From NCBI GenBank assembly GCA_021201665.1, contig JAJQEO010000059.1, forward strand, positions 1-64,000: a stretch of DNA of 64,000 nucleotides. Direction: 5' to 3'. This DNA comes from Lachnospiraceae bacterium (GTDB lineage Bacteria; Bacillota; Clostridia; Lachnospirales; Lachnospiraceae). Below are positions 1 to 64,000 of the stretch, piece after piece (position 1 is the first letter of the stretch; each line of letters opens with the position of its first letter). Both the position numbers and the translations under genes were made by a program. Under the pieces are notes generated by a model. That model made no database searches. It was not told the DNA's origin and was given only the letters and a program-made list of their open reading frames with translations.

Positions 1-2
1 GT

Positions 3-128
3 GACTTTTTGGAACCACTGGGAATCAGTAATGATGAAACGATATGCGGAGCGCTTGCTTTGGGGAATTATGATGAAAAGCAGCCTGTAAAGCCCAGAAC
101 TGGGATGAGAGTGGATTATATCAGATGA
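3..128 (+). CDS. C-terminal end of a nitroreductase-like protein (partial)
   Basis: A reading frame enters the window from the left and stops at 126-128. Its last 41 residues include CGALALGNY and a basic PVKPR stretch, which resembles the C-terminal tail of nitroreductase-family flavoproteins (a conserved 'GALALGY..' beta strand followed by a Pro-Arg tail). Everything else of the protein, including the FMN site, lies outside the window, so the assignment rests only on the tail. It ends 67 bases before the acetyltransferase start and may be co-transcribed with it. Confidence 0.45.
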   Translation, partial: DFLEPLGISNDETICGALALGNYDEKQPVKPRTGMRVDYIR

Positions 129-195
129 TCGGTTCCTGGCAGCGGAAGAGGATTCGTACTGGATTTGCTCAATGTATGCAGGAACAGGTGATATT

Positions 196-801
196 GTGAA
201 ACAGATAAAAAAACTGGAACCGGATGAGTTAAAGCGGATTTACAGAGCGCATATCCAGGATGACTTTCCACGCAATGAGCGCCGGCCGTTCTCTGCCATG
301 GAGAAGATGACAAAAGCAGGAAAATATGTCAGTTACGGCCTATATGGCGAAGACGGTCTGCAGGCTTATGCCTGTTATATTCTGCTGGAGGATGAAAACT
401 ATGCGCTGTTGGATTATTTTGCTGTGATACCCGTGTTACGGGGACATGGGATTGGCAGTGAATTCCTGCGGAAACTGAACGAATTTGTGCCGGTTGAAAA
501 AGGCACGTTCGTTGAGGCGGAAAGCCCTGATTCGGCAAAGGACGCAAAGGAAGCGCTGAACCGCCAAAAACGGATAGACTTTTATCTTTCAAACGGTGCC
601 GTGATGACAAACTCAAAATGCCGGTTGTTTCATGTGGATTATAATATTCTTTACCTAAGCAAGGATGGTGGCGCACCTGCGCCGGATCATATGTGTCTTG
701 CGGTTGAGGGGATGTATCGGGAAATGTACCGGCCGCTCTATGGGCGGCTTTGCAAGCCGTATCTTGCAGTACCGGTCCGTGAAGGAGAAAACCGACGATG
801 A
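196..801 (+). CDS. GNAT family N-acetyltransferase
   Basis: About 201 residues with the GNAT fold: an N-terminal helix-rich segment, then strands with YALLDYFAVIPVLRGHGIGSEFL, in which RGHGIGS is the acetyl-CoA pyrophosphate-binding Q/RxxGxG/A loop. The acceptor substrate cannot be read from sequence. I prefer the GTG start at 196 (VKQIKKLEPDE), preceded by AGGTGA six bases upstream; an in-frame ATG at 172 is the alternative. The stop overlaps the ATG of the next gene by 4 bases, so the two are translationally coupled and form the front of the operon that continues into the Y-family polymerase. Confidence 0.8.
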   Translation: MKQIKKLEPDELKRIYRAHIQDDFPRNERRPFSAMEKMTKAGKYVSYGLYGEDGLQAYACYILLEDENYALLDYFAVIPVLRGHGIGSEFLRKLNEFVPVEKGTFVEAESPDSAKDAKEALNRQKRIDFYLSNGAVMTNSKCRLFHVDYNILYLSKDGGAPAPDHMCLAVEGMYREMYRPLYGRLCKPYLAVPVREGENRR

Positions 802-1334
802 CAAAAAGCAGACCAGGAGAATATTTTGAACGGCATAAAAGCCAGTTACAGGTAGCATGGTTTTTAGTGTTCGGGCTGGTGGCGCTGATTGTCCAGCTTG
901 GGGCGCGAATCGTCTGCGACATTGCATTTCAGGGGATGGAGAGAACTGTAGAGATTTGGCCGTTTCCTTCACAGACGCTGGGCTCTTTTCTGGCATTTCT
1001 GGTTTCCAACACACTGGCGAAACTTATTTCCTATGTGACAAACCGGAAAAAGACCTTTCAGGCGAACAATAATCTTTGCCTGAGCGTTGTCATTTATATT
1101 ATACTGGTCATTGCGCTGGTTATAATTGAGACCATTATCGGTACTCCCATACAGAACGGATTGTATGTCCTTTTGGGCGGGAATTTTGCCGGAACGATAC
1201 AGGCGACTGCATCCGCGAAATCGCCGGTTCTGTATCAGACGTGTGGAGTTGCATCACAGCTTATTTACGGTATTGGGGATTCGGTCATTGTTTTCTTTAT
1301 GGATAAATATCTGATTATGAAGAAAACAGATTGA
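798..1334 (+). CDS. GtrA-like four-helix membrane protein
   Basis: 178 residues with four predicted membrane helices (about residues 20-45, 58-85, 97-120 and 148-172). The second helix ends in a VTNRKKTF stretch, which matches the 'FxxNRxxTF' signature of GtrA-family proteins. These are implicated in moving lipid-linked sugars across the membrane, but most members are uncharacterised. It starts inside the acetyltransferase stop (ATGA overlap) and is followed 22 bases later by the polymerase gene. Why a GtrA-like protein would sit in a DNA-repair operon is unclear. A different small multi-helix membrane family remains possible. Confidence 0.6.
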   Translation: MTKSRPGEYFERHKSQLQVAWFLVFGLVALIVQLGARIVCDIAFQGMERTVEIWPFPSQTLGSFLAFLVSNTLAKLISYVTNRKKTFQANNNLCLSVVIYIILVIALVIIETIIGTPIQNGLYVLLGGNFAGTIQATASAKSPVLYQTCGVASQLIYGIGDSVIVFFMDKYLIMKKTD

Positions 1335-1356
1335 ATCCGAATCAAGGAGGAAGGAG

Positions 1357-2874
1357 GTGAATCGCTTGTCAGAACGTTCTTATATCGCTATCGACCTGAA
1401 ATCTTTTTACGCTTCGGTGGAATGCGCGGAGCGCGGTCTGGATCCGCTGACCACGAATCTGGTGGTCGCGGACTTAAGCCGCACGGAAAAAACGATCTGC
1501 CTTGCGGTTTCCCCTTCGTTGAAATCCTTTGGCATTTCCGGCCGGGCAAGGCTGTTCGAGGTTGTCCGGCGGGTAAAAGAGGTCAATCATGAGCGGCAGC
1601 GGCGTGCGCCGGGGCATACTTTTTCCGGATCATCCAGTGATATCAATGAGCTGGATGCCGATCCTTCGCTGTCTCTGGACTACATTGTGGCGACGCCGCA
1701 GATGGCACATTACATCCAGCGCAGCACGGAGATTTACCAGATTTATCTGCGCTTTATCGCACCGGAAGATATCCACGTTTACAGCATCGACGAGGTATTC
1801 ATGGATGTAACCGATTATTTGCGGACGTATGGGTGTACACCTCATGAGCTGGCGATGAAGATGATTCAGGAAGTCCTTAAAGAAACCGGTATTACTGCCA
1901 CTGCGGGTATTGGCACGAACCTGTATCTTTGCAAGATAGCGATGGATATTGTGGCGAAGCATATTCCGGCCGATAAAGACGGAGTGCGTATTGCGGAACT
2001 GGATGAGATGAGCTACCGCCAGAAGCTGTGGACGCACCAGCCCGTCACGGATTTCTGGCGTGTGGGGCGCGGCTATGCCAGACGGCTGGAAAAAATGGGG
2101 CTGTATACGATGGGCGATATTGCCAGATCTTCCTTAAGCAGCTATGGAGAGGACCAGCTTTATAAGGAATTTGGCATCAATGCGGAGCTGCTGATCGACC
2201 ACGCATGGGGATGGGAGCCCTGCCGTATTTCTGACATTAAAAGCTATAAGCCGGAGAATAACAGCATCAGCTCCGGGCAGGTACTGCAGTCTCCCTATGA
2301 ATTTGCCAAGGCAAAGCTTGTTGTCCGGGAAATGGCGGATGCCTTATCCCTTGACCTCGTGGACAAAGGACTGGTTGCTGACCAGATCGTGCTGACAGTG
2401 GGGTATGATACAGAAAATCTGACAGACCCGGCGCGGCGAAAAGCATATAAAGGCGAAGTCACTACCGATTATTACGGCAGAACGATCCCAAAGCAGGCAC
2501 ATGGCTCTGCCAATCTCGGAATGCAGACGGCATCCACAACCCGGATCACCAACGCTGCTATGGAGCTGTTCGACCGCATCGTTGACCGCAATCTGCTCAT
2601 TCGCCGGATATATGTCGTCGCCAATCATGTTGTCAGCGAGGACCAGGTAAAGCCTCCGGAGCCTGAGCAGCTGGATTTGTTTACGGATTATGCCGCTCTT
2701 GAAAAACAGCGTGAAAAGGAACAGGCGGAGCTTGATAAGGAAAAACGCAGGCAGAAAGCGGTTCTGGAGATCCAGAAAAAATTCGGAAAGAACGCGCTGC
2801 TGAAAGGGATGAACCTGGAGAAAGGGGCTACCGGTAAAGACCGCAACGTGCAAATCGGAGGACACAAGGCATGA
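1357..2874 (+). CDS. Y-family DNA polymerase, UmuC type
   Basis: 505 residues, of the long Y-family type often carried by Firmicutes as an SOS/mobile-element translesion polymerase. The palm begins AIDLKSFYASVE (first catalytic Asp) and the second carboxylate pair is in YSIDEVFMD. The thumb and little-finger region follows with GRGYARRLEKMGLYTMGDIA, a helix-hairpin-helix. A charged, Lys/Glu-rich C-terminal tail (about 445-505) contains LDLF, a plausible beta-clamp-binding motif (QLDLF). Two starts are possible: GTG 1357 or TTG 1366; the latter sits at better distance from AGGAGG at 1352. Its stop overlaps the glycosylase start (ATGA). Together with the next two genes it forms a compact DNA-damage cassette. 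Confidence 0.92.
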   Translation: MNRLSERSYIAIDLKSFYASVECAERGLDPLTTNLVVADLSRTEKTICLAVSPSLKSFGISGRARLFEVVRRVKEVNHERQRRAPGHTFSGSSSDINELDADPSLSLDYIVATPQMAHYIQRSTEIYQIYLRFIAPEDIHVYSIDEVFMDVTDYLRTYGCTPHELAMKMIQEVLKETGITATAGIGTNLYLCKIAMDIVAKHIPADKDGVRIAELDEMSYRQKLWTHQPVTDFWRVGRGYARRLEKMGLYTMGDIARSSLSSYGEDQLYKEFGINAELLIDHAWGWEPCRISDIKSYKPENNSISSGQVLQSPYEFAKAKLVVREMADALSLDLVDKGLVADQIVLTVGYDTENLTDPARRKAYKGEVTTDYYGRTIPKQAHGSANLGMQTASTTRITNAAMELFDRIVDRNLLIRRIYVVANHVVSEDQVKPPEPEQLDLFTDYAALEKQREKEQAELDKEKRRQKAVLEIQKKFGKNALLKGMNLEKGATGKDRNVQIGGHKA

Positions 2875-3446
2875 GGGAAATCGAACACCGCTGCTCATAT
2901 GTGAATATGCAAAATCCGCTCTATATCCTTTATCACGATGAGGAGTGGGGAGTGCCGGAACATTCTGACCGGAAGCTCTATGAACTTTTGATTTTGGAAA
3001 CCTTTCAGGCGGGGCTGTCCTGGGAGTGCATCCTGAACAAGCGGGAGAATTTCCGTGCTGCCTTTGATAGCTTTGACATCGACAAAGTCAGCGCTTATGA
3101 TGAGACGAAATGTGCGGAGCTTTTGAGTAATCCCGGCATCGTCCGCAATCGGCTTAAGATCGCGGCGGCTGTCAATAACAGCGTCATCTTTAAGGAGATT
3201 CAGAAGGAATTTGGCTCCTTTGATGCTTATATCTGGGGTTTCACCAATGGCAAGACCATCGTGGAGGATTACCACACCCGTACCACTTCGCCACTCTCCG
3301 ATGCGGTCTCAAAAGATTTGAAGAAGCGTGGCATGAAATTCACAGGCTCGACGATCATCTATTCCTACCTTCAGGCTATCGGCGTTTTGAACGCACACGG
3401 AGAGGAATGTGATTTGCATGCCGGGAGTTCGGAGGTCACCCCATGA
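2871..3446 (+). CDS. tag: DNA-3-methyladenine glycosylase I
   Basis: 191 residues, full length for Tag. It excises 3-methyladenine from alkylated DNA. Seen in sequence: N-terminal RCSY (zinc Cys), the YHDEEWGVP signature, LELL..QAGLSW in the helix that carries the catalytic Glu region, and a C-terminal GEECDLH that supplies the remaining Cys/His zinc ligands. The ATG lies in the last codons of the polymerase (overlap 2871-2874) and the stop overlaps the following YolD-like gene (3443-3446), so all three are translationally coupled. The gene context (Y-family polymerase, YolD) points to a lesion-tolerance and base-excision operon. Confidence 0.93.
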   Translation: MREIEHRCSYVNMQNPLYILYHDEEWGVPEHSDRKLYELLILETFQAGLSWECILNKRENFRAAFDSFDIDKVSAYDETKCAELLSNPGIVRNRLKIAAAVNNSVIFKEIQKEFGSFDAYIWGFTNGKTIVEDYHTRTTSPLSDAVSKDLKKRGMKFTGSTIIYSYLQAIGVLNAHGEECDLHAGSSEVTP

Positions 3447-3877
3447 GCAATGATTACAGCGACATCATTCATTTGCCACATCATGTATCAGCGGACCGTC
3501 CGCATATGTCCATGCTTGACCGGGCTGCGCAGTTTTCTCCATTTGCGGCACTTACCGGCTATGATGCCGCCGTGAAGGAAACAGCACGGCTGACAGACCG
3601 GCGTATGGAACTAAATGAGGAGGAACAAGAGAAAATCTCGGAGCGTCTCACCTTGCTCAAGACCCATCTGGGTGATTCGCCTGTGGTCGAAATCACATGG
3701 TTCGTTCAGGATGAAAGGAAAACCGGCGGCGAGTACAATACCGTGACCGGGGTAGTGAAGAAGCTGGATGAATTTCACCGGATTCTTGTCATGACAGACG
3801 GTAGAAGGATTCCGGTTGAGGAGATCGTGGAGTTGGGCGGCGAAATATTTCGCCCTGTAGATGACTCGTTTGCGTGA
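3443..3877 (+). CDS. YolD-like protein
   Basis: 144 residues. The segment MSMLDRAAQFSPFAALTGYDAAVKET is diagnostic for the YolD-like family, small proteins almost always encoded next to UmuC-type Y-family polymerases in Firmicutes and proposed to act as UmuD functional analogues. The C-terminal part is beta-rich (VEITWFVQD, TGVVKKLDEFHRILVM). No autocleavage motif of UmuD/LexA type is visible. It is coupled to tag by a 4-base overlap and is the last intact gene of the cassette. Confidence 0.88.
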   Translation: MSNDYSDIIHLPHHVSADRPHMSMLDRAAQFSPFAALTGYDAAVKETARLTDRRMELNEEEQEKISERLTLLKTHLGDSPVVEITWFVQDERKTGGEYNTVTGVVKKLDEFHRILVMTDGRRIPVEEIVELGGEIFRPVDDSFA

Positions 3878-4022
3878 AAAATAACCATGGTATCCGCGAA
3901 TGCGGATGAAACGTCCGCCGCATTTGGAATTGGGAGCTGTGAGGTCAGAATCTATGGGGAATTGATGTGACAACCGCATCTCCAAACAAAGAAGAGAAAA
4001 TATGGAGGATTTGATTTTATGA

Positions 4023-4448
4023 AAGGGATTTATCGGTTTGATGGGAAATATTCATGCAATTGGTGAGGCTGTACAGATCACAGGCGACGAGGTGCTGACC
4101 TGGAACCAGATTTACCGGGTGATTGCGGACGCGCTGGGCGTGGAATTCAAGCCATACTATGTGTCTTCAGAATTTCTGATTTCCTGTGCGCCGGAGGAAT
4201 GGGATCTTCGGAGGAATCTGTGGGGCGATAAATCCAATACGGTGTTCTTTGATAACACGAAACTGAAACGGCTGGTTCCGGATTTTAAGGCCGTTGTCCG
4301 TTTTGACCAGGGTGTGCGAAGGGCACTTGATTATATCCGATCCCATCCGGAGTGCCAGGTCCCTGATCCTGTGTTTGATGCATGGTGTGACCAGGTAATT
4401 GAGGTACAGGAGGAGGCACTCGCTAAAATGAAACGGATTACCATATGA
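4023..4448 (+). pseudogene. 3' fragment of an NAD-dependent epimerase/dehydratase
   Basis: The open frame begins directly after a stop codon (TGA 4020) with KGFIGLMGN and runs for about 140 codons. It resembles the C-terminal half of extended short-chain epimerase/dehydratases (substrate-domain segment AVQITGDEVLTWNQIYRVIADALG, common in NAD-dependent epimerases acting on nucleotide sugars). The NAD-binding GxxGxxG half is absent. There is a good ribosome site (GGAGG at 4004-4009) but the following ATG is in another frame. Most likely a truncated gene whose 5' half was lost where the repair operon was joined; the intergenic 3878-4022 holds nothing recognisable. Confidence 0.65.
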
Positions 4449-4521
4449 GGGTATTTAAAGGAAGATAAAGGAAGACTGTACATCATATGAAACCAAAGTC
4501 CAGATAGGAGACAGGGAAAGA

Positions 4522-5416
4522 ATGGATTGCAGAGAAATTTTAAATCTGGATATACCGGAGTTGCTTCCTTACTCGCAGCTTTCGGAGAGGCAGCTGTTTC
4601 ATTACAATGAACCGGAGATGGGGCTGTTCGTCGCTGAGAGCCCGAATGTCATAAAGCGGGCACTGGCGGCCCGGTATGAGCCGGTATCTTTTCTAATTGA
4701 AAAGTCACAGCTGCCTGGCGCGATGGCTGAAGTATTGGCTGCCTATCCGGATATTCCTGTATATACGTCTGTCAAACATGTGCTTGAGACCATTACAGGA
4801 TATTCTATGACACGGGGAGTCCTGTGCCTGATGAGACGCAAGCCTCTTCCTGAAGCAGTCAGCCTTTGCAGCCCGATGCACCGGATTGCCGTGCTGGAGG
4901 ATGTCATGAATCCGACGAATGTGGGGGCGATCTTTCGTATATTGTCGTGCATCTGCGGAGCAGATGTGCGACGTAGGCCGAGCCCTCGCACTTTAGTGCG
5001 ACTTTAAATGGCGAGGCTCTCCTTGTGCTGCGGCGCTGGGTATGGAAGCGGTATTGCTGACGAAAGGGTGCAGTGACCCGTTTTATCGCCGCTCGGCGCG
5101 CGTCAGCATGGGAACCGTATTCCAGGTTCCGTGGACATGGCTGAAGGATGATGATTGGATGGCTCAGCTGCATTCCTGCGGATTCGTGACTGCAGCAATG
5201 GCACTGTGTGAAGACTCGCTGCCTTTGGATGATCCGGCATTGAATGAGGTTCCGCGGCTTGCTGTCGTGCTGGGAACAGAGGGAGATGGACTGAAATCTT
5301 CAACGATCGCGCAATGTGATTATACAGTGCGGATTCCGATGGCAAATGGGGTGGACTCACTGAACGTGGCGGCCGCGAGCGCGGTGGCATTCTGGCAGCT
5401 GTGCAGAAAATATTAG
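4522..5416 (+). pseudogene. TrmH/SpoU-family RNA methyltransferase, interrupted
   Basis: The first frame (4522-4938) encodes an N-terminal RNA-binding half and the SPOUT start VLEDVMNPTNVGAIFR. It is then broken, and the homologous continuation AAALGMEAVLLTKGCSDPFYRR resumes in a different frame at about 5027. The C-terminal knot motifs are present: LGTEGDGL and IPMANGVDSLNVAAASAVAFW, which bind S-adenosylmethionine. If the intervening ~85 bases are removed, the two halves join into a standard ~265-residue rRNA/tRNA 2'-O-methyltransferase. The break sits exactly between motif-1 residues, so the enzyme is very probably dead. An RNA-level excision is not excluded. Confidence 0.82.
4939..5025 (+). 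repeat. ~85-bp palindromic insertion inside the RNA methylase gene
   Basis: The segment between the two methylase halves is almost all dyad: GTCGTGCATCTGC pairs imperfectly with GCAGATGTGCGAC, TCGCACT-TT-AGTGCGA is a perfect 7-bp hairpin, and GAGCC(C)TCGC pairs with GCGAGGCTC. It shifts the frame by +1 (length 1 mod 3). This is the architecture of a REP/MITE-like non-autonomous element; no target duplication is evident to me. Confidence 0.65.
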
Positions 5417-5504
5417 AATAAACCTGAATCCGTGAAGTTGATGGTTTTTTAATGCCGAACTGCTCTGAATTCGGAAACAGTCGGATTCTCTCAATCTGAA
5501 TTAT

Positions 5505-6338
5505 TTAATTGCGGTCAAAGATCTGACTGATCTGATCCATCAGTTGCTCTTTCTGAAGAAGATTTACAATCTCATTCTCCTCCTTTGTCCCCAAGGCGTC
5601 GATTGGAATATCTATGCCAGCATCCTCAAAAATACGGCAGACATAGTCATAACCATAGCCCATCATTTCTCCAATATAGTTTTCCAGATGCTCAAGACCG
5701 TCCAGAAAACTCTCGTTGTAAAAAATTTCATAATCCGAGTCCTGAAAAAACAGATACTCCTTTTCTTCCTCTGCATCCGCTGATAACATTCTGCCAAAAT
5801 ATGTAACAGCAGATGCCTTTTCTTTGGCTTCATCCACAGGATATCCGAATTCTCCTGTTAACGTATACAGTGCAGTCGCATAACCAAAATCGTTAAAATA
5901 TGCCCTTTTTCTTTCGGGCATCCGTGCGATTTCCTTCTGCACAAATTTAACAGCAACTGCCAGGAGCAGCTGTTCAAAGATGTCCAAATAATATTCTGCC
6001 CTGCAATCCTCGAGTTTTTCGACCAACCGATCGACCTTTTTTCGGATGAGCCATGACCCAACAGTAAGATCATTAGCGGATGCAGGATCATTACCAATGA
6101 TAAAACAGTGACTGACTCCGCCGAAAAAATCGTCTGGAAAATAACCAAGAATCAGACCGCAAAGCAAATCCTTGTCTCGCACAGGATCATATTCACGATG
6201 CCAAAGGTAATCCAATCCTGGATCATACACATCCCTCAGGCCGTTGATGATAGTACGGCTCGCAACTTTCTCCATAAAAACACGTTCTTTTTCCTTATTC
6301 TCAGCGTATTTCGAACAATATCTCGCAAAACGTAACAT
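5505..6338 (-). CDS. Uncharacterised protein with GYG/RIFExAGI domain
   Basis: About 277 residues, starting at MLRFARY (ATG 6338, AGGAAA 9 bases upstream); a longer in-frame extension lacks a ribosome site. No family is recognised. The last ~80 residues contain a GYGYDYVCRIFEDAGI segment with LGTKEEN after it. The same block, as GYGFQHAFRIFENAGI and LGSEAEN, occurs in the middle of the NYN-domain protein at 14207-15244, so this is a shared domain (call it A). No signal peptide or membrane helix. It lies 113 bases downstream of the small gene at 6452-6661 and is probably its operon partner, driven by the promoter at 6733-6761. Confidence 0.7.
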   Translation of the reverse strand: MLRFARYCSKYAENKEKERVFMEKVASRTIINGLRDVYDPGLDYLWHREYDPVRDKDLLCGLILGYFPDDFFGGVSHCFIIGNDPASANDLTVGSWLIRKKVDRLVEKLEDCRAEYYLDIFEQLLLAVAVKFVQKEIARMPERKRAYFNDFGYATALYTLTGEFGYPVDEAKEKASAVTYFGRMLSADAEEEKEYLFFQDSDYEIFYNESFLDGLEHLENYIGEMMGYGYDYVCRIFEDAGIDIPIDALGTKEENEIVNLLQKEQLMDQISQIFDRN

Positions 6339-6451
6339 ATGTATTTCCTGCCTTTCTTTTTTTCTATAATTAAATATACAATATATGCAAGTAAGTGTCA
6401 GACTCTTTTCTAAATCGTTGTAATAATATGGTAAACAAGTCTCCGGCCACA

Positions 6452-6661
6452 TTATTGAGAGCCCCCAAGCAGCTTGTCGTTACGATCGACATAATCGTAT
6501 GCTGCCTGCACCATCTCTCCCATATCTATTTCCGCCTCGTCAGAAAATTGCACTGCGCGGACAATGCAGCCCAGAATCGCCCTGGCCTTTCTGTTGTTCG
6601 CATCGATTTTATTTAGTCGCTCCACATCCATTAAATCCATCTCTTTTGTCCTCCTTCTCAT
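6452..6661 (-). CDS. Small uncharacterised protein (domain B)
   Basis: 69 residues, largely helical and acidic. The core DANNRKARAILGCIV and EMVQAAYDYVDRND is nearly the same as the C-terminal 60 residues of the NYN fusion at 14207-15244 (ADANNRKAKAILGSIV, EMLLAAYDYVVRND). It is therefore a free-standing version of that domain. ATG 6661 is preceded by AGGAGG-like sequence; promoter TTGACA-N17-TATAAT lies upstream on the same strand. Its partner downstream (5505-6338) carries the other shared domain. Confidence 0.75.
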   Translation of the reverse strand: MRRRTKEMDLMDVERLNKIDANNRKARAILGCIVRAVQFSDEAEIDMGEMVQAAYDYVDRNDKLLGGSQ

Positions 6662-6732
6662 ATTATTTTCAAACAGATTGTTTTGAGTCTCTTTTCATGG
6701 TTACTATAGATTGCTTTCGATCTGTTTTTATG

Positions 6733-6761
6733 ATTATAGCAGATATATACGTATCTGTCAA
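6733..6761 (-). promoter_or_regulatory. sigmaA promoter for the 6661-5505 unit
   Basis: On the minus strand TTGACA (6761-6756) and TATAAT (6738-6733) are consensus with a 17-base spacer. Direct copies of a GATCTGTTTT/TATCTGTTTT-like word flank it (6720-6800), a likely operator for the divergently encoded HTH protein. Confidence 0.8.
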
Positions 6762-6812
6762 CGGTGAATTAGATGTTTTTTTATCTGTTTTCAAGTATTA
6801 AAAAATCTTTTC

Positions 6813-6841
6813 TTGTTTTTGCTTGTTTCCATGTATATAAT
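6813..6841 (+). promoter_or_regulatory. Promoter of the divergent HTH regulator
   Basis: TTGTTT (6813-6818), 17-base spacer, TATAAT (6836-6841), 21 bases before the ATG at 6862. It is back to back with the minus-strand promoter at 6733-6761. Confidence 0.65.
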
Positions 6842-6861
6842 AAAAAAAGGCAGGTGATCAA

Positions 6862-7269
6862 ATGAATACGAAAATCAAAAAAATCCGGATAGCAAAAGGA
6901 CTTACTCAACAGCAACTTGGAGATCTGTGTGATCCCCCCGTCGCTGGAGCCAATATAAGAAAATACGAAAATGGGAAACAAACACCCAAATTGTCAACCT
7001 TACAAAAAATCGCGGCTGCTCTAGGGGTCAGTCCTTTCGACTTAATTGACGATGAGTATTTACCAAGTGATGAACCCATACAAACGAAATCAGCAAGCTG
7101 TTTCCTTGAGTCGTTTGGATATGATGTAAGTATGAGTGATCAATGTTATATTGTGTCAGGGCATGGTATATCTGTAGCCCTCTCTCAGGATGATTATTTG
7201 CAGCTACAATCTTCATCCAGTGATTTGATTTACGCTTTTTTATGGAAAAAACAGCATCCTCAGAATTAA
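6862..7269 (+). CDS. XRE-family helix-turn-helix regulator
   Basis: 135 residues. Residues 1-65 are a Cro/CI-type HTH: KIKKIRIAKGLTQQQLGDLC, IRKYENGKQTPKLSTLQKIAAALG. The C-terminal 70 residues have no recognised domain. The leader carries AAGGCAGGTGATCAA before the ATG. The gene is divergent from the 6661/6338 pair with back-to-back promoters and repeated words between them, so autoregulation and repression of that pair is the simplest reading (inference). Confidence 0.85.
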   Translation: MNTKIKKIRIAKGLTQQQLGDLCDPPVAGANIRKYENGKQTPKLSTLQKIAAALGVSPFDLIDDEYLPSDEPIQTKSASCFLESFGYDVSMSDQCYIVSGHGISVALSQDDYLQLQSSSSDLIYAFLWKKQHPQN

Positions 7270-7599
7270 TCATATAAACCAGGTGCGGATCTTCTTTTGC
7301 ATCTTTTTCGCCGCGTTACACCGAAAACATAGCAAATATACGATATACGGACCAGTGATAGTATGCAAGTGGGGCAATGAGACCGGGATATATGGTCTCC
7401 TCCCCCTTGCGCTTTGACTTTGTCCCGAGTACTTTGGAACTAAGAATGTAGTTAATAACATCTTCATTGCATTGTGCGTATCCAGATTGCTAATCAGTTC
7501 AACTGAGCTTCCTGTAAGGAACTCAAGGAGAGTTTTTCCGTCCGATACGCCAGACCGGGCGCCGTGGAGGAAAAGATAAATCAGAAAGGAGGAAAGATT
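7270..7599 (+). other. Non-coding spacer, 330 bases
   Basis: No supported gene. The right end holds the strong AAGGAGG ribosome site of the next (broken) gene. I see no convincing promoter or terminator. Confidence 0.4.
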
Positions 7600-8360
7600 A
7601 TGTACGCACCAAATGGGAAAATCAACCAAAATGCTTCTTTGCTTTCGAGAGAATCAGGAGCATTCCAGCCCTATCAGTTTACAACTACAAAAAATGAATT
7701 ATTGGGGGCCAGAGAGGGGGCCTGGCTTGGAGTAGCCCTGTCGTGGTCTCCTGTATATGATGTCACAGGGCCTGATGCGGTAAAGCTGTTTAATAAGGTG
7801 TGTGTAAACAGGGATTTTTCTACATTAAAGGTCGGCAAATCCAGACATGCGATTCTCTGCTGCGAAACCGGGCAGATGCTGGCTGATGGAGTGCTTTTCC
7901 GGGTGGAAGAAAACCGATACAGATCTTATTGGCTTGCGCCTGTACTTGCGTATTATGTGGATAAGCAGAACTGATTTATTGCTTTTCAACTTCTGAATTT
8001 TCGGGAGCCAGAAATAGTGGAACACAAAAAAACGGAGTCCCGGAAAGGTATGGCTTTTCGGGAACACTCAGATAAAAAGGGGGATTTATACGATGGAAAA
8101 CATCAAATCACTGGCAGGTGTGCGGCGGCCAGCAGGACATAGTCACTAAAGACGGTAAAATAATCGGTGTAGCTTCCTTTGAAACATACAGTTACTACTA
8201 CCGCGAGTATATTTGCCATTGCACTATGGATGTTGAAGAAGCATACGAGGGGAATCAGGTTGTTGTTCATTGGGGCGATCATGGGCAGCCGATCAAGGAG
8301 GTCAGAGCAACGGTGGCAAGACATCCATATATTGACCTCGCGCGTAATGAGACAATATAG
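7600..8360 (+). pseudogene. THF-dependent aromatic O-demethylase (GcvT/LigM-like), internally deleted
   Basis: The ATG at 7600 has a perfect ribosome site and encodes ~125 residues of the N-terminal aminomethyltransferase fold: REGAWLGVALSWSPVYDVTGPDAVKLFNKVCVNRDF followed by KVGKSRHAILCCETGQMLADGVLF, typical of vanillate/syringate O-demethylases of the GcvT family. It stops at 7972. In another frame, 8118-8360 encodes the matching C-terminal barrel (VTKDGKIIGVASFETYSYYYREYICHC, VVVHWGD, VRATVARHPY). The central ~250 residues are missing. The gene thus once supported demethylation of methoxyaromatics. It is closed by the terminator at 8388-8445. Confidence 0.78.
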
Positions 8361-8387
8361 ATGCGAATGCTGTAAGTAAGGTGAATG

Positions 8388-8445
8388 AAGCAGCCTGCAG
8401 CTGTCGAAAAATCTTGTGTTTTCGGCGGCTTCGGGCTGCTTTTTA
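8388..8445 (+). terminator. Rho-independent terminator
   Basis: AAGCAGCC (8388-8395) pairs with GGCTGCTT (8434-8441) with an inner GTCGAAAA/TTTTCGGC stem and a following T run. It ends the O-demethylase remnant. Confidence 0.75.
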
Positions 8446-8950
8446 TGCGGCGGGCGCAGAGTTTACGAAGGAAATTGAGGGAACGACCTCTTATTTCCTA
8501 AACTTTCTGTTTTCGTTTGTCGTCCCTATGCTGATTTTTATCGGGATTGGCCGGTATATGAGCAGGAAGATCATGGAGCGGACCGGCGGAAGGAACGCGA
8601 TGGAATTCGGGAAGCTCGGAAGCAGCAGCGCGAAAGTTTACGTGCAGTCTACCGAAGGAATTCATTTCAGCGATGTGGCCGGTGAAGATGAGGCGAAGGA
8701 AAGCCTTGCGGAAATTGTGGATTATCTGCATAACCCTGATAAATACACCGAAGTGGGGGCTTCCATGCCAAAAGGGCTTTTGCTCGTAGGTCCTCCGGGG
8801 ACCGGCAAGACGATGCTGGCGAAGGCAGTAGCGGGTGAGGCAAACGTGCCGTTCTTTTCCATTTCCGGTTCTGAGTTTGTGGAAATGTTTGTCGGAATGG
8901 GCGCGTCAAAGGTGCGTGACCTTTTTAAGCAGGCAAGGACAAAAAGACCT
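8446..8950 (+). pseudogene. FtsH AAA+ protease fragment, truncated at both ends
   Basis: The frame encodes the end of the FtsH N-terminal domain, the second membrane helix ([19 protein letters not shown]), the linker and the start of the AAA+ domain: [18 protein letters not shown], Walker [16 protein letters not shown], and the pore loop [13 protein letters not shown]. It diverges after QARTKRP (about 8948), before Walker B, the SRH and the HExxH zinc site, so no protease activity is possible. The first codons lie in the T run of the preceding terminator, so the 5' end is also missing. A clean loss at both ends argues for deletion/rearrangement rather than point decay. Confidence 0.85.
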
Positions 8951-9414
8951 CCGAGTTTTTCGGAAGCCTTTTACGATATTTCCCAGGCCAATTTTTGCAT
9001 CAGGAGCCCATTTTAGCAAAATCCACTGATTAACCGCAAAACGCCGTTTTTTCTTTCAAAAGGGTTCGATTTTGCCAAAATTACCCCCGAAAATGGCAAA
9101 TTTACTCGATTTTTTATTTTGCGCGTACAGACCATAAGCGCAATACCGGATGTCACATACTTTTCTGGCCCGTCTGCAATAGCAGAACCTTGGAACCGCT
9201 GCCAATGGCAGATCCACTCCGCGCATCCCGTGCGGACATTACAGCCTTAATGCTGCAGCTTCCAATATACAAGCCTGTCGCCGCCCCCTATGTCGAAGGA
9301 TCTATATCTGTCCTGCTCCAACTTATTCCGCGGTTTTCCATCCAGCCGGAAACGGTGACTCCGTATGGGGCAGGGGCGGTAACACGGCAGGCATACCGGG
9401 TAAAGCCATGGCAC

Positions 9415-9760
9415 AACCAGACGCCGTCACAGCCTTATCGAGGGGCTTCCATCAGATACTAACGCATATCGGGAAAGCGGAGGCGAACAAGGAACTGCCG
9501 CAGGCATGGGCGACCTATCCCCAGAACCAACCTCTTGCACCCCCTCCCGGCAGGAAACGATACGCCGTACGAACCAGGAATAACATTCAGCAGGCATGCC
9601 AGTAAGATCACGGCACAGCCAATCGCCGCACAGCCTTATCGAGGGTCCTGTCAGATACATGCACGCATACAGAAAAGCGGCGGCAGACAAGAAACTGTCG
9701 CAGACAGGAACGGATGCCTCCTTGGAGCCAACCCCTCAAAACAAAATGCAGAAAGAGTCA
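9415..9760 (+). repeat. Imperfect direct repeat, ~130-base unit, 201-base offset
   Basis: The block starting GGCACAACCAGACGCCGTCA with CACAGCCTTATCGAGG at 9428 recurs with CACAGCCTTATCGAGG at 9629. Downstream words CAGATAC, ACGCAT, AAAGCGG, GGC..ACAAG.AACTG.CGCAG and AGCCAACC also recur in order. Two copies are clear; copies may extend further left in more decayed form. Confidence 0.65.
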
Positions 9761-10092
9761 TAACAGCAGCCGCCTGCCATATACGTGGGAAAACCCGCCG
9801 CGCATGATAAAAACGAGCGAACAAGCTGACGGCTCTGCAGGTATGGCATACACATACTACGCTCGTTAGCTCCCGTCTGCTTCCGATCGGGAACACCCTC
9901 GCGCATAACAGGAAGGGAGCCTGTCGTCGTCCACCCACACAATATATCATGCTCATTTATATCCGTACGCGACGAAAACCTGAAAACCGGACATTCCAGA
10001 TATCGCAGCATAGAAACCCGCAGTATGATAACATAACTCTCTATATAGGAACCAGGACTGCCCATGCCGTACAGATCATACCTTTACTGGCA

Positions 10093-10188
10093 AGGACGGT
10101 CTTATCCGCAAATTTTTCTACCCCAGACATTTTTTGTTAATAAAGAAGCTTTTGAAAACATGCCGCCCTCCCCTTTCCAGACCGTCCT
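10093..10188 (+). repeat. Long inverted repeat AGGACGGTCT
   Basis: AGGACGGTCT (10093-10102) is perfectly complementary to AGACCGTCCT (10179-10188). The same word recurs as GGACAGTCTTG (about 10240) and GGACGGTCTTG (about 10272), the latter followed by an imperfect complement AAGACCATCC near 10311. Confidence 0.6.
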
Positions 10189-10375
10189 GCTTACCAAGAA
10201 AGACCTGCGATCCTGCTCCCAAAACCCTCTTTCTGATACGGACAGTCTTGTGGTCAAAAAAATATCCTGGTACGGACGGTCTTGTATCCAGAAAACAATC
10301 TTTACAAAGACCATCCCAAACAAATCCGTGCCAGACAAATCTCTTTTCATCAGAAAAGTTCCCAATAAAAAATTT

Positions 10376-10601
10376 CTATCTTATCTGATAGAATTTCTTT
10401 AAAAACTATCTGATTTGATAGTTTCTGTCTGAAATCTATCTAGTCTGATAGAATTTATTTTGAAACTATCATATCTGATAGAATTTTCTCTAAAACTATC
10501 AGAACTGATAGTTTTTCAAAACAAACTATCAGATGCGATAGAATTTTTTCTTAATCTATCTAATCTGATAGTTTTGGAAAATAATATATCAGTTCTGATA
10601 G
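10376..10601 (+). repeat. Eight CTATC-N6-GATAG palindromes at exact 30-bp pitch
   Basis: Sites begin at 10376, 10406, 10436, 10466, 10496, 10526, 10556 and 10586. Each is 16 bases; the consensus CTATCAGATCTGATAG is a perfect palindrome. The last site has ATATC in the left arm. The 14-base spacers are A/T-rich and differ from each other. Isolated copies lie at 10942-10957, 11861-11876 and 12063-12079 (7-base centre). The strict phasing, close to three helical turns, implies cooperative protein binding on one DNA face, as in iteron, centromere-like or operator arrays. Confidence 0.85.
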
Positions 10602-10681
10602 TTTTTCTGAATATCATGCTTCAACCATAAAAACATCCCATCTTCTCCAAATAAATTCCTGTCATAGAAATGATTATTGCG

Positions 10682-12220
10682 GCGGCACCCTCTTTCAAAA
10701 TATCTTTTCCAAGATGTGCCGCTGGCCGTCTTTTGCCATAAGAACTTTTTTGATGTCGTGCAAATTATCAATTTATTTCTGTTCCGAAAACACGGCTTTT
10801 CAAGCAACTTTGCAATTTCTTATTTTATACAAGACCGTCCCGCGGCGCGTCCCTTTAAAAAAACTTTTTCCCAAGAAGCGCGCCGCCATCCCTTGCTCCG
10901 GACGGTTTTTCTGTCTCCCAAAAATCGTATCAGGAAATTTTCTATCAGATATGATATTTTTTTAGAAATCCGTCCGGCAAAAATCGTCCCGGCTCGTTTT
11001 TGTAATAATCATCCAGGAAGAACGCGCCGGCAGACCTCTGCTCTGGATAATTTTCTATGACAGGAAGATTTGCCTCAAAGAATTTTTCATCAGACAGAAT
11101 TTATATGGATGGCGTGGTCCTGATTCGTCTTATAACCGTCGGGACGGGCCGCGTCTTCCGTTTTCTTCCAAATATTTCTCTTTCCAAAAAGAACTTCCCG
11201 GCGCGTTTTTAAAACAATCTTTCCAAAAAGACGCGCCGCTCTGCCGGAAATCTCTTTCTTGTCATCAGCAAGGTTTTAAGAACAACCGTTTTATCCTGAT
11301 AACGTTTCTGCAAAACAAATTGTTGCAGGGTATCCTGCCGTTCCCTTATCCTCTTCAAAAATTTTCTTTCAGACATTTTCTTTTCAGACAAAATTTTCCC
11401 GGCGCGTCTTTTAAACAATCCCTTTAACAGGACGCGCCGGATGGCAGAAATTTTTTTCGTGTCTCCAGCAAGGATTTTTCCCTAAAACTTCTTGTCTTTA
11501 CAAAAAAACGCCCTGCCTTTCCCTGATAATTCTTTCCAAAAGTATCCCGGCGCGTCTTTAAAAGAAAGGTCCGGCAGGAACGCGCCGGGACAGGAAATTC
11601 TTTTTCGAAAAAGAAATTCTTTCCCGCAGAATAAACTTTTGTCCTTTAAAAACATTCTTGGAATATATACATCCTAAAACATTTCCCTAATTTTCCCTGA
11701 TGACGCTTCGGATTACTACAAAAATTGGGGATCCGAACAGTAATGATGCGGCGCATCTTGGATAACAATTTCTTACCCGACGTGCGCCGGGACGACATTA
11801 TCCTTCCGAAAAAATATCTTTCACACAAAATCATCCTCAAAAAAAATCTTCATATAAAAACTATCTTATCTGATAGATTTTATTTTAGCAGACAAACAAT
11901 AACACACGGTTCAAGCAAAAAAAATTTCTGACAGATTCGTCCACATACAAAGATGTCTTACATCCAAAGAACAGTCTTTCACAAGAATATGATCCGGCGC
12001 TTTCCTGAAACAGAAATCCATAAAAGATGCCGCGCCGGACATCTTTCAATATTCATGAAAAGCTATCCAAATCTGATAGTTTTATTTTTACCAAAAATCA
12101 AGATTGAGAACACTACAGTCCAAGGCCTGGATAATAATTACCTGTAAGTAATGATTATTTTTTATTGACGATGATACGGCGCTCTCTTTAAAGAAACGGT
12201 TTTTAAAAAAGAACGCGCCG
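10682..12220 (+). repeat. Nine long GC dyads (CGGCGCGT ... ACGCGCCG)
   Basis: Inverted repeats of 40-45 bases at 10682-10722, 10842-10886, 10989-11030, 11199-11238, 11399-11440, 11547-11588, 11749-11789, 11994-12038 and 12177-12220. Arms are 6-10 bases (best CCGGCGCGTC/GACGCGCCGG at 11399/11431), loops ~23-33 bases and A/T-rich. Some have a second outer stem (GACCGTCC/GGACGGTT around 10842; AAAGATGTC/GACATCTTT around 11994). The two at 11199 and 11399 lie in a 200-base direct repeat that also shares a CAGCAAGG word downstream. Confidence 0.8.
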
Positions 12221-12293
12221 GACAGAATATGGCTGTAAAGTCTTCCTTTAAACAGAACTATTTAAGTCTTTAAATTGGTTCCTCATATGATTT

Positions 12294-12507
12294 GCAACTT
12301 TGCACCCTGGATTCCCATTTTTTGCAACATTTCACCTGTCTGGTGCCGCAAATCTTAACTGATTGACCGGTAATTTGATGTCAAGATACGGGAATTTTAA
12401 CTTTGCAGGTCAAAAGGGTTTAAAACTTTAACTTTTCACCCAGGAAATTTATCTTTTCGAAAAGACGGTCTTAAAGAAGGTCCGGTCACTCCAGAGGTGC
12501 AAAGTTA
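12294..12507 (+). repeat. Cluster of AACTTTGCACC words
   Basis: Direct variants at 12294-12307, 12324-12337, 12398-12409 and 12429-12441, and one inverted copy (GGTGCAAAGTTA) at 12496-12507. The inverted outer pair brackets ~200 bases immediately before a gene fragment. It could be an end of a lost mobile element or a small iteron-like binding cluster. Confidence 0.55.
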
Positions 12508-12514
12508 AAAATAA

Positions 12515-12787
12515 ATGTCACATGATCTGCGTGTTTTGACCGGCATCCCGATTCAGTATTTTCTGATTCCGGGGTATCTGATTGCGCTTGCTCTTTCCGG
12601 GATCGTGCCAAAGATGCCTGTATGTCAGACCAAAATGAAGCTGTTTTCAAGCTGCGGACATGCCTCTGACGACTTATCCGCATGCGCAGGGAAAAAGACA
12701 GATGCCCGCATGGGCAAAATGGATCAGGAGATGCTGGTAAAGCTGATTGCGCAGGAGGTGCAGAAACAGCTGCATAATCGCAGCTGA
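12515..12787 (+). pseudogene. Fused gene fragments: DUF1538-like membrane segment plus amphipathic tail
   Basis: 90 codons. The first part (DLRVLTGIPIQYFLIPGYLI, ALALSGIVPK) resembles a transmembrane stretch of DUF1538 membrane proteins, but the signature that should follow is replaced by unrelated sequence. The last ~20 residues, MDQEMLVKLIAQEVQKQL, form an amphipathic helix of the kind that targets enzymes into bacterial microcompartments. There is no ribosome site. I read it as the relic of a deletion that joined two genes; a genuine small fusion protein is less likely. Confidence 0.45.
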
Positions 12788-13110
12788 GTTTCGGCAGTCC
12801 GCTTAAGCTACTTTATAGAGTAAGCGATACCCATGTTTTGAAAAACGCAGGGCATACTCAGGATGATGATCTCCTATATATTTTTTAAAAGATGGTGCCG
12901 ATTTATCCCCGCCTCCCTTTGCCTCAAGCCTTGATAATTAAAGAAGATAAAATGCTAGAGATAAAGATCAGCGATGGGATTGAGTATTGTTGGAAAAGAT
13001 ATCCCAGACAATATAAATTCAGGTGAGCCGGAGTCGGCGGATGCAAGGAACCCTCAGGCAGAAAATTGTTTTACAATGCGAATGGCTAATTCGATTTTCA
13101 CAGTATGTGA

Positions 13111-13278
13111 AACCGGATTGGCTATCTGCGTAAGGAACTGCTTTGCAGCCATGCGTACCTGAAACCGGGGACTTATTTCGGTGTAGTGAGAGTAAAATCT
13201 GAAAGACACGGGGATAAGAGTGAATTGTTTGCCCAAGTGAGGAACATTGACCGGGTAAGAGTGATCGTGGAAGCATAG
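13111..13278 (+). pseudogene. C-terminal relic of an unrecognised protein
   Basis: An open stretch of 55 codons ends at TAG 13276-13278 and reads YLKPGTYFGVVRVKSER.. NIDRVRVIVEA, a beta-sandwich-like C-terminal strand pattern seen at the ends of secreted or multidomain enzymes. It has no start codon or upstream homologous sequence. A perfect 15-bp terminator follows 25 bases later, which supports a once-real gene end. Family not identified. Confidence 0.5.
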
Positions 13279-13303
13279 CTGGCAACAAGAGAATGACACT
13301 GGC

Positions 13304-13346
13304 AAAAGACCGGGAGCCGCAGATGAATTAGGCTCCCGGTCTTTTG
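13304..13346 (+). terminator. Strong rho-independent terminator
   Basis: AAAAGACCGGGAGCC (13304-13318) pairs perfectly with GGCTCCCGGTCTTTT (13331-13345), loop of 12 bases, T run inside the 3' arm; works in both directions. Confidence 0.88.
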
Positions 13347-13626
13347 TTTAACTGCGTGAGCTACCCGAGTTCGAATCAAGTATTATCCGAAAAAGAAATT
13401 ATTTGCTCTGATTTACAGACCTTATTCCCCGGCGGCAAGCAAAAATTCATAAATTCTGTCATAGCGGCACGAAACATAAGCATTCCTCCTCCCTGTTATG
13501 ATTCAACATACAGTATTTTGATGGAATAACAAGCATCCTGTAAACGAAAAAATGAAGGAAAATATCTGATTAAAACACATTTTTGGGAATGAATGACCCT
13601 TCCACTCGCCTCGTTTTAGTGTGCAT

Positions 13627-13665
13627 TATCCGTCCAATGAAAATAAAACAGAAATATGTTATCCT
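13627..13665 (+). promoter_or_regulatory. Island motif promoter 1
   Basis: TATCCGTCCAATGAAAA with -35-position TGAAAA (13638-13643), 16-base spacer and TATCCT (13660-13665). One of five promoters with the same motif and spacing in this island; it precedes the DUF6809-like/NYN operon. Confidence 0.7.
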
Positions 13666-13864
13666 TTGATTGTAGCCTGATCAAAGTCTATATAATGATG
13701 AGAGTATGGCTTTGGTGCTTTGGCGCATGTGCATGATAATTCTATTAGATTCCTTCAAAATCAAAGAGAAGGATTTATCCTGTGAATGAAGAGATATTCG
13801 GGTAGAAGGAATTACCATGCGAAAGAAGAGATACTCGATCGTAGAGGATAAGGAGGAGAATATT

Positions 13865-14149
13865 ATGGATCATGCTATCGAGAATCTATTTAATGGGGCG
13901 ATATACCCGGCCGAGAAGGTGCTTCCGCGAGACTCTGAATATATCGAGGCTATCAGACGACAATGTAAATTGGCCGATCAGCTTGAAAAACGTCTGAAGG
14001 CCGAAGACTATAAATTAGTCGAAGAAATGTGTGACTGTGAGGCAGCCGTACAGGATAAGCAGGCGTTCGAATTTTTCAGAAGAGGATTGAGCCTGGGTCT
14101 GTGTCTGATGTGGGAGGCGAAGGAATGTCTGGACACTTCCGCAGGCTAA
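13865..14149 (+). CDS. DUF6809-like small protein, copy 1
   Basis: 94 residues from ATG 13865, with AAGGAGG at 13850-13856; the earlier ATG at 13817 lacks a ribosome site. Pattern: 'NLFNGAIYPAEKVLPRDSEYIEA', a central coiled-coil-like helix (LEKRLKAEDYKLVEEMCDCE), then 'AFEFFRRGLSLGLCLMWEA'. This matches small Clostridia proteins I know as DUF6809, of unknown function. The window holds a second copy at 20880-21221 with the same core. Both are first genes after the shared island promoter motif, and each is followed by a larger unknown gene, so it may be an accessory/adaptor of those proteins (inference). Confidence 0.75.
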   Translation: MDHAIENLFNGAIYPAEKVLPRDSEYIEAIRRQCKLADQLEKRLKAEDYKLVEEMCDCEAAVQDKQAFEFFRRGLSLGLCLMWEAKECLDTSAG

Positions 14150-14206
14150 CAATGGACGGTGGGGATGACATATCCGCAGGTTAACAGCAGACGGCGGGGA
14201 TGAACG
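14137..14206 (+). repeat. 35-base tandem duplication ending at the next start codon
   Basis: TCCGCAGGYTAACA...GGGGATGA occurs at 14137-14171 and 14172-14206. The first copy spans the stop of the DUF6809-like gene, the second supplies the weak GGGGAT ribosome site of the gene at 14207. Confidence 0.75.
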
Positions 14207-15244
14207 ATGAAGGATGAAGAAAATATCCACTTTCTGGTTGATTACGAAAATGTAGGCGAATCGGGGCTGGATGGGCTGGAATACCTGGAAAGCGCAGATA
14301 CACTTGCCATTTTTTACAGCGCCTCCTGCGATAAGATTTCCAGGAAATCGATAGACCTTATCATGAGCTCTGGCTGCAACTTTGAAACGTACCGCCTGAA
14401 AAAGACAGGGAAAAACGCACTGGATTTTTATATCATTTCCAGGGCTGGAGAATTGCTTGGGTCAGGTTATCCTGGGAAATTGGTTGTTATCAGCAAAGAT
14501 AAGGGCTACTGCGCAATGCGGGACTACTGGATGGCGCGTGGGATTCCGTCCCAACGAATATTAATCAAACATACGATCTGTGAGGGAATTATCGCATCCA
14601 ATGAGTGTAGCGCGCGCAGGAACTTGGCTATGAAGGAGTCTGCCCAGGTAAGTATAAATACGGAGTTTGCAAAATATCAAGAGCGGGAACGTTTAAGAAA
14701 ACAGATGGAAATTGTATTTTCCGGCACAGAATATGAAAATGCAGTATATTTTTTCCGGGATGGATTTGTGAGAGGAATCAATCGGATAAAGAGCTATGCC
14801 GGGACAACGTTGGGCTACGGCTTTCAACACGCTTTCCGAATCTTCGAAAATGCGGGAATTCAGCCGCCGGTTTTACTGCTTGGAAGCGAAGCGGAAAATG
14901 ATGCGATAATTGCTGCAGATGGGGAACGGTGCCGGGAAAGGATGAATCAGATTTTTAGGGTGGCATTAGGGTGGCCCGAGCATGAAGATTCTGAGCTTGA
15001 CAGAGAGAAAACTGTGCCTGAAAAGGCAGAAGCATTCCCCCTGACCGAATCTCAGATTATGCGGGCGGATGCCAACAACCGCAAGGCCAAAGCAATTTTA
15101 GGCAGCATTGTACATTCCATATACCTTTCCGATGAGGACTGTATTGATGTAACGGAAATGCTACTGGCTGCATACGACTATGTTGTTCGTAATGATGCGA
15201 TTCTGGGTTTTGACAGACAAAAACATTCACAGATTTCGCAATGA
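14207..15244 (+). CDS. NYN/PIN-like nuclease domain fused to two unknown domains
   Basis: 345 residues. Residues ~5-135 form a NYN (PIN-like RNase) domain: FLVDYENV (Asp12), NALDFYI (Asp73) and VISKDKGY (Asp98) are the acidic metal-binding positions expected. Residues ~150-250 carry domain A (GYGFQHAFRIFENAGI, LGSEAEN), shared with the protein at 5505-6338. Residues ~275-335 carry domain B (ADANNRKAKAILGSIV, EMLLAAYDYVVRND), shared with the 69-residue protein at 6452-6661. No signal or membrane helix. It follows the DUF6809-like gene by 57 bases and is in its operon. RNA cleavage is inferred from the NYN fold only. Confidence 0.8.
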   Translation: MKDEENIHFLVDYENVGESGLDGLEYLESADTLAIFYSASCDKISRKSIDLIMSSGCNFETYRLKKTGKNALDFYIISRAGELLGSGYPGKLVVISKDKGYCAMRDYWMARGIPSQRILIKHTICEGIIASNECSARRNLAMKESAQVSINTEFAKYQERERLRKQMEIVFSGTEYENAVYFFRDGFVRGINRIKSYAGTTLGYGFQHAFRIFENAGIQPPVLLLGSEAENDAIIAADGERCRERMNQIFRVALGWPEHEDSELDREKTVPEKAEAFPLTESQIMRADANNRKAKAILGSIVHSIYLSDEDCIDVTEMLLAAYDYVVRNDAILGFDRQKHSQISQ

Positions 15245-15251
15245 TTTAAAC

Positions 15252-15290
15252 TATCCGTCTAATGACATAGCGGTTCTGCCACATTATAAT
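15252..15290 (+). promoter_or_regulatory. Island motif promoter 2
   Basis: TATCCGTCTAATGACAT with TGACAT (15263-15268), 16-base spacer, consensus TATAAT (15285-15290). It is followed by the leader hairpin at 15335-15383 and the gene at 15407. Confidence 0.8.
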
Positions 15291-15334
15291 GGTTCATACA
15301 TAGATCAATGTCGTTAGATAATTTGTAGAAGGAA

Positions 15335-15383
15335 ACCGCAAAGGGCGGACAGCAATCAGTAGCGCAGGTTTGCCCTTTGCGGT
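15335..15383 (+). promoter_or_regulatory. 5'-leader hairpin, 12-bp perfect stem
   Basis: ACCGCAAAGGGC (15335-15346) pairs with GCCCTTTGCGGT (15372-15383), 25-base loop, 23 bases before the start codon at 15407. It lies between promoter and gene, so an attenuator or RNA-binding control site is likely; it lacks the T run of a standard terminator. Confidence 0.6.
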
Positions 15384-15406
15384 ATGTAAAAAAGGAGCGG
15401 AAGTAT

Positions 15407-16093
15407 ATGAACCTGAAAGAAGCATTTCGATATCAAAACAAATTACAGAGCCTGATTGATGAGGCTGAAATGGTTCTACGCAATCCATCCGTGACGACCA
15501 CTGTGCAGGACACGTATCTGTATAGCAGGGTCGAGTGCGGAGCACTGGATGAGACGGTGATACGCGATGCTGAGTCGGAGTATTCCGGCCAGATCAATCA
15601 GATGGTCGATTTTGCTCTCTGTCTGCTCGCCCAAAAAGAAAACCTCGCAGGGCAGATCCATCTGGCGAAGATGGCGTTGCCGATAGACCTTGATGCGGAA
15701 ATCAGCCTTAATGCGAAAAGGCAGAGTGTTGCGCGGGCACTGGAACATATGGATGGTCTTAAAGGCACAGAGCAGGTGATCCGCGGCGGCGGAACCGGTT
15801 TTCGCTTTAATGTTGCTGGAGATCAGGTTGCGTATAAGTGTGACATCAAGCGGGTTATCCAGATCAATTTCGACCGTAATGCTGTGCGGAATCGCATCAG
15901 TACACTGCGAAGGAAAGCGGACTCGATCTCAACTCAGATAGATCAGTGCATGGTCAACTCGGAGGTGGCTTTCGAAGAACCGTTCGATGTAAATGACAGC
16001 TTTTCCAATATTTTTGCATCTTACTGTGCGAGTAATCAGTTTGTACCTATACTGCGTGCTGTTGCGAACACAGGAAGTAAGGCAGACTCCTGA
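15407..16093 (+). CDS. Conserved-looking protein of unknown function
   Basis: 228 residues from ATG 15407 (AAGGAGCGG ribosome site). Two helical halves: residues 1-110 are mostly helical (EAFRYQNKLQSLIDEAEMVL, QMVDFALCLLAQKENLAGQI) and 160-200 form another long helix (IQINFDRNAVRNRISTLRRK), which suggests coiled-coil packing. No signal peptide, no catalytic motif. It resembles phage/island-encoded helical proteins but I cannot name a family. It is expressed alone from island promoter 2 with a hairpin leader, so it appears to be a member of the same regulon as the DUF6809-like genes. Confidence 0.6.
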   Translation: MNLKEAFRYQNKLQSLIDEAEMVLRNPSVTTTVQDTYLYSRVECGALDETVIRDAESEYSGQINQMVDFALCLLAQKENLAGQIHLAKMALPIDLDAEISLNAKRQSVARALEHMDGLKGTEQVIRGGGTGFRFNVAGDQVAYKCDIKRVIQINFDRNAVRNRISTLRRKADSISTQIDQCMVNSEVAFEEPFDVNDSFSNIFASYCASNQFVPILRAVANTGSKADS

Positions 16094-16686
16094 AAATGGG
16101 AAAAATTCCGGCTGTGCTGGGTGCGGCGGTGGAAGGTGATGCGAGACCGGTTCCGCGGCTGAACTGTGATGCCGTATGTAATACTTATAATTTGATAAAA
16201 TGGAGCGGATCCTATTGGTGTACAGAAGATCATTTTCCATCGATCAACGCTTCAGTCACCGTCATGATACCAGCATTCGATTGCGCAATTACGCAAACCA
16301 TTCATTCGACCATTCACATTATCGTCTCTATCCTCATGGTACAGTTTCTTGAGAAGAGACTGCTAAAATCATGATAAGTTGTGCTGCAGTTCCAGAAAAG
16401 CCTGTCTGCGGACAATCACCACTGGGATGAAGGCACAGATATGGGTCTTACAAAATTGGAAACTGCCGTATCCAGGACAGCCGGAAAAACGAGAGAACAG
16501 AGAATACAAGAAAGCAGCGGGGAGAACCGGCTGCTTTTTTTGACTATGGCTTTATCGTTGAAAACTGAGGTATTCTGGATCGTATTGTATAGGATAGTTA
16601 AAAAACACGAATTCTATCACTGCTGGGGTCAGACTAAATCAAAATTAAGGCAGTGAAAAACACAAAACCGTTTTTATAAAAGGAAG
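16094..16686 (+). other. Spacer of ~590 bases
   Basis: No supported gene; a 92-codon frame at 16096 has no ribosome site or recognisable sequence. A terminator lies at 16513-16541. Confidence 0.4.
16513..16541 (+). terminator. Rho-independent terminator
   Basis: AGCAGC (16513-16518) pairs with GCTGCT (16530-16535) with CCGG/CGGG support in the stem, followed by a run of seven T. Confidence 0.65.
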
Positions 16687-17142
16687 TTATTTCTTGCGGT
16701 GCATTTTTTTACACTCTTCGTCCAGTCTGTCTTCAAGCTGACGTATGTCCATCTCATGGTACGGATCATACAGTGCCCGTATGTCGCTTATCGGGACTAG
16801 AGCGGTAATAGCCTCAAACGATAATCCTTTTTTCCACTGATACCACGCAATTGCCCAGCCGGTCCAATATTCTCTGCTTCGGTATGAAGTATATTTTGGT
16901 TTTATATACTGATTCGGGATGCCTGAATTTTCCAGAACCATATAAGCAATTTCCACACCAGATCTTCCGGCGATCAGCGAGCAATCACCTTCGCCAAATT
17001 TTTTCGCAATCCCGGAAGTCAGGAAGAGTTCCCAGAAATAATTTAGTTCAAATCCGAGATCATTTACTGCATAATCTAACATTCTGGCTAAGGATGTCCT
17101 TGCCTGCCGCAAATATAATTCATCATAAGCGTATGCCATCAT
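16687..17142 (-). CDS. Clostridia unknown family ('YAYDExYL...MLDYAV')
   Basis: 151 residues. N-terminus AYAYDELYLRQARTSLARML with DYAVNDLG, then GVEIAYMVLENSG and SREYWTGWAIAWYQWKKGL, end 'LYDPYHEMDIRQLEDRLDEE'. I recognise this pattern from many Lachnospiraceae proteins encoded next to small genes in accessory regions; no function is established as far as I know. Tryptophan-rich WxGWxxAWYQW helix suggests a packed helical scaffold. Island promoter 3 (17280-17318) lies on the same strand about 140 bases upstream. Standalone gene, no partner in this orientation. Confidence 0.7.
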   Translation of the reverse strand: MMAYAYDELYLRQARTSLARMLDYAVNDLGFELNYFWELFLTSGIAKKFGEGDCSLIAGRSGVEIAYMVLENSGIPNQYIKPKYTSYRSREYWTGWAIAWYQWKKGLSFEAITALVPISDIRALYDPYHEMDIRQLEDRLDEECKKMHRKK

Positions 17143-17699
17143 TGTTCCCCATCATCTCTGTAATTTTGTTCGAATATTCTGTTTACGGTTTCGTCATAAG
17201 CGTTTCATCCTATGTCGAAACGCTTCCTTCGGATTCATAGTGTTCTTCTTTTTTCTCTATGCAAATATCATCTGACATAAATATACCGCCCAAGAATAAA
17301 TCTGTCATTGGACGGATAGGTTAGGTCGGACAATGTTATCTGCACTGCCTGGCCTAACCCTTGTCTCTGGAATTTGAGATGGGGATGACGGCGGAACTTT
17401 TGTTTTCTGCAAGGATTTGCCAGGTTTGTCGGCGGGTGAACGGCTTTTACAGCGAGAACGGTTTCAAATGAGAACAATGCGCTCAACGTGAGTAATGTAT
17501 CAGGGGTGAGCAGTGTATGCGAAATTTTCGGAGATGAGCATAAAAATGCGAAATTTTTCAAAAAATCCTGTTTTTTGTTCTAAATTAAAATTCACTTCAT
17601 TTTTTCTGACATATTAATTAATGAAGGTTAGAAAGAAGGCAGCATACAGGCAAGCAGGTATACAGCATGAACATCGCCAATAGAGAGGAGGAAGAAGAA
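17143..17699 (+). other. Spacer of ~560 bases with divergent control region
   Basis: Holds island promoter 3 and, beside it, a GGTTAGG/CCTAACC inverted repeat (17319-17359). No gene supported. Confidence 0.45.
17280..17318 (-). promoter_or_regulatory. Island motif promoter 3
   Basis: Minus strand: TATCCGTCCAATGACAG (from 17318), TGACAG at 17307-17302, 16-base spacer, TATATT (17285-17280). It drives the gene at 17142-16687. Confidence 0.78.
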
Positions 17700-18017
17700 A
17701 TGGTACAGCTGGTGAATGAAATTATTCGTGTTGCTGAATGGGTAGACGGACATGGTTGGAGCTATTCATCAATCGTGTCGGATCAGACATATGAATACGA
17801 AACAAGCTTGTTTGAAAATGAGTCAAACGAGCATTTTTTCTCAGAATTAAAAGGAAATTCAAACTTTGAAATGGTCAAGCCGGAAGAAAATAAGGATCTG
17901 TGGATTACGGTTACATATTATGCCGTAGAAAGTGAGGATGATGATCCATTCTCTGGGGATGAGATACCTGACCCTATCGCAAAATTTGAGATTTGGTACA
18001 ATGATTCAGGAAAGTAA
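17700..18017 (+). CDS. Small acidic protein of unknown function
   Basis: 105 residues from ATG 17700, chosen because GAGGAGG ends 10 bases upstream; an upstream ATG at 17667 is less well placed. Strongly acidic, with two aromatic beta-like stretches (GHGWSYSSIVSDQTYEYETS, LWITVTYYAVES) and a C-terminal IAKFEIWYND. It could be a small immunity/anti-type or regulatory protein but nothing specific supports that. It ends 57 bases before the left end of the IS91-type element. Confidence 0.55.
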   Translation: MVQLVNEIIRVAEWVDGHGWSYSSIVSDQTYEYETSLFENESNEHFFSELKGNSNFEMVKPEENKDLWITVTYYAVESEDDDPFSGDEIPDPIAKFEIWYNDSGK

Positions 18018-18258
18018 GCTGCCCAATGGCAAATAAAATACCAGCATTATGTGCTGGCAGATTACTTTCCTACATTGTACCGAGCCGCGTATACGGAGCT
18101 ACTATGTAAATTGTATAACGGAAACTTTCGCTTTGTATATGAGTTGCTCCATGCTACAAAGTGGTGGTTTCATACCGAAAGCTGAGGACAGTTCGATTTC
18201 TTTGCATGACAAGAAAACCTGCATTACGCAAGATTTTCAAAGCATATGCAGTTGTTTC

Positions 18259-19503
18259 TCACGGTTTTCCGCGAGTCCGGGTTACGTATACCAGGGCATG
18301 GGCGTGACATAATGGGCAGGCCTTAACATCATGCCCCCACTTTATCTGTATTACTTCCGCTTTCGAGAGTCCTTCGTATTTCTCTTTGTACTTCCGGAAA
18401 CCCTGAAGGTTAAACAACAAGATGAGGTTGTTCTTTCGGTAACGATTATTCAGATAGCCAAAATATCGGATTTTCTGGAAACCTTTCGGGAGGACATGGA
18501 GCAGAAACCGAAGCACAAACTCTCTGGGAGTGACAGAAATCACTCTGGACTGGTGTCCATCCTTACCCCGTGCGGAAAAGCGGACTTCGTTCTTGCTGAC
18601 CGAAAGGATCCGAGATTCCGAAATGGCGATCTGGTATGTATACCTTCCAAGATATTCGATCGCGTTTCCCTTACCATTGAAGGTCTCTTTCACGTAGGCG
18701 ACCCATTTCTTATTGTAAAGGGAATCGCGGAACTCATTCCACTCGTAGGAATTCCGGTACTTTTCAAGTTCACCGTTGAGAGAGAGTTTATCGGACGCCC
18801 ATGCTTCCTGAAGTTCCGCAAGAAACTTTCCGCGGAATTTTGCGGCGAGGACGCTCTCCGGGATAAAAAAACCATCTGCGTGCAGGGCAACAAGCTTCCG
18901 GCCGTCGGTCAGGCCGCAGCCGGAGATGACGGCATGGATATGCGGGTGGTATAAAAGCTCCTGGTTCCAGGTGTGTAAAACCTGTATGATGCCAGGCACC
19001 GCCCCAAGGTATCCGGGATCCTGCGCAAGTTCGGTGATTGCGTGTCCAACACACCGATGAAACATGGAATACAGAAATTTCTTGTTTCCAAGGAAAAAGG
19101 GGTTCAGCTCATGCGGGCAGGTAAAAACCGCGTGGTAATAAGCGCAATCCAGGACTTCCGAGCTGCGCTTGTCAACCCATAATTCTTTCCGGAGCTTCCC
19201 GCAGATGGGACAGGAACGGTTGCCGCAGGAATTGTAATGGATGACCAGCCTGTCGCAAGCGGTACATTTTTCCACATTAAAACCGCAGGAATCCGAACGG
19301 CATCCGACGATATCATCAATCACCTGCCGCTGCTCAGCTGACAGGGAAAGGCTTCTGTCAGCAAGGATGGCCGACCCGGCAATCTGGAAAATGTCGCGTA
19401 TTTTTGAAGGAGTAGAATCTCCTCTAAAGTCGGCAGCAAAGAAAAGCCGGTCTTCAACGGACAGATCAGAGAAGTCTTCAGGGGAAGCATTATCAGACCA
19501 CAT
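18259..19503 (-). CDS. IS91 family transposase
   Basis: 414 residues. N-terminal zinc-binding part with CTACD, SCGNRSCPICG; HUH-type YHPHIHAVISGCGL (His-hydrophobic-His); and the tyrosine pair in EYLGRYTYQIAIS, the nucleophiles of Y2 rolling-circle transposases. C-terminal CPLCHAHALVYVT is a second Cys/His pair. All parts appear intact. It overlaps the upstream recombinase gene by 11 bases. Confidence 0.93.
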   Translation of the reverse strand: MWSDNASPEDFSDLSVEDRLFFAADFRGDSTPSKIRDIFQIAGSAILADRSLSLSAEQRQVIDDIVGCRSDSCGFNVEKCTACDRLVIHYNSCGNRSCPICGKLRKELWVDKRSSEVLDCAYYHAVFTCPHELNPFFLGNKKFLYSMFHRCVGHAITELAQDPGYLGAVPGIIQVLHTWNQELLYHPHIHAVISGCGLTDGRKLVALHADGFFIPESVLAAKFRGKFLAELQEAWASDKLSLNGELEKYRNSYEWNEFRDSLYNKKWVAYVKETFNGKGNAIEYLGRYTYQIAISESRILSVSKNEVRFSARGKDGHQSRVISVTPREFVLRFLLHVLPKGFQKIRYFGYLNNRYRKNNLILLFNLQGFRKYKEKYEGLSKAEVIQIKWGHDVKACPLCHAHALVYVTRTRGKP

Positions 19504-20371
19504 GGGAAATCACCATTCCTTTCATGGGGCTGTCGTAATGCCGAAGGCCTAATTCTGCTAAATGCACATAGATAGCAGTGGTGGCAACAGAGGAATGACC
19601 GAGCTGTCTGGAGAGGGTCAGGAGATCCATGCCATCCTGGTAACTGTGTGTAGCAAATGCCCTGCGAAGCGAATGGCAGGTCAGTTTACAATCCCATCCC
19701 AGAGCGGCAACCTGCTTTTTCATATAGCCCTGGATGAACTGCGGATAAATCGGCTTTGAAATGTCGCGCTGCTGGGTAAAAAGCCAGTCGCGGCTTTTCA
19801 TCCCACGGGGAAGAGAGCGCCAGTAATCACAGATGATCTCGTAAGCTTCATCTGCGAGGACAACATAGCGGTCTTTCCGGTTTTTCCCAGGGGCGACATA
19901 AACGCAGGAAGCAGAATGGCGGATGTCAGCACATTTCAGACAGCAAACCTCGCTGATACGGAGCCCGGAAGAATAGAGAAGGGAAATCATTGCCTTTTTC
20001 TTCTTATCATCGACTGAGGAAAGAAAAGCTGCAATGGTGTCGCGGTCAGGGACATAAGACAGACATCTGTCAGTCTTACGATGCGGGACCTGTTTCGGGT
20101 TCCAGGTGATGCCAAGCACCGCTTCGAAGAAAAAGCGGAGTTCAGAAATAGCATGGTTGACTGTGCTGTCAGCGAGCCCACGCTGCTGCTGAAGATTTGT
20201 AATGTAGGTTCGAATATCATGCGCAGATACATCCGCGGGGTCCTTATGGAGGACATCCACACAATAATCAAGGAATGGAGCGACATATGTCTTGTAAGAT
20301 TTGATTGTATTGGCACTGCGGTTGCCAAAAGTAAGAATTTCTTCGATTTCATTGAGATAGTTTTCTTTCAT
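19493..20371 (-). CDS. Tyrosine recombinase of the IS91-type element
   Basis: 292 residues. N-terminal SAM-like core-binding domain (TIKSYKTYVAPFLDYC) and C-terminal catalytic domain with SSGLRISEV (Arg), CHSLRRAFATHS (His-x-x-Arg), RQLGHSSVATTAIYVH (His and Tyr nucleophile). XerC/D-like size. IS91-group elements in several phyla carry such a gene directly before the transposase; its role in transposition is not settled. The start is followed upstream by the element's promoter region (20372-20653). Confidence 0.9.
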   Translation of the reverse strand: MKENYLNEIEEILTFGNRSANTIKSYKTYVAPFLDYCVDVLHKDPADVSAHDIRTYITNLQQQRGLADSTVNHAISELRFFFEAVLGITWNPKQVPHRKTDRCLSYVPDRDTIAAFLSSVDDKKKKAMISLLYSSGLRISEVCCLKCADIRHSASCVYVAPGKNRKDRYVVLADEAYEIICDYWRSLPRGMKSRDWLFTQQRDISKPIYPQFIQGYMKKQVAALGWDCKLTCHSLRRAFATHSYQDGMDLLTLSRQLGHSSVATTAIYVHLAELGLRHYDSPMKGMVISHVV

Positions 20372-20765
20372 AGTAACCTCCGGTAGTAATGATTAAGGGC
20401 CGAGAAACAGGATGGTAAATCATTACAGGAGGTGCACGGGAAAACTTTTCAAATATGTAGTTGTTGATACCAGAAAACTGTGATAAACTGTGCATAGCGG
20501 CTCCTTTATATATGTGCTGGTTTTGATAGGGGTATCTCAACTATACAACATATATTTAGAAACCGCTACTTTTTTATTAAATAAATGTGAAAAAGTGAAA
20601 AAGCGGAGGATTCAGGTACCTAAAGCCAGCCGCCGCGGAGCGGCTTGGTACAACGATTTTTATAAAATGATTGTAGGAGAATAGTGCTTTTACTTTGATT
20701 TGCCTGATAAAATGCTGCCTTGATACCTTCATGAACATATGAAATGATTTTTTCCTATATTGTAC

Positions 20766-20804
20766 TAACCGTCTAATGTCTGTTTTTCATAAACATGGTA
20801 TTCT
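20766..20804 (+). promoter_or_regulatory. Island motif promoter 4
   Basis: TAACCGTCTAATGTCTG, TGTCTG (20777-20782), 16-base spacer, TATTCT (20799-20804). It precedes the second DUF6809-like gene. Confidence 0.65.
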
Positions 20805-20879
20805 TTTTGTGCACATGAGTGCAGACATAATCATAAGAACCTCGAGAAAGTGGTGAGAGAGATGAAGGAAGGAACAATC

Positions 20880-21221
20880 ATGCGCGAGATCATGAATTAC
20901 CTGTACGATGGCATGCTGTATCCGGCGAAAGAGGAGATTTCCGGAGATCCGGAATATTTGGAAGCATCAAAAAGGCAGGAAACGTTGATGAGTCAGCTGA
21001 AAGACCGGCTGAAGGATGAGGAATACAAGCTTGTGGAAGAGATGTGTGACTGCGATCTGATTGTACAGGACAAGATGGCATTTGAATTCTTCCGCTATGG
21101 ATTTTGCCTGGGAATGACGCTGATGAAGGAAGCCCGGGAATGCCTGGAAGACACGGCGAAAAGTGTGACGTACAGAAAGGCGGCAGCAGTTGACGAAGGA
21201 CCAGATGGCTGCGAAAAGTAA
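20880..21221 (+). CDS. DUF6809-like small protein, copy 2
   Basis: 113 residues from ATG 20880 (AAGGAAGGA 6 bases upstream); two earlier in-frame starts (20850, 20862) are possible. Core NYLYDGMLYPAKEEISGDPEYLEA, EEYKLVEEMCDCD, AFEFFRYGFCLGMTLMKEA is clearly paralogous to the protein at 13865-14149. The C-terminal 20 residues are unrelated. It is expected to be co-transcribed with the large unknown gene 70 bases downstream, echoing the first copy's arrangement with the NYN fusion. Confidence 0.75.
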   Translation: MREIMNYLYDGMLYPAKEEISGDPEYLEASKRQETLMSQLKDRLKDEEYKLVEEMCDCDLIVQDKMAFEFFRYGFCLGMTLMKEARECLEDTAKSVTYRKAAAVDEGPDGCEK

Positions 21222-21291
21222 ACGGGATCGGTTTTAGTGTACAACAGAAACCCGGGAAACGATTATAAGTAAGGAATGGAGGAGGAGAAGT

Positions 21292-22920
21292 ATGGGCGTT
21301 GAGATACATTTAGATATCATGCCCTCCAGGATAACCCCGGAAGCCTGGAGCAGGGTATATTCGGATAGTTTGGTTTTAATCGATAACTATCCGTTTATGG
21401 ATAAGTATCATGGTCATCGTGACAACGGTCTGGAATATATTTACGGAGCGCATACCAGGGAGCGTGATGATATCAATGGAAGATTTCGTGGATGGCGGAG
21501 TGTGGGCGACCTTTGGACTGGTTACAACACAGAAGAGTTTTCCATAAAAGCGAACATCGAAGATTACCGTCGCCATGGAGCTAAAGATGAGGGGGATATG
21601 GTTGTCAGCCTGGTTTATGGCGAAGCTGATGAGTATCCGGAGCTTAAAATTCCGGAAGCTGATTCAATGGTTTCAGTTTTCTACGCGAAAACGCAGGGGG
21701 AGGACAGCCATCTGTATCTGCTGGCGATTGCCTGTATGATAGCGGACAGGCTGCCGGGCGCGGCGGTTGTTTCCGGTGACATCAATGCAGGGCAGTGCCG
21801 TGCGGCAGTTAGCTGGGCCAATCAGTATCTGTCGGAGCCGATAATGGTGCCAATCCAGTGTGACGCCGTGCGGCTGCTGCACCGGATTCTGCTGATGGAT
21901 GGAGCATCGCAGCTGATGGCAGACGGACGTATTCTGGATCTTTTCTTCCGGATATCCATGGAAAACCGGGATGTCAGGATGGGAGATGCCCTGAGAGAGC
22001 GCGTATCTGAAAAAGTAATAGCGGCTTATTATCATCGCAAATTCAGTGAGGCGCAGAAAGATGGCCTGTCTGCGTTGGAGAGGAATGCCAAGGAATATCT
22101 TGAACTGGGATTTGATTTGCGGTACCTGCTGGGGTTTCTGGTAACCGATCCGGATGGATGCCAGCTGCAGCTGGATGATTTTCTGGATATGATTCTTGGA
22201 ATGCAGCTTCATGTGCAGGATAAAATGACTTATGACATGACCCTGGGAGATAAAGAGAATTCTCGGCCGGATGATGTAGGGATGCTGTTTGCAAGAATAT
22301 TTGGCCGGATGGCAGGGGCAGGCAACCGAAATGTAGATGCCTATTATTCATTAGAAGAAATTACCTCGATCTGTAAAGATGCCATGGGAAGCCAGTGTGA
22401 TGTGGATGCTAAAATAAAAGAAGCACTGGAGCGGGATGCCGAAGGGAGAGAGCAAAACGATACTGCACAGGGCTTCTTTTATGGACAAGATTCCGCTTTT
22501 TCTAAGTTAGTGGAGGAACAGCAGAAAAACGATGAAGAAGCAGAGCAGTACGATATCAGGAATATGGATGAAATTGTTTATTACGAGACAGGCGACACCT
22601 TTGCCCCGGAGCTGGAAGATGCACTGAAGAAAACTTTTGCAAAGCTTCACACCTTTGCTGAAGGGGAAGAATTTGATGCTTTCAGACATCTTACCCGGGA
22701 TGAGAGGGAGAAGTATTTCATAAGGCATAACCGGAACATTCTCATCCATCAGGAAACCTGGGAACGCATATTTGACCGGATCATGGATGACGATTATATA
22801 AGACGTTTTTACGCAGTATTCCGAATTGATACATCCACGCAGAAAATATATGATTTTACCGAGGCAATTCTTATCAACCTGGATCTACTGGATTATTTCT
22901 GGGAAGGTACATCTGCATAG
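21292..22920 (+). CDS. Large Clostridia protein of unknown function
   Basis: 542 residues from ATG 21292 with GGAGGAG ahead. The N-terminus MGVEIHLDIMPSRITPEAW.. and YIYGAHTRERDD are typical of a family I have seen in Clostridia accessory regions without assigned function. The N-terminal 200 residues are mixed alpha/beta with GAAVVSGDINAGQC; residues 330-542 are acidic and helical (SKLVEEQQKNDEEAEQYD). No membrane helix or signal. In an operon with the second DUF6809-like gene under island promoter 4. Confidence 0.65.
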   Translation: MGVEIHLDIMPSRITPEAWSRVYSDSLVLIDNYPFMDKYHGHRDNGLEYIYGAHTRERDDINGRFRGWRSVGDLWTGYNTEEFSIKANIEDYRRHGAKDEGDMVVSLVYGEADEYPELKIPEADSMVSVFYAKTQGEDSHLYLLAIACMIADRLPGAAVVSGDINAGQCRAAVSWANQYLSEPIMVPIQCDAVRLLHRILLMDGASQLMADGRILDLFFRISMENRDVRMGDALRERVSEKVIAAYYHRKFSEAQKDGLSALERNAKEYLELGFDLRYLLGFLVTDPDGCQLQLDDFLDMILGMQLHVQDKMTYDMTLGDKENSRPDDVGMLFARIFGRMAGAGNRNVDAYYSLEEITSICKDAMGSQCDVDAKIKEALERDAEGREQNDTAQGFFYGQDSAFSKLVEEQQKNDEEAEQYDIRNMDEIVYYETGDTFAPELEDALKKTFAKLHTFAEGEEFDAFRHLTRDEREKYFIRHNRNILIHQETWERIFDRIMDDDYIRRFYAVFRIDTSTQKIYDFTEAILINLDLLDYFWEGTSA

Positions 22921-22951
22921 ACGGTGCATGTAAACATAAGGAAATGATACG

Positions 22952-23236
22952 ATGGCTGTCGTTGGCATCAATGAAGAATTCCAGGCAGTGCGCAAAGAAG
23001 AAGAAAAGTCTGCACTGGAGTCAGAAGAGGTTAAAGAAGGCTTACAGGAATCAGATAAGTCTGCTTCTCGAGATTCTTATCCGGAGAGTGCCAAAGAAAT
23101 TACCAAAGAAATTAAACAGATCATGTTGGAAAATCCATCTGTCAGTGTGAAAGATACCGCTCAGCGAGGGCTAACACGCTCAGCAACGGCGCAGGAGGAC
23201 AGGGAGAAAGAATTTCCCCTGTCCGATTACATGTCT
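22952..23236 (+). CDS. Short charged reading frame, doubtful
   Basis: MAVVGINEEFQAVRKEEEK.. is preceded by AAGGAAA at proper distance and follows the large gene by 31 bases. About 90 Lys/Glu/Ser-rich residues precede a hairpin (GGACAGGG 23199-23206 / CCCTGTCC 23219-23226); beyond this the frame runs antisense into the HTH gene and is probably not protein. It may be a truncated gene end. Confidence 0.3.
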
Positions 23237-23262
23237 GTTTGTTTTATCACTTGTCTCCGCAA

Positions 23263-23625
23263 TCAGTCATTCGTTTTGCGGTTTTGTTCAGCGGTCAGAA
23301 GTCCATCCAGATAGGATTCCATCCTCAGGAGGCCAGTCTCATTCAAACGAGCCGCTTTCTCCAGAAGAATCGCCAGCTCCGGGGAGAGATTATTATATTC
23401 ATTACAGTCCATCGGGATATCTGTTCTGGCCAGCAGATAGTCACTGCTCACATGGAGGACGTCCGCGATACGGGCGAGAGTTTCACCCTTCGGGATCATA
23501 CCGTTAGCGGACCATGATCCGATTGCGGATCGTGTCACTCCGATTTTTTCTGCTGTTGACTGGCTGCAGGGTTCCATCCCTAATGCCTGGCAGGATTTTT
23601 TGTAACGGTTGTAAAATTCACTCAT
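23263..23625 (-). CDS. XRE-family helix-turn-helix regulator
   Basis: About 120 residues (ATG 23625; an upstream GTG at 23640 is an alternative). HTH_3 domain: FYNRYKKSCQALGMEP, AEKIGVTRSAIGSWSANG, GETLARIADVLHVSSDYLL. The C-terminal helix (LEKAARLNETGLLRMESYLDG) is typical of small phage/island regulators with a dimerisation tail. The A/T-rich region 23650-23800 upstream contains repeated TAATAACAgcAAaTTAA-like words that could be its operators. Confidence 0.8.
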   Translation of the reverse strand: MSEFYNRYKKSCQALGMEPCSQSTAEKIGVTRSAIGSWSANGMIPKGETLARIADVLHVSSDYLLARTDIPMDCNEYNNLSPELAILLEKAARLNETGLLRMESYLDGLLTAEQNRKTND

Positions 23626-24267
23626 GACTTTTTCACTCACTTTTTTCGATTTTTTTAAAATTTATTTATAAAGGCAGTTGACAGCGCAATAAATTGTGCT
23701 ATTATAATAACAGCAAAATTAAACACGCTGCTCATAATAACAGGCAATATTAAGTACACCACTATAATAATAACACACGAAAGAAAAATGTGCTGCACAT
23801 CTTGTGTCACATATACGATCACATTATATAATATGCGCTGGCTGATTGCAACCATCCGCATCATACCAAAGATTTTTAGATTTTTACCACAGAAAAAATG
23901 TAATTCCGGAGTGAAACGAAGAGCGGTTTTCTTCTCATAATTTAACTTATCGGAAGGAGAGGACGCTTGCGTACTCTCACCCGATAAGTTAGCGACAGAA
24001 TCGCCAGATTCTGGAGATTATGCGAAGCGGTTTTCTTCGCATAATATAACTTGCAAGTAGTTCACCGCGCTTGCGGGGCGCTGGACATCCAGTGGATGCC
24101 AGTTTAGTCCTCGCCGGGTTATGCCCCCAATCTTCGATTGTGGGGCGCGAGCATCCCGCATTTTATGCGGGATATTCGCTGACCGAAGCGGAACGTAGAC
24201 GAACTTCGCAAGTTAACGTGCAGCTGAATTTGCTGCGAGTAATTTCAAAAGAAGAGAAAGGCACAAA
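23626..24267 (+). other. ~640-base non-coding region with hairpin repeats
   Basis: Left: A/T-rich promoter-like region with TTGACA (23678-23683) and TATTAT/TATAAT (23700-23708) on the + strand. Middle: GAAGMGCGGTTTTCTTC words at 23919 and 24024, and a stem TAACTTATCGG/CCGATAAGTTA (about 23941-23993). Right: a copy of the dispersed hairpin repeat (24114-24180). A 66-codon frame here is not credible. Confidence 0.55.
24114..24180 (+). repeat. REP-like hairpin repeat, copy A
   Basis: A 34-base core (24114-24147) with a CCCCAATC-TTC-GATTGTGGGG stem, followed by ATCCCGCAT-TTT-ATGCGGGAT. The core matches copy B (47370-47403, opposite strand) at 31 of 34 positions by my reading. Confidence 0.75.
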
Positions 24268-24531
24268 ATGAAAAAAGATTCCGTAGAGCAGGTCTTGCCC
24301 TATCAGGCGATAGACATGCGCGCAACGGGACAGCGGCTCAAAGAATATGCTGAAAGAGCAGGATTATCGGTCAGACAAATCCAGTGCTGTCTGCAGCTGG
24401 CGTACCCCCAGCCTATTTATCGATGGTATCGGGGAGAGATACTGCCATCTATTAATCATTTGTATATGTTATCTGTTTTATTACAGGTACACATGGAAGA
24501 GTTGCTGGTTGTGCAGGACAAAAATAACTGA
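24268..24531 (+). CDS. Small XRE-type DNA-binding protein
   Basis: 87 residues. IDMRATGQRLKEYAERAGLS, VRQIQCCLQLAYPQPIYRWY and GEILPSINHLYMLSVLLQV follow the layout of short Clostridia HTH proteins ('IDMKATGxNIRxLRE..IYxWxxGxxLPSxxNLYxLSxLL') that bind DNA as regulators. AAAGGC and an ATG at 24268 define the start. It sits right after the hairpin repeat and 64 bases before the gene at 24596, probably co-transcribed. Confidence 0.75.
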   Translation: MKKDSVEQVLPYQAIDMRATGQRLKEYAERAGLSVRQIQCCLQLAYPQPIYRWYRGEILPSINHLYMLSVLLQVHMEELLVVQDKNN

Positions 24532-24595
24532 GAAAGGGAAATATGCTGAATTTGAGAAAAGCGATTTCCGAATGAATAAAAAGGGGAAAAACAGG

Positions 24596-25360
24596 ATGAT
24601 GGGATACCAAAATAGAAATAAAGCTTCAGGCGTACTTAAAGACGGCCTCAAAAACGTACAGAAAAACATGTCGAAAGGCATACTGGCTGACGTACCGGTG
24701 CACATGACGCCGGAACTTAACAAGGCGATCAATGATTATATGCAGACAGTACATTTTGACGAGGCAAAGGAACATATTTATCTATATCCGTTAGAGTATC
24801 TGAAGGCGGATACCGCTCGGCTTGCGACTATTCAGGATCTGCAGAAGTCCTGTCCGTCGTTTATTCTGTATGGCTTTGCCTGGTTTTACATTATTGATTT
24901 ATCAGAGGTATTTCCTGTGAGGTTCTGGGAGTACCTGGATGAGGAAATGGTGGCCAGATGGGAGGGAATTTCTGAAGAAAAGGTCAGGGAAGCCGCGCTC
25001 GAAAACATCAATCGCAAGCGGTTGTCTGTCAGGGAAACCGAGTTTATGGATGGTTGTGCCTATCCGCATACCCCTATAGCGGTACACGAGCTCGCCATGC
25101 AGGATGTGGCGGCTGTCCCTTCATACGGATGCAGCCTGATGCTGTCGGATGAATATCTGGATTGGTTACACGAAGAATTTGGGGACTATTATCTTTTCCC
25201 ATATTCTGATCATACACTTTATCTGATTGCGGCATATGATGTCATAAATGCAGAGAGGACTGCGCAGGAATGCTTTGCGTCTGTAGCTGCTGCCCATCAG
25301 CTGACGGATAGTGTCTTGTCAGACCGCATGCTCTTTGTTGACAGTGATTTCCTGAGATAG
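24596..25360 (+). CDS. Unknown protein, paralog of 28313-29023
   Basis: About 254 residues. I start at ATG 24596 (AGGGGAAAA upstream); ATG 24572 is possible. Blocks VHMTPELNKAINDYMQTV, IQDLQKSCPSFILYGFAWFY, FPVRFWEYLDEEMVARW, YGCSLMLSDEYLDWLHEEFG and FPYSDHTLYLIAAYDV recur in the same order in the gene at 28313. No recognised family; mixed alpha/beta, cytosolic, aromatic-rich. The two paralogs bracket a phosphoesterase and a large unknown gene, as if duplicated within the island. Confidence 0.7.
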   Translation: MMGYQNRNKASGVLKDGLKNVQKNMSKGILADVPVHMTPELNKAINDYMQTVHFDEAKEHIYLYPLEYLKADTARLATIQDLQKSCPSFILYGFAWFYIIDLSEVFPVRFWEYLDEEMVARWEGISEEKVREAALENINRKRLSVRETEFMDGCAYPHTPIAVHELAMQDVAAVPSYGCSLMLSDEYLDWLHEEFGDYYLFPYSDHTLYLIAAYDVINAERTAQECFASVAAAHQLTDSVLSDRMLFVDSDFLR

Positions 25361-25597
25361 ATTACCACAGGACAAACATGCTGGGCTATTTCAGATTAAA
25401 GATATTTGATCAGGATGATAGCCATGTGTTTTCTGATAAGTAAAGCAACTGTTTGCCTTTGGTAATAATTTGGACAAACGGTTATAAATTTCGCATTTTG
25501 TCTGTATGTAATGGATTACTGTTGTAATTGTTTTTACAGGAAATACTGTTGACGCTCTCCCAGCATGACAAAAACATATACGAAGGAAGGTGGGTAT

Positions 25598-26209
25598 ATG
25601 AATTTTTACATCAGTGATCTGCATTTCTTCTGCAATTCAGAGATTGATAATGGTAAGGGCCATAATTACGACAACCGTCCTTACCGGTCACTGGATGAGA
25701 TGCATGAGGATATGCGGCAAAAATGGAATAAAAAAGTGACAAATGGCGATACGGTTTATATTCTGGGGGATATCGGCCGGAAAGGGAAAAGCGAAGGCTT
25801 GATCGCGCTTATGGCGACGCTTAAGGGAAGAAAAATTCTGATCCGGGGAAACCATGATGATTTGTCGGACTATCGTCTAAAACAGATTTTCGCTGAAATC
25901 TGTGATTATAAAGAGTTACAGGACTCATTTGAAGGACAGAACTACAAACTCGTGTTATTTCATTACCCGATTTTGATGTGGAATGGCCAGCACAAAGGAT
26001 CGATTCTGCTGTATGGTCATACGCATACCAGCCAGGAGGACGCGTATTTTCAGAAGTGTTTGAACGAGTTTCTGGATGACCCAAGGTATATCCGTGAGGG
26101 TGAAAAAAGAGGGATGGCGATCAATGTCGGCTGCATGCATGCTTATATGGGATATGAGCCAAGGAGTCTGAAGGAGTTGTTGCGTGCAGTAGGAGAGTCC
26201 CCGGGATAG
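25598..26209 (+). CDS. Calcineurin-like metallophosphoesterase
   Basis: 203 residues from ATG 25598 (GAAGGAAGG upstream). All metal-binding motifs are present in order: ISDLHF (Asp7, His9), ILGDIG, IRGNHDD, LFHYPIL and YGHTHT. Small phage/bacterial type. Substrate unknown; such enzymes hydrolyse phosphomono- or diesters including nucleotides. It stands in the island between the two paralogous unknowns, with ~240 non-coding bases upstream. Confidence 0.9.
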   Translation: MNFYISDLHFFCNSEIDNGKGHNYDNRPYRSLDEMHEDMRQKWNKKVTNGDTVYILGDIGRKGKSEGLIALMATLKGRKILIRGNHDDLSDYRLKQIFAEICDYKELQDSFEGQNYKLVLFHYPILMWNGQHKGSILLYGHTHTSQEDAYFQKCLNEFLDDPRYIREGEKRGMAINVGCMHAYMGYEPRSLKELLRAVGESPG

Positions 26210-26226
26210 AGCTGCGCCAATCTTTA

Positions 26227-26445
26227 TTAGAAACTGTTTTTGCGCTTGTAGATAAATGTCAGTATGCAATTATATCCATCATCTTCTGCCAGTTTTTCAT
26301 ATTGCACAGATGTTGATTCAGGAACAAGCCAGTAAGACCCTCCTATAAGAAAGCCATTCATCCAGCCAAGGGCTTCCTCTAAAGCGTCCTGCCGTGTTTT
26401 TCCTTTGCATACGCATACCTGACATTCCCGCATAGAATAATTCAT
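26227..26445 (-). CDS. Small protein of unknown function under the island motif
   Basis: 72 residues: MNYSMRECQVCVCKGKTRQD, ALEEALGWMNGFLIGGSYWL, then NCILTFIYKRKN. Two Cys near the N-terminus (CQVCVC). No family recognised. Confidence in it being real comes from island promoter 5, located 36 bases upstream on the same strand with the full motif and a good -10. Confidence 0.55.
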   Translation of the reverse strand: MNYSMRECQVCVCKGKTRQDALEEALGWMNGFLIGGSYWLVPESTSVQYEKLAEDDGYNCILTFIYKRKNSF

Positions 26446-26480
26446 AAGCTTTTACCTCGTTCATTGTCATAGTTGCTTTT

Positions 26481-26519
26481 ATCATAGCAGAATAGTATTT
26501 TGCTGTCATTGGACGGATA
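26481..26519 (-). promoter_or_regulatory. Island motif promoter 5
   Basis: Minus strand: TATCCGTCCAATGACAG (from 26519), TGACAG 26508-26503, 16-base spacer, TATGAT (26486-26481). The first 17 bases are identical to promoter 3. Confidence 0.78.
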
Positions 26520-26635
26520 GAACAAAACCTGCGCAAAACTGGCTGAACTGTTTAAAATGTTGATGAACAATATTGTTTATTCTGTAACCGTTTTTGTCAG
26601 GAGCATTTGATGCTTAACACGAGGGAGGAAAAGAC

Positions 26636-28174
26636 ATGGGTACGTTTGTGAATACTTATATAGGAAAGAATTCTAAAATTCCGGAAGAGAAAATACCAGA
26701 ATTTGAGAAACGCCTGGAAAAACTGTTCCAGGCCGGCGGTATGATGGAGATTGAGAAGGTATCCTTGCTTGGTATTGATACATGCACAATTCGGAAAGCC
26801 AGGATGCATGAAGAAGGAATGGATTTTTATTTCAATTATTTCGAAGAGGACTGCTGGGAGAATGCCGGGTACAGTACGAAAAGGCGTCATGTATGGAGCA
26901 ATAAGGTCGGCTGGCAGGAATTTAATATAACGGTGACCGCCGCCTATGTACTGGAAACACTTTATACAGACGGAGCGGCAGCCGTTTTTGTTAATGGCGA
27001 TTTTATCGAGGAAGAAGCTTTTACCGGATGGCTCAATTATCTGTTCGAAGAAGAGTACCGGACGAAAAACAGAAACCCATGGCCGCTGTTTGATGACCTG
27101 GAACACCTCCCTGAGCAGGAAGTATATATAACCCATATGGACTGGAATTCTTTTGCCAGGGCACCGGAAGGTATGGCTGGATGTACGGAGATTTATGCGG
27201 TCCAAAACGGCATAGATGCGATGCTCCAATGGCATGATGACCTTTTGCAGCAGGCAGGGGTGCCCCTTACAGATCACGAGCATAGCTTTAATTTTTTCAG
27301 CATTACCCGGCTGATTATCAACGGAATCCGTTCATATGGCGCGAAATCCAGCCTTCCGAAAGACCAGCAGTTTATTCGAATTTGTGCAAACCTGAAGGCA
27401 TTTTATCAGGAGCCGGAAATGGAGCTCTCAGAATTCGAACAGAAATATGAGCTGGATGATGGACAAAAAGCTCTGTTTCTCTGCCTGTTCCTCATGGATC
27501 TTCCGGTTATTGCGCTAAAGACAATCGCAGAGCTCTACGAAAAAGACTTCTGGGAACTGTGGGATGAGTTCCGCGATGTGCTACGCGATTCAAAAAGAGT
27601 GTTTCCAATGCAGCTGCAGGATCCCCCGGCGGAAAAAGTATCTACACAAAAACTATTCCAACGTAAGCCGGATGACATGATTTATTTTTGGGAAAAAGAT
27701 GGGGATATTCAGCTGTCTGATTCTCTTAAGAAATGGTTCGGAAGGTTAAGAAAAAAATATGATAAAATCATGAAAAGTGGGGTTTCTGTTCAGAATCCGC
27801 TGAAATGGATTCTGGGGTTGATGCAGTATGCGCAGGAGGAGTATTACAATATTTTTTCATTTGCGGAATTTTTCGAGGAGACTGTAAACCATTTGACAGA
27901 CCAAAGGTATCTGGCACTCTGGAAGCTCTATGAAGGAATGCTGTATGACCACGAATTAGAGGAGGCAGGGAAGGTGATCTTTGTTCCGGATGGCCCGGAA
28001 TATGCAAACAGAGGACTCCATTCTTCGCCCGGCAAAGAGCCGCGGCACCGGTTGGAATACTCCTGGTGTGTGACTGACGAGGTAAAACGTGAGAACAACG
28101 CGCGGGTGACCCTGCGGAGATATATGGCGCTTGTCGCAAATGTGGAACTCAGGCAAAATGTGTTTGGGTTTTAA
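26636..28174 (+). CDS. Large Clostridia protein of unknown function
   Basis: 512 residues from ATG 26636 (GAGGGAGGAAAAG ahead). Starts MGTFVNTYIGKNSKIPEEKI; rich in aromatic and acidic residues; C-terminal half helical (KKWFGRLRKKYDKIMKSG, ILGLMQYAQEEYYNIFSFAE) and ends with a basic block LHSSPGKEPRHRLEYSW. I recognise the N-terminal style from unannotated Lachnospiraceae proteins but know no function. No signal or membrane helix. Downstream is a hairpin control region and the paralog gene at 28313. Confidence 0.65.
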   Translation: MGTFVNTYIGKNSKIPEEKIPEFEKRLEKLFQAGGMMEIEKVSLLGIDTCTIRKARMHEEGMDFYFNYFEEDCWENAGYSTKRRHVWSNKVGWQEFNITVTAAYVLETLYTDGAAAVFVNGDFIEEEAFTGWLNYLFEEEYRTKNRNPWPLFDDLEHLPEQEVYITHMDWNSFARAPEGMAGCTEIYAVQNGIDAMLQWHDDLLQQAGVPLTDHEHSFNFFSITRLIINGIRSYGAKSSLPKDQQFIRICANLKAFYQEPEMELSEFEQKYELDDGQKALFLCLFLMDLPVIALKTIAELYEKDFWELWDEFRDVLRDSKRVFPMQLQDPPAEKVSTQKLFQRKPDDMIYFWEKDGDIQLSDSLKKWFGRLRKKYDKIMKSGVSVQNPLKWILGLMQYAQEEYYNIFSFAEFFEETVNHLTDQRYLALWKLYEGMLYDHELEEAGKVIFVPDGPEYANRGLHSSPGKEPRHRLEYSWCVTDEVKRENNARVTLRRYMALVANVELRQNVFGF

Positions 28175-28195
28175 GCACACTGGGATGGGGGTCAG

Positions 28196-28260
28196 CACTT
28201 GTTCTGAAGCTTGATGTATCTTGCAAAAAGCGGTTGATATATGTACTAAAGAACAAGTGG
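28196..28260 (+). promoter_or_regulatory. Inverted repeat in the leader of the next gene
   Basis: CACTTGTTCT (28196-28205) and AGAACAAGTG (28251-28260) are perfect 10-base complements 45 bases apart, just before the gene at 28313; an operator pair or leader hairpin. Confidence 0.5.
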
Positions 28261-28312
28261 TCATGAAAAGATTTTAGCGAATGATTTGTATGAGCGTGAA
28301 GAGGAAGGTCAG

Positions 28313-29023
28313 ATGGAAGAATACCCAAAAAGAAAAATACCAGCATATATGACGCCGCAGCTCAATAAGGAAATAGCCGGGTATATGCAGACGATGGATT
28401 ACGCGGATGTAAAGGATCATATTTACGTGTATTCTTTTGAGTGTGAGGGAGCAAATGAGGATCAGAAAGTCCTCCTGCATGACCTGCAGTTATCCTGCCC
28501 GTCATTAAGTTTATATGGCTTCCGGTGGTTTTTTATCGTTGATTTATCTGCAATATATCCGGTACGCTGTTGGGAGTATCTGGATTACAATACAATCTCC
28601 AGATGGGTCCAGAATGGAGAAGAAGATTTGGGAAACCGGATTAAGGAGTCAGCTATTGCTAATATCAACCGGAAGCTGTCTTCTGTCCGGTTAGAGTTGC
28701 TCTATGATGATGGCTGTATTGATCCGCAGGATATTGTGGCAGTGTATGCAGTTTCCATCAAGAATATAACTGCTGCCCCGAAGTATGGATGCAGCCTTAT
28801 GCTTTCGGAGCGCTTTCTAAAGTTGTGTCATGAATATATGGGAGCATATTACCTTTTCCCCTTTACTGACCATACATTATACTTGATTCGCGAGTGTGGT
28901 GTTGCGGGGAGCTCCAAGACAGCGCAGGAGTATTTTTCTGCTGTGGCTGCCAGACACTGTTTGCGGGAGCAGGGAGTATTGTCAGAGCGGATGCTGTACT
29001 TTGATGGCAAATTGCTGCGATAA
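28313..29023 (+). CDS. Unknown protein, paralog of 24596-25360
   Basis: About 236 residues from ATG 28313 (AGAGGAAGG upstream). Shares AYMTPQLNKEIAGYMQTM, LHDLQLSCPSLSLYGFRWFF, YPVRCWEYLDYNTISRW, YGCSLMLSERFLKLCHEYMG and FPFTDHTLYLI with the first paralog. Unknown function. It is the last cargo gene before the excisionase/integrase end of the island. Confidence 0.7.
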   Translation: MEEYPKRKIPAYMTPQLNKEIAGYMQTMDYADVKDHIYVYSFECEGANEDQKVLLHDLQLSCPSLSLYGFRWFFIVDLSAIYPVRCWEYLDYNTISRWVQNGEEDLGNRIKESAIANINRKLSSVRLELLYDDGCIDPQDIVAVYAVSIKNITAAPKYGCSLMLSERFLKLCHEYMGAYYLFPFTDHTLYLIRECGVAGSSKTAQEYFSAVAARHCLREQGVLSERMLYFDGKLLR

Positions 29024-29403
29024 CACCCTTCGGTTGTTTTTAAACGTTGCGGTCGGACATGGGTGGAAGATATGAGATGATGCATATTGAATTCGCTGAT
29101 AATACAATAATATTTAAAGAAAACCTGTGGAAACCAAAAGGAAATCTAAGACTATCGAAATAAAAACAAACTCAAAAGCAAAAAGCGTTGGTACCTGTCT
29201 GATTCGGAGAATCATGACCAACGCTTTCTGATATTTGTACAAATTCTCCTTTGATGAATTTTTTCCAGAATAAAAAAATCCGACATATTATTATAAAGGA
29301 AGTACGAAGGTGGAATATGAAAAAATTTTCTCCGGAAACGGACTGTAATGAACAAAAGAAGAAACTTTACTTCCTTTTAATAAATGTGAGAGGAGGGATT
29401 TCC
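29024..29403 (+). other. Spacer of 380 bases
   Basis: Contains the hairpin AAGCGTTGGT (29183-29192)/ACCAACGCTT (29217-29226), a probable terminator. No gene supported, apart from a possible 5' extension of the next gene to ATG 29317. Confidence 0.5.
29183..29228. terminator. Probable terminator hairpin
   Basis: 10-base perfect arms (29183-29192, 29217-29226) with an inner GATTC/GAATC stem; T run on the minus-strand side, TCT on the plus side. Confidence 0.55.
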
Positions 29404-29595
29404 ATGCTGGATGATTATTTGGATGTGTTAACGATTGACGACACAGCAGCAGTTTTACGCATCAGCCGCCGCTCGGTTAAGCGCCTGCTTGATGAAGGAA
29501 AAATCGAATACCGTAAAATCGGAAGAATATATCGTATCAGTAAAAAGGCTATTATGAACTATTTGTATAACGGGCAGTCAACGGATATTTCTTAA
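29404..29595 (+). CDS. Excisionase-like HTH (MerR-type) protein
   Basis: 63 residues from ATG 29404, after GAGAGGAGGG. The winged-helix core DVLTIDDTAAVLRISRRSVK, RLLDEGKIEYRKIGRIYRIS and KKAIMNYLY is the 'excisionase family DNA-binding' (HTH_17) pattern. It lies 77 bases before the integrase, the normal xis-int order of Firmicute integrative elements, so a directionality role is likely. Confidence 0.85.
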   Translation: MLDDYLDVLTIDDTAAVLRISRRSVKRLLDEGKIEYRKIGRIYRISKKAIMNYLYNGQSTDIS

Positions 29596-29672
29596 AGAAT
29601 GTAGAAATACATACCTGGGCCGTGCTATTATATATTCGTTGCACGGCCCGTCATGGAAAGGAGGAAATTATT

Positions 29673-30905
29673 TTGACGGGTAGCATTATTGTAAAGAAAA
29701 TGTCATCGGGAAAAGAATTTTTCTACGTACATTTATCCTACAAGGATCCTTCCACTTTAAAATGGAAAACAAAGGATATCCGGACAGGGTTGGAAGTAAA
29801 GGGTAATAAGAGAAGGGCAGAAGCTTTGGTTAATGAAGTCATTGAAAGATACTCATACCTTGAGCGGCTTACCCCTGCGCAGTTCGATATCAGCCCTGAG
29901 ATTGAGCTTTGTGATTTTCTCGATATCTGGCTGAAGAAAAAGGAATTGGAGATTTGCGGCAATACACATGACACATATTTGAGCCGCACCGGAGCCATCC
30001 GGCGTTACTTCGGCCCGAGGCATACAAAGCTCCGCGAAGTCACACCGTCTATCCTGGATGATTTTTTCAGCTACTGCCTGCAGTATGGTAAAGTCAGCCA
30101 GAAAGATCAGAGCCTTGGCCCCCTATCCGTACGTACTGTGCGGAGCATAAAAAGCATCCTCTATGCTCTTTTCGACTATGCCATAATTAAGCTTGGCTTG
30201 TCAGGCAATCCGGTAGCGAATACGAAAGTTACCAACAAAAAGAACAGCGATTTTGCCGAAGAGATGCTTTTTCTGGCTGAGGATGAAATCAGGGAAGTGC
30301 TTGAATTCCTTGCGGAAAATTATCCATTTCTCAAGGCTATCGCTTTCGTAGGTATTTATTACGGCCTGCGGCGGGAGGAAATCCTTGGCTTAAAATGGAC
30401 AGCTGTAAATTACAAGCGCAAGGTACTGACCATCTGCCATACTGTAACCGGAAGTTCCACCATATATAAGAGGGATAAGACAAAGACAATCGAAGGACGC
30501 AGGCAGTTAAACCTGTTCCCTACAGCTGAACAGTGCTTTCAGCAATTGAAGGAAGAACAGGATGCCAACCTTGCTTTTTTCGGAAATACGTACAAAGACA
30601 CGCAAGGCTATGTCTTCACACACGAGGACGGACGTCCATACCGTCCTGACTACATTACCCACAAGTTTTCTGAGGCAATGGATGAATTTGGGCGGCCGGA
30701 GATTACTTTACATAAACTGCGTTATACCTGTGCCTCTCTCCTGATCGATAAAGGATGGGATATCAAGAAGGTCCAGTATTGGCTCGGGGACCGTGATGCG
30801 AGCACAGTTATGAATATTTACGCGCAATATCTGAAACACAAGGCTAATTCTGCTGAAAATGATCTGACAGCAATGTCAGATTGCGTCTCGGATCTTTTTG
30901 AATAA
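29673..30905 (+). CDS. Tyrosine-type integrase of the island
   Basis: About 410 residues. TTG start at 29673, chosen for the AAAGGAGG 8-9 bases upstream; an ATG at 29622 has none. N-terminal AP2-like arm-binding domain, SAM-like domain (LCDFLDIWLKKKELEI), catalytic domain with YYGLRREEILGLKW (Arg), LHKLRYTCASLL (His-Lys-Leu-Arg) and MNIYAQYLKHK (Tyr). The usual second His (LGHxxxxTT) is LGDRDASTV here. Its 3' end lies 141 bases from the tRNA-Pro gene's 3' end, which marks the probable attachment site. Confidence 0.9.
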   Translation: MTGSIIVKKMSSGKEFFYVHLSYKDPSTLKWKTKDIRTGLEVKGNKRRAEALVNEVIERYSYLERLTPAQFDISPEIELCDFLDIWLKKKELEICGNTHDTYLSRTGAIRRYFGPRHTKLREVTPSILDDFFSYCLQYGKVSQKDQSLGPLSVRTVRSIKSILYALFDYAIIKLGLSGNPVANTKVTNKKNSDFAEEMLFLAEDEIREVLEFLAENYPFLKAIAFVGIYYGLRREEILGLKWTAVNYKRKVLTICHTVTGSSTIYKRDKTKTIEGRRQLNLFPTAEQCFQQLKEEQDANLAFFGNTYKDTQGYVFTHEDGRPYRPDYITHKFSEAMDEFGRPEITLHKLRYTCASLLIDKGWDIKKVQYWLGDRDASTVMNIYAQYLKHKANSAENDLTAMSDCVSDLFE

Positions 30906-30980
30906 TTTCGTAGAATTTTTCGTAGAATTTTTTAGGGAATTCATTTGGCGGCGCTGAAAACGATATTTTTTCATCGGCGC

Positions 30981-31020
30981 AAAAAAATACCGGAAACGCT
31001 GCATTTATCAGTGTTTCCGG
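30981..31020 (-). terminator. Terminator of the tRNA-Pro transcript
   Basis: CCGGAAAC (30990-30997)/GTTTCCGG (31013-31020), followed on the minus strand by TATTTTTTT. It also closes the integrase from the other side, less well. Confidence 0.8.
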
Positions 31021-31046
31021 CATTCTTCAACGCCCCTGCCAAGGAG

Positions 31047-31120
31047 TCGATGCGACAGGATTTGAACCTGCGACCTCTGCGTCCCGAACGCAGCGCTCTA
31101 CCAAGCTGAGCCACGCATCG
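31047..31120 (-). tRNA. tRNA-Pro (anticodon CGG)
   Basis: Minus-strand cloverleaf: acceptor CGATGCG/CGCATCG with discriminator A, D arm GCTC..GAGC, anticodon arm CTGCG-TTCGGGA-CGCAG (CGG, reads CCG), T arm GCAGG-TTCAAAT-CCTGT. The CCA end is not encoded. The gene is intact, and the integrase gene lies on its 3' side, the usual arrangement for an element inserted in the 3' end of a tRNA gene. Confidence 0.95.
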
Positions 31121-31150
31121 TGTTTTTTGCTTTCTCAATTCAGCTTGCTC

Positions 31151-31179
31151 ATTATATCATCGTGACTTTAAAAATGCAA
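31151..31179 (-). promoter_or_regulatory. Promoter of tRNA-Pro
   Basis: Minus strand TTGCAT (31179-31174), 17-base spacer, TATAAT (31156-31151), 30 bases before the tRNA 5' end. Confidence 0.8.
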
Positions 31180-31358
31180 GGACTTTTTTTATAATTTTCG
31201 GCAAAATTTTCGGCAAAATTTCGGTTTCGGTTTATCCGGGTCAGGGATTGTAAAAACAGGCCGGAGGGAGTATAATGACCGCGGTAAGCTCCGGACTTTC
31301 GTCTGGAATATTGGCTGTTTTCATTATTACCAAATCAACCAGGAGGGACAAAGGAATT

Positions 31359-32000
31359 ATGAGATATCAGGGAATCATTTTTGACCTGGACGGCGTGATC
31401 TGCTTCACTGACAAGTATCATTATCAGGCGTGGAAGGCACTTGCGGATGAGATCGGCGTCTACTTTGACGAGACGATCAACAACCGCCTGCGGGGTGTGA
31501 GCCGCATGGCGAGCCTGGACATCATCCTTGAGAGAAGTGAGAAAGAGTACACGCAGGAAGAAAAAGAACAGATGGCCGCGAAGAAAAATGAAATGTACCG
31601 CGGTTTGCTGATGCAGATGTCTGAGGCTGATTTGAGCGCGGAGGTAAAAGAAACGCTCGACGCGCTCCGGGCGAGCGGCGCGAAGCTGGCGATCGGCTCC
31701 TCCAGCAAAAACGCGAAGCTGATCCTCGGCCGTATCGGTCTGGGCGACTATTTTGACGCGATCAGCGACGGGACCAACATTACACATTCCAAGCCGAATC
31801 CGGAGGTGTTTCTGAAGGCGGCGGAATTTTTAGGGCTGGATCCGGAGAATTGCCTGGTGGTCGAGGACGCACTGGCCGGCATTGAAGCGGCTGTGTCAGG
31901 AGGCTTTGACGGCGCGGGCATCGGTGAGGCGGCCACGCATGAAAGGGTGACATGGCCGATCAGGACCTTCGCGGATCTGAAGCAGATTCAGGGGGCGTGA
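31359..32000 (+). CDS. pgmB: Beta-phosphoglucomutase
   Basis: 213 residues from ATG 31359 (AGGAGGGA upstream). HAD superfamily: FDLDGVI (Asp9 nucleophile, Asp11 acid/base), a four-helix cap (SRMASLDIILER), GSSSKNAKLIL, the Lys of SKPNPEVF and VVEDALAGIEAA (Glu-Asp magnesium ligands). The cap pattern fits beta-phosphoglucomutase, which interconverts beta-glucose-1-P and glucose-6-P after phosphorolysis of disaccharides or glucosides. No phosphorylase is adjacent. First gene to the right of the tRNA and not part of the island. Confidence 0.88.
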   Translation: MRYQGIIFDLDGVICFTDKYHYQAWKALADEIGVYFDETINNRLRGVSRMASLDIILERSEKEYTQEEKEQMAAKKNEMYRGLLMQMSEADLSAEVKETLDALRASGAKLAIGSSSKNAKLILGRIGLGDYFDAISDGTNITHSKPNPEVFLKAAEFLGLDPENCLVVEDALAGIEAAVSGGFDGAGIGEAATHERVTWPIRTFADLKQIQGA

Positions 32001-32559
32001 GTTTTTCTGGAGCACGATTTTATTCGGCGGTGCAAGCTCTTGTGACAGCGTGGGGCACCGCTTGCATTATGGACCACCGAGTTCTTGCTGTCGGCAGCTG
32101 TTCTGCTGATGACGGGGGAACAAAAAACAGCTTTGAGCAATATCCCCCAAAAGCGTTGCTGCATATTGTTTGGCAAAACAGTGCAGGCTTTTGACCTTAA
32201 AAGGCGGCCGCAATTATGTCGGCGTAAATAATAAGCAGCAACGCCTGGAAATCATCGGAGTTAAGATCGTTTAGCTCCGCAGAATTTTAATGAAAAAATT
32301 TAGATATTTTTCAAAACAAAAATTCTGACCGAAACAAATATGCCCACTTGCCTTCATTTCTGCGACACATTTTTTGCCAATTAAACGAAAACGGCAGCGG
32401 ATAAAAGCTGATTTATGTTGATTATTTCAAAAAATGATATAAAATCCCCGGATTCCTGTGTTGAAATTTGACATATGAGTCAATAAAATAAATTTACCGA
32501 CAAAGGAGGCGAAGGAAGGATTCGCCGCCTGAACACATTCAGAAGGGGGAAATAATTTT
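32001..32559 (+). other. Spacer of ~560 bases
   Basis: No gene. A stem CGGAGTTA/TAGCTCCG lies at 32257-32280, and a TTGACA (32467-32472) without a clear -10. The gene at 32560 has AGAAGGGGGAA as ribosome site. Confidence 0.4.
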
Positions 32560-34173
32560 ATGAAAAAGAAACTGTTATCCGCAGGCCTGTCAGCGGTGCT
32601 GGCTTTGAGCCTTACGACAAGTGCCTTTGCAGCGACGGATGAGTCTCTGCATGACAAGAGCAACATTGACAATTCCGTGACACGTACATCTCTTACAGTC
32701 GGCTGGAACTCATCGACATCCATCGAGCCATGGGGCACCGACAAGAATTCTCCGGGAGACTATGAGGTCTATGAGATGCTCTTTGAGACATCCGCTGACG
32801 GTGAATTCTACGCGCTGCTGGCTGATGCGAGCCGCGGCGAGTATGGCGGCTATGATCATGAGGAAGGCAGCGTGGAGTATCGCGTTTATATTTATGATTA
32901 CATTTATGATCATGAAGGCAACCATATCACAGCGTCAGATATCGCTTACAGCTATATGTATCAGTATGAAAACGCGACCACGTCAAACTGGCAGACCCTG
33001 GTTTCTGTGGAAGCAGAGGATGAAACTACGGTTCTGTTTACGTTCACAGAGGAGCTGACCGCTCTGGGCGCCCTGGAGAATTTCTTCTCCCGCTGCTTTA
33101 TCGTTTCTGAGAACTGCACGGCGAACCTGACGAGTGAGATGTGCGGTACCGGCCCATATAAGTTTGTTTCCTATACGTCCGGTTCTTCGGTAGTGATTGA
33201 GAGAAATGAGGATTACTGGCAGGTAGAGGAGCTCCGCCGCCAGGAATCGCAGGCAAACGTAGAGACGATCACCTACATGTTTGTGGATGAGGGCAGTGCA
33301 CGTGAGACAGGTCTTCAGTCCGGCGCGCTGGATATGGTCTATGATATGTCGCTTGAGAATCTGGATACCTTCGTGGAAGGCGGCAGCTACAGCGATCAGT
33401 TTACCGTGTATACATACGCGCAGAAGTTTGTGTATTTCCTGATGCCGAACTGCAGCGAGGATTCGTTGCTCAATGACCTGAACCTGAGACTTGCGGTATT
33501 CAACGCGGTAGACCAGGATGGTCTGATTACGGCTCTCGGAGGCGACTATCTCCGCCTGAACGGGTTTGCGACAGATTATTATTCGGATTACAGCTATGTA
33601 GACTGGGAGAGCCTTGACAATTACAATACCAAAGAGGGCGCGAACCTGGAAGCGGCTGCTGAGTATCTGGCGGCATCCTCCTATAATGGAGAGAAGCTGA
33701 CGATCCTGTGCATGAACTATTTCAACGATGTGGCGACGATTATCGCTGCCCAGCTCGCGGCGGCGGGGATTGACTGCGAAGTGAAGGGTCTGGACCAGGC
33801 GACCATGACGTCGACCGTTCTGGATTCTGAAGCATGGGATATTCAGCTTGGCATGATGGCCGGCGACTACAACGTACAGGTTTGGAGCCATGCGTTTGAT
33901 TATAACAGCAACGGCGGATCCGGTTCGGCCACGGCAAACTTTGTTGCGGACGATGAGTGGCAGGCACTCCTTGAGCTGTGCAACACCGCGGAAGGCCATA
34001 CCAGTGAAAATATGGAAGCGTGGTGGCAGATGGCAGTTGACAATGCCTACACGATGGCTCTTTATTCCGGAAACAGCTACAATATAGTTCCTGCGGACTG
34101 TACCTATGTGTGTCTGTCTGACCGTCTGAATCTCCTCCCGGGAGCATGCTGCTTTGATGGAACCGTGGAGTAG
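32560..34173 (+). CDS. Extracellular solute-binding protein, family 5 (orphan)
   Basis: 537 residues. Signal peptide MKKKLLSAGLSAVLALSL with AFA cleavage site and no lipobox Cys, so it may be released or wall-held. Family 5 (oligopeptide/dipeptide/nickel) fold: LTVGWNSSTSIEPWG, ITASDIAYSY, GTGPYKFVSY, NEDYWQ, LNLRLAVFNAVDQDGL. It resembles the binding protein at 62650 across its length. No permease or ATPase genes adjoin, so it probably serves the transporter at 58.7-62.6 kb or another one. It is followed by a hairpin (34224-34250) and the esterase at 34291. Confidence 0.88.
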   Translation: MKKKLLSAGLSAVLALSLTTSAFAATDESLHDKSNIDNSVTRTSLTVGWNSSTSIEPWGTDKNSPGDYEVYEMLFETSADGEFYALLADASRGEYGGYDHEEGSVEYRVYIYDYIYDHEGNHITASDIAYSYMYQYENATTSNWQTLVSVEAEDETTVLFTFTEELTALGALENFFSRCFIVSENCTANLTSEMCGTGPYKFVSYTSGSSVVIERNEDYWQVEELRRQESQANVETITYMFVDEGSARETGLQSGALDMVYDMSLENLDTFVEGGSYSDQFTVYTYAQKFVYFLMPNCSEDSLLNDLNLRLAVFNAVDQDGLITALGGDYLRLNGFATDYYSDYSYVDWESLDNYNTKEGANLEAAAEYLAASSYNGEKLTILCMNYFNDVATIIAAQLAAAGIDCEVKGLDQATMTSTVLDSEAWDIQLGMMAGDYNVQVWSHAFDYNSNGGSGSATANFVADDEWQALLELCNTAEGHTSENMEAWWQMAVDNAYTMALYSGNSYNIVPADCTYVCLSDRLNLLPGACCFDGTVE

Positions 34174-34223
34174 AGATATGGAAACATATAGATAATTTCT
34201 ATATATAAGTTTTCCCTTTTGCG

Positions 34224-34250
34224 TGCCGCTCCGGCTTGTGCGGAGCGGCA
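34224..34250 (+). terminator. Possible terminator hairpin
   Basis: TGCCGCTCC (34224-34232)/GGAGCGGCA (34242-34250), 9-bp perfect stem without a T run; may only protect the 3' end of the preceding message. Confidence 0.45.
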
Positions 34251-34290
34251 TCTGTTATGATTTTGAAAGGGTGTAAGGGAGACTCAGAGA

Positions 34291-35571
34291 ATGAACAACA
34301 AACATATCTTACATATTACAGCGGTGACGGAAGTGGGACCGGAGGCACAGAAGTGTACAAAAGCGATTCTCGAATATGACCGGCCGATTGCCGCTGATAC
34401 GCCGATGGAAGCATTTTTGGTGGAAGAGCGCACGATTACCGGGATTTCCGTGGATGGGACTGCTGTCACACTGGAGCTTTCATTGGAGGACGCGGCGGCT
34501 TCCACATTCCATCAGGGAAATCCATGGAAGCATACACCTACGACCATCGATACCGCCAGCGTGACTGTCAGTCAGATCAGGCCGATACAGGCGGCGGACG
34601 GAAGCACGATCAATCTGTCGGATGACAGGACGGCAGGCGGAAGTGTGATCGATTTGCCGGATCATGGGACGGAGGACGGAAGCACGATCAACAAGTCGGA
34701 TGACAGGACGGCGGACGAAGGAACGATCAGCACGATCAATCTGCCGGATGACAGAGTGACAGACAGAAATGATCAGGTGCGCAATCTGGTTGTGGATGAT
34801 TTTATCCAGGGAGAATTTGAGGGCCTCGCGTACAATCTTTTTATACCGAAGGACTGTGTACCGGGAGAAACCTATCCTCTGGTGCAGTTTATCCACGATG
34901 CGGGACCATGCGGACCGGATCCCCGCCTGACGCTGACACAGGGTGTGGGTGCGGTTGTCTGGGCAAGACCCGGGGAACAGGCAAAAAGAAAGTGCTTTGT
35001 CCTGGCACCGCAGTTTGACGGGCCTCCGATCGTGGACGACGACTGGAATGTCGACCCTCGCCTGGAGACGGCAAAACGCCTGCTGGACTGGGTGTGTGAC
35101 AATTATCCGGTCGACCGCGGACGGCTCTATACGACCGGCCAGTCGATGGGCTGTATGTCTTCTATTGTGCTGAATGTGCGCTATCCGGATCTTTTCGCAG
35201 CCTCCTATCTGGTGGCCGGCCAGTGGGATGAGCGGCAGATTCAGGGGCTGGAGAAGCAGAAGCTCTGGATGATCAACTCCATGGGCGATGCAAAAGCGTT
35301 TCCGGGCATGAATCAGATGGCCTGCGAGATGGAATCGAACGGCGCAGTGGTTGCCCGGAAAATGATCAGCGCGAAAGCGACGCAGGAAGAGCTTTCCGAG
35401 ACGGCCCGGATGCTGATTGCGACAGGGGCAAATGTTATTTACACTCCGTTTCGGATTGACTCCGTAGCCGACGGATGGCACAGCCGGGGCGGAGCGCATC
35501 ACACGGGGACGTGGAAGGTGGCCTACGAGATCGAGGCGATCCGGGAATGGTTATTTACAAACAGGAAATAG
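34291..35571 (+). CDS. PHB-depolymerase-like esterase with repeat linker
   Basis: 426 residues, no signal peptide. Residues 1-100 are an N-terminal beta domain (EVGPEAQKCTKAILEYDRPI, VEERTI). Residues ~105-165 form a degenerate repeat linker (SDDRTAGGS, PDHGTEDGS, SDDRTADEG, PDDRVTDRN). Residues ~170-426 are an alpha/beta hydrolase like the feruloyl/PHB-type esterases: TYPLVQFIHDAG (oxyanion), GQSMGCMSS (Ser285), VAGQWDER and GAHHTGTW (His). Paralog at 56539-57993 with the same layout. Likely a cytosolic carboxyl-ester hydrolase for phenolic or acyl esters; substrate unknown. Confidence 0.82.
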   Translation: MNNKHILHITAVTEVGPEAQKCTKAILEYDRPIAADTPMEAFLVEERTITGISVDGTAVTLELSLEDAAASTFHQGNPWKHTPTTIDTASVTVSQIRPIQAADGSTINLSDDRTAGGSVIDLPDHGTEDGSTINKSDDRTADEGTISTINLPDDRVTDRNDQVRNLVVDDFIQGEFEGLAYNLFIPKDCVPGETYPLVQFIHDAGPCGPDPRLTLTQGVGAVVWARPGEQAKRKCFVLAPQFDGPPIVDDDWNVDPRLETAKRLLDWVCDNYPVDRGRLYTTGQSMGCMSSIVLNVRYPDLFAASYLVAGQWDERQIQGLEKQKLWMINSMGDAKAFPGMNQMACEMESNGAVVARKMISAKATQEELSETARMLIATGANVIYTPFRIDSVADGWHSRGGAHHTGTWKVAYEIEAIREWLFTNRK

Positions 35572-35574
35572 GAA

Positions 35575-35606
35575 AGAAGGGCAGATCTGATATCTGCCCT
35601 TCTTTG
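35575..35606. terminator. Bidirectional terminator
   Basis: AGAAGGGCAG (35575-35584)/CTGCCCTTCT (35594-35603) between the convergent esterase and LysR genes. Confidence 0.8.
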
Positions 35607-35650
35607 CAAATTCAATACAGCAAATTTCTATACAATGCATAGGGAATCAT

Positions 35651-36535
35651 TTACATAAACCGGTTCTCTGCTGTGTACCGGACGAATTCCTTTACAACAG
35701 CGGGGAGCTTTTTCTTCTTGGGATAGACCAGGTACAGGTCGACATGAATGCGCGGCTCCACGGGTACAATTGCGACATTCGGATTGCTCCGGAGCTTATT
35801 TGCCAGCCCCAGCTTTACCAGAGAAATTCTCTTCCCGCGATTGATGGCGGAGTCATCCCTGGTGCCTCTGTCGGAGGACAGCCGGGGAGACAGTCCCGCG
35901 CTGCAAAGCGCTTCCCGTTCAAGCTGGTTCATGGAGGAGCCTTCCTTGTGGCGGAGGAAAAAGGTTTCATCCTTCAGATCGGCCAGATGTACGCAGGGAG
36001 CGGACGCCAGACGGTGAGATGCGGGGAGGGTGACGGAGAGATAATCCTCATGGAACGGAACCATGATGTACTGATCCTCCAGATCGCCCGCGTCATGAAT
36101 AAATGCCGCGTCCAGACGGCCCGACTGGAGCTCTGCCGTAGTATTGTCAAAAGGCTCCATGCTCACGTCAATGACCGCCTCCGGGCAATGCTTTTTGAAG
36201 TCGGCAAGCAGGGAAATGATCCCGTAATAATGCGGGAACCCGCAGACGCCCACCGCGAGCCGGCTCGCGGTATCGCGGCTGATCTGTTCCGCTTTTTTTG
36301 AAAATGCTCTCTCACTTTCCAGAATCACATTCGCGTGAGAAATGTAAGCGAGGCCGTACGGAGTCAGTTCTATTTTTTGCGTGGTTCGTGTAAAAAGCGG
36401 CACCCCCAGCTCCTCCTCCATCTGTTTGATATGCCGGGAAAGGGTGGGAAGCGTAATGCCAAGCTTTTTTGCGGCAGTTGAAAAATTCAGCTGCTCCGCA
36501 AGGGTGAGAAATTCATTCAAATAGATCGTTTTCAT
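35651..36535 (-). CDS. LysR-family regulator 1
   Basis: 294 residues from ATG 36535 (MKTIYLNEFLTLAEQLNFST). Winged HTH: AAKKLGITLPTLSRHIKQME, LFTRTTQKIELTPYG; effector domain starting RLAVGVCGFPHYYGI. Its start lies 23 bases inside the preceding LysR gene (36513-37487), so two LysR regulators are translationally coupled, which is unusual. They sit beside the PhlG-like gene at 37574 and may control it. Confidence 0.9.
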   Translation of the reverse strand: MKTIYLNEFLTLAEQLNFSTAAKKLGITLPTLSRHIKQMEEELGVPLFTRTTQKIELTPYGLAYISHANVILESERAFSKKAEQISRDTASRLAVGVCGFPHYYGIISLLADFKKHCPEAVIDVSMEPFDNTTAELQSGRLDAAFIHDAGDLEDQYIMVPFHEDYLSVTLPASHRLASAPCVHLADLKDETFFLRHKEGSSMNQLEREALCSAGLSPRLSSDRGTRDDSAINRGKRISLVKLGLANKLRSNPNVAIVPVEPRIHVDLYLVYPKKKKLPAVVKEFVRYTAENRFM

Positions 36536-37487
36536 TTTCCGCCGCCTCCGGTCCGTTATAAAAAGTGCCCTCCGCCGGAGGTGTGCTTTCCTGCATTTGC
36601 TTTGTGTAGCGAAGAAAAGCCCGTGCGGGAGCGGAGAGCGTCTCCTCATTTTTGCAGTACAGATTGAGATAGATGGTCGCCGCCGGTTCGAGCGGGACAA
36701 AGGCTACCTGATCCTTATACTCATTTTCCGCGGCGGAATGCGCCGTAGAAAGGGTGACGCCGGCATGACAGGCCGCCAGCTCGATTCGGTTTGAGCTGCC
36801 GCGCATGGTAAAAATAATGTCCGGATCAAACCCGGCCTCGCGGCAGAAGGCGAGAGAAATCTGATGCAGCGCCGTCTCTCTGGGAGGGAAGATAAACTGC
36901 TCGCCGGAAAGCTCGCAGAGCCGGATGACACTTTTGCCTGCAAGCGGATGCGTCAGCGGAAGCACTGCAAACAGACGGCTTCTGGCACAGACAAGGCTTT
37001 CCACGCCGGGCTTTTCCGGCGAAGAGGAGACGCCGAGATCCAGCTCATAGCCCATGGAAAACAAATCCTCGCTGCTAAGCAGGTCAGCCTGGTATTCAAA
37101 CGTGGAAAGATGATACTGGGGATATTTTCTGGAAAACTGCTCCCACAGCTGGTTTACCATCTGGCGAAAGCTCATATGGATGGAGACGGCGATGCGCACC
37201 TCCGTGGCGAGCTCCTTCACCCAGGCGGCCTTCGCCGTCTCATACCTTAAGTCGAGCTCCGCAAACTGCCCGGCGTATTCCAAAAAGAAGCTGCCGAATT
37301 TTGTCAGCACAACCTGATGCCCGGACTGCGTGAAAAGCTTCTGGCCCAGCTCAGTTTCCAGGCTGCGGATATGGTTTGAGAGGGTCGTCTTCGACATATA
37401 GAGAATGTCGCAGGCTTTCTGGTAATTGCCTGTTTCTGAGAGAACGATAAAATCCTCCAGATATTTTACGGCACAGGAATTTAACAA
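36513..37487 (-). CDS. LysR-family regulator 2
   Basis: 324 residues with a TTG start at 37487, supported by AAAGGAG 9 bases upstream; no in-frame ATG precedes a complete HTH. HTH: LEDFIVLSETGNYQKACDIL, YMSKTTLSNHIRSLETELG. Effector domain VRIAVSIHMSFRQMVNQLWE. The C-terminal ~25 residues (PPAEGTFYNGPEAAENENDL) are an acidic extension that overlaps regulator 1. It is 86 bases downstream of the PhlG-like gene, same strand. Confidence 0.88.
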   Translation of the reverse strand: MLNSCAVKYLEDFIVLSETGNYQKACDILYMSKTTLSNHIRSLETELGQKLFTQSGHQVVLTKFGSFFLEYAGQFAELDLRYETAKAAWVKELATEVRIAVSIHMSFRQMVNQLWEQFSRKYPQYHLSTFEYQADLLSSEDLFSMGYELDLGVSSSPEKPGVESLVCARSRLFAVLPLTHPLAGKSVIRLCELSGEQFIFPPRETALHQISLAFCREAGFDPDIIFTMRGSSNRIELAACHAGVTLSTAHSAAENEYKDQVAFVPLEPAATIYLNLYCKNEETLSAPARAFLRYTKQMQESTPPAEGTFYNGPEAAENENDLFE

Positions 37488-37573
37488 GGAAGACGTCTCC
37501 TTTCAAAAATAAAAAGACAGAAAGAACCCACGCGGCGAGCGCAAAGTAAGGCAATTTACACCGCCTCCTATAA

Positions 37574-38413
37574 TCAATCGGCGTCAACCGGCTGGTCGTG
37601 GTATTCCTCATAGAGGTCATCAATGAAGTCCAGCATATGATACCACTCGATGAGCGTGTGATACCAGACCTTCTGCAGATAAGCCTCATCGCAGTGTGTC
37701 CGGGGTTCCCGGATCAGCTTTCCTCCTTTTGCGGGCCTCCAGCCAATCCATTCCACGGAGCGGCGCTCATGGCTGCCGTCCGCGCACGGGCGGATCTGCC
37801 CCAGCGTCAGGTGGGCGCCCGGTTCGTCAAAGGATTCCCAGTCTGAGGTCTCGTTCACGTTGAGTCCGGACGCGCGCAGCTCTTCAATTTTTTCATCCGT
37901 CAGGCCGAATTCACGGAGGTTATAGGAGTGGCGGATTGTGTCATACTTCCGGTCGCCCTCGCCCATATCCAGACTTTCCGTGGTATGGATGCCGTCGGAT
38001 TTATCCGTCCAGTTCACAAAGTAATGATCCCAGTGGTCCGCCGGGTTCCAGATTTTGTAGCGCAGATTCCCATGGCCGAGCACCATGCTTTTTGAATGGA
38101 TATTCAGCCAGTTCATATACCAGAACATTTTTCTGACGTCGATCTCGGCGGGGATTTTCATGTAGGTGGCAATGTACCCGGAGCCGTCCTCAAACATACA
38201 GTACCCATTTTCTACTTTTTCATACTGGCCGCAGGGCTTGAGCCAGTCAATAAAATTCTCCGGCTTTACCGCGTCGGCCGGGTCGATCGGCGGTCCGAAA
38301 ATCTGCTTTTTCAGATCCTCCGGCAGATCCTTCATCGGATAATTGTAATAATATTTTGCCAGCGGCATTGCCTTTTCTTCCGGAAACAGCTCCGGCAGCT
38401 TAGAATAACTCAT
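37574..38413 (-). CDS. Phloretin/diacetylphloroglucinol hydrolase family protein 1
   Basis: 279 residues from ATG 38413 (AAAGGATGG upstream), full family length. The fold of PhlG/phloretin hydrolase cleaves the C-C bond between a phloroglucinol ring and its acyl side chain with a metal bound by two His and two Glu. Candidate ligands kept in both paralogs: His106 (WLNIHSK), Glu146 (TESLDMG), His252 and Glu256 (YHTLIEW, HxxxE). Other marks: GNLRYKIWNPADH, ENGYCM, DWESFDEPGAHL. C-terminus DLYEEYHDQPVDAD. Divergent from the second paralog across a 396-base region. Substrate (phloretin, other C-acylphloroglucinol) is inferred from family. Confidence 0.8.
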   Translation of the reverse strand: MSYSKLPELFPEEKAMPLAKYYYNYPMKDLPEDLKKQIFGPPIDPADAVKPENFIDWLKPCGQYEKVENGYCMFEDGSGYIATYMKIPAEIDVRKMFWYMNWLNIHSKSMVLGHGNLRYKIWNPADHWDHYFVNWTDKSDGIHTTESLDMGEGDRKYDTIRHSYNLREFGLTDEKIEELRASGLNVNETSDWESFDEPGAHLTLGQIRPCADGSHERRSVEWIGWRPAKGGKLIREPRTHCDEAYLQKVWYHTLIEWYHMLDFIDDLYEEYHDQPVDAD

Positions 38414-38809
38414 AATTTACCATCCTTTCTGTAAAGACATTTCTGCTAAAACATATCCGTTTAAACATGCGTCCTGCGGCCATGTCTGCCGCAGGAAACT
38501 TAAAGACGGCATCAGTCGTTTTACTTTTTCGGGGGAATTCGTCCGTTTTCTGATTAATAAGATAAAACAGGAAGAGGAAATCGTCCAACATGAAAAGAAT
38601 ATATGAACCACAGGCTTTTGATTGTGGATCAAGACAGGCTGCTGATTTCAGCAATGACGCCCGTTCCACTATGGAATGTGAGTGAAAATGGAAGGGCAAC
38701 CACAGGAATTTGCCTGTTTCAGAACGAGAAAAAAGTGTTAGATTTATGACGGATTATTCGGTATTATGATATCAGCATCATTATATTTTATCTAAGAAAG
38801 CGTGAGAAT
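38414..38809 (+). other. Divergent control region between the PhlG-like paralogs
   Basis: 396 bases without a gene. Holds the dyad at 38702-38717 shared with 43423-43438. A T/A-rich segment (38755-38790) before the right-hand gene probably contains its -10. Regulation by one of the LysR proteins is likely. Confidence 0.5.
38702..38717 (+). promoter_or_regulatory. Dyad ACAGG-N6-CCTGT, copy 1
   Basis: ACAGGAATTTGCCTGT, identical to the 16 bases at 43423-43438 upstream of LysR regulator 3. It is 92 bases before the second PhlG-like gene. Confidence 0.7.
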
Positions 38810-39649
38810 ATGAGAAATCTGTATTATGATCTGCCGGAGCTTACGCCCGGCGAAAAGGCATTGCCTGTATCAAAGTATTATACCGACTATCCGCTGCACA
38901 CCCCGAATCCGCTGTATGCGCAGCTGCTGGATCAGGGAGCCATGGATCCGGCGGACGCGCTGCCCCTGGATCGCTGGCTGGATCTGCTGCAGCCGGAGGG
39001 CTATGACAAAGTAGAGTACGGCTACTGCATGATGCCTGACGGGACGGGATATATCGCGAATTATTCGGTTCTCTCCGGCAGCATCACTCCCGAAATGCGG
39101 ATGTGGTACGTGAAATGGCTGAACATCCACTCCAAAAACCTTCCGGAGGGCTGCGGAAATATCCGCTACAAGCTGTGGAACCAGGTCGACCATCAGGATC
39201 ATGGGATGATCAACGGAGATTTCAAAAACGGCATTTATACGCTGGAGACGCTGGACATGGGCGGAGGCGAGAAGGCAATCCGTTCCATCCGGCACAATTT
39301 TGATATGCGCGATTATGGCCTGAGCGAGGAACGCTTCCAGAAATTGAGGGAAGCAAATGTAGCGATTACGTCCTGCTGGGAATCCTTTGACTGCCCAGGC
39401 TCACATCTGGTGCTGTCCGTCACGCGCCCCTGTCCACTCGGCGGCACTGAAACGCTCTCGAGAGAGTGGATCGGATACCGCGCGGAGAATGGGAAAATTA
39501 TCCGTGACTATGAGACGCCGGATTTCATGCTCTGCGAGCAGTATCTGCGCAATGTGCAGATCCACAATACGGTAGAGCAGCAGCACCTCGCGACCTTTCT
39601 GCCGGAGCTTTACGCCGAGTACAGCCAGCTTCCGATGGACGCGGACTGA
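38810..39649 (+). CDS. Phloretin/diacetylphloroglucinol hydrolase family protein 2
   Basis: 279 residues, same length and motif order as the paralog at 37574: WLNIHSK (His107), LETLDMGG (Glu146), IHNTVEQ (His252, Glu256), VEYGYCM, GNIRYKLWNQVDH, CWESFDCPGSHL, C-terminus ELYAEYSQLPMDAD. A GHG before RYK in the paralog is GCG here, so that His is not a required ligand. The ribosome site is weak (GCGTGAG). Divergence suggests different acyl side chains (inference). A duplicated 3' end follows directly. Confidence 0.8.
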   Translation: MRNLYYDLPELTPGEKALPVSKYYTDYPLHTPNPLYAQLLDQGAMDPADALPLDRWLDLLQPEGYDKVEYGYCMMPDGTGYIANYSVLSGSITPEMRMWYVKWLNIHSKNLPEGCGNIRYKLWNQVDHQDHGMINGDFKNGIYTLETLDMGGGEKAIRSIRHNFDMRDYGLSEERFQKLREANVAITSCWESFDCPGSHLVLSVTRPCPLGGTETLSREWIGYRAENGKIIRDYETPDFMLCEQYLRNVQIHNTVEQQHLATFLPELYAEYSQLPMDAD

Positions 39650-39708
39650 AGGTGTGGAGCTCTATGAAGAATACCGTCATCTGCCGGTGGACGCGGACTG
39701 AAGGTGTG
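39605..39708 (+). repeat. 52-base tandem duplication of the gene's 3' end
   Basis: Units 39605-39656 and 39657-39708. The second encodes ELYEEYRHLPVDAD plus stop, in the style of the family C-terminus but closer to a third paralog (YEEY as in the copy at 37574). Both units end with GACGCGGACTGAAGGTGTG. Confidence 0.8.
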
Positions 39709-39733
39709 CTGTGTAAACCCTTTTGAAAAAAAC

Positions 39734-39772
39734 AAACACCGCCCATAGAAATAATTCTGTGGACGGTGTTTT
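39734..39772. terminator. Bidirectional terminator
   Basis: AAACACCGCCCA (39734-39745) pairs with TGGACGGTGTTT (39760-39771) with one mismatch; between convergent genes. Confidence 0.75.
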
Positions 39773-39819
39773 ACGATAAAATGAAAGTCAAATTGGCCGG
39801 AAGCTTCCTTTGCGATCTG

Positions 39820-41109
39820 TCAGGACACATCCTGGTACATTTTCATGCAGAGCCGGATCAGACTTTCCCGGAAGTATCCCGGTTTCATGTTTGTATGGGA
39901 GATCCCGGGGAGGTCGGTGTCCGGCAGAAGGAGTGTCTCATCGTCCGCGATGTATCCGGACTGTGCGTACAGGCTCGATTCATGATTCATCACGATCACA
40001 TGGTCGGCAGGAAGCAGATCCCGGATCAGCTTTCCGAACGAGGAGTAAAATTCACCGCTTGCGCCGAACAGCAGGATGTCATTCAGGCGGAGCAGATGCA
40101 GCCGCACCTGGTAGGGCTTCTCCGGCTGCAGCCCGGGAGTTTCGGACCATTCCACCTGACCGGCCAGCGGCAGTGCCGTCCGATCGCAGACGATCGTCCG
40201 GAGGACTTTTTTTACATCCGCAAGGTGCCGGGAGGCGATGGATTCCAGAAGGCCGTAATCGCCGTCCAGAGACCTGGTCACGACGTCTCCGGTATCAGGA
40301 TCGGGGTAGTAGACCTCCAGCATGGAAGACGGGTTGATATCTCCGGCCGCGCCGCTGCTCCAGATGGCGACGCAGTCCTCCTCCTGCTCCAGATGTCGGC
40401 TGACAAATCCGGCGATATCGCCGCTGAGACCGAATTTTCCGTCGCAGAGACGGTTCGTGTGCAGGACGCAGCAGTGTACCGGATAATTGATAAAATACGC
40501 GATCGGGTGGCCGTCCGGCGTCTCAAATTTCAGGGCGGTTATCGTATGGTCGATCGGCCTGGACGGATCTGCCCCGAGCGCAAGGAGCCGGGTGACGGAG
40601 CCGTCCTCGTTTTTACGGTCATACCAGGTATTCCGGTACACATTGATATAGCTCTGCCCTGTGCCGATGCCCATTCTGGCAGGGCGAAGGCGGTCAAGTG
40701 CTGCCGTGACGGCAGATAAAAGCTGACTGATCAGAAAGTCTCCGTATTCATGCGCTGCCTTTTGCACCTGCCGGGGCTTTCGGTCAAGGAAATTAGGACC
40801 TTCATCCGGACGGTGTCCGGTGACCGGCGCCGAGTGTGTGTGAACCGCGACGATGGTTACCAGCTCTTCCGGAATCCCTGTCGCGTCCGTGATGGCTGTC
40901 ATCATGCGTTCCGGATAAGGGATTTTATCCAGCTCCATGGAGATGAGCAACGCGCGCGACGTTCCGTTATCCAGTGCAATGGCACGGCAGTAGATATCAT
41001 CCAGGACGCCGCCGAACCACCGGTTCTGGAGCCCGTGAAGATTCGGAAGGAGCTCTGCCGACGGGGTGATGCAGGTTTTGGCAGCGCCGCACAAAAATAA
41101 GTTTTCCAT
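39820..41109 (-). CDS. Neutral/alkaline ceramidase-like protein
   Basis: 429 residues. Matches the N-terminal catalytic domain layout of neutral ceramidase-like proteins: CGAAKTCITPS, TIVAVHTHSAP (His-x-His zinc site), INYPVHCCVL, SSGAAGDINPS and FGASGEFYSSFG. No signal peptide and no C-terminal Ig-like domain, so it is a short cytosolic variant seen in many bacteria next to catabolic genes. It probably hydrolyses an amide or ester; true ceramide use is doubtful. It lies downstream of the hydrolase at 41245, separated by tandem repeats, same strand. Confidence 0.75.
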   Translation of the reverse strand: MENLFLCGAAKTCITPSAELLPNLHGLQNRWFGGVLDDIYCRAIALDNGTSRALLISMELDKIPYPERMMTAITDATGIPEELVTIVAVHTHSAPVTGHRPDEGPNFLDRKPRQVQKAAHEYGDFLISQLLSAVTAALDRLRPARMGIGTGQSYINVYRNTWYDRKNEDGSVTRLLALGADPSRPIDHTITALKFETPDGHPIAYFINYPVHCCVLHTNRLCDGKFGLSGDIAGFVSRHLEQEEDCVAIWSSGAAGDINPSSMLEVYYPDPDTGDVVTRSLDGDYGLLESIASRHLADVKKVLRTIVCDRTALPLAGQVEWSETPGLQPEKPYQVRLHLLRLNDILLFGASGEFYSSFGKLIRDLLPADHVIVMNHESSLYAQSGYIADDETLLLPDTDLPGISHTNMKPGYFRESLIRLCMKMYQDVS

Positions 41110-41150
41110 ATAAAAATCACCACTTTCTAAAAAGGCTTTACATCTGGCCC

Positions 41151-41265
41151 GGAACCCGTCCGTAAAAGCTTTATGATTATTTCGGAACCCGTTCGTAAAA
41201 AGCTTTACAGCTATTTCAGAACCCGTCCGGAAAAAGCTTTACAGCTATTTCAGAACCCTGTCCAG
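41151..41265 (-). repeat. 33-34-base tandem repeat, four units
   Basis: Units beginning GGAACCCGTCCGTAAAA at 41151, 41184, 41218 and 41252 (last ones AGAACCC). The last unit covers the 3' end of the hydrolase gene (codons for RVLK and stop), so the gene end was duplicated outward. Confidence 0.75.
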
Positions 41266-42216
41266 AAAATCCAGACTGATGGAGGGAGCCGTCTCCTCGT
41301 GCCACCAGACTTTTCCGTGATGCTTTACGCCTGGCATCGGGTGAAACTCTACCTTATCTCCCTGGCCGGCGGCCTGGAGGGCGTTCACAAACGCATACGA
41401 CTGCTCGATCGGAACGACCTGGTCTTCCTCTCCGTGGATAATGCAGAAGTAAGGCACACTGTCATGGACATAATTTGCCGGGGAGGCCAGATGTGCCAGG
41501 TCACGCACAGCGGGGAGCGGAGCACCCAGAAAACAGGATTCCCCGGAGTCGGCCTGGTCGTGGTCGGGAACACCCTTTCCGCTCGCCAGGAAGGCCTTGT
41601 CCATATCCAGAAAATCTCCGCAGGGACCGCACCAGTCGACCACCGCCTGAACGGTCGCGTCATAGTCGGCATTGCCCATGTTCCTGTCCTCAAACGCGGG
41701 GAGATTGGCGGTCACGGCTGCCATTGATACGATCCAGCCGCCGCAGGAAGCACCCCAGAGGGCAATCCGTCCGGCGTCCAGCTGATATTCCTTTGCGTGC
41801 GCCTTGACAAAACGGATCGCGGCCTTCGCGTCGAACAGCATCGCCGGAAAACGTGCCTCACCGCTTTTGCGATATTCCACGTCGACCACGGCATAGCCGC
41901 GGTCCAGGCTTTTCAGGATCGGCTCCAGGCAGTCTTCCTGCTTGCCGCCGACACAGAAACCGCCGCCGTGGAAAAAGAGAATTGCGGGGTATGCTTTTTC
42001 ACCGCTGAGAGTATCAGCAGTTTTCCCGGCATCGGACGTGTCCGCTCTGGAAAATTCTCTGCTGCCGGGCGCAGAGCCGCTGCTGTCTGCATTTTCTGTC
42101 TCATTTGGATACCAGATATCCAGCTTCTGTGAGGGCGAATCCTCACAGTATGGCACATCAAAAATCTTTCTTTTTACCTGTTCCATGATTTCAGGCGAAA
42201 TTCGATGATCATTCAT
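41245..42216 (-). CDS. Alpha/beta hydrolase (HGGG-type acetylesterase)
   Basis: 323 residues from ATG 42216 with CGGAGG upstream. FFHGGGFCVGG (oxyanion HGGG, residues 83-86), WGASCGGW (Ser157 in GxSxG with Cys after it), GEEDQVVPIEQ (Asp) and GVKHHGKVWW (His). BD-FAE/hormone-sensitive-lipase-like esterase, usually acetyl or feruloyl esters. A 30-residue insertion (residues 42-72, Ser/Ala/Asp-rich) near the N-terminus is unusual. Its leader carries the 25-base motif at 42248-42272 also found before the flavoprotein gene at 50303. Confidence 0.85.
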   Translation of the reverse strand: MNDHRISPEIMEQVKRKIFDVPYCEDSPSQKLDIWYPNETENADSSGSAPGSREFSRADTSDAGKTADTLSGEKAYPAILFFHGGGFCVGGKQEDCLEPILKSLDRGYAVVDVEYRKSGEARFPAMLFDAKAAIRFVKAHAKEYQLDAGRIALWGASCGGWIVSMAAVTANLPAFEDRNMGNADYDATVQAVVDWCGPCGDFLDMDKAFLASGKGVPDHDQADSGESCFLGAPLPAVRDLAHLASPANYVHDSVPYFCIIHGEEDQVVPIEQSYAFVNALQAAGQGDKVEFHPMPGVKHHGKVWWHEETAPSISLDFLDRVLK

Positions 42217-42247
42217 TATATTTAACCTCCGGTTTTATTCCGTAATT

Positions 42248-42272
42248 ATAGTAAACGACGTAAGTCGTTTTC
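42248..42272 (-). promoter_or_regulatory. Shared 25-base control motif, copy 1
   Basis: On the minus strand this 25-base block differs from 50257-50281 at only two positions. Its centre ACGACTTACGTCGT is a near-palindrome and its 3' end TTTACTAT resembles a -10. It is 32 bases before the hydrolase start. Confidence 0.75.
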
Positions 42273-42407
42273 ATCATAAGACTTTTTCCCATCATCGTCC
42301 AACAGAATTCCGTGGGTTAAGATACAGGTAAATGGTTGTATGTAAAACAGATCAGTAACCTGGAAACAGGATGCCATATCACGGATAAAAACGGTTTCAG
42401 CAAATCA

Positions 42408-43358
42408 TTACACGGATGAAATAGATTCCGAAAAATAAGCTTTCATCTCATTGATAAAGCAAATCTCCGCATCGTGGAGGTGTTTTCCCTTTTCATAGCA
42501 GATGGCAAGCCTGGCGGGAAAGCTTTCCGTCTGGATCGGGAAGCAGAGCAGGTCGCTGGGCAGCACGCCGTCCGCATTACCGAAGCGGCGGCGGATATAG
42601 TCGCCCGGCGCGAGAAGGCACCCGGCACCCCTTTCGCACATCTGGGCATTCAGGTCTCCGTTTTCCGATTGGAAGCCGGCGAGCGGGGCAAAGCGGTACT
42701 CTTTGAAAATCAGATCCAGGTCATTGGCGAGCCTGCCGTGGCGGTCATTGAGAAGAATAAAAGGCAGTCTTTTGAGCAGAGCGAGATTCTGCGTGGCGAT
42801 AAGCTCCGCCTCTGCGGCTTCCCAGTCACTGCCGAACGCGGCGGCTGCCACGCTCCGGTGCAGAAGCACACAATAGGGATCCTCCTCCAGAACCGGGACG
42901 ACTGCAAGGCTTTCGTCCACCGGGAGGTAGCTGATGTAGAGGTCAGCTCCGAGCATATGGTAGGAGACATCGGTGTGCAGCCGCTTGATCACAGACACGT
43001 CATAAAGGGGATACTTTTGCGTAAACCGTAAAATCAGATCCGCGAGAAAGGGCGGATCTCCATAGGTCGCCACGGCGATTGTGATCTGGCTGCGGCGCTG
43101 CTCGGTGACTGCACTGATATTCGCTATCATCCGGTCATAGGATGCCAGAATCTCCCGGCTTCCTTCCAGAAAGCATTCACCCGCCACGGTCAGCGTCAGC
43201 TCCGTGCCCCTGTGAAAGAGCGGCACTCCGACCTCATTTTCCAGCTTTTTCAGATGCTCGCTCAGGGACTGCTGGGAGACATACAGATTCCGCGCGGCCG
43301 CGCTGATATTCTTTTCCTCGGCGATCGCTATAAAATATTTCAGGTTTAAAAAATTCAC
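42408..43358 (-). CDS. LysR-family regulator 3
   Basis: 316 residues with GTG start at 43358 behind GGAAGGAGG. HTH: LKYFIAIAEEKNISAAARNL, YVSQQSLSEHLKKLENEVG; effector domain ITIAVATYGDPPFLADLI. The upstream region holds the ACAGG-N6-CCTGT dyad also present before the PhlG-like gene, so this regulator is the best candidate to bind both (inference). Divergent from the lactonase gene. Confidence 0.9.
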   Translation of the reverse strand: MNFLNLKYFIAIAEEKNISAAARNLYVSQQSLSEHLKKLENEVGVPLFHRGTELTLTVAGECFLEGSREILASYDRMIANISAVTEQRRSQITIAVATYGDPPFLADLILRFTQKYPLYDVSVIKRLHTDVSYHMLGADLYISYLPVDESLAVVPVLEEDPYCVLLHRSVAAAAFGSDWEAAEAELIATQNLALLKRLPFILLNDRHGRLANDLDLIFKEYRFAPLAGFQSENGDLNAQMCERGAGCLLAPGDYIRRRFGNADGVLPSDLLCFPIQTESFPARLAICYEKGKHLHDAEICFINEMKAYFSESISSV

Positions 43359-43422
43359 GGCGGTTCCTCCTTCCGATTTTCAATATAGTATCACCGAAAT
43401 GCGGGATAAGCAACCATTATTA

Positions 43423-43438
43423 ACAGGAATTTGCCTGT
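43423..43438 (+). promoter_or_regulatory. Dyad ACAGG-N6-CCTGT, copy 2
   Basis: ACAGGAATTTGCCTGT, identical to 38702-38717. It is 65 bases upstream of the LysR 3 start. Confidence 0.7.
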
Positions 43439-43597
43439 GGACTTTAAATGGCATCTATGTTGGACAAAATTACGTCGGGAAAATATACTTATAAAGACAG
43501 GTATTCCAGAGTACGGTATGTCGATGCGCACGTTTCAGAACTCGACTCCGGGGAAAATGGAGATTCGGGTGTGGAAGCAATATCCTGATGACAGATT

Positions 43598-43708
43598 TTA
43601 GTGGCCTTCGGAACCGAGTCAAAGAATCTGTATTAGTGGCCTCCGGAACCGAGTCAAAGAATCTGTATTAGTGGCCTCCGGAACCAACCAGGTCAAAAGA
43701 ATCTGCAT
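43598..43708 (+). repeat. 35-base tandem repeat, three units
   Basis: TAGTGGCCTYCGGAACCGAG units start at 43598, 43633 and 43668; the third has a short insertion. They occupy the leader of the gene at 43732. Confidence 0.85.
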
Positions 43709-43731
43709 TTAAAAAAGAAAGGAAAAAAGCC

Positions 43732-44949
43732 GTGGATAAGAAAGTATATGCGATCGTCGGAAACTGGAGTTTTGAGGCAAAGCCCGCGAAAGGAAAAGGC
43801 ATTTCAATTTTTACTTATGAGGAAGAAACAGGGGAGCTGGCCCTGATTGAGACGCTCCGCCCGGATGTCGCCGCAGGGCAGCTCTGCCTTGATAAAAAGA
43901 GAAGCATGGTATATGTGTGCAATGAATGCGGCGAGCGCCGGGGAGAGGTCGGCGGCGGCGGTTACCTGATGGCGTATCAGTTTGATCCCGCCACGGGCAG
44001 GATGACGCTGGTGAGTGAAAAGGAATCTCTGTGTCCAGAGCCTTCCTATGTCTGCCTGGATCCGACCGGGAAGTACCTGCTTGCCTGCCACTGCGCGGAT
44101 CCCTGGCATGTGACGAAAATCGTGAGAAACGAGGACGGCACGCTTTCCAACGAGGTGCTCTTTGACGATGCGGGTGTTGTCATGTTCCGCATCTGCGAGG
44201 ATGGAAGTCTCGGGGAAGTCTGCGACGTGGCGGTCAATCCGGGAACCGGCGGAAAGGATCCGCGCTCGCAGGTAAATGTGGATCCGGTATCCGGACACAT
44301 CCAGCTCGTAGAGGTGATTTCGCGCCTGCACTCGGTTGTAGCAAGCCCTTCGGGGAAGATTTTCGTGGTCTGCGATAAGGGGATGGACCGCGTCTACACC
44401 TACCGGATCAATTATGAGAGCGAGCGCCTGGAAAAGCTGGACGAATGGATCTCCGACGACATCGCGAGCTTTCCGCGCTATGGAGCATTTCATCCGACGT
44501 TGCCTGTTTATTATCTGGACAATGAAAACCATGCCGTGATGAACTGCTTCCATTATGACGATGAGACAGGCAAACTGGACTGCTTCCTGACCCTGCCGCT
44601 CCTGGATGAGGACCCCGGCCTTGTGGACGGAAAACCGGTCGGTGCCCAGGATATCATGGTACATCCGAACGGACAGTGCCTCTATGTCACCCTTTGCGGG
44701 TTAAACCTGATTGTGGTACTGAAGCTGGATGAGAAGGGCATGCCGACCGTCGTGCAGCGTGTGCCGTCCGGCGGAAATCTGCCGAGAGGCCTCCAGCTTT
44801 CGCCGGATGGACGATTCCTTCTGTCCGGGAACATGGTCTCCGGCGATATCACGTCATTTGCCGTGTCTGAGGACGGATTGCTTACGCCGACCGGGAAAAC
44901 ATATGAGGCGGTTTCGCCATCCGCGATCCGGTTCTGGAAGGAAGAGTAA
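43732..44949 (+). CDS. Lactonase-family beta-propeller protein
   Basis: 405 residues with GTG start (AAGAAAGGA upstream). Seven-blade propeller of the 6-phosphogluconolactonase (YbhE) type: repeated blades such as GNWSFEAKPAKGKGISIFTY, EPSYVCLDPTGKYLLACHCA, HPNGQCLYVTLCGLNLIVVL, GNLPRGLQLSPDGRFLLSGN. The family also contains carboxy-cis,cis-muconate cyclase. In this neighbourhood it may open or close a lactone from an aromatic breakdown product rather than serve the pentose pathway (inference). Monocistronic with its own terminator. Confidence 0.85.
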   Translation: MDKKVYAIVGNWSFEAKPAKGKGISIFTYEEETGELALIETLRPDVAAGQLCLDKKRSMVYVCNECGERRGEVGGGGYLMAYQFDPATGRMTLVSEKESLCPEPSYVCLDPTGKYLLACHCADPWHVTKIVRNEDGTLSNEVLFDDAGVVMFRICEDGSLGEVCDVAVNPGTGGKDPRSQVNVDPVSGHIQLVEVISRLHSVVASPSGKIFVVCDKGMDRVYTYRINYESERLEKLDEWISDDIASFPRYGAFHPTLPVYYLDNENHAVMNCFHYDDETGKLDCFLTLPLLDEDPGLVDGKPVGAQDIMVHPNGQCLYVTLCGLNLIVVLKLDEKGMPTVVQRVPSGGNLPRGLQLSPDGRFLLSGNMVSGDITSFAVSEDGLLTPTGKTYEAVSPSAIRFWKEE

Positions 44950-45071
44950 ATTGCAAAGCGAGGAACCTCCTGCATCACAGGGACTGTGCCGGACTTAAGC
45001 GGCGAGTCAGTCCGGGTACGATAATCAAGGCGAGACATTCCCCAGTCCGATTAATCAGAACAGATCAAACT

Positions 45072-45110
45072 CGCCGGCTCCAGATACGAAGCCGGCGGGT
45101 TTTACTTTTT
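45072..45110 (+). terminator. Rho-independent terminator
   Basis: CGCCGGC (45072-45078)/GCCGGCG (45091-45097) then GGTTTTACTTTTTT. Confidence 0.85.
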
Positions 45111-45131
45111 TCTAAAACACGAAATTTCCTG

Positions 45132-45159
45132 TTGACAAATGAGAATATCGGTATATAAT
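45132..45159 (+). promoter_or_regulatory. Promoter of the marR-MATE operon
   Basis: TTGACA (45132-45137), 16-base spacer, TATAAT (45154-45159). Confidence 0.85.
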
Positions 45160-45175
45160 AGTTGGTAAGCGAACA

Positions 45176-45189
45176 GTTTGCATGCAAAC
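45176..45189 (+). promoter_or_regulatory. Palindromic operator GTTTGCATGCAAAC
   Basis: Perfect 14-base palindrome 16 bases after the -10, at or just past the transcription start; the expected place for MarR autorepression. Confidence 0.75.
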
Positions 45190-45272
45190 CAAATGATCCC
45201 AAAAGAGCTTTTGATTATGGATTGCGAATGGATGATCGATGATCTGCAGCATCACATGAGGAAGGAGAGGAA

Positions 45273-45713
45273 ATGCCTATGGACAGCCTGCATGTCCGGA
45301 TTGCCCTGACGAAGGGGCAGTTCAGTAAATTTATCCTGCGGAGAGCCAGGCAGATGGGACTGCTGCGGGGGCAGCCGCACATCCTGGAGTATCTGGCGAC
45401 AAATGACGGCTGCTCGCAGTCGGAGGTCTGTGAGGCGTGGGATCTTGACAAGTCCACGGTCTCCGGCCTGATTGAGCGGATGGAGCGAGACGGCCTGATT
45501 GATGTCAGAAAAGAGGAAGGAGACCGGCGGAAGAAAAAGCTGTACCTCACGGCGAAGGGCTCCGAGCTTGGCAGCAGGATGGACGAGTACATGAAGCAGC
45601 TGGATGAGGCTGCGTTTGCGGGAGTGACAGAGGAAGAGCAGGAGCAGTTCCTGCGTGTACTCTCACGTATTTATCAAAATTTAAAAGGAGTGGAAGAAAA
45701 TGGGAAAGAGTAA
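45273..45713 (+). CDS. MarR-family regulator
   Basis: 146 residues (ATG 45273; ATG 45279 also fits the AAGGAGAGG site). Winged helix: GLLRGQPHILEYLATNDGCS, SEVCEAWDLDKSTVSGLIER, MERDGLIDVRKEEGDRRKKK (wing), LTAKG. Such proteins release DNA on binding phenolics. It overlaps the MATE exporter gene by 14 bases and has a palindromic operator, so it most likely represses its own operon until a toxic substrate appears. Confidence 0.92.
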   Translation: MPMDSLHVRIALTKGQFSKFILRRARQMGLLRGQPHILEYLATNDGCSQSEVCEAWDLDKSTVSGLIERMERDGLIDVRKEEGDRRKKKLYLTAKGSELGSRMDEYMKQLDEAAFAGVTEEEQEQFLRVLSRIYQNLKGVEENGKE

Positions 45714-47181
45714 AACGAAACAGGCGCGACAGAATGCATCTGGCGGACAGGGCAAAGGAGCGGCAGGCGGCGGACAGAATACGGGAGGAAACAACACGCA
45801 CGGCGCGGGCGGCTCACAGAATAATGCGCACGGCGCGGGCGGCTCACAAAATAAAATGGCAGTCATGCCGATGAATACGCTGCTGCTGACGATGTCTGTA
45901 CCGTTGATGCTTTCCTTGCTGGTGCAGTCCCTTTATAATATTGTAGACAGTATTTTCGTATCCAGATATTCGGAGCAGGCGCTGACCGCCACCTCGCTGG
46001 TCTACGCGGTGCAGTTTCTGATGATCGCGGTCGGTGTCGGTACCAATGTCGGTCTGAACTCGCTTTTGTCCAGATACGTCGGGGCGAAGAAGGAAGAGGA
46101 CGCCTGCCGCGCGGCCACCACGGGCCTGATTCTGAACGTCGCGTCAGCCCTGATTTTCTCTCTGGTCGGGATCTTTTTCTCAAAGCCAATCGCGTCGATG
46201 ATGACCAGTGACCCGGATCTGAGAACGCTTTGTATCCAGTACATGCAGGTCTGCGTGATCTTCTGCTATGGTACCTTCATCCAGACCTATGGACAGCGGC
46301 TTCTGCAGGCGGTCGGCGACACGATCCTGAGCATGATTTCCCTGATTTCAGGCGCGGTCATCAATATCATCCTGGACCCGATTATGATCTTCGGCCTGCT
46401 CGGCTGCCCGGAGATGGGCATTCGCGGAGCGGCGATCGCCACTGTCATCGGGCAGTGCACCGGCGCGGTGGTAGCCCTGGTGCTGAACAAGACGAAAAAC
46501 CCGGTGATCCATGTACATTTCAAAGGATACCATTTTAATATGGACGACGTAAAGGCGATCTACCGCGTCGGCATGCCGACCATCGTCATGCAGGCAATCG
46601 GCAGCGTGATGACCTTCGCCGTAAACGCTGTCCTGATGTCCGTCTCTACGACAGCGGTCGCGTTCTTCGGCGTATACTACAAGCTGCAGAACTTCCTGAT
46701 GATGCCGATGAACGGCCTCGGCCAGGCGACCATCCCGATTGTCGGATTCAATTTCGGCGCCGGCAACAAGGACCGGATCAAACAGGCGTGGAAGTGCGTC
46801 GTCCCGGCCGGCATTGTGATGGCACTCATCGGCACAGTGATCTTCCTGGCGTTCCCGAAGCAGCTGCTCGGACTTTTCGCGGCGAGCGAGGAGATGCTCT
46901 CAATCGGCGTACCGGCACTGCGGATCATTTCCGTGACCTTCGTCTTCGCCACGATGACCATCATTTTCGGCTACTTCGGCTCCGGCCTTGGCAACGGCGT
47001 GATCAACATGATCGGTGGAGCGATCCGCCAGCTGGTTGTACTCGTGCCGCTCGTATGGGTGTTCACAAACTTCTTCGGGATTTCGTATACATGGTACGCG
47101 ATGTGGATTTCAGAGGTGCTGGCGTTCCTCTACAGCTTCATCAGCATCCGGAAAGAGACGAAGAAAAAGGCAGGGTTCTGA
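45700..47181 (+). CDS. MATE-family efflux transporter
   Basis: 493 residues, 12 membrane helices in two halves. First helix region NTLLLTMSVPLMLSLLVQSL, then NIVDSIFVSRYSEQALTATS; second half VGMPTIVMQAIGSVMTFAVN, GQATIPIVGFNFGAGNKDRI. Drives cation- or proton-coupled drug export. Unusual N-terminal ~52-residue hydrophilic tail, rich in Gly/Asn/Gln/His, with a tandem HGAGGSQN repeat. It overlaps marR and is closed by the terminator at 47205. In this region it may export phenolics (inference). Confidence 0.92.
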   Translation: MGKSKTKQARQNASGGQGKGAAGGGQNTGGNNTHGAGGSQNNAHGAGGSQNKMAVMPMNTLLLTMSVPLMLSLLVQSLYNIVDSIFVSRYSEQALTATSLVYAVQFLMIAVGVGTNVGLNSLLSRYVGAKKEEDACRAATTGLILNVASALIFSLVGIFFSKPIASMMTSDPDLRTLCIQYMQVCVIFCYGTFIQTYGQRLLQAVGDTILSMISLISGAVINIILDPIMIFGLLGCPEMGIRGAAIATVIGQCTGAVVALVLNKTKNPVIHVHFKGYHFNMDDVKAIYRVGMPTIVMQAIGSVMTFAVNAVLMSVSTTAVAFFGVYYKLQNFLMMPMNGLGQATIPIVGFNFGAGNKDRIKQAWKCVVPAGIVMALIGTVIFLAFPKQLLGLFAASEEMLSIGVPALRIISVTFVFATMTIIFGYFGSGLGNGVINMIGGAIRQLVVLVPLVWVFTNFFGISYTWYAMWISEVLAFLYSFISIRKETKKKAGF

Positions 47182-47204
47182 GAAAAAAATTATTTCCAAT
47201 CCGA

Positions 47205-47251
47205 AACTGCGGCAATCAGCTGCCCGATGGCAGCTCTTGCCGCAGTTTTTT
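47205..47251 (+). terminator. Strong rho-independent terminator
   Basis: AACTGCGGCAA (47205-47215)/TTGCCGCAGTT (47237-47247) followed by TTTT. Confidence 0.9.
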
Positions 47252-47260
47252 GTGCGCAGG

Positions 47261-47410
47261 GCCGGGCAAGGCATATCCCACGCGAAGCGTGGGATGCCAC
47301 CCGGCGAGGGCATATCCCACGCGAAGCGTGGGATGCCCACATCCACAATCAAAGATTGTGGACATACCACGCCCCACAATCGGAGACTGGGGGCAAAACC
47401 CGGTGAGGGA
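47261..47410 (-). repeat. REP-like hairpin repeat, copy B
   Basis: Minus strand: core 47403-47370 (match to copy A), then CCACAATC-TTT-GATTGTGG, then two tandem TCCCACGC-TTC-GCGTGGGA hairpins (47330-47308 and 47298-47276). Compared with copy A it has an extra hairpin and a duplicated unit. Confidence 0.8.
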
Positions 47411-47553
47411 ATGATTCCGGCAATAATTCCAAACAGGAATGACCTGTACGGAAATCGAATTGTTCTTTTGCTGTGCATTTATTATAATTTTGAATGAAAA
47501 AAGGCAAAATAATTCGAAAAAATGATGAAAGGACCAAATGAAGAGGTGATAAT

Positions 47554-50112
47554 ATGGACAAATGCCGTTGTGTCCGGAATGTTGGAGTGAAGAATGCCGG
47601 ACTCCGCAGGTTTCGGAATCTGTCGTTTGCAGGTAATGGGCTGGCTTTCGGGGCGTATCTGGTTCAGACGCAGGAGAGGTACCAGCTGATCGGCACGGTG
47701 CCGGATGCCTGCGTGGAGCAGTGGATGGAGCAGATCGCTCAGACTGTTTCATTTGACCAGATTGACCATCTGGTCGTATTTACAGAGGAAAACAGCAGAG
47801 AAGCAGTGTTGCGGGTGCTGCAGGAGAATGCCGGGATTGAAATCATTGCGGCGTATCCGGTTCTTGAGCAGCTGAAAAAAATTTTGCCGGAAGGAACGAA
47901 AACACTGGAGATCCGGAACAACCGCAGCCTGACATTTTCAGGAAGTCCGTTCCGTTTCCAGATGATTGGCGGCGGGAACCTTTGCCCGTCTCTGTATGTG
48001 CTGGACGAGGAGGCTCACAGCATTTATGCGTCAGATGCGTTTGGGTCTCTGTACTGTGGACTGGAACTTCCTGAGGCAGGAAGTGAGAGAGATACGCAGT
48101 GGCGCCTGGGGATGCAGGACTATTTTGAAGACCTGGCAGCCGCCGGCAGAGCCATGGACGCCGGAAATGCCGCCGCGTTTGTGCGGGAGCAGAATGTGAC
48201 GACCGTCTTTCCGTCCGTGGGACCGGCGGTGACTGGCGATAGACTGGAAAAAATGCTGGATTTCTATCTGCGGCAGAGTAAAGAAGTCGGAGCGGAATCT
48301 GGGGCAGCTTTGTCAGGGGGGCAGATTGCTGCTTCCAGAACCGTGCAGCCGCGTGTGGTAATTATATATGAAGGAACAAATGAGATATCGGATTATGCGG
48401 CCAGTGTGGAAAGCGGCCTGAAGGAAGCAGAGGTATCGGATGTCACGCGCTGTGACCTCTCCTGTACGGATCGAAATCAGGCGATTCTGATGGCGCTCTC
48501 AGCGGACGTCCTGCTGCTGGGAACAACGATTTCTCAGGGAAATCCTTCGAAAGCAGTCTGGGATGTGGTGACATCTCTGAAAGCAGAAAGCTGCAAAGGC
48601 AAACTGGCGTCGATTTTCTACAAGATTTCCACACAGGATGACCAGGCGGATTTCTTAAGAGAGCATCTGGCTTTTCTCGGATTTGATCTGAGCGTCCAGA
48701 GCAGCTTCTTTATCGGGACGCTGACAGAGAATGATCTGAAAAATGCGGCAAATTACGGCTTTGGAGTCGGATGCAGTGCCCGGCGGGTGCCGAACCCCAG
48801 AAAACCGAGGCTTGTAAAATGCCTGGTCTGCGGAGAAATTTTTGATGCGTCGCTTGGCACCTGCCCGGTCTGCGGCGTGGGACTCGACCAGTGCGTGCCG
48901 GTCGAGGAGGAAGAAATTTCCTATCAGAAGGATACCAACCTGCGCTATGTCATTCTTGGCGGCGGCGTGGCCGGTGTATCAGCGGCGGAAGCGATCCGCA
49001 AAAGGGATCAGACGGGAGAGATTCTGATAATTTCGGCGGAGGATTATCTGCCGATCCATCGCCCGATGCTCACCAAAAATCTCAGTATTGCGGATGCACC
49101 GGATGAGGAGCTGTACCTTCATTCGGCCGGATGGTATGAGGAGCATGGGATTTCCCTGCTGCTGGGGGAGACGGCGGACGCCTTTGACCCGGAGCGGAAG
49201 ATCGTCCATGCTGCGAAAAGCGGCGACGAGATTCCTTATGACCGCCTGATCTTTGCGACCGGCGCGGAGTGCTTTATCCCGCCGTTTGAGGGCTGGCAGA
49301 AGGAAGGTGTGGTGACGATCCGACACCTCTGGGACAGCCGGAAAATTCAGGACTGGATGAAAACAGCTAAAAACGCGGTCGTGATCGGCGGCGGTGTCCT
49401 GGGACTGGAGGCGGCGAGCGAGCTGCTGCGCAATGGGATCCATGTGACCGTGCTGGAGGCCGCACCGCAGATCATCGGACGCCAGGCGGACGCAGATTCT
49501 GCCGCAGTACTGCGAAAGAAGATGGCGGATCTGGGCGTGGCCTGCCTGGAAGGCGTACAGATCGAAGGCATTACCGGCGAGGAACGGGCGGCAGGAGTGA
49601 AGCTGAAAACCGGAGAAATCTTCCCGGCAGACTTTGTGATTGTCTCCTGCGGAAACCGGGCGAATGTGAAGGCCGCCCAGGATGCCGGAATCCAGACGGA
49701 GCGTGCGATTGTCGTGAATGCTTTCATGGAGACCAGCCTGCCGGATATTTATGCCTGCGGAGACTGCGCCCAGTACGACGGCGTGAATTTCCAGCTCTGG
49801 GCGGAGGCGTCCGAGCAGGGACGGATTGCGGGAGCAAACGCGGCAGGAGAACGGATTACATATGAGAAACAGCTGCTGGGACTGAATCTGGATGGCTTCG
49901 GAACGACCCTGTTCGCAATCGGAGACCCTGGCAAGCAGAGCGGCGTACCATACAGTCTGGTAAAAACCGTCGACGATGTGGATAACAGCCAGGAACAGTA
50001 CTGGTTCATGGGAAGCGCCCTGCAGGGAGCCGTTCTGATCGGACGCCCGGACAAAACTGCGGATGTCACGAAGGCTGTGATGGAGCACGCAAGGCATGAA
50101 GAGCTGTTTTGA
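47554..50112 (+). CDS. FdpF-like flavodiiron-rubredoxin-NADH oxidoreductase fusion, diiron site lost
   Basis: 852 residues. (1) ~1-255, metallo-beta-lactamase-like flavodiiron domain. (2) ~270-405, flavodoxin-like. (3) Short-spaced rubredoxin, CLVC (423-426), ten residues, CPVC (437-440). (4) ~460-852, NAD(P)H:rubredoxin oxidoreductase: VILGGGVAGVSAAEAI, VVIGGGVLGLEAASELL, DIYACGDCAQ. The order equals FdpF of Clostridioides. However, the iron ligand motif HxExDH reads FTEENS here, the second His region is GGGNLCPS, and the last is SVGPAV, so all four expected His are gone; the FMN loop (GTNEISDY) is also poor. It cannot be a normal O2/NO reductase; the rubredoxin and reductase parts look intact. 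Confidence 0.85.
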   Translation: MDKCRCVRNVGVKNAGLRRFRNLSFAGNGLAFGAYLVQTQERYQLIGTVPDACVEQWMEQIAQTVSFDQIDHLVVFTEENSREAVLRVLQENAGIEIIAAYPVLEQLKKILPEGTKTLEIRNNRSLTFSGSPFRFQMIGGGNLCPSLYVLDEEAHSIYASDAFGSLYCGLELPEAGSERDTQWRLGMQDYFEDLAAAGRAMDAGNAAAFVREQNVTTVFPSVGPAVTGDRLEKMLDFYLRQSKEVGAESGAALSGGQIAASRTVQPRVVIIYEGTNEISDYAASVESGLKEAEVSDVTRCDLSCTDRNQAILMALSADVLLLGTTISQGNPSKAVWDVVTSLKAESCKGKLASIFYKISTQDDQADFLREHLAFLGFDLSVQSSFFIGTLTENDLKNAANYGFGVGCSARRVPNPRKPRLVKCLVCGEIFDASLGTCPVCGVGLDQCVPVEEEEISYQKDTNLRYVILGGGVAGVSAAEAIRKRDQTGEILIISAEDYLPIHRPMLTKNLSIADAPDEELYLHSAGWYEEHGISLLLGETADAFDPERKIVHAAKSGDEIPYDRLIFATGAECFIPPFEGWQKEGVVTIRHLWDSRKIQDWMKTAKNAVVIGGGVLGLEAASELLRNGIHVTVLEAAPQIIGRQADADSAAVLRKKMADLGVACLEGVQIEGITGEERAAGVKLKTGEIFPADFVIVSCGNRANVKAAQDAGIQTERAIVVNAFMETSLPDIYACGDCAQYDGVNFQLWAEASEQGRIAGANAAGERITYEKQLLGLNLDGFGTTLFAIGDPGKQSGVPYSLVKTVDDVDNSQEQYWFMGSALQGAVLIGRPDKTADVTKAVMEHARHEELF

Positions 50113-50256
50113 AAAAATAGAATCCGATCCGCATGACGCTCAGAAAGCACAGAATGGCGGGAACACGTGTGGAAGCAGATGACTGTGTGTGTTTTAAGGA
50201 TGGGGAGTCCTGTAAGAACGAAACTTGTTAAGGCGGAATCCCAAAGAGCAGAAAAA

Positions 50257-50281
50257 GAAAATGACTTAAGTCGTTTACTAT
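50257..50281 (+). promoter_or_regulatory. Shared 25-base control motif, copy 2
   Basis: Differs from the motif at 42272-42248 at two positions. Contains perfect palindrome GACTTAAGTC and ends in TTTACTAT, 21 bases before the start at 50303. Confidence 0.75.
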
Positions 50282-50302
50282 TAAGATAAGGAAGTGAACA
50301 GC

Positions 50303-52168
50303 ATGAAAGAGACGAACAAAGCACCGCGTATTATGGAGCTGCCGAGGCCGGAGAAAGTAACCTGCCCGTATGAAGATTCTTATCAGGCGGATGTTGTGGT
50401 GATCGGCTGCGGGTTTGCCGGGTTGAATGCGGCTGTCTCCGCAAAAGAGGCAGGACAGAATGTCCTCGTGATAGACAAGGGAAAACCCGGCTATTCCGGA
50501 CTCTCTCCCTGGCCCTCGAGCTTTCGCTGGTTCGACCCGGAGCGGGGGGACGATGAGGAGGCTTTCAAAGAGGCGATGAAGCGCGGAGGCGACTATCTTT
50601 GCAATCTGCGCTGGTATGAGTGCTGGCTGAAGGAATCCAAAGGGATTTATGAGCGCCTGACAGACTGGGGAATTCTCGCCCAGTATCCGAAGGCGTCCGA
50701 GGCCGGAGATTTTTACGAGCGGGAGGATTTTGTCGGATACCGGGAGATGTTTGACAAATTTGATCGGCATAAAAAGTGGCTTGAGGTGCTGAAACGGTAC
50801 CAGATTCCGCATCTGGAGCACACGATGGTGACGGATCTGATTACTGAGACAGAGGAAGCTGCAAAGAAAATCTGCGGCGTGATCGGCTTCCATGTCCCGA
50901 GCGGACAGGTAATTACCGTAAGTGCGAAAGCCGTGGTTATGGCGACCGGAGGCGGCAGCTACAAGCCGACAGGATACCCGGTCGGCGGCGATACCTTCGA
51001 TGGAGAGTATATGGCCTGGGAGCTGGGACTTCCGATTACGGGAAAGGAATTTGAGGATTTCCACACGACATCCAGCCAGGCGCCGGGCAATGTATTTCTG
51101 GACAACCACTGGCAGTACCTGGAAAATATCTGGCTGTGCGGCGGCGACGTGGATCTGGAGAGCGCTGCCGGATATGCGTCGGCGAAGGGGTATGCGATGG
51201 TCATGAAGCGGGTGCAGAACTCCGTAAACGGCGTGCCGCTCGCAAATGGAAGTGAGATTCAGAATGTGGCGACAGCCAATTATACCAGAAGGGGCGGCTC
51301 GAAGGTCTATGATACAGACCCGGAGGAGGTGCGTTCCGGGAAAATGAGTACGCCGGTAGCGGCAAGTACGCTGGCGGGAGCGGCGACCGGTATGTGCTGC
51401 CATCTTACATCCGGTGTGTTCTGCGGACTCGGAGAGACAGACGGAAAAACGGAGATTGCCGGACTTTATGTAGCCGGAGACGGAATTCATGCGACTTCCC
51501 CATCCGGTTCGGCCTATCCCTGCGGCGTAGGATTTACCTCCTGCTTTACATCAATCGACGGCGATCATGCGGGCCGTGCGGCGGCTTCTTATGCGGCAGG
51601 ACAGAGCTTTGAGGCACTGCCGGAGGAGGAGATTCAGCAGAAGAAAGAAGAAATCCTTGCCCCGCTGAACCGCGAAAACGGCTTTGACCCGAACTGGGCG
51701 CGCGACGTGCTGCATTCCATCATGGCGCCCTATTGGATTACCGTGGTAAAAAGCGAAGAGACCCTGCGGGCAGCCCTGGTGCAGGTGGAATATATGCGTG
51801 ACCATGTGATTCCAAAGCTGCAGGCTGCCACCAGCCATGACCTGCGGCTTTGCCTGGAAATGAAGCATAAGGTCCTTTCCGCGGAATTAAAGCTCCGCGC
51901 CGGCCTTGAGCGCAAAGAGAGCCGTGGCTCAACCTACCGCGAGGATTATCCGTTCCGCGATGATGAGAATTATCTTTGCTACATCACCCAGAGAAAGGCA
52001 GAGGACGGAGGAAGCACGTTCGACAAGGTGCCGGTTCCGGACGCCTGGGCGGGCGACAGAGAGGAAGCTTATCAGACCCGTTATGTATTTTATTTCCCGG
52101 GGGAGCCGGAAAAAATGGGGTTCCAGCTGCCGGAAAGAGGCCGTAAAGGAAAGGGGGAGCGAAAATGA
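50303..52168 (+). CDS. FAD-dependent oxidoreductase, AprA/fumarate-reductase flavoprotein type
   Basis: 621 residues from ATG 50303 (AAGGAAG upstream; GTG 50294 is an alternative). Dinucleotide motif VVVIGCGFAGLNAAVSAKEA and VLVIDKG; mid-domain GYPVGGDTFDGEYMAWELGL; C-terminal GLYVAGDGIHATSPSGSAYP and a helical tail (VEYMRDHVIPKLQAATSHDL). This is the flavin subunit layout of adenylylsulfate reductase and soluble fumarate-reductase-like enzymes. It overlaps by 4 bases with a two-cluster ferredoxin, the expected AprB-like partner. No sulfate-assimilation gene is near, so an enoate- or aromatic-side-chain reductase role is equally plausible. Confidence 0.85.
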   Translation: MKETNKAPRIMELPRPEKVTCPYEDSYQADVVVIGCGFAGLNAAVSAKEAGQNVLVIDKGKPGYSGLSPWPSSFRWFDPERGDDEEAFKEAMKRGGDYLCNLRWYECWLKESKGIYERLTDWGILAQYPKASEAGDFYEREDFVGYREMFDKFDRHKKWLEVLKRYQIPHLEHTMVTDLITETEEAAKKICGVIGFHVPSGQVITVSAKAVVMATGGGSYKPTGYPVGGDTFDGEYMAWELGLPITGKEFEDFHTTSSQAPGNVFLDNHWQYLENIWLCGGDVDLESAAGYASAKGYAMVMKRVQNSVNGVPLANGSEIQNVATANYTRRGGSKVYDTDPEEVRSGKMSTPVAASTLAGAATGMCCHLTSGVFCGLGETDGKTEIAGLYVAGDGIHATSPSGSAYPCGVGFTSCFTSIDGDHAGRAAASYAAGQSFEALPEEEIQQKKEEILAPLNRENGFDPNWARDVLHSIMAPYWITVVKSEETLRAALVQVEYMRDHVIPKLQAATSHDLRLCLEMKHKVLSAELKLRAGLERKESRGSTYREDYPFRDDENYLCYITQRKAEDGGSTFDKVPVPDAWAGDREEAYQTRYVFYFPGEPEKMGFQLPERGRKGKGERK

Positions 52169-52467
52169 GTGTCGTAAGAATCGATCTGAACCGATGCATC
52201 GGATGTAAAAATTGTGTAGAGATTTGCCCGATGGATGTCTTCTATTTTGATGAGAAGGCCCGCAAGTCCGTGCTGGCCTATCCGGAAAACTGTCAGAGCT
52301 GCGGCCAGTGTTATCTGAACTGCCGCGGGCGCGCCATCGGAATGTCAAATGATACCTACGGCTACCCGATCACGGCCTTCCGAGGAGCGTCATCCTCGCC
52401 GATGAACCGCATGATCGTCACAGAGCCCGGCGTGATCAAAGAGCTGACCAAAGGGAAGCTGCCCTGA
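52165..52467 (+). CDS. Two-[4Fe-4S] ferredoxin subunit (AprB-like)
   Basis: 100 residues. Cluster 1 Cys11-14-17-21 (CIGCKNCVEICP); cluster 2 Cys43-46-49-53 (CQSCGQCYLNC). The C-terminal ~40 residues are an extension typical of AprB-type subunits that wrap the flavoprotein. Start ATG is inside the flavoprotein stop (ATGA). Most likely transfers electrons to or from the flavoprotein as a heterodimer; the rubredoxin fusion upstream may be another partner. Confidence 0.92.
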   Translation: MSVVRIDLNRCIGCKNCVEICPMDVFYFDEKARKSVLAYPENCQSCGQCYLNCRGRAIGMSNDTYGYPITAFRGASSSPMNRMIVTEPGVIKELTKGKLP

Positions 52468-52651
52468 GTCTGTCAGAGCGCGGAAAGAGGGATGGCCCTA
52501 AAGCTCGCTGCAATGAAACGGAACAGCGGGCAGCCCGAAGTCTGTACTGAATGGATATAATTTCATAATTGGAATGTCAGGGCAACAGGAATATAATAGT
52601 AAAATTGGAATTGCCGGGTTATTACATAAGGAAGTAGAAAGGGGAAAAGCT

Positions 52652-53497
52652 ATGAAAATAAAGGAAATTATACAAAAGCTGGAAGCATTTCATCCGCCGC
52701 TTGGAAATCCGCATACCTGTGATGTGGTAAAAATCGGGAACGCGGACGAAGAGTGCAGCGGAATCGTCCTTACCTGCTTTGCATCGACGGAGGTGATTCA
52801 AAAAGCAGTGCAGGAAAAAGCAAACCTGATCATCTGCCATGAGCCGCTTTTTTACAGCCACGAGGATACGACGGACTGGCTGGAAGGCGATCCGGTCTAC
52901 GAGGAAAAGAAAAAACTGCTGGAAGAGAACGGGATCGTTGTCTACCGCGATCACGACCACATCCACGGGGGTCACAGCGGAGAGAACATTGATGGGATTT
53001 TCTACGGAATTATGAACGAGCTTGGCTGGAAGGAATATGTCATCGGAGATACGAAAAAACCGCTGCTTTATGAGATTCCGCAGACAACGGTACCGGAGCT
53101 GGCAGATTTCCTGATGAAGAAGCTGAATATTTCCGGTATCCGTGTGGTGGGAAGCCATGACACCGTCGTCCGCAGAGTGTTCTTCTGTGAGCATGTGCAG
53201 GGCGCAAGACCCTTTGGAAACCGTACAGAGATCCCGGACAATGAGACAATGAAAAAAGTAAGACGCGAGCAGGCAGATGTATTGATTCCTTTCGAAATCA
53301 TCGACTGGACGCTGAGCGCCTACGTCCGTGACTCCTGTGCGGCAGGGATACCGAAGACCATCCTGGAAATGGGACATTTCAATGTAGAAGAGCTCGGCAT
53401 GCGCTACATGCTTCGGTATCTGCCCAGAGTCATCGGCTGCGAAGTCCCGATGAAATATGTGCAGTCCGGCGACAGCTTCTCATACATCACAAAATAG
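52652..53497 (+). CDS. Nif3-like dinuclear metal centre protein
   Basis: 281 residues from ATG 52652 (AAAGGGGAA upstream). Nif3/DUF34 features: NLIICHEPLFYSHED (His), YRDHDHIHGGHSGENIDGIF, VVGSHDTVVRRVFFCEHVQG, LEMGHFNVEELGMRYM (His and Glu). Family members form hexamers with two metals; some were annotated as GTP cyclohydrolase type 2 but their function is mostly unknown. The extra HDHIH motif differs from the housekeeping Nif3, which suggests a catabolic subfamily. It ends 6 bases from the convergent LysR gene. Confidence 0.82.
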   Translation: MKIKEIIQKLEAFHPPLGNPHTCDVVKIGNADEECSGIVLTCFASTEVIQKAVQEKANLIICHEPLFYSHEDTTDWLEGDPVYEEKKKLLEENGIVVYRDHDHIHGGHSGENIDGIFYGIMNELGWKEYVIGDTKKPLLYEIPQTTVPELADFLMKKLNISGIRVVGSHDTVVRRVFFCEHVQGARPFGNRTEIPDNETMKKVRREQADVLIPFEIIDWTLSAYVRDSCAAGIPKTILEMGHFNVEELGMRYMLRYLPRVIGCEVPMKYVQSGDSFSYITK

Positions 53498-53503
53498 AAT
53501 CCC

Positions 53504-54364
53504 TTACCCTTTGAGAAAGGCAGCGAATTCCCTGGCGACCAGAGGCGTCTTCCGGATGGGGTAGACCATGTAGATCTCGTAAAAAATATCCGGCGTGATG
53601 GGACGGATCACAGTTCCCTCCATCTCCAGATGAGAAGCCATGTTGTGCGTCAGAATCGACACACCCATCCCCTTTTGGATCAGATCAAAGAGGACCGACG
53701 CCCTGTCAACAGAGATCGATGGGTGCAGATCAAAGGTCGGATCGGCTTTCCTGAGGCAGCTGCGCAGAGAACTCATATGACGGAACTCAATCAGGACTTC
53801 CGCTTTCAGGTCTTCCAGGAGGACTGATTTTTTCCTAGCGAGCGGGTGAGATTCGGGTATTACGACAGAAAGAGTATCGCAGGTGTAAAACTGCTGATGA
53901 TAGAGGTCCTCCGGGAAATCATAATTTCCGGTCAGAATAAAATCGACCTTTTTCTGCTGCAGCCAGTCGAGCAAATCCTTTTCACTGCCTTGCAAAAAGG
54001 AATACTGGCAGTGCGGATGCTGCTTTTTATAATCCTTAAAAAAGGGCATGAAATTGTAAAGCGTTACCAGGGGAATATACCCGATGTTGACCTCCGGCGC
54101 TTCCGACTCTCGGCCAAGCAGGTTCTGGGTGTATTCCTTCTGGATGCTGACCATCTGCTCCGCATAGGGCAGCCATGCTTTCCCAAAATCAGAGAGCACG
54201 GCTCCCTTTTTGGAGCGGATGAACAGATCCTCCCCCAGATCGGTCTCAATCGATTTAATATGCTTCGAGAGGGAGGACTGGCCGATAAAAAGGAGATCCG
54301 CTGCCTCCTGAAAATGAAGCACGCGTGCAAGGACAACAAATTCATTGATATAATTTAATTCCAT
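53504..54364 (-). CDS. LysR-family regulator 4
   Basis: 286 residues from ATG 54364 (MELNYINEFVVLARVLHFQE); AGGTATCACT upstream is a weak site. HTH AADLLFIGQSSLSKHIKSIE; effector domain EVNIGYIPLVTLYNFMPFFK. Divergent from the type B carboxylesterase with ~420 bases between, so it probably controls that gene and/or the Nif3/flavoprotein set. Confidence 0.9.
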   Translation of the reverse strand: MELNYINEFVVLARVLHFQEAADLLFIGQSSLSKHIKSIETDLGEDLFIRSKKGAVLSDFGKAWLPYAEQMVSIQKEYTQNLLGRESEAPEVNIGYIPLVTLYNFMPFFKDYKKQHPHCQYSFLQGSEKDLLDWLQQKKVDFILTGNYDFPEDLYHQQFYTCDTLSVVIPESHPLARKKSVLLEDLKAEVLIEFRHMSSLRSCLRKADPTFDLHPSISVDRASVLFDLIQKGMGVSILTHNMASHLEMEGTVIRPITPDIFYEIYMVYPIRKTPLVAREFAAFLKG

Positions 54365-54711
54365 AGTGATACCTCGTATTTGCCTTAGTGTGAAAATGGT
54401 GCAGGATGCCCGATGCGCTATGTTTTCGCTCCCCGCCGGGGCGGCATGGGCTGGGCGCGAACAGTAACTGCAAAGCTTCGATGCGGTTTCCCGAAGGAGT
54501 CCGTATCGGTTCCGGCCCTTTGCATTGTTGATAATATTTATAGATAGCAGTATAGCAGATACAGGAAGTGATGTCAAAATAAATGTCCGATTTCGACTGC
54601 CGACTACCGGTTGACCTCACTGCCGCTGCGCCTGCGGCATATGGATTCCGAACGGATTCCAAATGCATCTAAAATGGATTCCAAAATGGAATGAAGTAAA
54701 GATATAAGGAA

Positions 54712-54740
54712 TTGCCAAGGCCTGATGGTTTTTGTATAAT
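54712..54740 (+). promoter_or_regulatory. Promoter of the carboxylesterase
   Basis: TTGCCA (54712-54717), 17-base spacer, TATAAT (54735-54740), 42 bases before the start at 54783. The region 54365-54711 holds no gene. Confidence 0.75.
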
Positions 54741-54782
54741 ATGACCAAGTTAAAAGAACGAATGCTTTAGGAGATGTACGAA

Positions 54783-56282
54783 ATGACAATGACAAAAGCG
54801 GTGACAAAGAATGGAATTGTGGTCGGAATGCCGGGAAAACAGACCGAGTGCACGATGTTCCTCGGAATTCCGTACGCAAAGCCGCCGGTCGGGGAGCTCC
54901 GCTATCAGGCTCCGCAGAAGGCGGAAAGCTGGGAAGGAGAGCGGGAGTGCTTCTCATTCTCACCGGCCTGTATCCAAGATCGAAAGGGAGAAGATTTCCT
55001 GATCTCGGAGGACTGCCTGTACCTGAATGTGTATACACCGGCGAAAACAGCGGATGAAAAGCTTCCGGTCATGTTCTGGATATACGGAGGCGGTTTTGGC
55101 GGCGGAAGATCCTCAGATCCGGAGATGTATGGCGAGAGCCTGACCCGGAAGGACGTGGTGGTTGTTACCATCAATTACCGTTGCGGTGTGTTCGGCTTTT
55201 TTGCTACAAAAGAGCTGGAGAAGAAAAATGGCCAGGTCGTAAATGCTGGTATTCTGGATGAGATTGCGGCGCTTTCCTGGGTTCGTGAAAACATCAGCGC
55301 ATTCGGGGGCGATCCGGAGCGCATCCTGGTATTCGGACAGTCCGCCGGCGGGATGTCCACGCGGATGCTGATGACATCCCCGCTTGCGAAAGGATTGTTT
55401 TCCAGAGCGATCATTGAGTCCGGCGGCGGCCTCAACGAAGCGGATCCGATCCGTCCAAAGGAGGAGTTTATGGCTCTCTGTGAGCGGGCGATGCAGCATA
55501 TCGGATGGACACTCGAGGACATGCTGACCCGCGATGCGGCAGAGATCTCAGAGAAGATGGTACAGGCGGCAAAGGAGACCGCAGAAGGATTTGAAGTCGG
55601 GTATTTTCAGCCGTTCCTGGATGGTGTTTCCCTGATAGAGGTACCTGGAAAGCTGATCGCCAGAGGCGAATATCCCGATATCCCGATTATCTGCGGGACC
55701 GTGGCAGGGGACGCCTGGATGTTTTCCAGAAAAGTCATGAAGCAGTTCCCGAATGACCGGTATTTCCGGGGATTTTCCTACGCGGCGAGCCAGGCATGGG
55801 CAAGGCTCTGTGTGAAGGAAGGGCGTACGCCGATCTATACCTATTACATGGATCGGACACAGCCGAAAAAAGAGGGAGGCCCAACGCACGGAAGAGCTCC
55901 GGCGTATGGCGCAGGAACTCCCCATTCTTCCGAGATTGTCTATGTGTTTGGAACACTGGAGAGCCGCAGCAAGGGATTTGAGGAGCTGGATTTTGAACTT
56001 TCCGAGGCAATGCAGACGTACTGGACGAATTTTGCGAAGACCGGCGACCCGAACGGAGATTTGAACAGAGATGCGGCTGGCGATTCGACCGAAAATTCGA
56101 CCGGTGAGGGCATCTGCCGCTGGGATCCATATACAGAGCAGACTCCGCTGGCCATGCACTTTGGAGACGACGGCTATCAGATGGCGGATCTGGTGGAAAC
56201 GGACGCGGAAAGACTGGCGCTGAAGATTACAGAAGAGCAGCCGGGCCTGCTGACCTCGCTGGAAGGATATAATTTGAAATGA
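54783..56282 (+). CDS. Type B carboxylesterase
   Basis: 499 residues from ATG 54783, since TTTAGGAG lies 9 bases upstream; ATG 54774 directly abuts it. Family marks: MFLGIPYAKPPVGELRYQ, SEDCLYLNVYTP, MFWIYGGGFGGG (oxyanion), VFGQSAGGMS (Ser187; Gln instead of the usual Glu in GESAGG), GTPHSSEIVYVFG (His). No signal peptide. Hydrolyses carboxyl esters, often of aromatic acids. Sits between LysR 4 and the second PHB-type esterase. Confidence 0.9.
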   Translation: MTMTKAVTKNGIVVGMPGKQTECTMFLGIPYAKPPVGELRYQAPQKAESWEGERECFSFSPACIQDRKGEDFLISEDCLYLNVYTPAKTADEKLPVMFWIYGGGFGGGRSSDPEMYGESLTRKDVVVVTINYRCGVFGFFATKELEKKNGQVVNAGILDEIAALSWVRENISAFGGDPERILVFGQSAGGMSTRMLMTSPLAKGLFSRAIIESGGGLNEADPIRPKEEFMALCERAMQHIGWTLEDMLTRDAAEISEKMVQAAKETAEGFEVGYFQPFLDGVSLIEVPGKLIARGEYPDIPIICGTVAGDAWMFSRKVMKQFPNDRYFRGFSYAASQAWARLCVKEGRTPIYTYYMDRTQPKKEGGPTHGRAPAYGAGTPHSSEIVYVFGTLESRSKGFEELDFELSEAMQTYWTNFAKTGDPNGDLNRDAAGDSTENSTGEGICRWDPYTEQTPLAMHFGDDGYQMADLVETDAERLALKITEEQPGLLTSLEGYNLK

Positions 56283-56538
56283 AATCCGCGCAGCACTAAG
56301 AACGCGATTTTTCCGGAAAGCTGATATATCCCCCAAGTATCCCAAAAAGAGAGTGTTCTGCGACCATTTTGGCAGTGACAGATTTTGGATAAATCAGGGT
56401 ATCTGATTTGGGATCCGAGATCCCGGATTGATAAATAATGGATAGAAAATAGATAGAGACAGTGGGCCTCCGGATGAAACGGAAGACCCTGGACTATATA
56501 AAACGAATGAAAATATTCAAAGAGACGGAGGCGAAAGG

Positions 56539-57993
56539 ATGGGAAAAAACGGAACAATCAAAAACATCACTGCAATGACTTCCAACCGGCCGGACGGAAT
56601 GGTGATTTCCAGAGCAGTCCTGGAATATGACTTCGCGCTTGATGGCAGTCAGGTCAGCCCGGAAGGGTATGAGGTGGAAAAACGCACCATTTTGGAAACA
56701 TATGTCAGCGCCGACGCATGCGGAAAGGAACCTGCCCAGTCTGGAAGCTTTGTGGTACTGCAGCTGAGCGAAAAGGATGAAACGGCCAGTGTGCAGATCG
56801 ACAAGGGTCCGGGCGGACTGAAAGGACCTGGTCCGGGTGGCCCGCCGAAGGACGGTCCGAAGCTTCCGGGAGGGCAGCCTGGAGGAGATTTGATGGCAGC
56901 GGGCGGTTCGATGGCAGGAGGCTCCATTGACGCAGGCGGTCCACCTTCAGGCGGTCCAAATGACGCAGGCGGTCCGCCCTCAGGAGGTCCAAATGGTGCA
57001 GGCGGTTCGCCCAAGGATGGCCCGAAAGGTCCTGGAGGCCCCGGCGGACCAGGCGGTCCTGCAGGCTCGGCGGCGGAGCTGCGGCCGGTGGCGGTATCTG
57101 TGAAGCAGAAGGCAGATATTGTCGGTGTGAATGGTGAGATTTGCAAAGGCAGTGACATCTTCCGCATATCGAACCGGCGCATCTGCCCGGTCGCGGATGA
57201 TTTCCGGCAGATGAAGCTCGGGGCGCTGAAGTTCAACCTGTTTGTGCCTGCTCAGTATGATCCATCTCAAAAGTATCCGCTGGTGCTGTTCATCCACGAC
57301 GCAGGGCCGTGCGGCGACGATCCGATGCTGGCACTCGCACAGGGGAACGGCGGCCTGATCTGGGCGTCGCCCGAGGAGCAGAAAAAGCATCCCTGCTTTG
57401 TCCTCTGCCCGCAGATTCCCAGGGGGATCCGGCTGACGGATGATGACTTTGTAGCCCATCCGGAGATTGAGACAATCAAGCGCATGATTGATCTGCTTGC
57501 AGAGCAGTACAGCATCGACATGGACCGCATTTACACGACCGGTCAGTCACAGGGCTGCATGGCTTCTCTGGAGCTGGGGATCCGCTATCCGGAATTCTTC
57601 GCAGGATTCCTGCTGGTCGCTGGACAGTGGGATCCGGATCGCAGCAGCGTGCTATGGAATCAGAACATCTGGATCCTTGTATCGGAAGGCGATAAGAAGG
57701 CTTTGCCCGGGATGAACGCCATCACCTCCGCGTTTGAAGAAAAGGGAGCCGTGATCGGCAGATACCGCTGGGACGCGAAAATGGATCCGCAGCTGCTCAA
57801 TGAAGCGGCGGCAAAGGCGGCATCGGATTCGTACCGGATTCGCTACACCGTATTTGAAGGCAGCTCGGTAGTACCGCCGGAAAAGGAAGTGACCCCGGCG
57901 ACGAATCATGTATGTACCTGGCCGGTAGCCTACGGCATTGAGGCGGTCAGGGACTGGCTTTTTACCAATCACAGGGAAAACGGACAGGGGTGA
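56539..57993 (+). CDS. PHB-depolymerase-like esterase with Gly/Pro-rich linker
   Basis: 484 residues. N-terminal beta domain (SNRPDGMVISRAVLEYDFAL, VEKRTILETY), then a collagen-like Gly/Pro linker (about residues 92-175) with tandem GGPPSGGPNDA-type repeats, then the alpha/beta hydrolase: YPLVLFIHDAG, GQSQGCMAS (Ser337), VAGQWDPD, TNHVCTWPVAYG (His). Same architecture as 34291-35571 but an unrelated linker sequence. No signal peptide. It begins the operon that continues with the membrane protein and the oligopeptide-type transporter, so its substrate or product may be imported by that system. Confidence 0.83.
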   Translation: MGKNGTIKNITAMTSNRPDGMVISRAVLEYDFALDGSQVSPEGYEVEKRTILETYVSADACGKEPAQSGSFVVLQLSEKDETASVQIDKGPGGLKGPGPGGPPKDGPKLPGGQPGGDLMAAGGSMAGGSIDAGGPPSGGPNDAGGPPSGGPNGAGGSPKDGPKGPGGPGGPGGPAGSAAELRPVAVSVKQKADIVGVNGEICKGSDIFRISNRRICPVADDFRQMKLGALKFNLFVPAQYDPSQKYPLVLFIHDAGPCGDDPMLALAQGNGGLIWASPEEQKKHPCFVLCPQIPRGIRLTDDDFVAHPEIETIKRMIDLLAEQYSIDMDRIYTTGQSQGCMASLELGIRYPEFFAGFLLVAGQWDPDRSSVLWNQNIWILVSEGDKKALPGMNAITSAFEEKGAVIGRYRWDAKMDPQLLNEAAAKAASDSYRIRYTVFEGSSVVPPEKEVTPATNHVCTWPVAYGIEAVRDWLFTNHRENGQG

Positions 57994-57997
57994 TTAG

Positions 57998-58666
57998 ATG
58001 AAGCTTAAGGATCAGATTATCAGAAGAATCGACAGGCTCATGTACCGCACCTGGAATGAGGAGCAGCCCGCCCGCACCTGGCACAGCGGCTTTTATCACC
58101 GTTATTTTGAAGGCTACCGTGAAAACAGCACGGCGGATAAGAATGGAAAGCACAAACGTGTGGAGCGTTTTTACGCGGGCTGCTATTACCTGGATCAGGA
58201 AAAGACAATGGACTTTGTCGGGAAAAGAATCCTGTACGCCATCCTGCTTGCGGGCGCACTCTACCTGTATTGTGCATCCTGCTTTACAGATCAGGTGGCA
58301 GCGAATTACGCGACGGTGGTGTCGGTACTCCAGTCTGTGGACATCTTCCTGTTTCTGTGGCTGGCATACATCTATGTCTGCGGTCTGCTCGCCGGACGGA
58401 AAATGATCTACAGTGAGTACAAGGGCAGCCATATCCGCATGACGCAGGTGACTCTGGCCTGCAGCGTGTCACTGGCAGCTACAGCGGCGGCGAAGCTGAT
58501 TTACGCGGTTTACGAACGTGCCCTGGATGTCCGCCATATTCAGAACGCGGCAATCCTCGTGGCTGCGGCAGGTTTCCTCTGGATGATACGCCTCGTTGAG
58601 ATGAGAACGAAATACGAGGTAGAAGAGAGCAAACAGGCCGGCAAAGCCGGTATTGAGATCAGCTGA
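57998..58666 (+). CDS. Four-helix membrane protein of unknown function
   Basis: 222 residues. Hydrophilic first ~75 residues with basic/aromatic clusters (RTWHSGFYHRYFEGY), then helices at about 80-98, 105-128, 150-170 and 183-200. No recognised family. It lies 4 bases after the esterase and 18 before the permease gene, so it is translationally grouped with the ABC transporter and may be an accessory subunit. Confidence 0.6.
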   Translation: MKLKDQIIRRIDRLMYRTWNEEQPARTWHSGFYHRYFEGYRENSTADKNGKHKRVERFYAGCYYLDQEKTMDFVGKRILYAILLAGALYLYCASCFTDQVAANYATVVSVLQSVDIFLFLWLAYIYVCGLLAGRKMIYSEYKGSHIRMTQVTLACSVSLAATAAAKLIYAVYERALDVRHIQNAAILVAAAGFLWMIRLVEMRTKYEVEESKQAGKAGIEIS

Positions 58667-58684
58667 CGAAAGAGAGGAACGAAT

Positions 58685-59635
58685 ATGTGGAAATACATAG
58701 TGAAAAGACTGTTATGGTCGATCGTAATCATGGTCGGTGCAGGCATCATTATTTTCCTGCTGACCTATTTTACACCGGGAGATCCGGCCGCACAGCTGAT
58801 CGGCTCCGACGCGAGCGCCGCTGATCTGGCTGCCCTGCGGGCAAAGCTGGGGATTGACAAGCCATTCCTTCAGCAGCTTGTGACCTTCCTTTATAACTCA
58901 TTCATCAAGTGGGACTGGGGCACCTCCTGGACCTACAATGAGCCTGTGATGGCTACCATCCTTTCGAGACTGCCGAGAACGGCGATCATCGGCCTTGGCC
59001 AGATGATCCTGACGGTTGCAATCGGTATCCCGCTGGGAATTTTCGCGGCCCGTCATCAGGGACACTGGCAGGACTACGGTGTGCTGGGCGTCTGTATGGT
59101 TCTGGTATCGCTGCCGGATATGTGGGTGGCTCTGATGTTCGTATTACTGTTTTCCCTTCAGCTGCACTGGCTTCCGGCTTACGGAATCGGCGGACCGCAG
59201 TATTACATCCTGCCGATCGTCTCCGGTGTCATGGGCGGTATCGCCGGTCAGGCGAGGCTGATGCGCTCCGGTATGCTGGAGGTCATCCACTCGGACTTTG
59301 TGACCACCGCGAGGGCAAAAGGACAGAGCGAGGACCTGATCGTCCGCAAGCATATTCTGCCGAACGCGCTGATGCCGGTCATCACAATGCTCGGCGGCAG
59401 CCTGGCACTGGTGGTATGCGGCTCCGCGATTGTAGAGAGACTGTTCTCCATCCCGGGCGTTGGACTCTACCTGCTCGACGGCATCAGCTACCGTGACTAT
59501 CCGATCATCCGCGGCTGTACGCTGTTCTTCGCAACATTTTCCGCGCTGGTCTATCTGCTGTTGGATCTGGTCTATGCGTGGATCGACCCGCGGATCAAGG
59601 CTCAGTATACATCCGGCAAAAAATCAGGGAGGTGA
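58685..59635 (+). CDS. Oligopeptide/dipeptide-type ABC permease (DppB-like)
   Basis: 316 residues, six membrane helices. MWKYIVKRLLWSIVIMVGAG start, periplasmic-type loop, and the EAA loop RARLMRSGMLEVIHSDFVTT, ARAKGQSEDLI that contacts the ATPases. Pairs with the next permease. The ribosome site is AGAGGAA. Confidence 0.93.
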   Translation: MWKYIVKRLLWSIVIMVGAGIIIFLLTYFTPGDPAAQLIGSDASAADLAALRAKLGIDKPFLQQLVTFLYNSFIKWDWGTSWTYNEPVMATILSRLPRTAIIGLGQMILTVAIGIPLGIFAARHQGHWQDYGVLGVCMVLVSLPDMWVALMFVLLFSLQLHWLPAYGIGGPQYYILPIVSGVMGGIAGQARLMRSGMLEVIHSDFVTTARAKGQSEDLIVRKHILPNALMPVITMLGGSLALVVCGSAIVERLFSIPGVGLYLLDGISYRDYPIIRGCTLFFATFSALVYLLLDLVYAWIDPRIKAQYTSGKKSGR

Positions 59636-59643
59636 GCAGTATC

Positions 59644-60630
59644 ATGGCTGAAAATGAACTGAATTTAGAGAAAAAAGGCGGACATCACGGACCGCATGGA
59701 GAGGATCATGGCAATGAGGAGCATTTCCATGGACCGCACAAAAAGGGACCGCATCATGAAGGACATCATGGGAAGCATTACAGCCCGGCCTTCAACAATT
59801 TTATGGAGACCTTCCGGCGTGTATTTATCAGCCCGAGCGCAAAGCTGGGCGGCATCATGTTCGTGATCGTGGTACTGCTGCTGGTATTTGCACCGCTCAT
59901 TGCACCTTATAAACCGACTGCGGTCGATCTGAAAAATACCTTCGCGACGCCGTCGCTTGCGCATCTGTGCGGAACAGATAAGCTGGGAAGAGACATTTTC
60001 TCGAGGCTTCTTTACGGCGGCCGATACTCCCTGGCACTTGGCCTTACCGCCGCAGTTGTCGGCTCGGTTGGCGGTGTAATCGTGGGAAGCATCGCGGGAT
60101 ATTTCGGAGGAAGAGTGGAAGATCTGATCATGCGTTTCTGTGATATCTGGGGCGCGCTGCCGGGTTCTCTGATGACTCTGCTGCTGGCGGCATCCTTCGG
60201 AGCAGGCCTCTGGCAGACCATCGTATCCCTTTCCATCAGCGCGATCCCGAACGGTGCGCGTATGACGAGAGGCCAGATCCTCGGCGAGAGAGGAAAGGAA
60301 TACGTAGAGGCAGCCGAATCCTTTAACTGCCCGAAGAGCGTGATTATGTTCCGCCACCTGCTGCCGAATGTCATCTCTCCGACGATTGTAAACACAACGA
60401 TGAAGATTGGCGGTTCCATCACGATGGTTGCCGGCTTAAGCTACCTGGGACTTGGTATTCAGCCGCCGACACCGGAATGGGGCGCAATGCTCTCCGACGG
60501 CATCAGCTACATCAGCGCTTACCCGCACATGGTAATTTTCCCGGGTATCGCGATTGCGATCTGCGTACTGTCAATCAACCTGATGGGCGACGGCCTGCGC
60601 GACGCGCTGGATCCGAAGATGAGATCCTGA
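59644..60630 (+). CDS. Oligopeptide/dipeptide-type ABC permease (DppC-like), His-rich N-terminus
   Basis: 328 residues from ATG 59644 (GGGAGGTGAG upstream). Residues ~11-46 carry about fourteen His with Gly/Pro (GGHHGPHGEDHG, HHEGHHGKHY), which DppC proteins normally lack. The rest is standard: FGGRVEDLIMRFCDIWGALP, EAA loop ARMTRGQILGERGKEYVEAA. The tail lies on the cytoplasmic side and would bind transition metals. Confidence 0.92.
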   Translation: MAENELNLEKKGGHHGPHGEDHGNEEHFHGPHKKGPHHEGHHGKHYSPAFNNFMETFRRVFISPSAKLGGIMFVIVVLLLVFAPLIAPYKPTAVDLKNTFATPSLAHLCGTDKLGRDIFSRLLYGGRYSLALGLTAAVVGSVGGVIVGSIAGYFGGRVEDLIMRFCDIWGALPGSLMTLLLAASFGAGLWQTIVSLSISAIPNGARMTRGQILGERGKEYVEAAESFNCPKSVIMFRHLLPNVISPTIVNTTMKIGGSITMVAGLSYLGLGIQPPTPEWGAMLSDGISYISAYPHMVIFPGIAIAICVLSINLMGDGLRDALDPKMRS

Positions 60631-60645
60631 TAAGGAGGACATACA

Positions 60646-61626
60646 ATGGCTGAGAAAAATCAATTCCTCTCTGTCAGGGGAATCACAGTAGAATATACAC
60701 AGGGAAAAAATATTGTACATGCGGTCAATAACGTATCCTTTGACCTGGAGAAGGGAAAAACGCTGGGACTCGTCGGCGAGACCGGCGCCGGCAAGACAAC
60801 GATCGCGAAGACCATTTTAAGGATACTTCCGATTCCTCCGGCCAGATTCAAGGGCGGCGAGGTCTGGCTTGACGGACAGAACCTGACTTCCTTAAGCGAG
60901 GATGAAATGCGCAAGGTGCGCGGCAATAAGATCGCGATGATTTTCCAGGATCCGATGACCGCTCTGAACCCGTTGATGACGGTAGGAGATCAGATCGTCG
61001 AGGTGCTCCAGATCCACAATCCGCACATGAAGATGGAAGAAGCGGTGCAGCGCACCAAAGAGCTGCTGGAGATGGTAGGTATCGTGGGAGAGCGCTATAA
61101 GGAATATCCGCATCAGTTTTCCGGAGGCATGAAGCAGCGTGTGGTCATTGCCATGGCGCTTGCCTGCAGCCCGGACCTGATCCTGGCGGACGAGCCGACG
61201 ACCGCTCTGGACGTGACCATCCAGGCACAGGTGCTGGATCTGATCAAGGAGCTCCAGACGAGGCAGAACACATCCATGATTCTGATTACGCATGACCTGG
61301 GCGTGGTCGCGGAGACCTGCGACAGTGTGGCAGTCATCTATGCGGGAGAGGTGGTCGAGTATGCTTCGAAGGAAGACCTGTTCCGCCATACGAGGCATCC
61401 GTATACGAAGGGACTTTTCAACTCGATTCCGAGTCTGACCGGGGACGAGACCAGACTGACTCCGATTCCGGGGCTGCCGCCGGATCCGACCCGCCTGCCG
61501 GAAGGATGCCGCTTTGCAAAACGGTGTCCCTATGCGACAAAGGAATGCTTCCATAAGGAGGTTCCGGTGAAGGAGGTCGCTCCGGGCCACTATTGCAAAT
61601 GTTTGAGAGAGACTGAGGAGGGATAA
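60646..61626 (+). CDS. ABC transporter ATPase (DppD-like)
   Basis: 326 residues, AAGGAGG ribosome site. Walker A GETGAGKTTIAKTI, Q-loop IFQDPMTALNP, signature FSGGMKQRVVIAMALA, Walker B LILADEPTTALD, H-loop ITHDLG, and the C-terminal oligopeptide-transporter domain with Cys cluster CRFAKRCPYATKEC that binds a [4Fe-4S] cluster in DppD/OppD-type proteins. Confidence 0.95.
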   Translation: MAEKNQFLSVRGITVEYTQGKNIVHAVNNVSFDLEKGKTLGLVGETGAGKTTIAKTILRILPIPPARFKGGEVWLDGQNLTSLSEDEMRKVRGNKIAMIFQDPMTALNPLMTVGDQIVEVLQIHNPHMKMEEAVQRTKELLEMVGIVGERYKEYPHQFSGGMKQRVVIAMALACSPDLILADEPTTALDVTIQAQVLDLIKELQTRQNTSMILITHDLGVVAETCDSVAVIYAGEVVEYASKEDLFRHTRHPYTKGLFNSIPSLTGDETRLTPIPGLPPDPTRLPEGCRFAKRCPYATKECFHKEVPVKEVAPGHYCKCLRETEEG

Positions 61627-61629
61627 AAA

Positions 61630-62589
61630 ATGGCTGAACCGATTGTTGAGGTGCAAAATTTAAAAAAATACTTCCCCTGTCCTGGCGGTGCGCAGAACCA
61701 CGCGGTGGATGATGTCACCTTTACGATTGAAAAGGGGCAGACGCTCGGAGTCGTTGGCGAGTCCGGATGCGGAAAGTCAACCCTGGGAAGAACGATCATC
61801 CGCCTGCAGGAGGCGACAGACGGGGTGATTAAGTTCAATGGCGAGGACATCACCCACGTAAAGGGTCATAAATTAAAAAAGGTGCATGAGAAAATGCAGA
61901 TCGTCTTCCAGGATCCGTACTCCAGCCTGAATCCCCGTATGACGATTGATACCGCGGTGACAGAGCCGATGAAATATGCCGGTCACTATACCAAAAAGCA
62001 GCTGCAGGAGGAGAGCATCAAGCTGATGGATCTGGTCGGGATCGACGAACGTCTGAGAAGATCCTATCCGCACGAGCTGGACGGCGGCCGCAGGCAGAGA
62101 GTCGTGATTGCCCGAGCACTCGCTCTGAACCCGGAATTCATCGTCTGTGATGAGCCGGTATCGGCGCTGGATGTGTCGATTCAGGCACAGGTGCTGAACC
62201 TTCTGATGGATCTGCAGGACCAGATGAAGCTCTCTTATATGTTTGTAACCCATGATCTTTCCGTGGTACGCCTGATCTCTGATCACATTGTAGTTATGTA
62301 CCTGGGGCAGATGGTGGAGAAAAGTCCGACAAAAGAGTTGTTTGTCCGCTCGCTGCATCCTTATACCAAAGCGCTTCTTTCCGCGATCCCGTCGACAGAC
62401 CTGGATCACCCGATGCAGCGGATTCAGCTGAAGGGAGAGATTTCCAGCCCGATCAACCCGAAGCCGGGATGCCGGTTTGCGGCGCGCTGCCCATACGCGA
62501 CCGAGCGCTGCCAGGAGCCGCAGCAGCTGCGTGAGCTCTCGAAGGATCACTTTGTGTCCTGCTGCCGCGCGGAGGAGATTAACAACTAA
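61630..62589 (+). CDS. ABC transporter ATPase (DppF-like)
   Basis: 319 residues. Walker A GESGCGKSTLGRTI, IFQDPYSSLNPRM, Walker B FIVCDEPVSALD, VTHDLSVV, C-terminal CRFAARCPYATERC. The signature motif reads LDGGRRQRVVIARAL rather than LSGGQ-, i.e. Asp for Ser at the position that contacts the partner ATP; this is a tolerated variation in some DppF proteins but weakens one ATP site. Confidence 0.94.
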   Translation: MAEPIVEVQNLKKYFPCPGGAQNHAVDDVTFTIEKGQTLGVVGESGCGKSTLGRTIIRLQEATDGVIKFNGEDITHVKGHKLKKVHEKMQIVFQDPYSSLNPRMTIDTAVTEPMKYAGHYTKKQLQEESIKLMDLVGIDERLRRSYPHELDGGRRQRVVIARALALNPEFIVCDEPVSALDVSIQAQVLNLLMDLQDQMKLSYMFVTHDLSVVRLISDHIVVMYLGQMVEKSPTKELFVRSLHPYTKALLSAIPSTDLDHPMQRIQLKGEISSPINPKPGCRFAARCPYATERCQEPQQLRELSKDHFVSCCRAEEINN

Positions 62590-62649
62590 TTTTTAGAATG
62601 AAGCTGCCTGATGGCGTTTCACATAAACAAAAATAAGGAGGAATGAAAC

Positions 62650-64000
62650 ATGAAATCAATATCCAGAAGAAGAGTTTTGAAAAGTCTTTTGGCAGGCACA
62701 CTTGCAGTTGCAATGGGAAGCTTTGGCGTGACTGCGTTTGCAGAGGAGGCGGAAGAGTCTTCCTATGAATGGGAGCTGCTCTCTTCAGTGACCGCGGACG
62801 AGTCCCGCACTTCTACAGCAAATTCAGATGAGAAGCTGGATTCCATCACTATCGGACTTGGCACGGTGCCGTCTTCCATGGATCCGTACAGCTTCAACAA
62901 ATCCAGTGAGATCACGGTAGAGGTATTTGAGACCCTTGTCGTAGCAACGGACGACGGCGACTTTGTCGGAATTATCGCCAAGGACTGGGCTTACACGGAT
63001 GATACAGAGACAGAGCTGGTCATGAATATTTACGAAGGCGTGACAGACTCTGACGGCAATGAGATCACGGCGGAGGATGTGGTATTCAGCTTTGAGACCT
63101 ACATTGAATCCGGAAACGCGAGAGATTTTGATGATCTTGATTACTGTGAAGCGACCGACACCTATCAGGTGACCTTCCATCTGACTCAGAAGCTGAGCTC
63201 TCTGGACGGCTTTGACAATATTTTTGCGAGCACCTACATCGTAAGCCAGACGGCTTATGAGAGCCATAACTTCAACGTAGATCCGATCGGCACCGGCCCG
63301 TATAAGATCACCAGCTATGAGGAAGGCGCTTCCTGTGTCCTGGAGGCAAGAGATGACTACTGGCAGTCCGAGGAGAATCTGTATCAGAGCCAGAAGAGCA
63401 ACGTACAGACGATCGAATATCAGTTTATCCTGGATGATTCCATGAGACTGATCGCTCTGGAATCCGGCACCATCGCTTACTGTGCAATTGATGACACCAG
63501 CATCAGCCTTTTCGAGGAAGGCGGCGACTATGCAGACCAGTTCAACCTTTACTGCTATGAGGATGCGCAGGCACAGACCATCCTTCCGAATATGAGCAGC
63601 AATTCTCTGATGAGCGACATCAATATGCGTCTGGCGGTTTACTACGCACTGGATTCCGAGGGCTTTGCTGACGCACTTGGCAGCCGTGTATATTATCCGT
63701 GTGTCGTAGACTGCGCGCCGGTCGTCGGCGACTATCAGTCTGACTGGGATACCTGGGAGACCTACAACACCGTATATGACCTCGACCTTTCCGCACAGTA
63801 CCTGGCAGAGAGCGGCTACAACGGCGAGACCCTGAAGATTATCACCGAGGACAACTCTGAGAAGAACACCATCGCTGAGGTCGTGCAGGCTTACCTTGAG
63901 ATCGCCGGAATCAAGAGCGAGATCGTGACCCTGGATCACGCGCTGATCGAGAACACGGCCGGCGACGCAACCCAGTGGGATATCCTGATTTACAGCTCTG
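62650..64000 (+). CDS. Extracellular solute-binding protein, family 5 (partial at window end)
   Basis: At least 450 residues, open at the right edge. AAGGAGG precedes ATG 62650. Signal peptide begins SRRRVLKSLLAG, which resembles a twin-arginine motif, with VTAFA cleavage and no lipobox. Family 5 marks: ITAEDVVFSFETYI, GTGPYKITSYEEG, NMRLAVYYALDSEGF. It is the natural binding protein of the transporter just upstream, and a paralog of the orphan at 32560. Confidence 0.92.
   Translation, partial: MKSISRRRVLKSLLAGTLAVAMGSFGVTAFAEEAEESSYEWELLSSVTADESRTSTANSDEKLDSITIGLGTVPSSMDPYSFNKSSEITVEVFETLVVATDDGDFVGIIAKDWAYTDDTETELVMNIYEGVTDSDGNEITAEDVVFSFETYIESGNARDFDDLDYCEATDTYQVTFHLTQKLSSLDGFDNIFASTYIVSQTAYESHNFNVDPIGTGPYKITSYEEGASCVLEARDDYWQSEENLYQSQKSNVQTIEYQFILDDSMRLIALESGTIAYCAIDDTSISLFEEGGDYADQFNLYCYEDAQAQTILPNMSSNSLMSDINMRLAVYYALDSEGFADALGSRVYYPCVVDCAPVVGDYQSDWDTWETYNTVYDLDLSAQYLAESGYNGETLKIITEDNSEKNTIAEVVQAYLEIAGIKSEIVTLDHALIENTAGDATQWDILIYSS

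Follow-up and report, generated by a model that had tools for sequence, protein, structure and literature searches.

Architecture and rarity of the array

Which protein, if any, reads a row of eight short inverted repeats set at a fixed pitch in a gene-poor, non-coding stretch beside which no gene start was recognised? The row lies in the window (the whole stretch of DNA analysed here, 64 kb) and is accompanied by three outlying sites:

10376..10601, no strand: array of eight 16-bp near-palindromes (YTATC-N6-GATAR type) at an exact 30-bp pitch
10376..10391, no strand: site 1, CTATCTTATCTGATAG
10406..10421, no strand: site 2, CTATCTGATTTGATAG
10436..10451, no strand: site 3, CTATCTAGTCTGATAG
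10466..10481, no strand: site 4, CTATCATATCTGATAG
10496..10511, no strand: site 5, CTATCAGAACTGATAG
10526..10541, no strand: site 6, CTATCAGATGCGATAG
10556..10571, no strand: site 7, CTATCTAATCTGATAG
10586..10601, no strand: site 8, ATATCAGTTCTGATAG (ATATC...GATAG, one mismatch)
10942..10957, no strand: outlying site, CTATCAGATATGATAT (CTATC...GATAT, one mismatch)
11861..11876, no strand: outlying exact site, CTATCTTATCTGATAG
12063..12079, no strand: outlying site with a 7-base centre, CTATCCAAATCTGATAG (CTATC-N7-GATAG, one base longer)

An earlier note on this DNA had described eight CTATC-N6-GATAG sites at exactly 30 bp and three further single copies. The eight starts (10376 to 10586) hold to the base, but the exact sequence is present in seven of the eight sites, the last beginning with ATATC; likewise, the copy at 11861 is exact, but that at 10942 is one base off and that at 12063 has the longer centre. 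Exact CTATC-N6-GATAG occurs at eight places in the window (seven in the array plus 11861), and the whole 4.7-Mb genome holds these same 8 matches, all inside the window, against 1 for the reversed-pattern control. When one mismatch was allowed, 10 matches were found in the 64 kb, whereas 100 dinucleotide-preserving shuffles averaged 1.52 and never exceeded 6. A scan of the window for any 5-bp inverted half-site repeated in at least three copies within 320 bp returned the array as its sole result. Four exact spellings of the motif were absent from the literature searched, and the listing obtained for tandem operators and XRE proteins contained nothing directly on such an array.

Folding scores over the array are extreme on both strands, but palindromes yield such scores by themselves and we claim no RNA role. 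In Rfam, tRNA alone reached the gathering threshold; three sub-threshold matches within 9000-13600, two of them to eukaryote families, were taken as chance. The surrounding non-coding DNA has repeats of its own. Nine inverted repeats with footprints of 41-45 bp (CGGCGCG...CGCGCCG type) lie within 10274-12221, most of them 147-245 bp apart, and a tenth of this type was seen by eye at 12176-12221, so that the family extends around and behind the array. Per kb, G+C-rich hairpins are no commoner near the array than elsewhere in the window, and the family near the array displayed no covariation (0 of 4 predicted pairs). Another G+C-rich non-coding stretch, at 9160-9760, contains by eye two diverged repeats of about 190 bp. 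Further along, an integrase gene beside tRNA-Pro (29622-31120) perhaps marks the end of an integrated element, and another integrase occurs with an IS91-type (Y2) transposase at 18259-20371.

Conservation within the 30-bp unit

Over the eight units the two half-sites are 95% and 100% alike, and conservation extends into the spacers to give a unit of 24 bp, AAnCTATC-N6-GATAGnnTTT, i.e., the site with A/T flanks. Base by base, the TTT after and the AA before the sites are kept in 7 or 8 of 8 units. Among the seven complete spacers, likeness at these flank positions (19-21 and 28-29) is 0.886 compared with 0.384 in shuffles, whereas the remaining spacer bases, at 0.312 against the same 0.384, are at chance level. 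The statement that the 14-base spacers and 6-base centres vary is thus correct in general but does not hold for the TTT/AA flanks, which do not vary freely. The spacers are 87% A+T, against 58-61% in the flanking DNA. The sites are slightly lopsided in one direction: the right half is preceded by CT in 6/8, the left half followed by the mirror-image AG in 3/8.

Because sites and A/T flanks are conserved and the other spacer bases are not, the constraint appears to act on the sites, and recent tandem duplication does not explain the array; the earlier view that this is no simple tandem duplication is borne out. The same pattern makes it very improbable that the array is an old functionless tandem repeat, although Tandem Repeats Finder (TRF) does report periods of 30, 60 and 90 bp. 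The recurrence of the motif at other spacings in a related genome (G033, below) also speaks against such a repeat.

The half-sites TATC and GATA start 10 bp apart (TATC-N6-GATA). An HTH dimer that docks on one face of the DNA should have half-site starts about one helical turn apart, and the inverted half-sites of the array fit this. The array is a genuine cluster of sites suited to a dimeric HTH protein, and the eight sites are very likely docking sites for a putative paired DNA-binding protein, perhaps a phage-repressor-like regulator, for which we have a candidate.

Recurrence of the motif in related genomes

Clusters were accepted in three of 47 genomes of the genus: the window's own (G000), G061 and G033. 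The G061 cluster (contig C160) consists of two sites 30 bp apart. In a blastn search of the 47 genomes with 10040-12500, this contig gave the sole match besides self (50 bp, 84%), and a second non-coding element of the window has a relative close to the G061 cluster:

9015..9117, no strand: non-coding element, 87% identical to a relative 174 bp from the G061 cluster

Within the four genomes searched with this element, two had a match, one each in the window genome and in G061. G033 carries three clusters on three contigs: six sites with spacings of 32, 20, 32, 20 and 32 bp on C156, two sites at 29 bp on C130, and four exact sites plus weaker ones, irregularly spaced, on C173. The motif recurs in relatives and the 30-bp rule does not, since spacings of 29, alternating 32/20 and irregular make the 30-bp pitch no rule of the motif. 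The earlier note had read the pitch as selection on an exact spacing and had named its loss in related strains as the outcome that would count against this; G061 keeps 30 bp, but the G033 spacings deviate, and strict selection on the pitch is not supported.

The searches behind these clusters differed in stringency. Pairs of TATC-N6-GATA sites 8-38 bp apart occurred in 8/47 genomes (reversed control, 1), and a stricter consensus, TATCAKATMTGATA, in 4/47 (G000, G033, G008 and G010; control, 0), the latter missing both G061 sites. A two-site pattern at 30 bp with up to two mismatches matched 1/60 relatives, namely the window's own genome, in a set to which G061 did not belong. The exact two-site 30-bp pattern matched 4 of 392 genomes of the order (reversed control, 3), among which the window's own alone looked real.

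Several candidates were set aside. Judged from the matched letters only, these were the two-site matches in G022, G060 and G028 (reversed control, 1 genome), in G032, G067, G000:C103 and G033:C162 (control, 1 genome), and in G158, G180 and G374 (control, 3 genomes); the G004 match likewise looked like chance by its letters. Three ATATC...GATAT sites in G012 sit in near-identical 40-bp repeats in a cobalamin/siroheme-type neighbourhood and were judged unrelated. Single consensus sites in G000:C3, G008 and G010 (loci L045, L044 and L046) were dropped, two of which fall within an ORF or at its end, as was a cluster inside a phage gene (L085). The single stretch returned by the genome contig scan (L008) read as a duplicated terminator-like hairpin and a coincidence. 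Searches of plasmid and phage records with the array DNA returned 3 and 23 records, in which the listed matches were all short (E 0.06 to 0.7) and were taken as noise.

The XRE gene and its neighbourhood

The earlier note had set aside the HTH gene starting at 6862 when it saw no obvious cognate gene; it is now the best candidate partner. The relevant features are:

6862..7269, plus strand: XRE/Cro-CI-type HTH gene, best candidate partner (Pfam HTH_3, 1.8e-14, plus an unclassified C-terminal part)
6464..6619, minus strand: part of a small ORF divergent from the XRE gene (79% over 52 aa to 10122-10277 of the G033 locus L040)

In the window, 3.1 kb separate the XRE gene from the array, with GCV_T-like and AAA-like fragments between them. 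In G033, the C156 cluster (L040 9190-9341) is flanked by a Tn7-like gene set and, on its other side, by an XRE gene (9495-9923, minus strand) that is 39% identical to 6862-7269; the cluster follows this gene at a distance of 153 bp. The order small ORF, XRE gene, array is common to both genomes, with the small ORF divergent on the far side of the XRE gene. A second relative of the small ORF, at 15038-15208 of the window (67% identity), has no cluster beside it.

A profile made from the two XRE proteins matched 12 of the 47 genus genomes at E <= 1e-12, the seeds scoring 252 and 267 bits and the next match 77, a gap that arises partly by construction because the profile was built from those two proteins. 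The chance that both seeds fall within the three genomes with accepted clusters is 0.0028, a figure weakened by linkage and by our own choice of clusters. In 397 genomes of the family, one further match was found at E <= 1e-22, covering 96 of 147 positions. Relatives of the profile with solved structures include SinR, HipB and the 434 repressor.

Other observations fit this pairing less well. G061 has no profile match at E <= 1e-12 despite its cluster. The recognition helices of the window and G033 proteins, as placed by eye, differ. Cro/CI-type regulators commonly bind their own promoter, and a weight-matrix scan found the array motif in neither XRE promoter region. The promoter region of the window gene (6640-6860) does contain repeated ATCTGTTT/AAACAGAT motifs, seen by eye, which are possibly the real operators of this XRE protein.

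A link between such clusters and XRE genes was also sought in viral contigs, where the clusters described in the next section were found. Five of 85 phage clusters among the matches listed have an XRE gene within 500 bp (random placement gave a mean of 2.3 and at most 7), which is not clearly an enrichment overall. Among the matches listed, those with at least half of their spacings at 28-34 bp, a split chosen after seeing the data, have one within 400 bp in 3/12 cases (0.73 expected), compared with 0/73 for the other clusters. With a control half-site, clusters near an XRE gene numbered 0/20 at 28-34 bp, 0/18 at 20-25 bp and 4/18 at other pitches, which speaks against a general link between a 28-34 bp pitch and XRE genes. 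In one of the three XRE-adjoining phage clusters (L124), three sites resembling the G033 ones precede an HTH_3/HTH_37 gene. In this region (L124 1101-1785) the gene is HigA-like and is preceded by a small ORF that is HigB-like by eye; the three sites upstream of it, TTATCATNNNTGATAR, have spacings of 31 and 24 bp.

Possible alternatives: a regulator in trans, transposon ends or a centromere

The sites could instead be operators of another dimeric regulator, encoded elsewhere and acting in trans on several loci. This is a minority possibility with some weight: just one of the three G033 clusters, each on a contig of its own, has a close XRE gene of the 6862 kind, and the compared cluster regions have few other genes in common (an integrase fragment, a UmuC-like gene and some common families). 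Against it, no such regulator was found with the queries in hand, a weak negative as the genomes were searched by these queries alone.

The Tn7-like neighbourhood in G033 raises a different question, namely whether the sites are transposon ends bound by TnsB. One G033 cluster adjoins tnsA, TnsA-, rve/TnsB-, TniB/TnsC- and TniQ-like genes in L040 begin 443 bp from the cluster, and G061 and G033 both have TnsB matches. But the window genome has no TnsB match at E <= 1e-10, and the remainder of contig C156 has no further exact copy of the motif, with other repeats at the tniQ side. TnsB sites are not known to be palindromic, which we also count against this reading; we consider it highly improbable. 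The genes themselves form a compact Tn7-like element at about 1690-9160 of L040 with TnsA-, TnsB-, TnsC- and TniQ-like genes, and repeated TATACC...CTGTTG motifs at its tniQ side look like end sites (ends placed by eye).

Some centromeres are tandem palindromes at a fixed pitch, an architecture that the array shares, and a partition centromere of the ParB, ParR or TubR type had been among the earlier suggestions together with replication iterons and a multi-site operator. The operator and iteron ideas survive, but the centromere gained no support. A Pfam scan of 20 window ORFs (5505-32000; 7 matched no family) found no partition gene and no ParB- or Rep-type gene, in agreement with the earlier statement that none adjoins the array. 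In addition, the presence of tRNA-Pro and integrase genes on this contig hints at a chromosomal location, which argues against a centromere and leaves it barely credible.

Clusters in phages and O-type iterons

A scan of viral contigs for three TATC-N6-GATA sites returned 100 stretches. Phage clusters of at least three sites numbered at least 104, or at least 85 after removal of copies, with 81 from the three-site scan and at least 4 from a two-site scan. Of 85 clusters among the matches listed, 66 lie within an ORF of at least 50 aa, 45 of them in the middle of an ORF of 200-420 aa; a stricter choice of genes places 64 of the 85 listed clusters in genes. When 56 of the 66 ORFs were scanned, 40/56 matched phrog_678 (‘replication initiation O-like’) and 26/56 matched Phage_rep_O. 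Searching instead for TTAC/GTAA, a control half-site of the same composition, yielded 76 stretches; these held 56 clusters once copies were removed, and 6/56 were mid-gene (p = 1.5e-7). By this mid-gene excess over the control, TATC-N6-GATA is a preferred O-type iteron in phages.

The abundance of control clusters also indicates that clusters of palindromes, irrespective of motif, are frequent in phages. Control GTTAC-N6-GTAAC clusters (several of the loci L307-L371) are often intergenic and spaced at 30-33 bp, and a few genes near them match terminases (at most 3/41 scanned per family). Two loci of one phage contig (L118 and L188, IMGVR_UViG_3300040959_000824) have ATATC-N6-GATAT-like sites at spacings that are mostly multiples of 12 bp, with ten in a row in L118.

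These data make iterons of an O-like initiator a serious rival to the XRE reading, albeit an unlikely one. The array would then be a replication origin recognised by a winged-helix initiator of the phage O-like type, or a derivative of such an origin; its present place in non-coding DNA would make it a relic, a satellite origin or a decoy. Its tandem TATC-N6-GATA palindromes are a trait of O-type origins and its A/T-rich spacers fit an origin. However, a home-made profile from 46 phage ORFs found no O-like initiator in frames of at least 50 aa in the window or in the fetched G061 and G033 stretches, the phage pitches are mostly 21-24 bp (about two helical turns) and not 30 bp, the array lies outside any gene, and its exact 30-bp arrangement was not found in the viral contigs.

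A more specific proposal, which we regard as very improbable, is that the array imitates a phage replication origin within the chromosome: O-type iterons without the initiator, kept in mobile or defence-linked islands. As a decoy, it would soak up the O-like initiator of an invading phage; as a satellite, the island would borrow the phage initiator to replicate itself. Two of the three G033 clusters adjoin genes matching the candidate defence families PDC-M31A/B and PDC-M26A.

A proposed docking platform for HTH dimers and its relation to known systems

The reading that we favour, while holding it tentatively, is that the array is a docking platform of a homodimeric HTH protein, most likely an XRE protein of a mobile element, with 6862-7269 as the best candidate gene. 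That this gene product is the partner is a proposal of similar standing, suggested by the XRE-array neighbourhood of G033, and the stretch with the array probably belongs to mobile DNA. Each 16-bp unit, with its two TATC/GATA half-sites and A/T-rich flanks, would take one dimer on one face of the DNA. XRE dimers occupying the eight sites side by side could then build a nucleoprotein filament, and such a filament might silence or insulate the stretch.

Operators of the Cro/CI and HipB (XRE) type resemble the array in having short inverted half-sites for an HTH dimer, but the array has eight or more sites and is at no recognised promoter. The available part of one report (PMC3376134) describes E. 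coli HipB as binding TATCCN8GGATA cooperatively at four sites, and on that account XRE proteins reading TATC/GATA half-sites exist. The HipB half-site (TATCC/GGATA) as given there resembles that of the array, but the gap between TATC and GATA is 10 bases in HipB and 6 in the array. Mycobacteriophage repressor stoperators are another precedent, with numerous repressor sites outside early promoters according to the part of the source at hand (PMC9283540); as described there, a monomer repressor binds an asymmetric sequence, in contrast to the near-palindromes in a tight array seen here. The iterons of phage O-like initiators (lambda-O-type origins) share the tandem TATC-N6-GATA palindromes, but are mostly at 21-24 bp and inside the initiator gene, whereas the array is at 30 bp, in non-coding DNA, with no initiator gene found. 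The array is accordingly a variant of multi-site operators or iterons, classes that are already known.

Within these classes, it is unusually long and regular, is away from any recognised promoter and has no obvious partner gene, which makes it a place to test for a role in regulation, replication or defence. If a phage initiator were the true partner, the array would suggest that the host or satellites mimic phage origins. If the XRE protein were the true partner, it would be an element repressor that builds a long filament in intergenic DNA.
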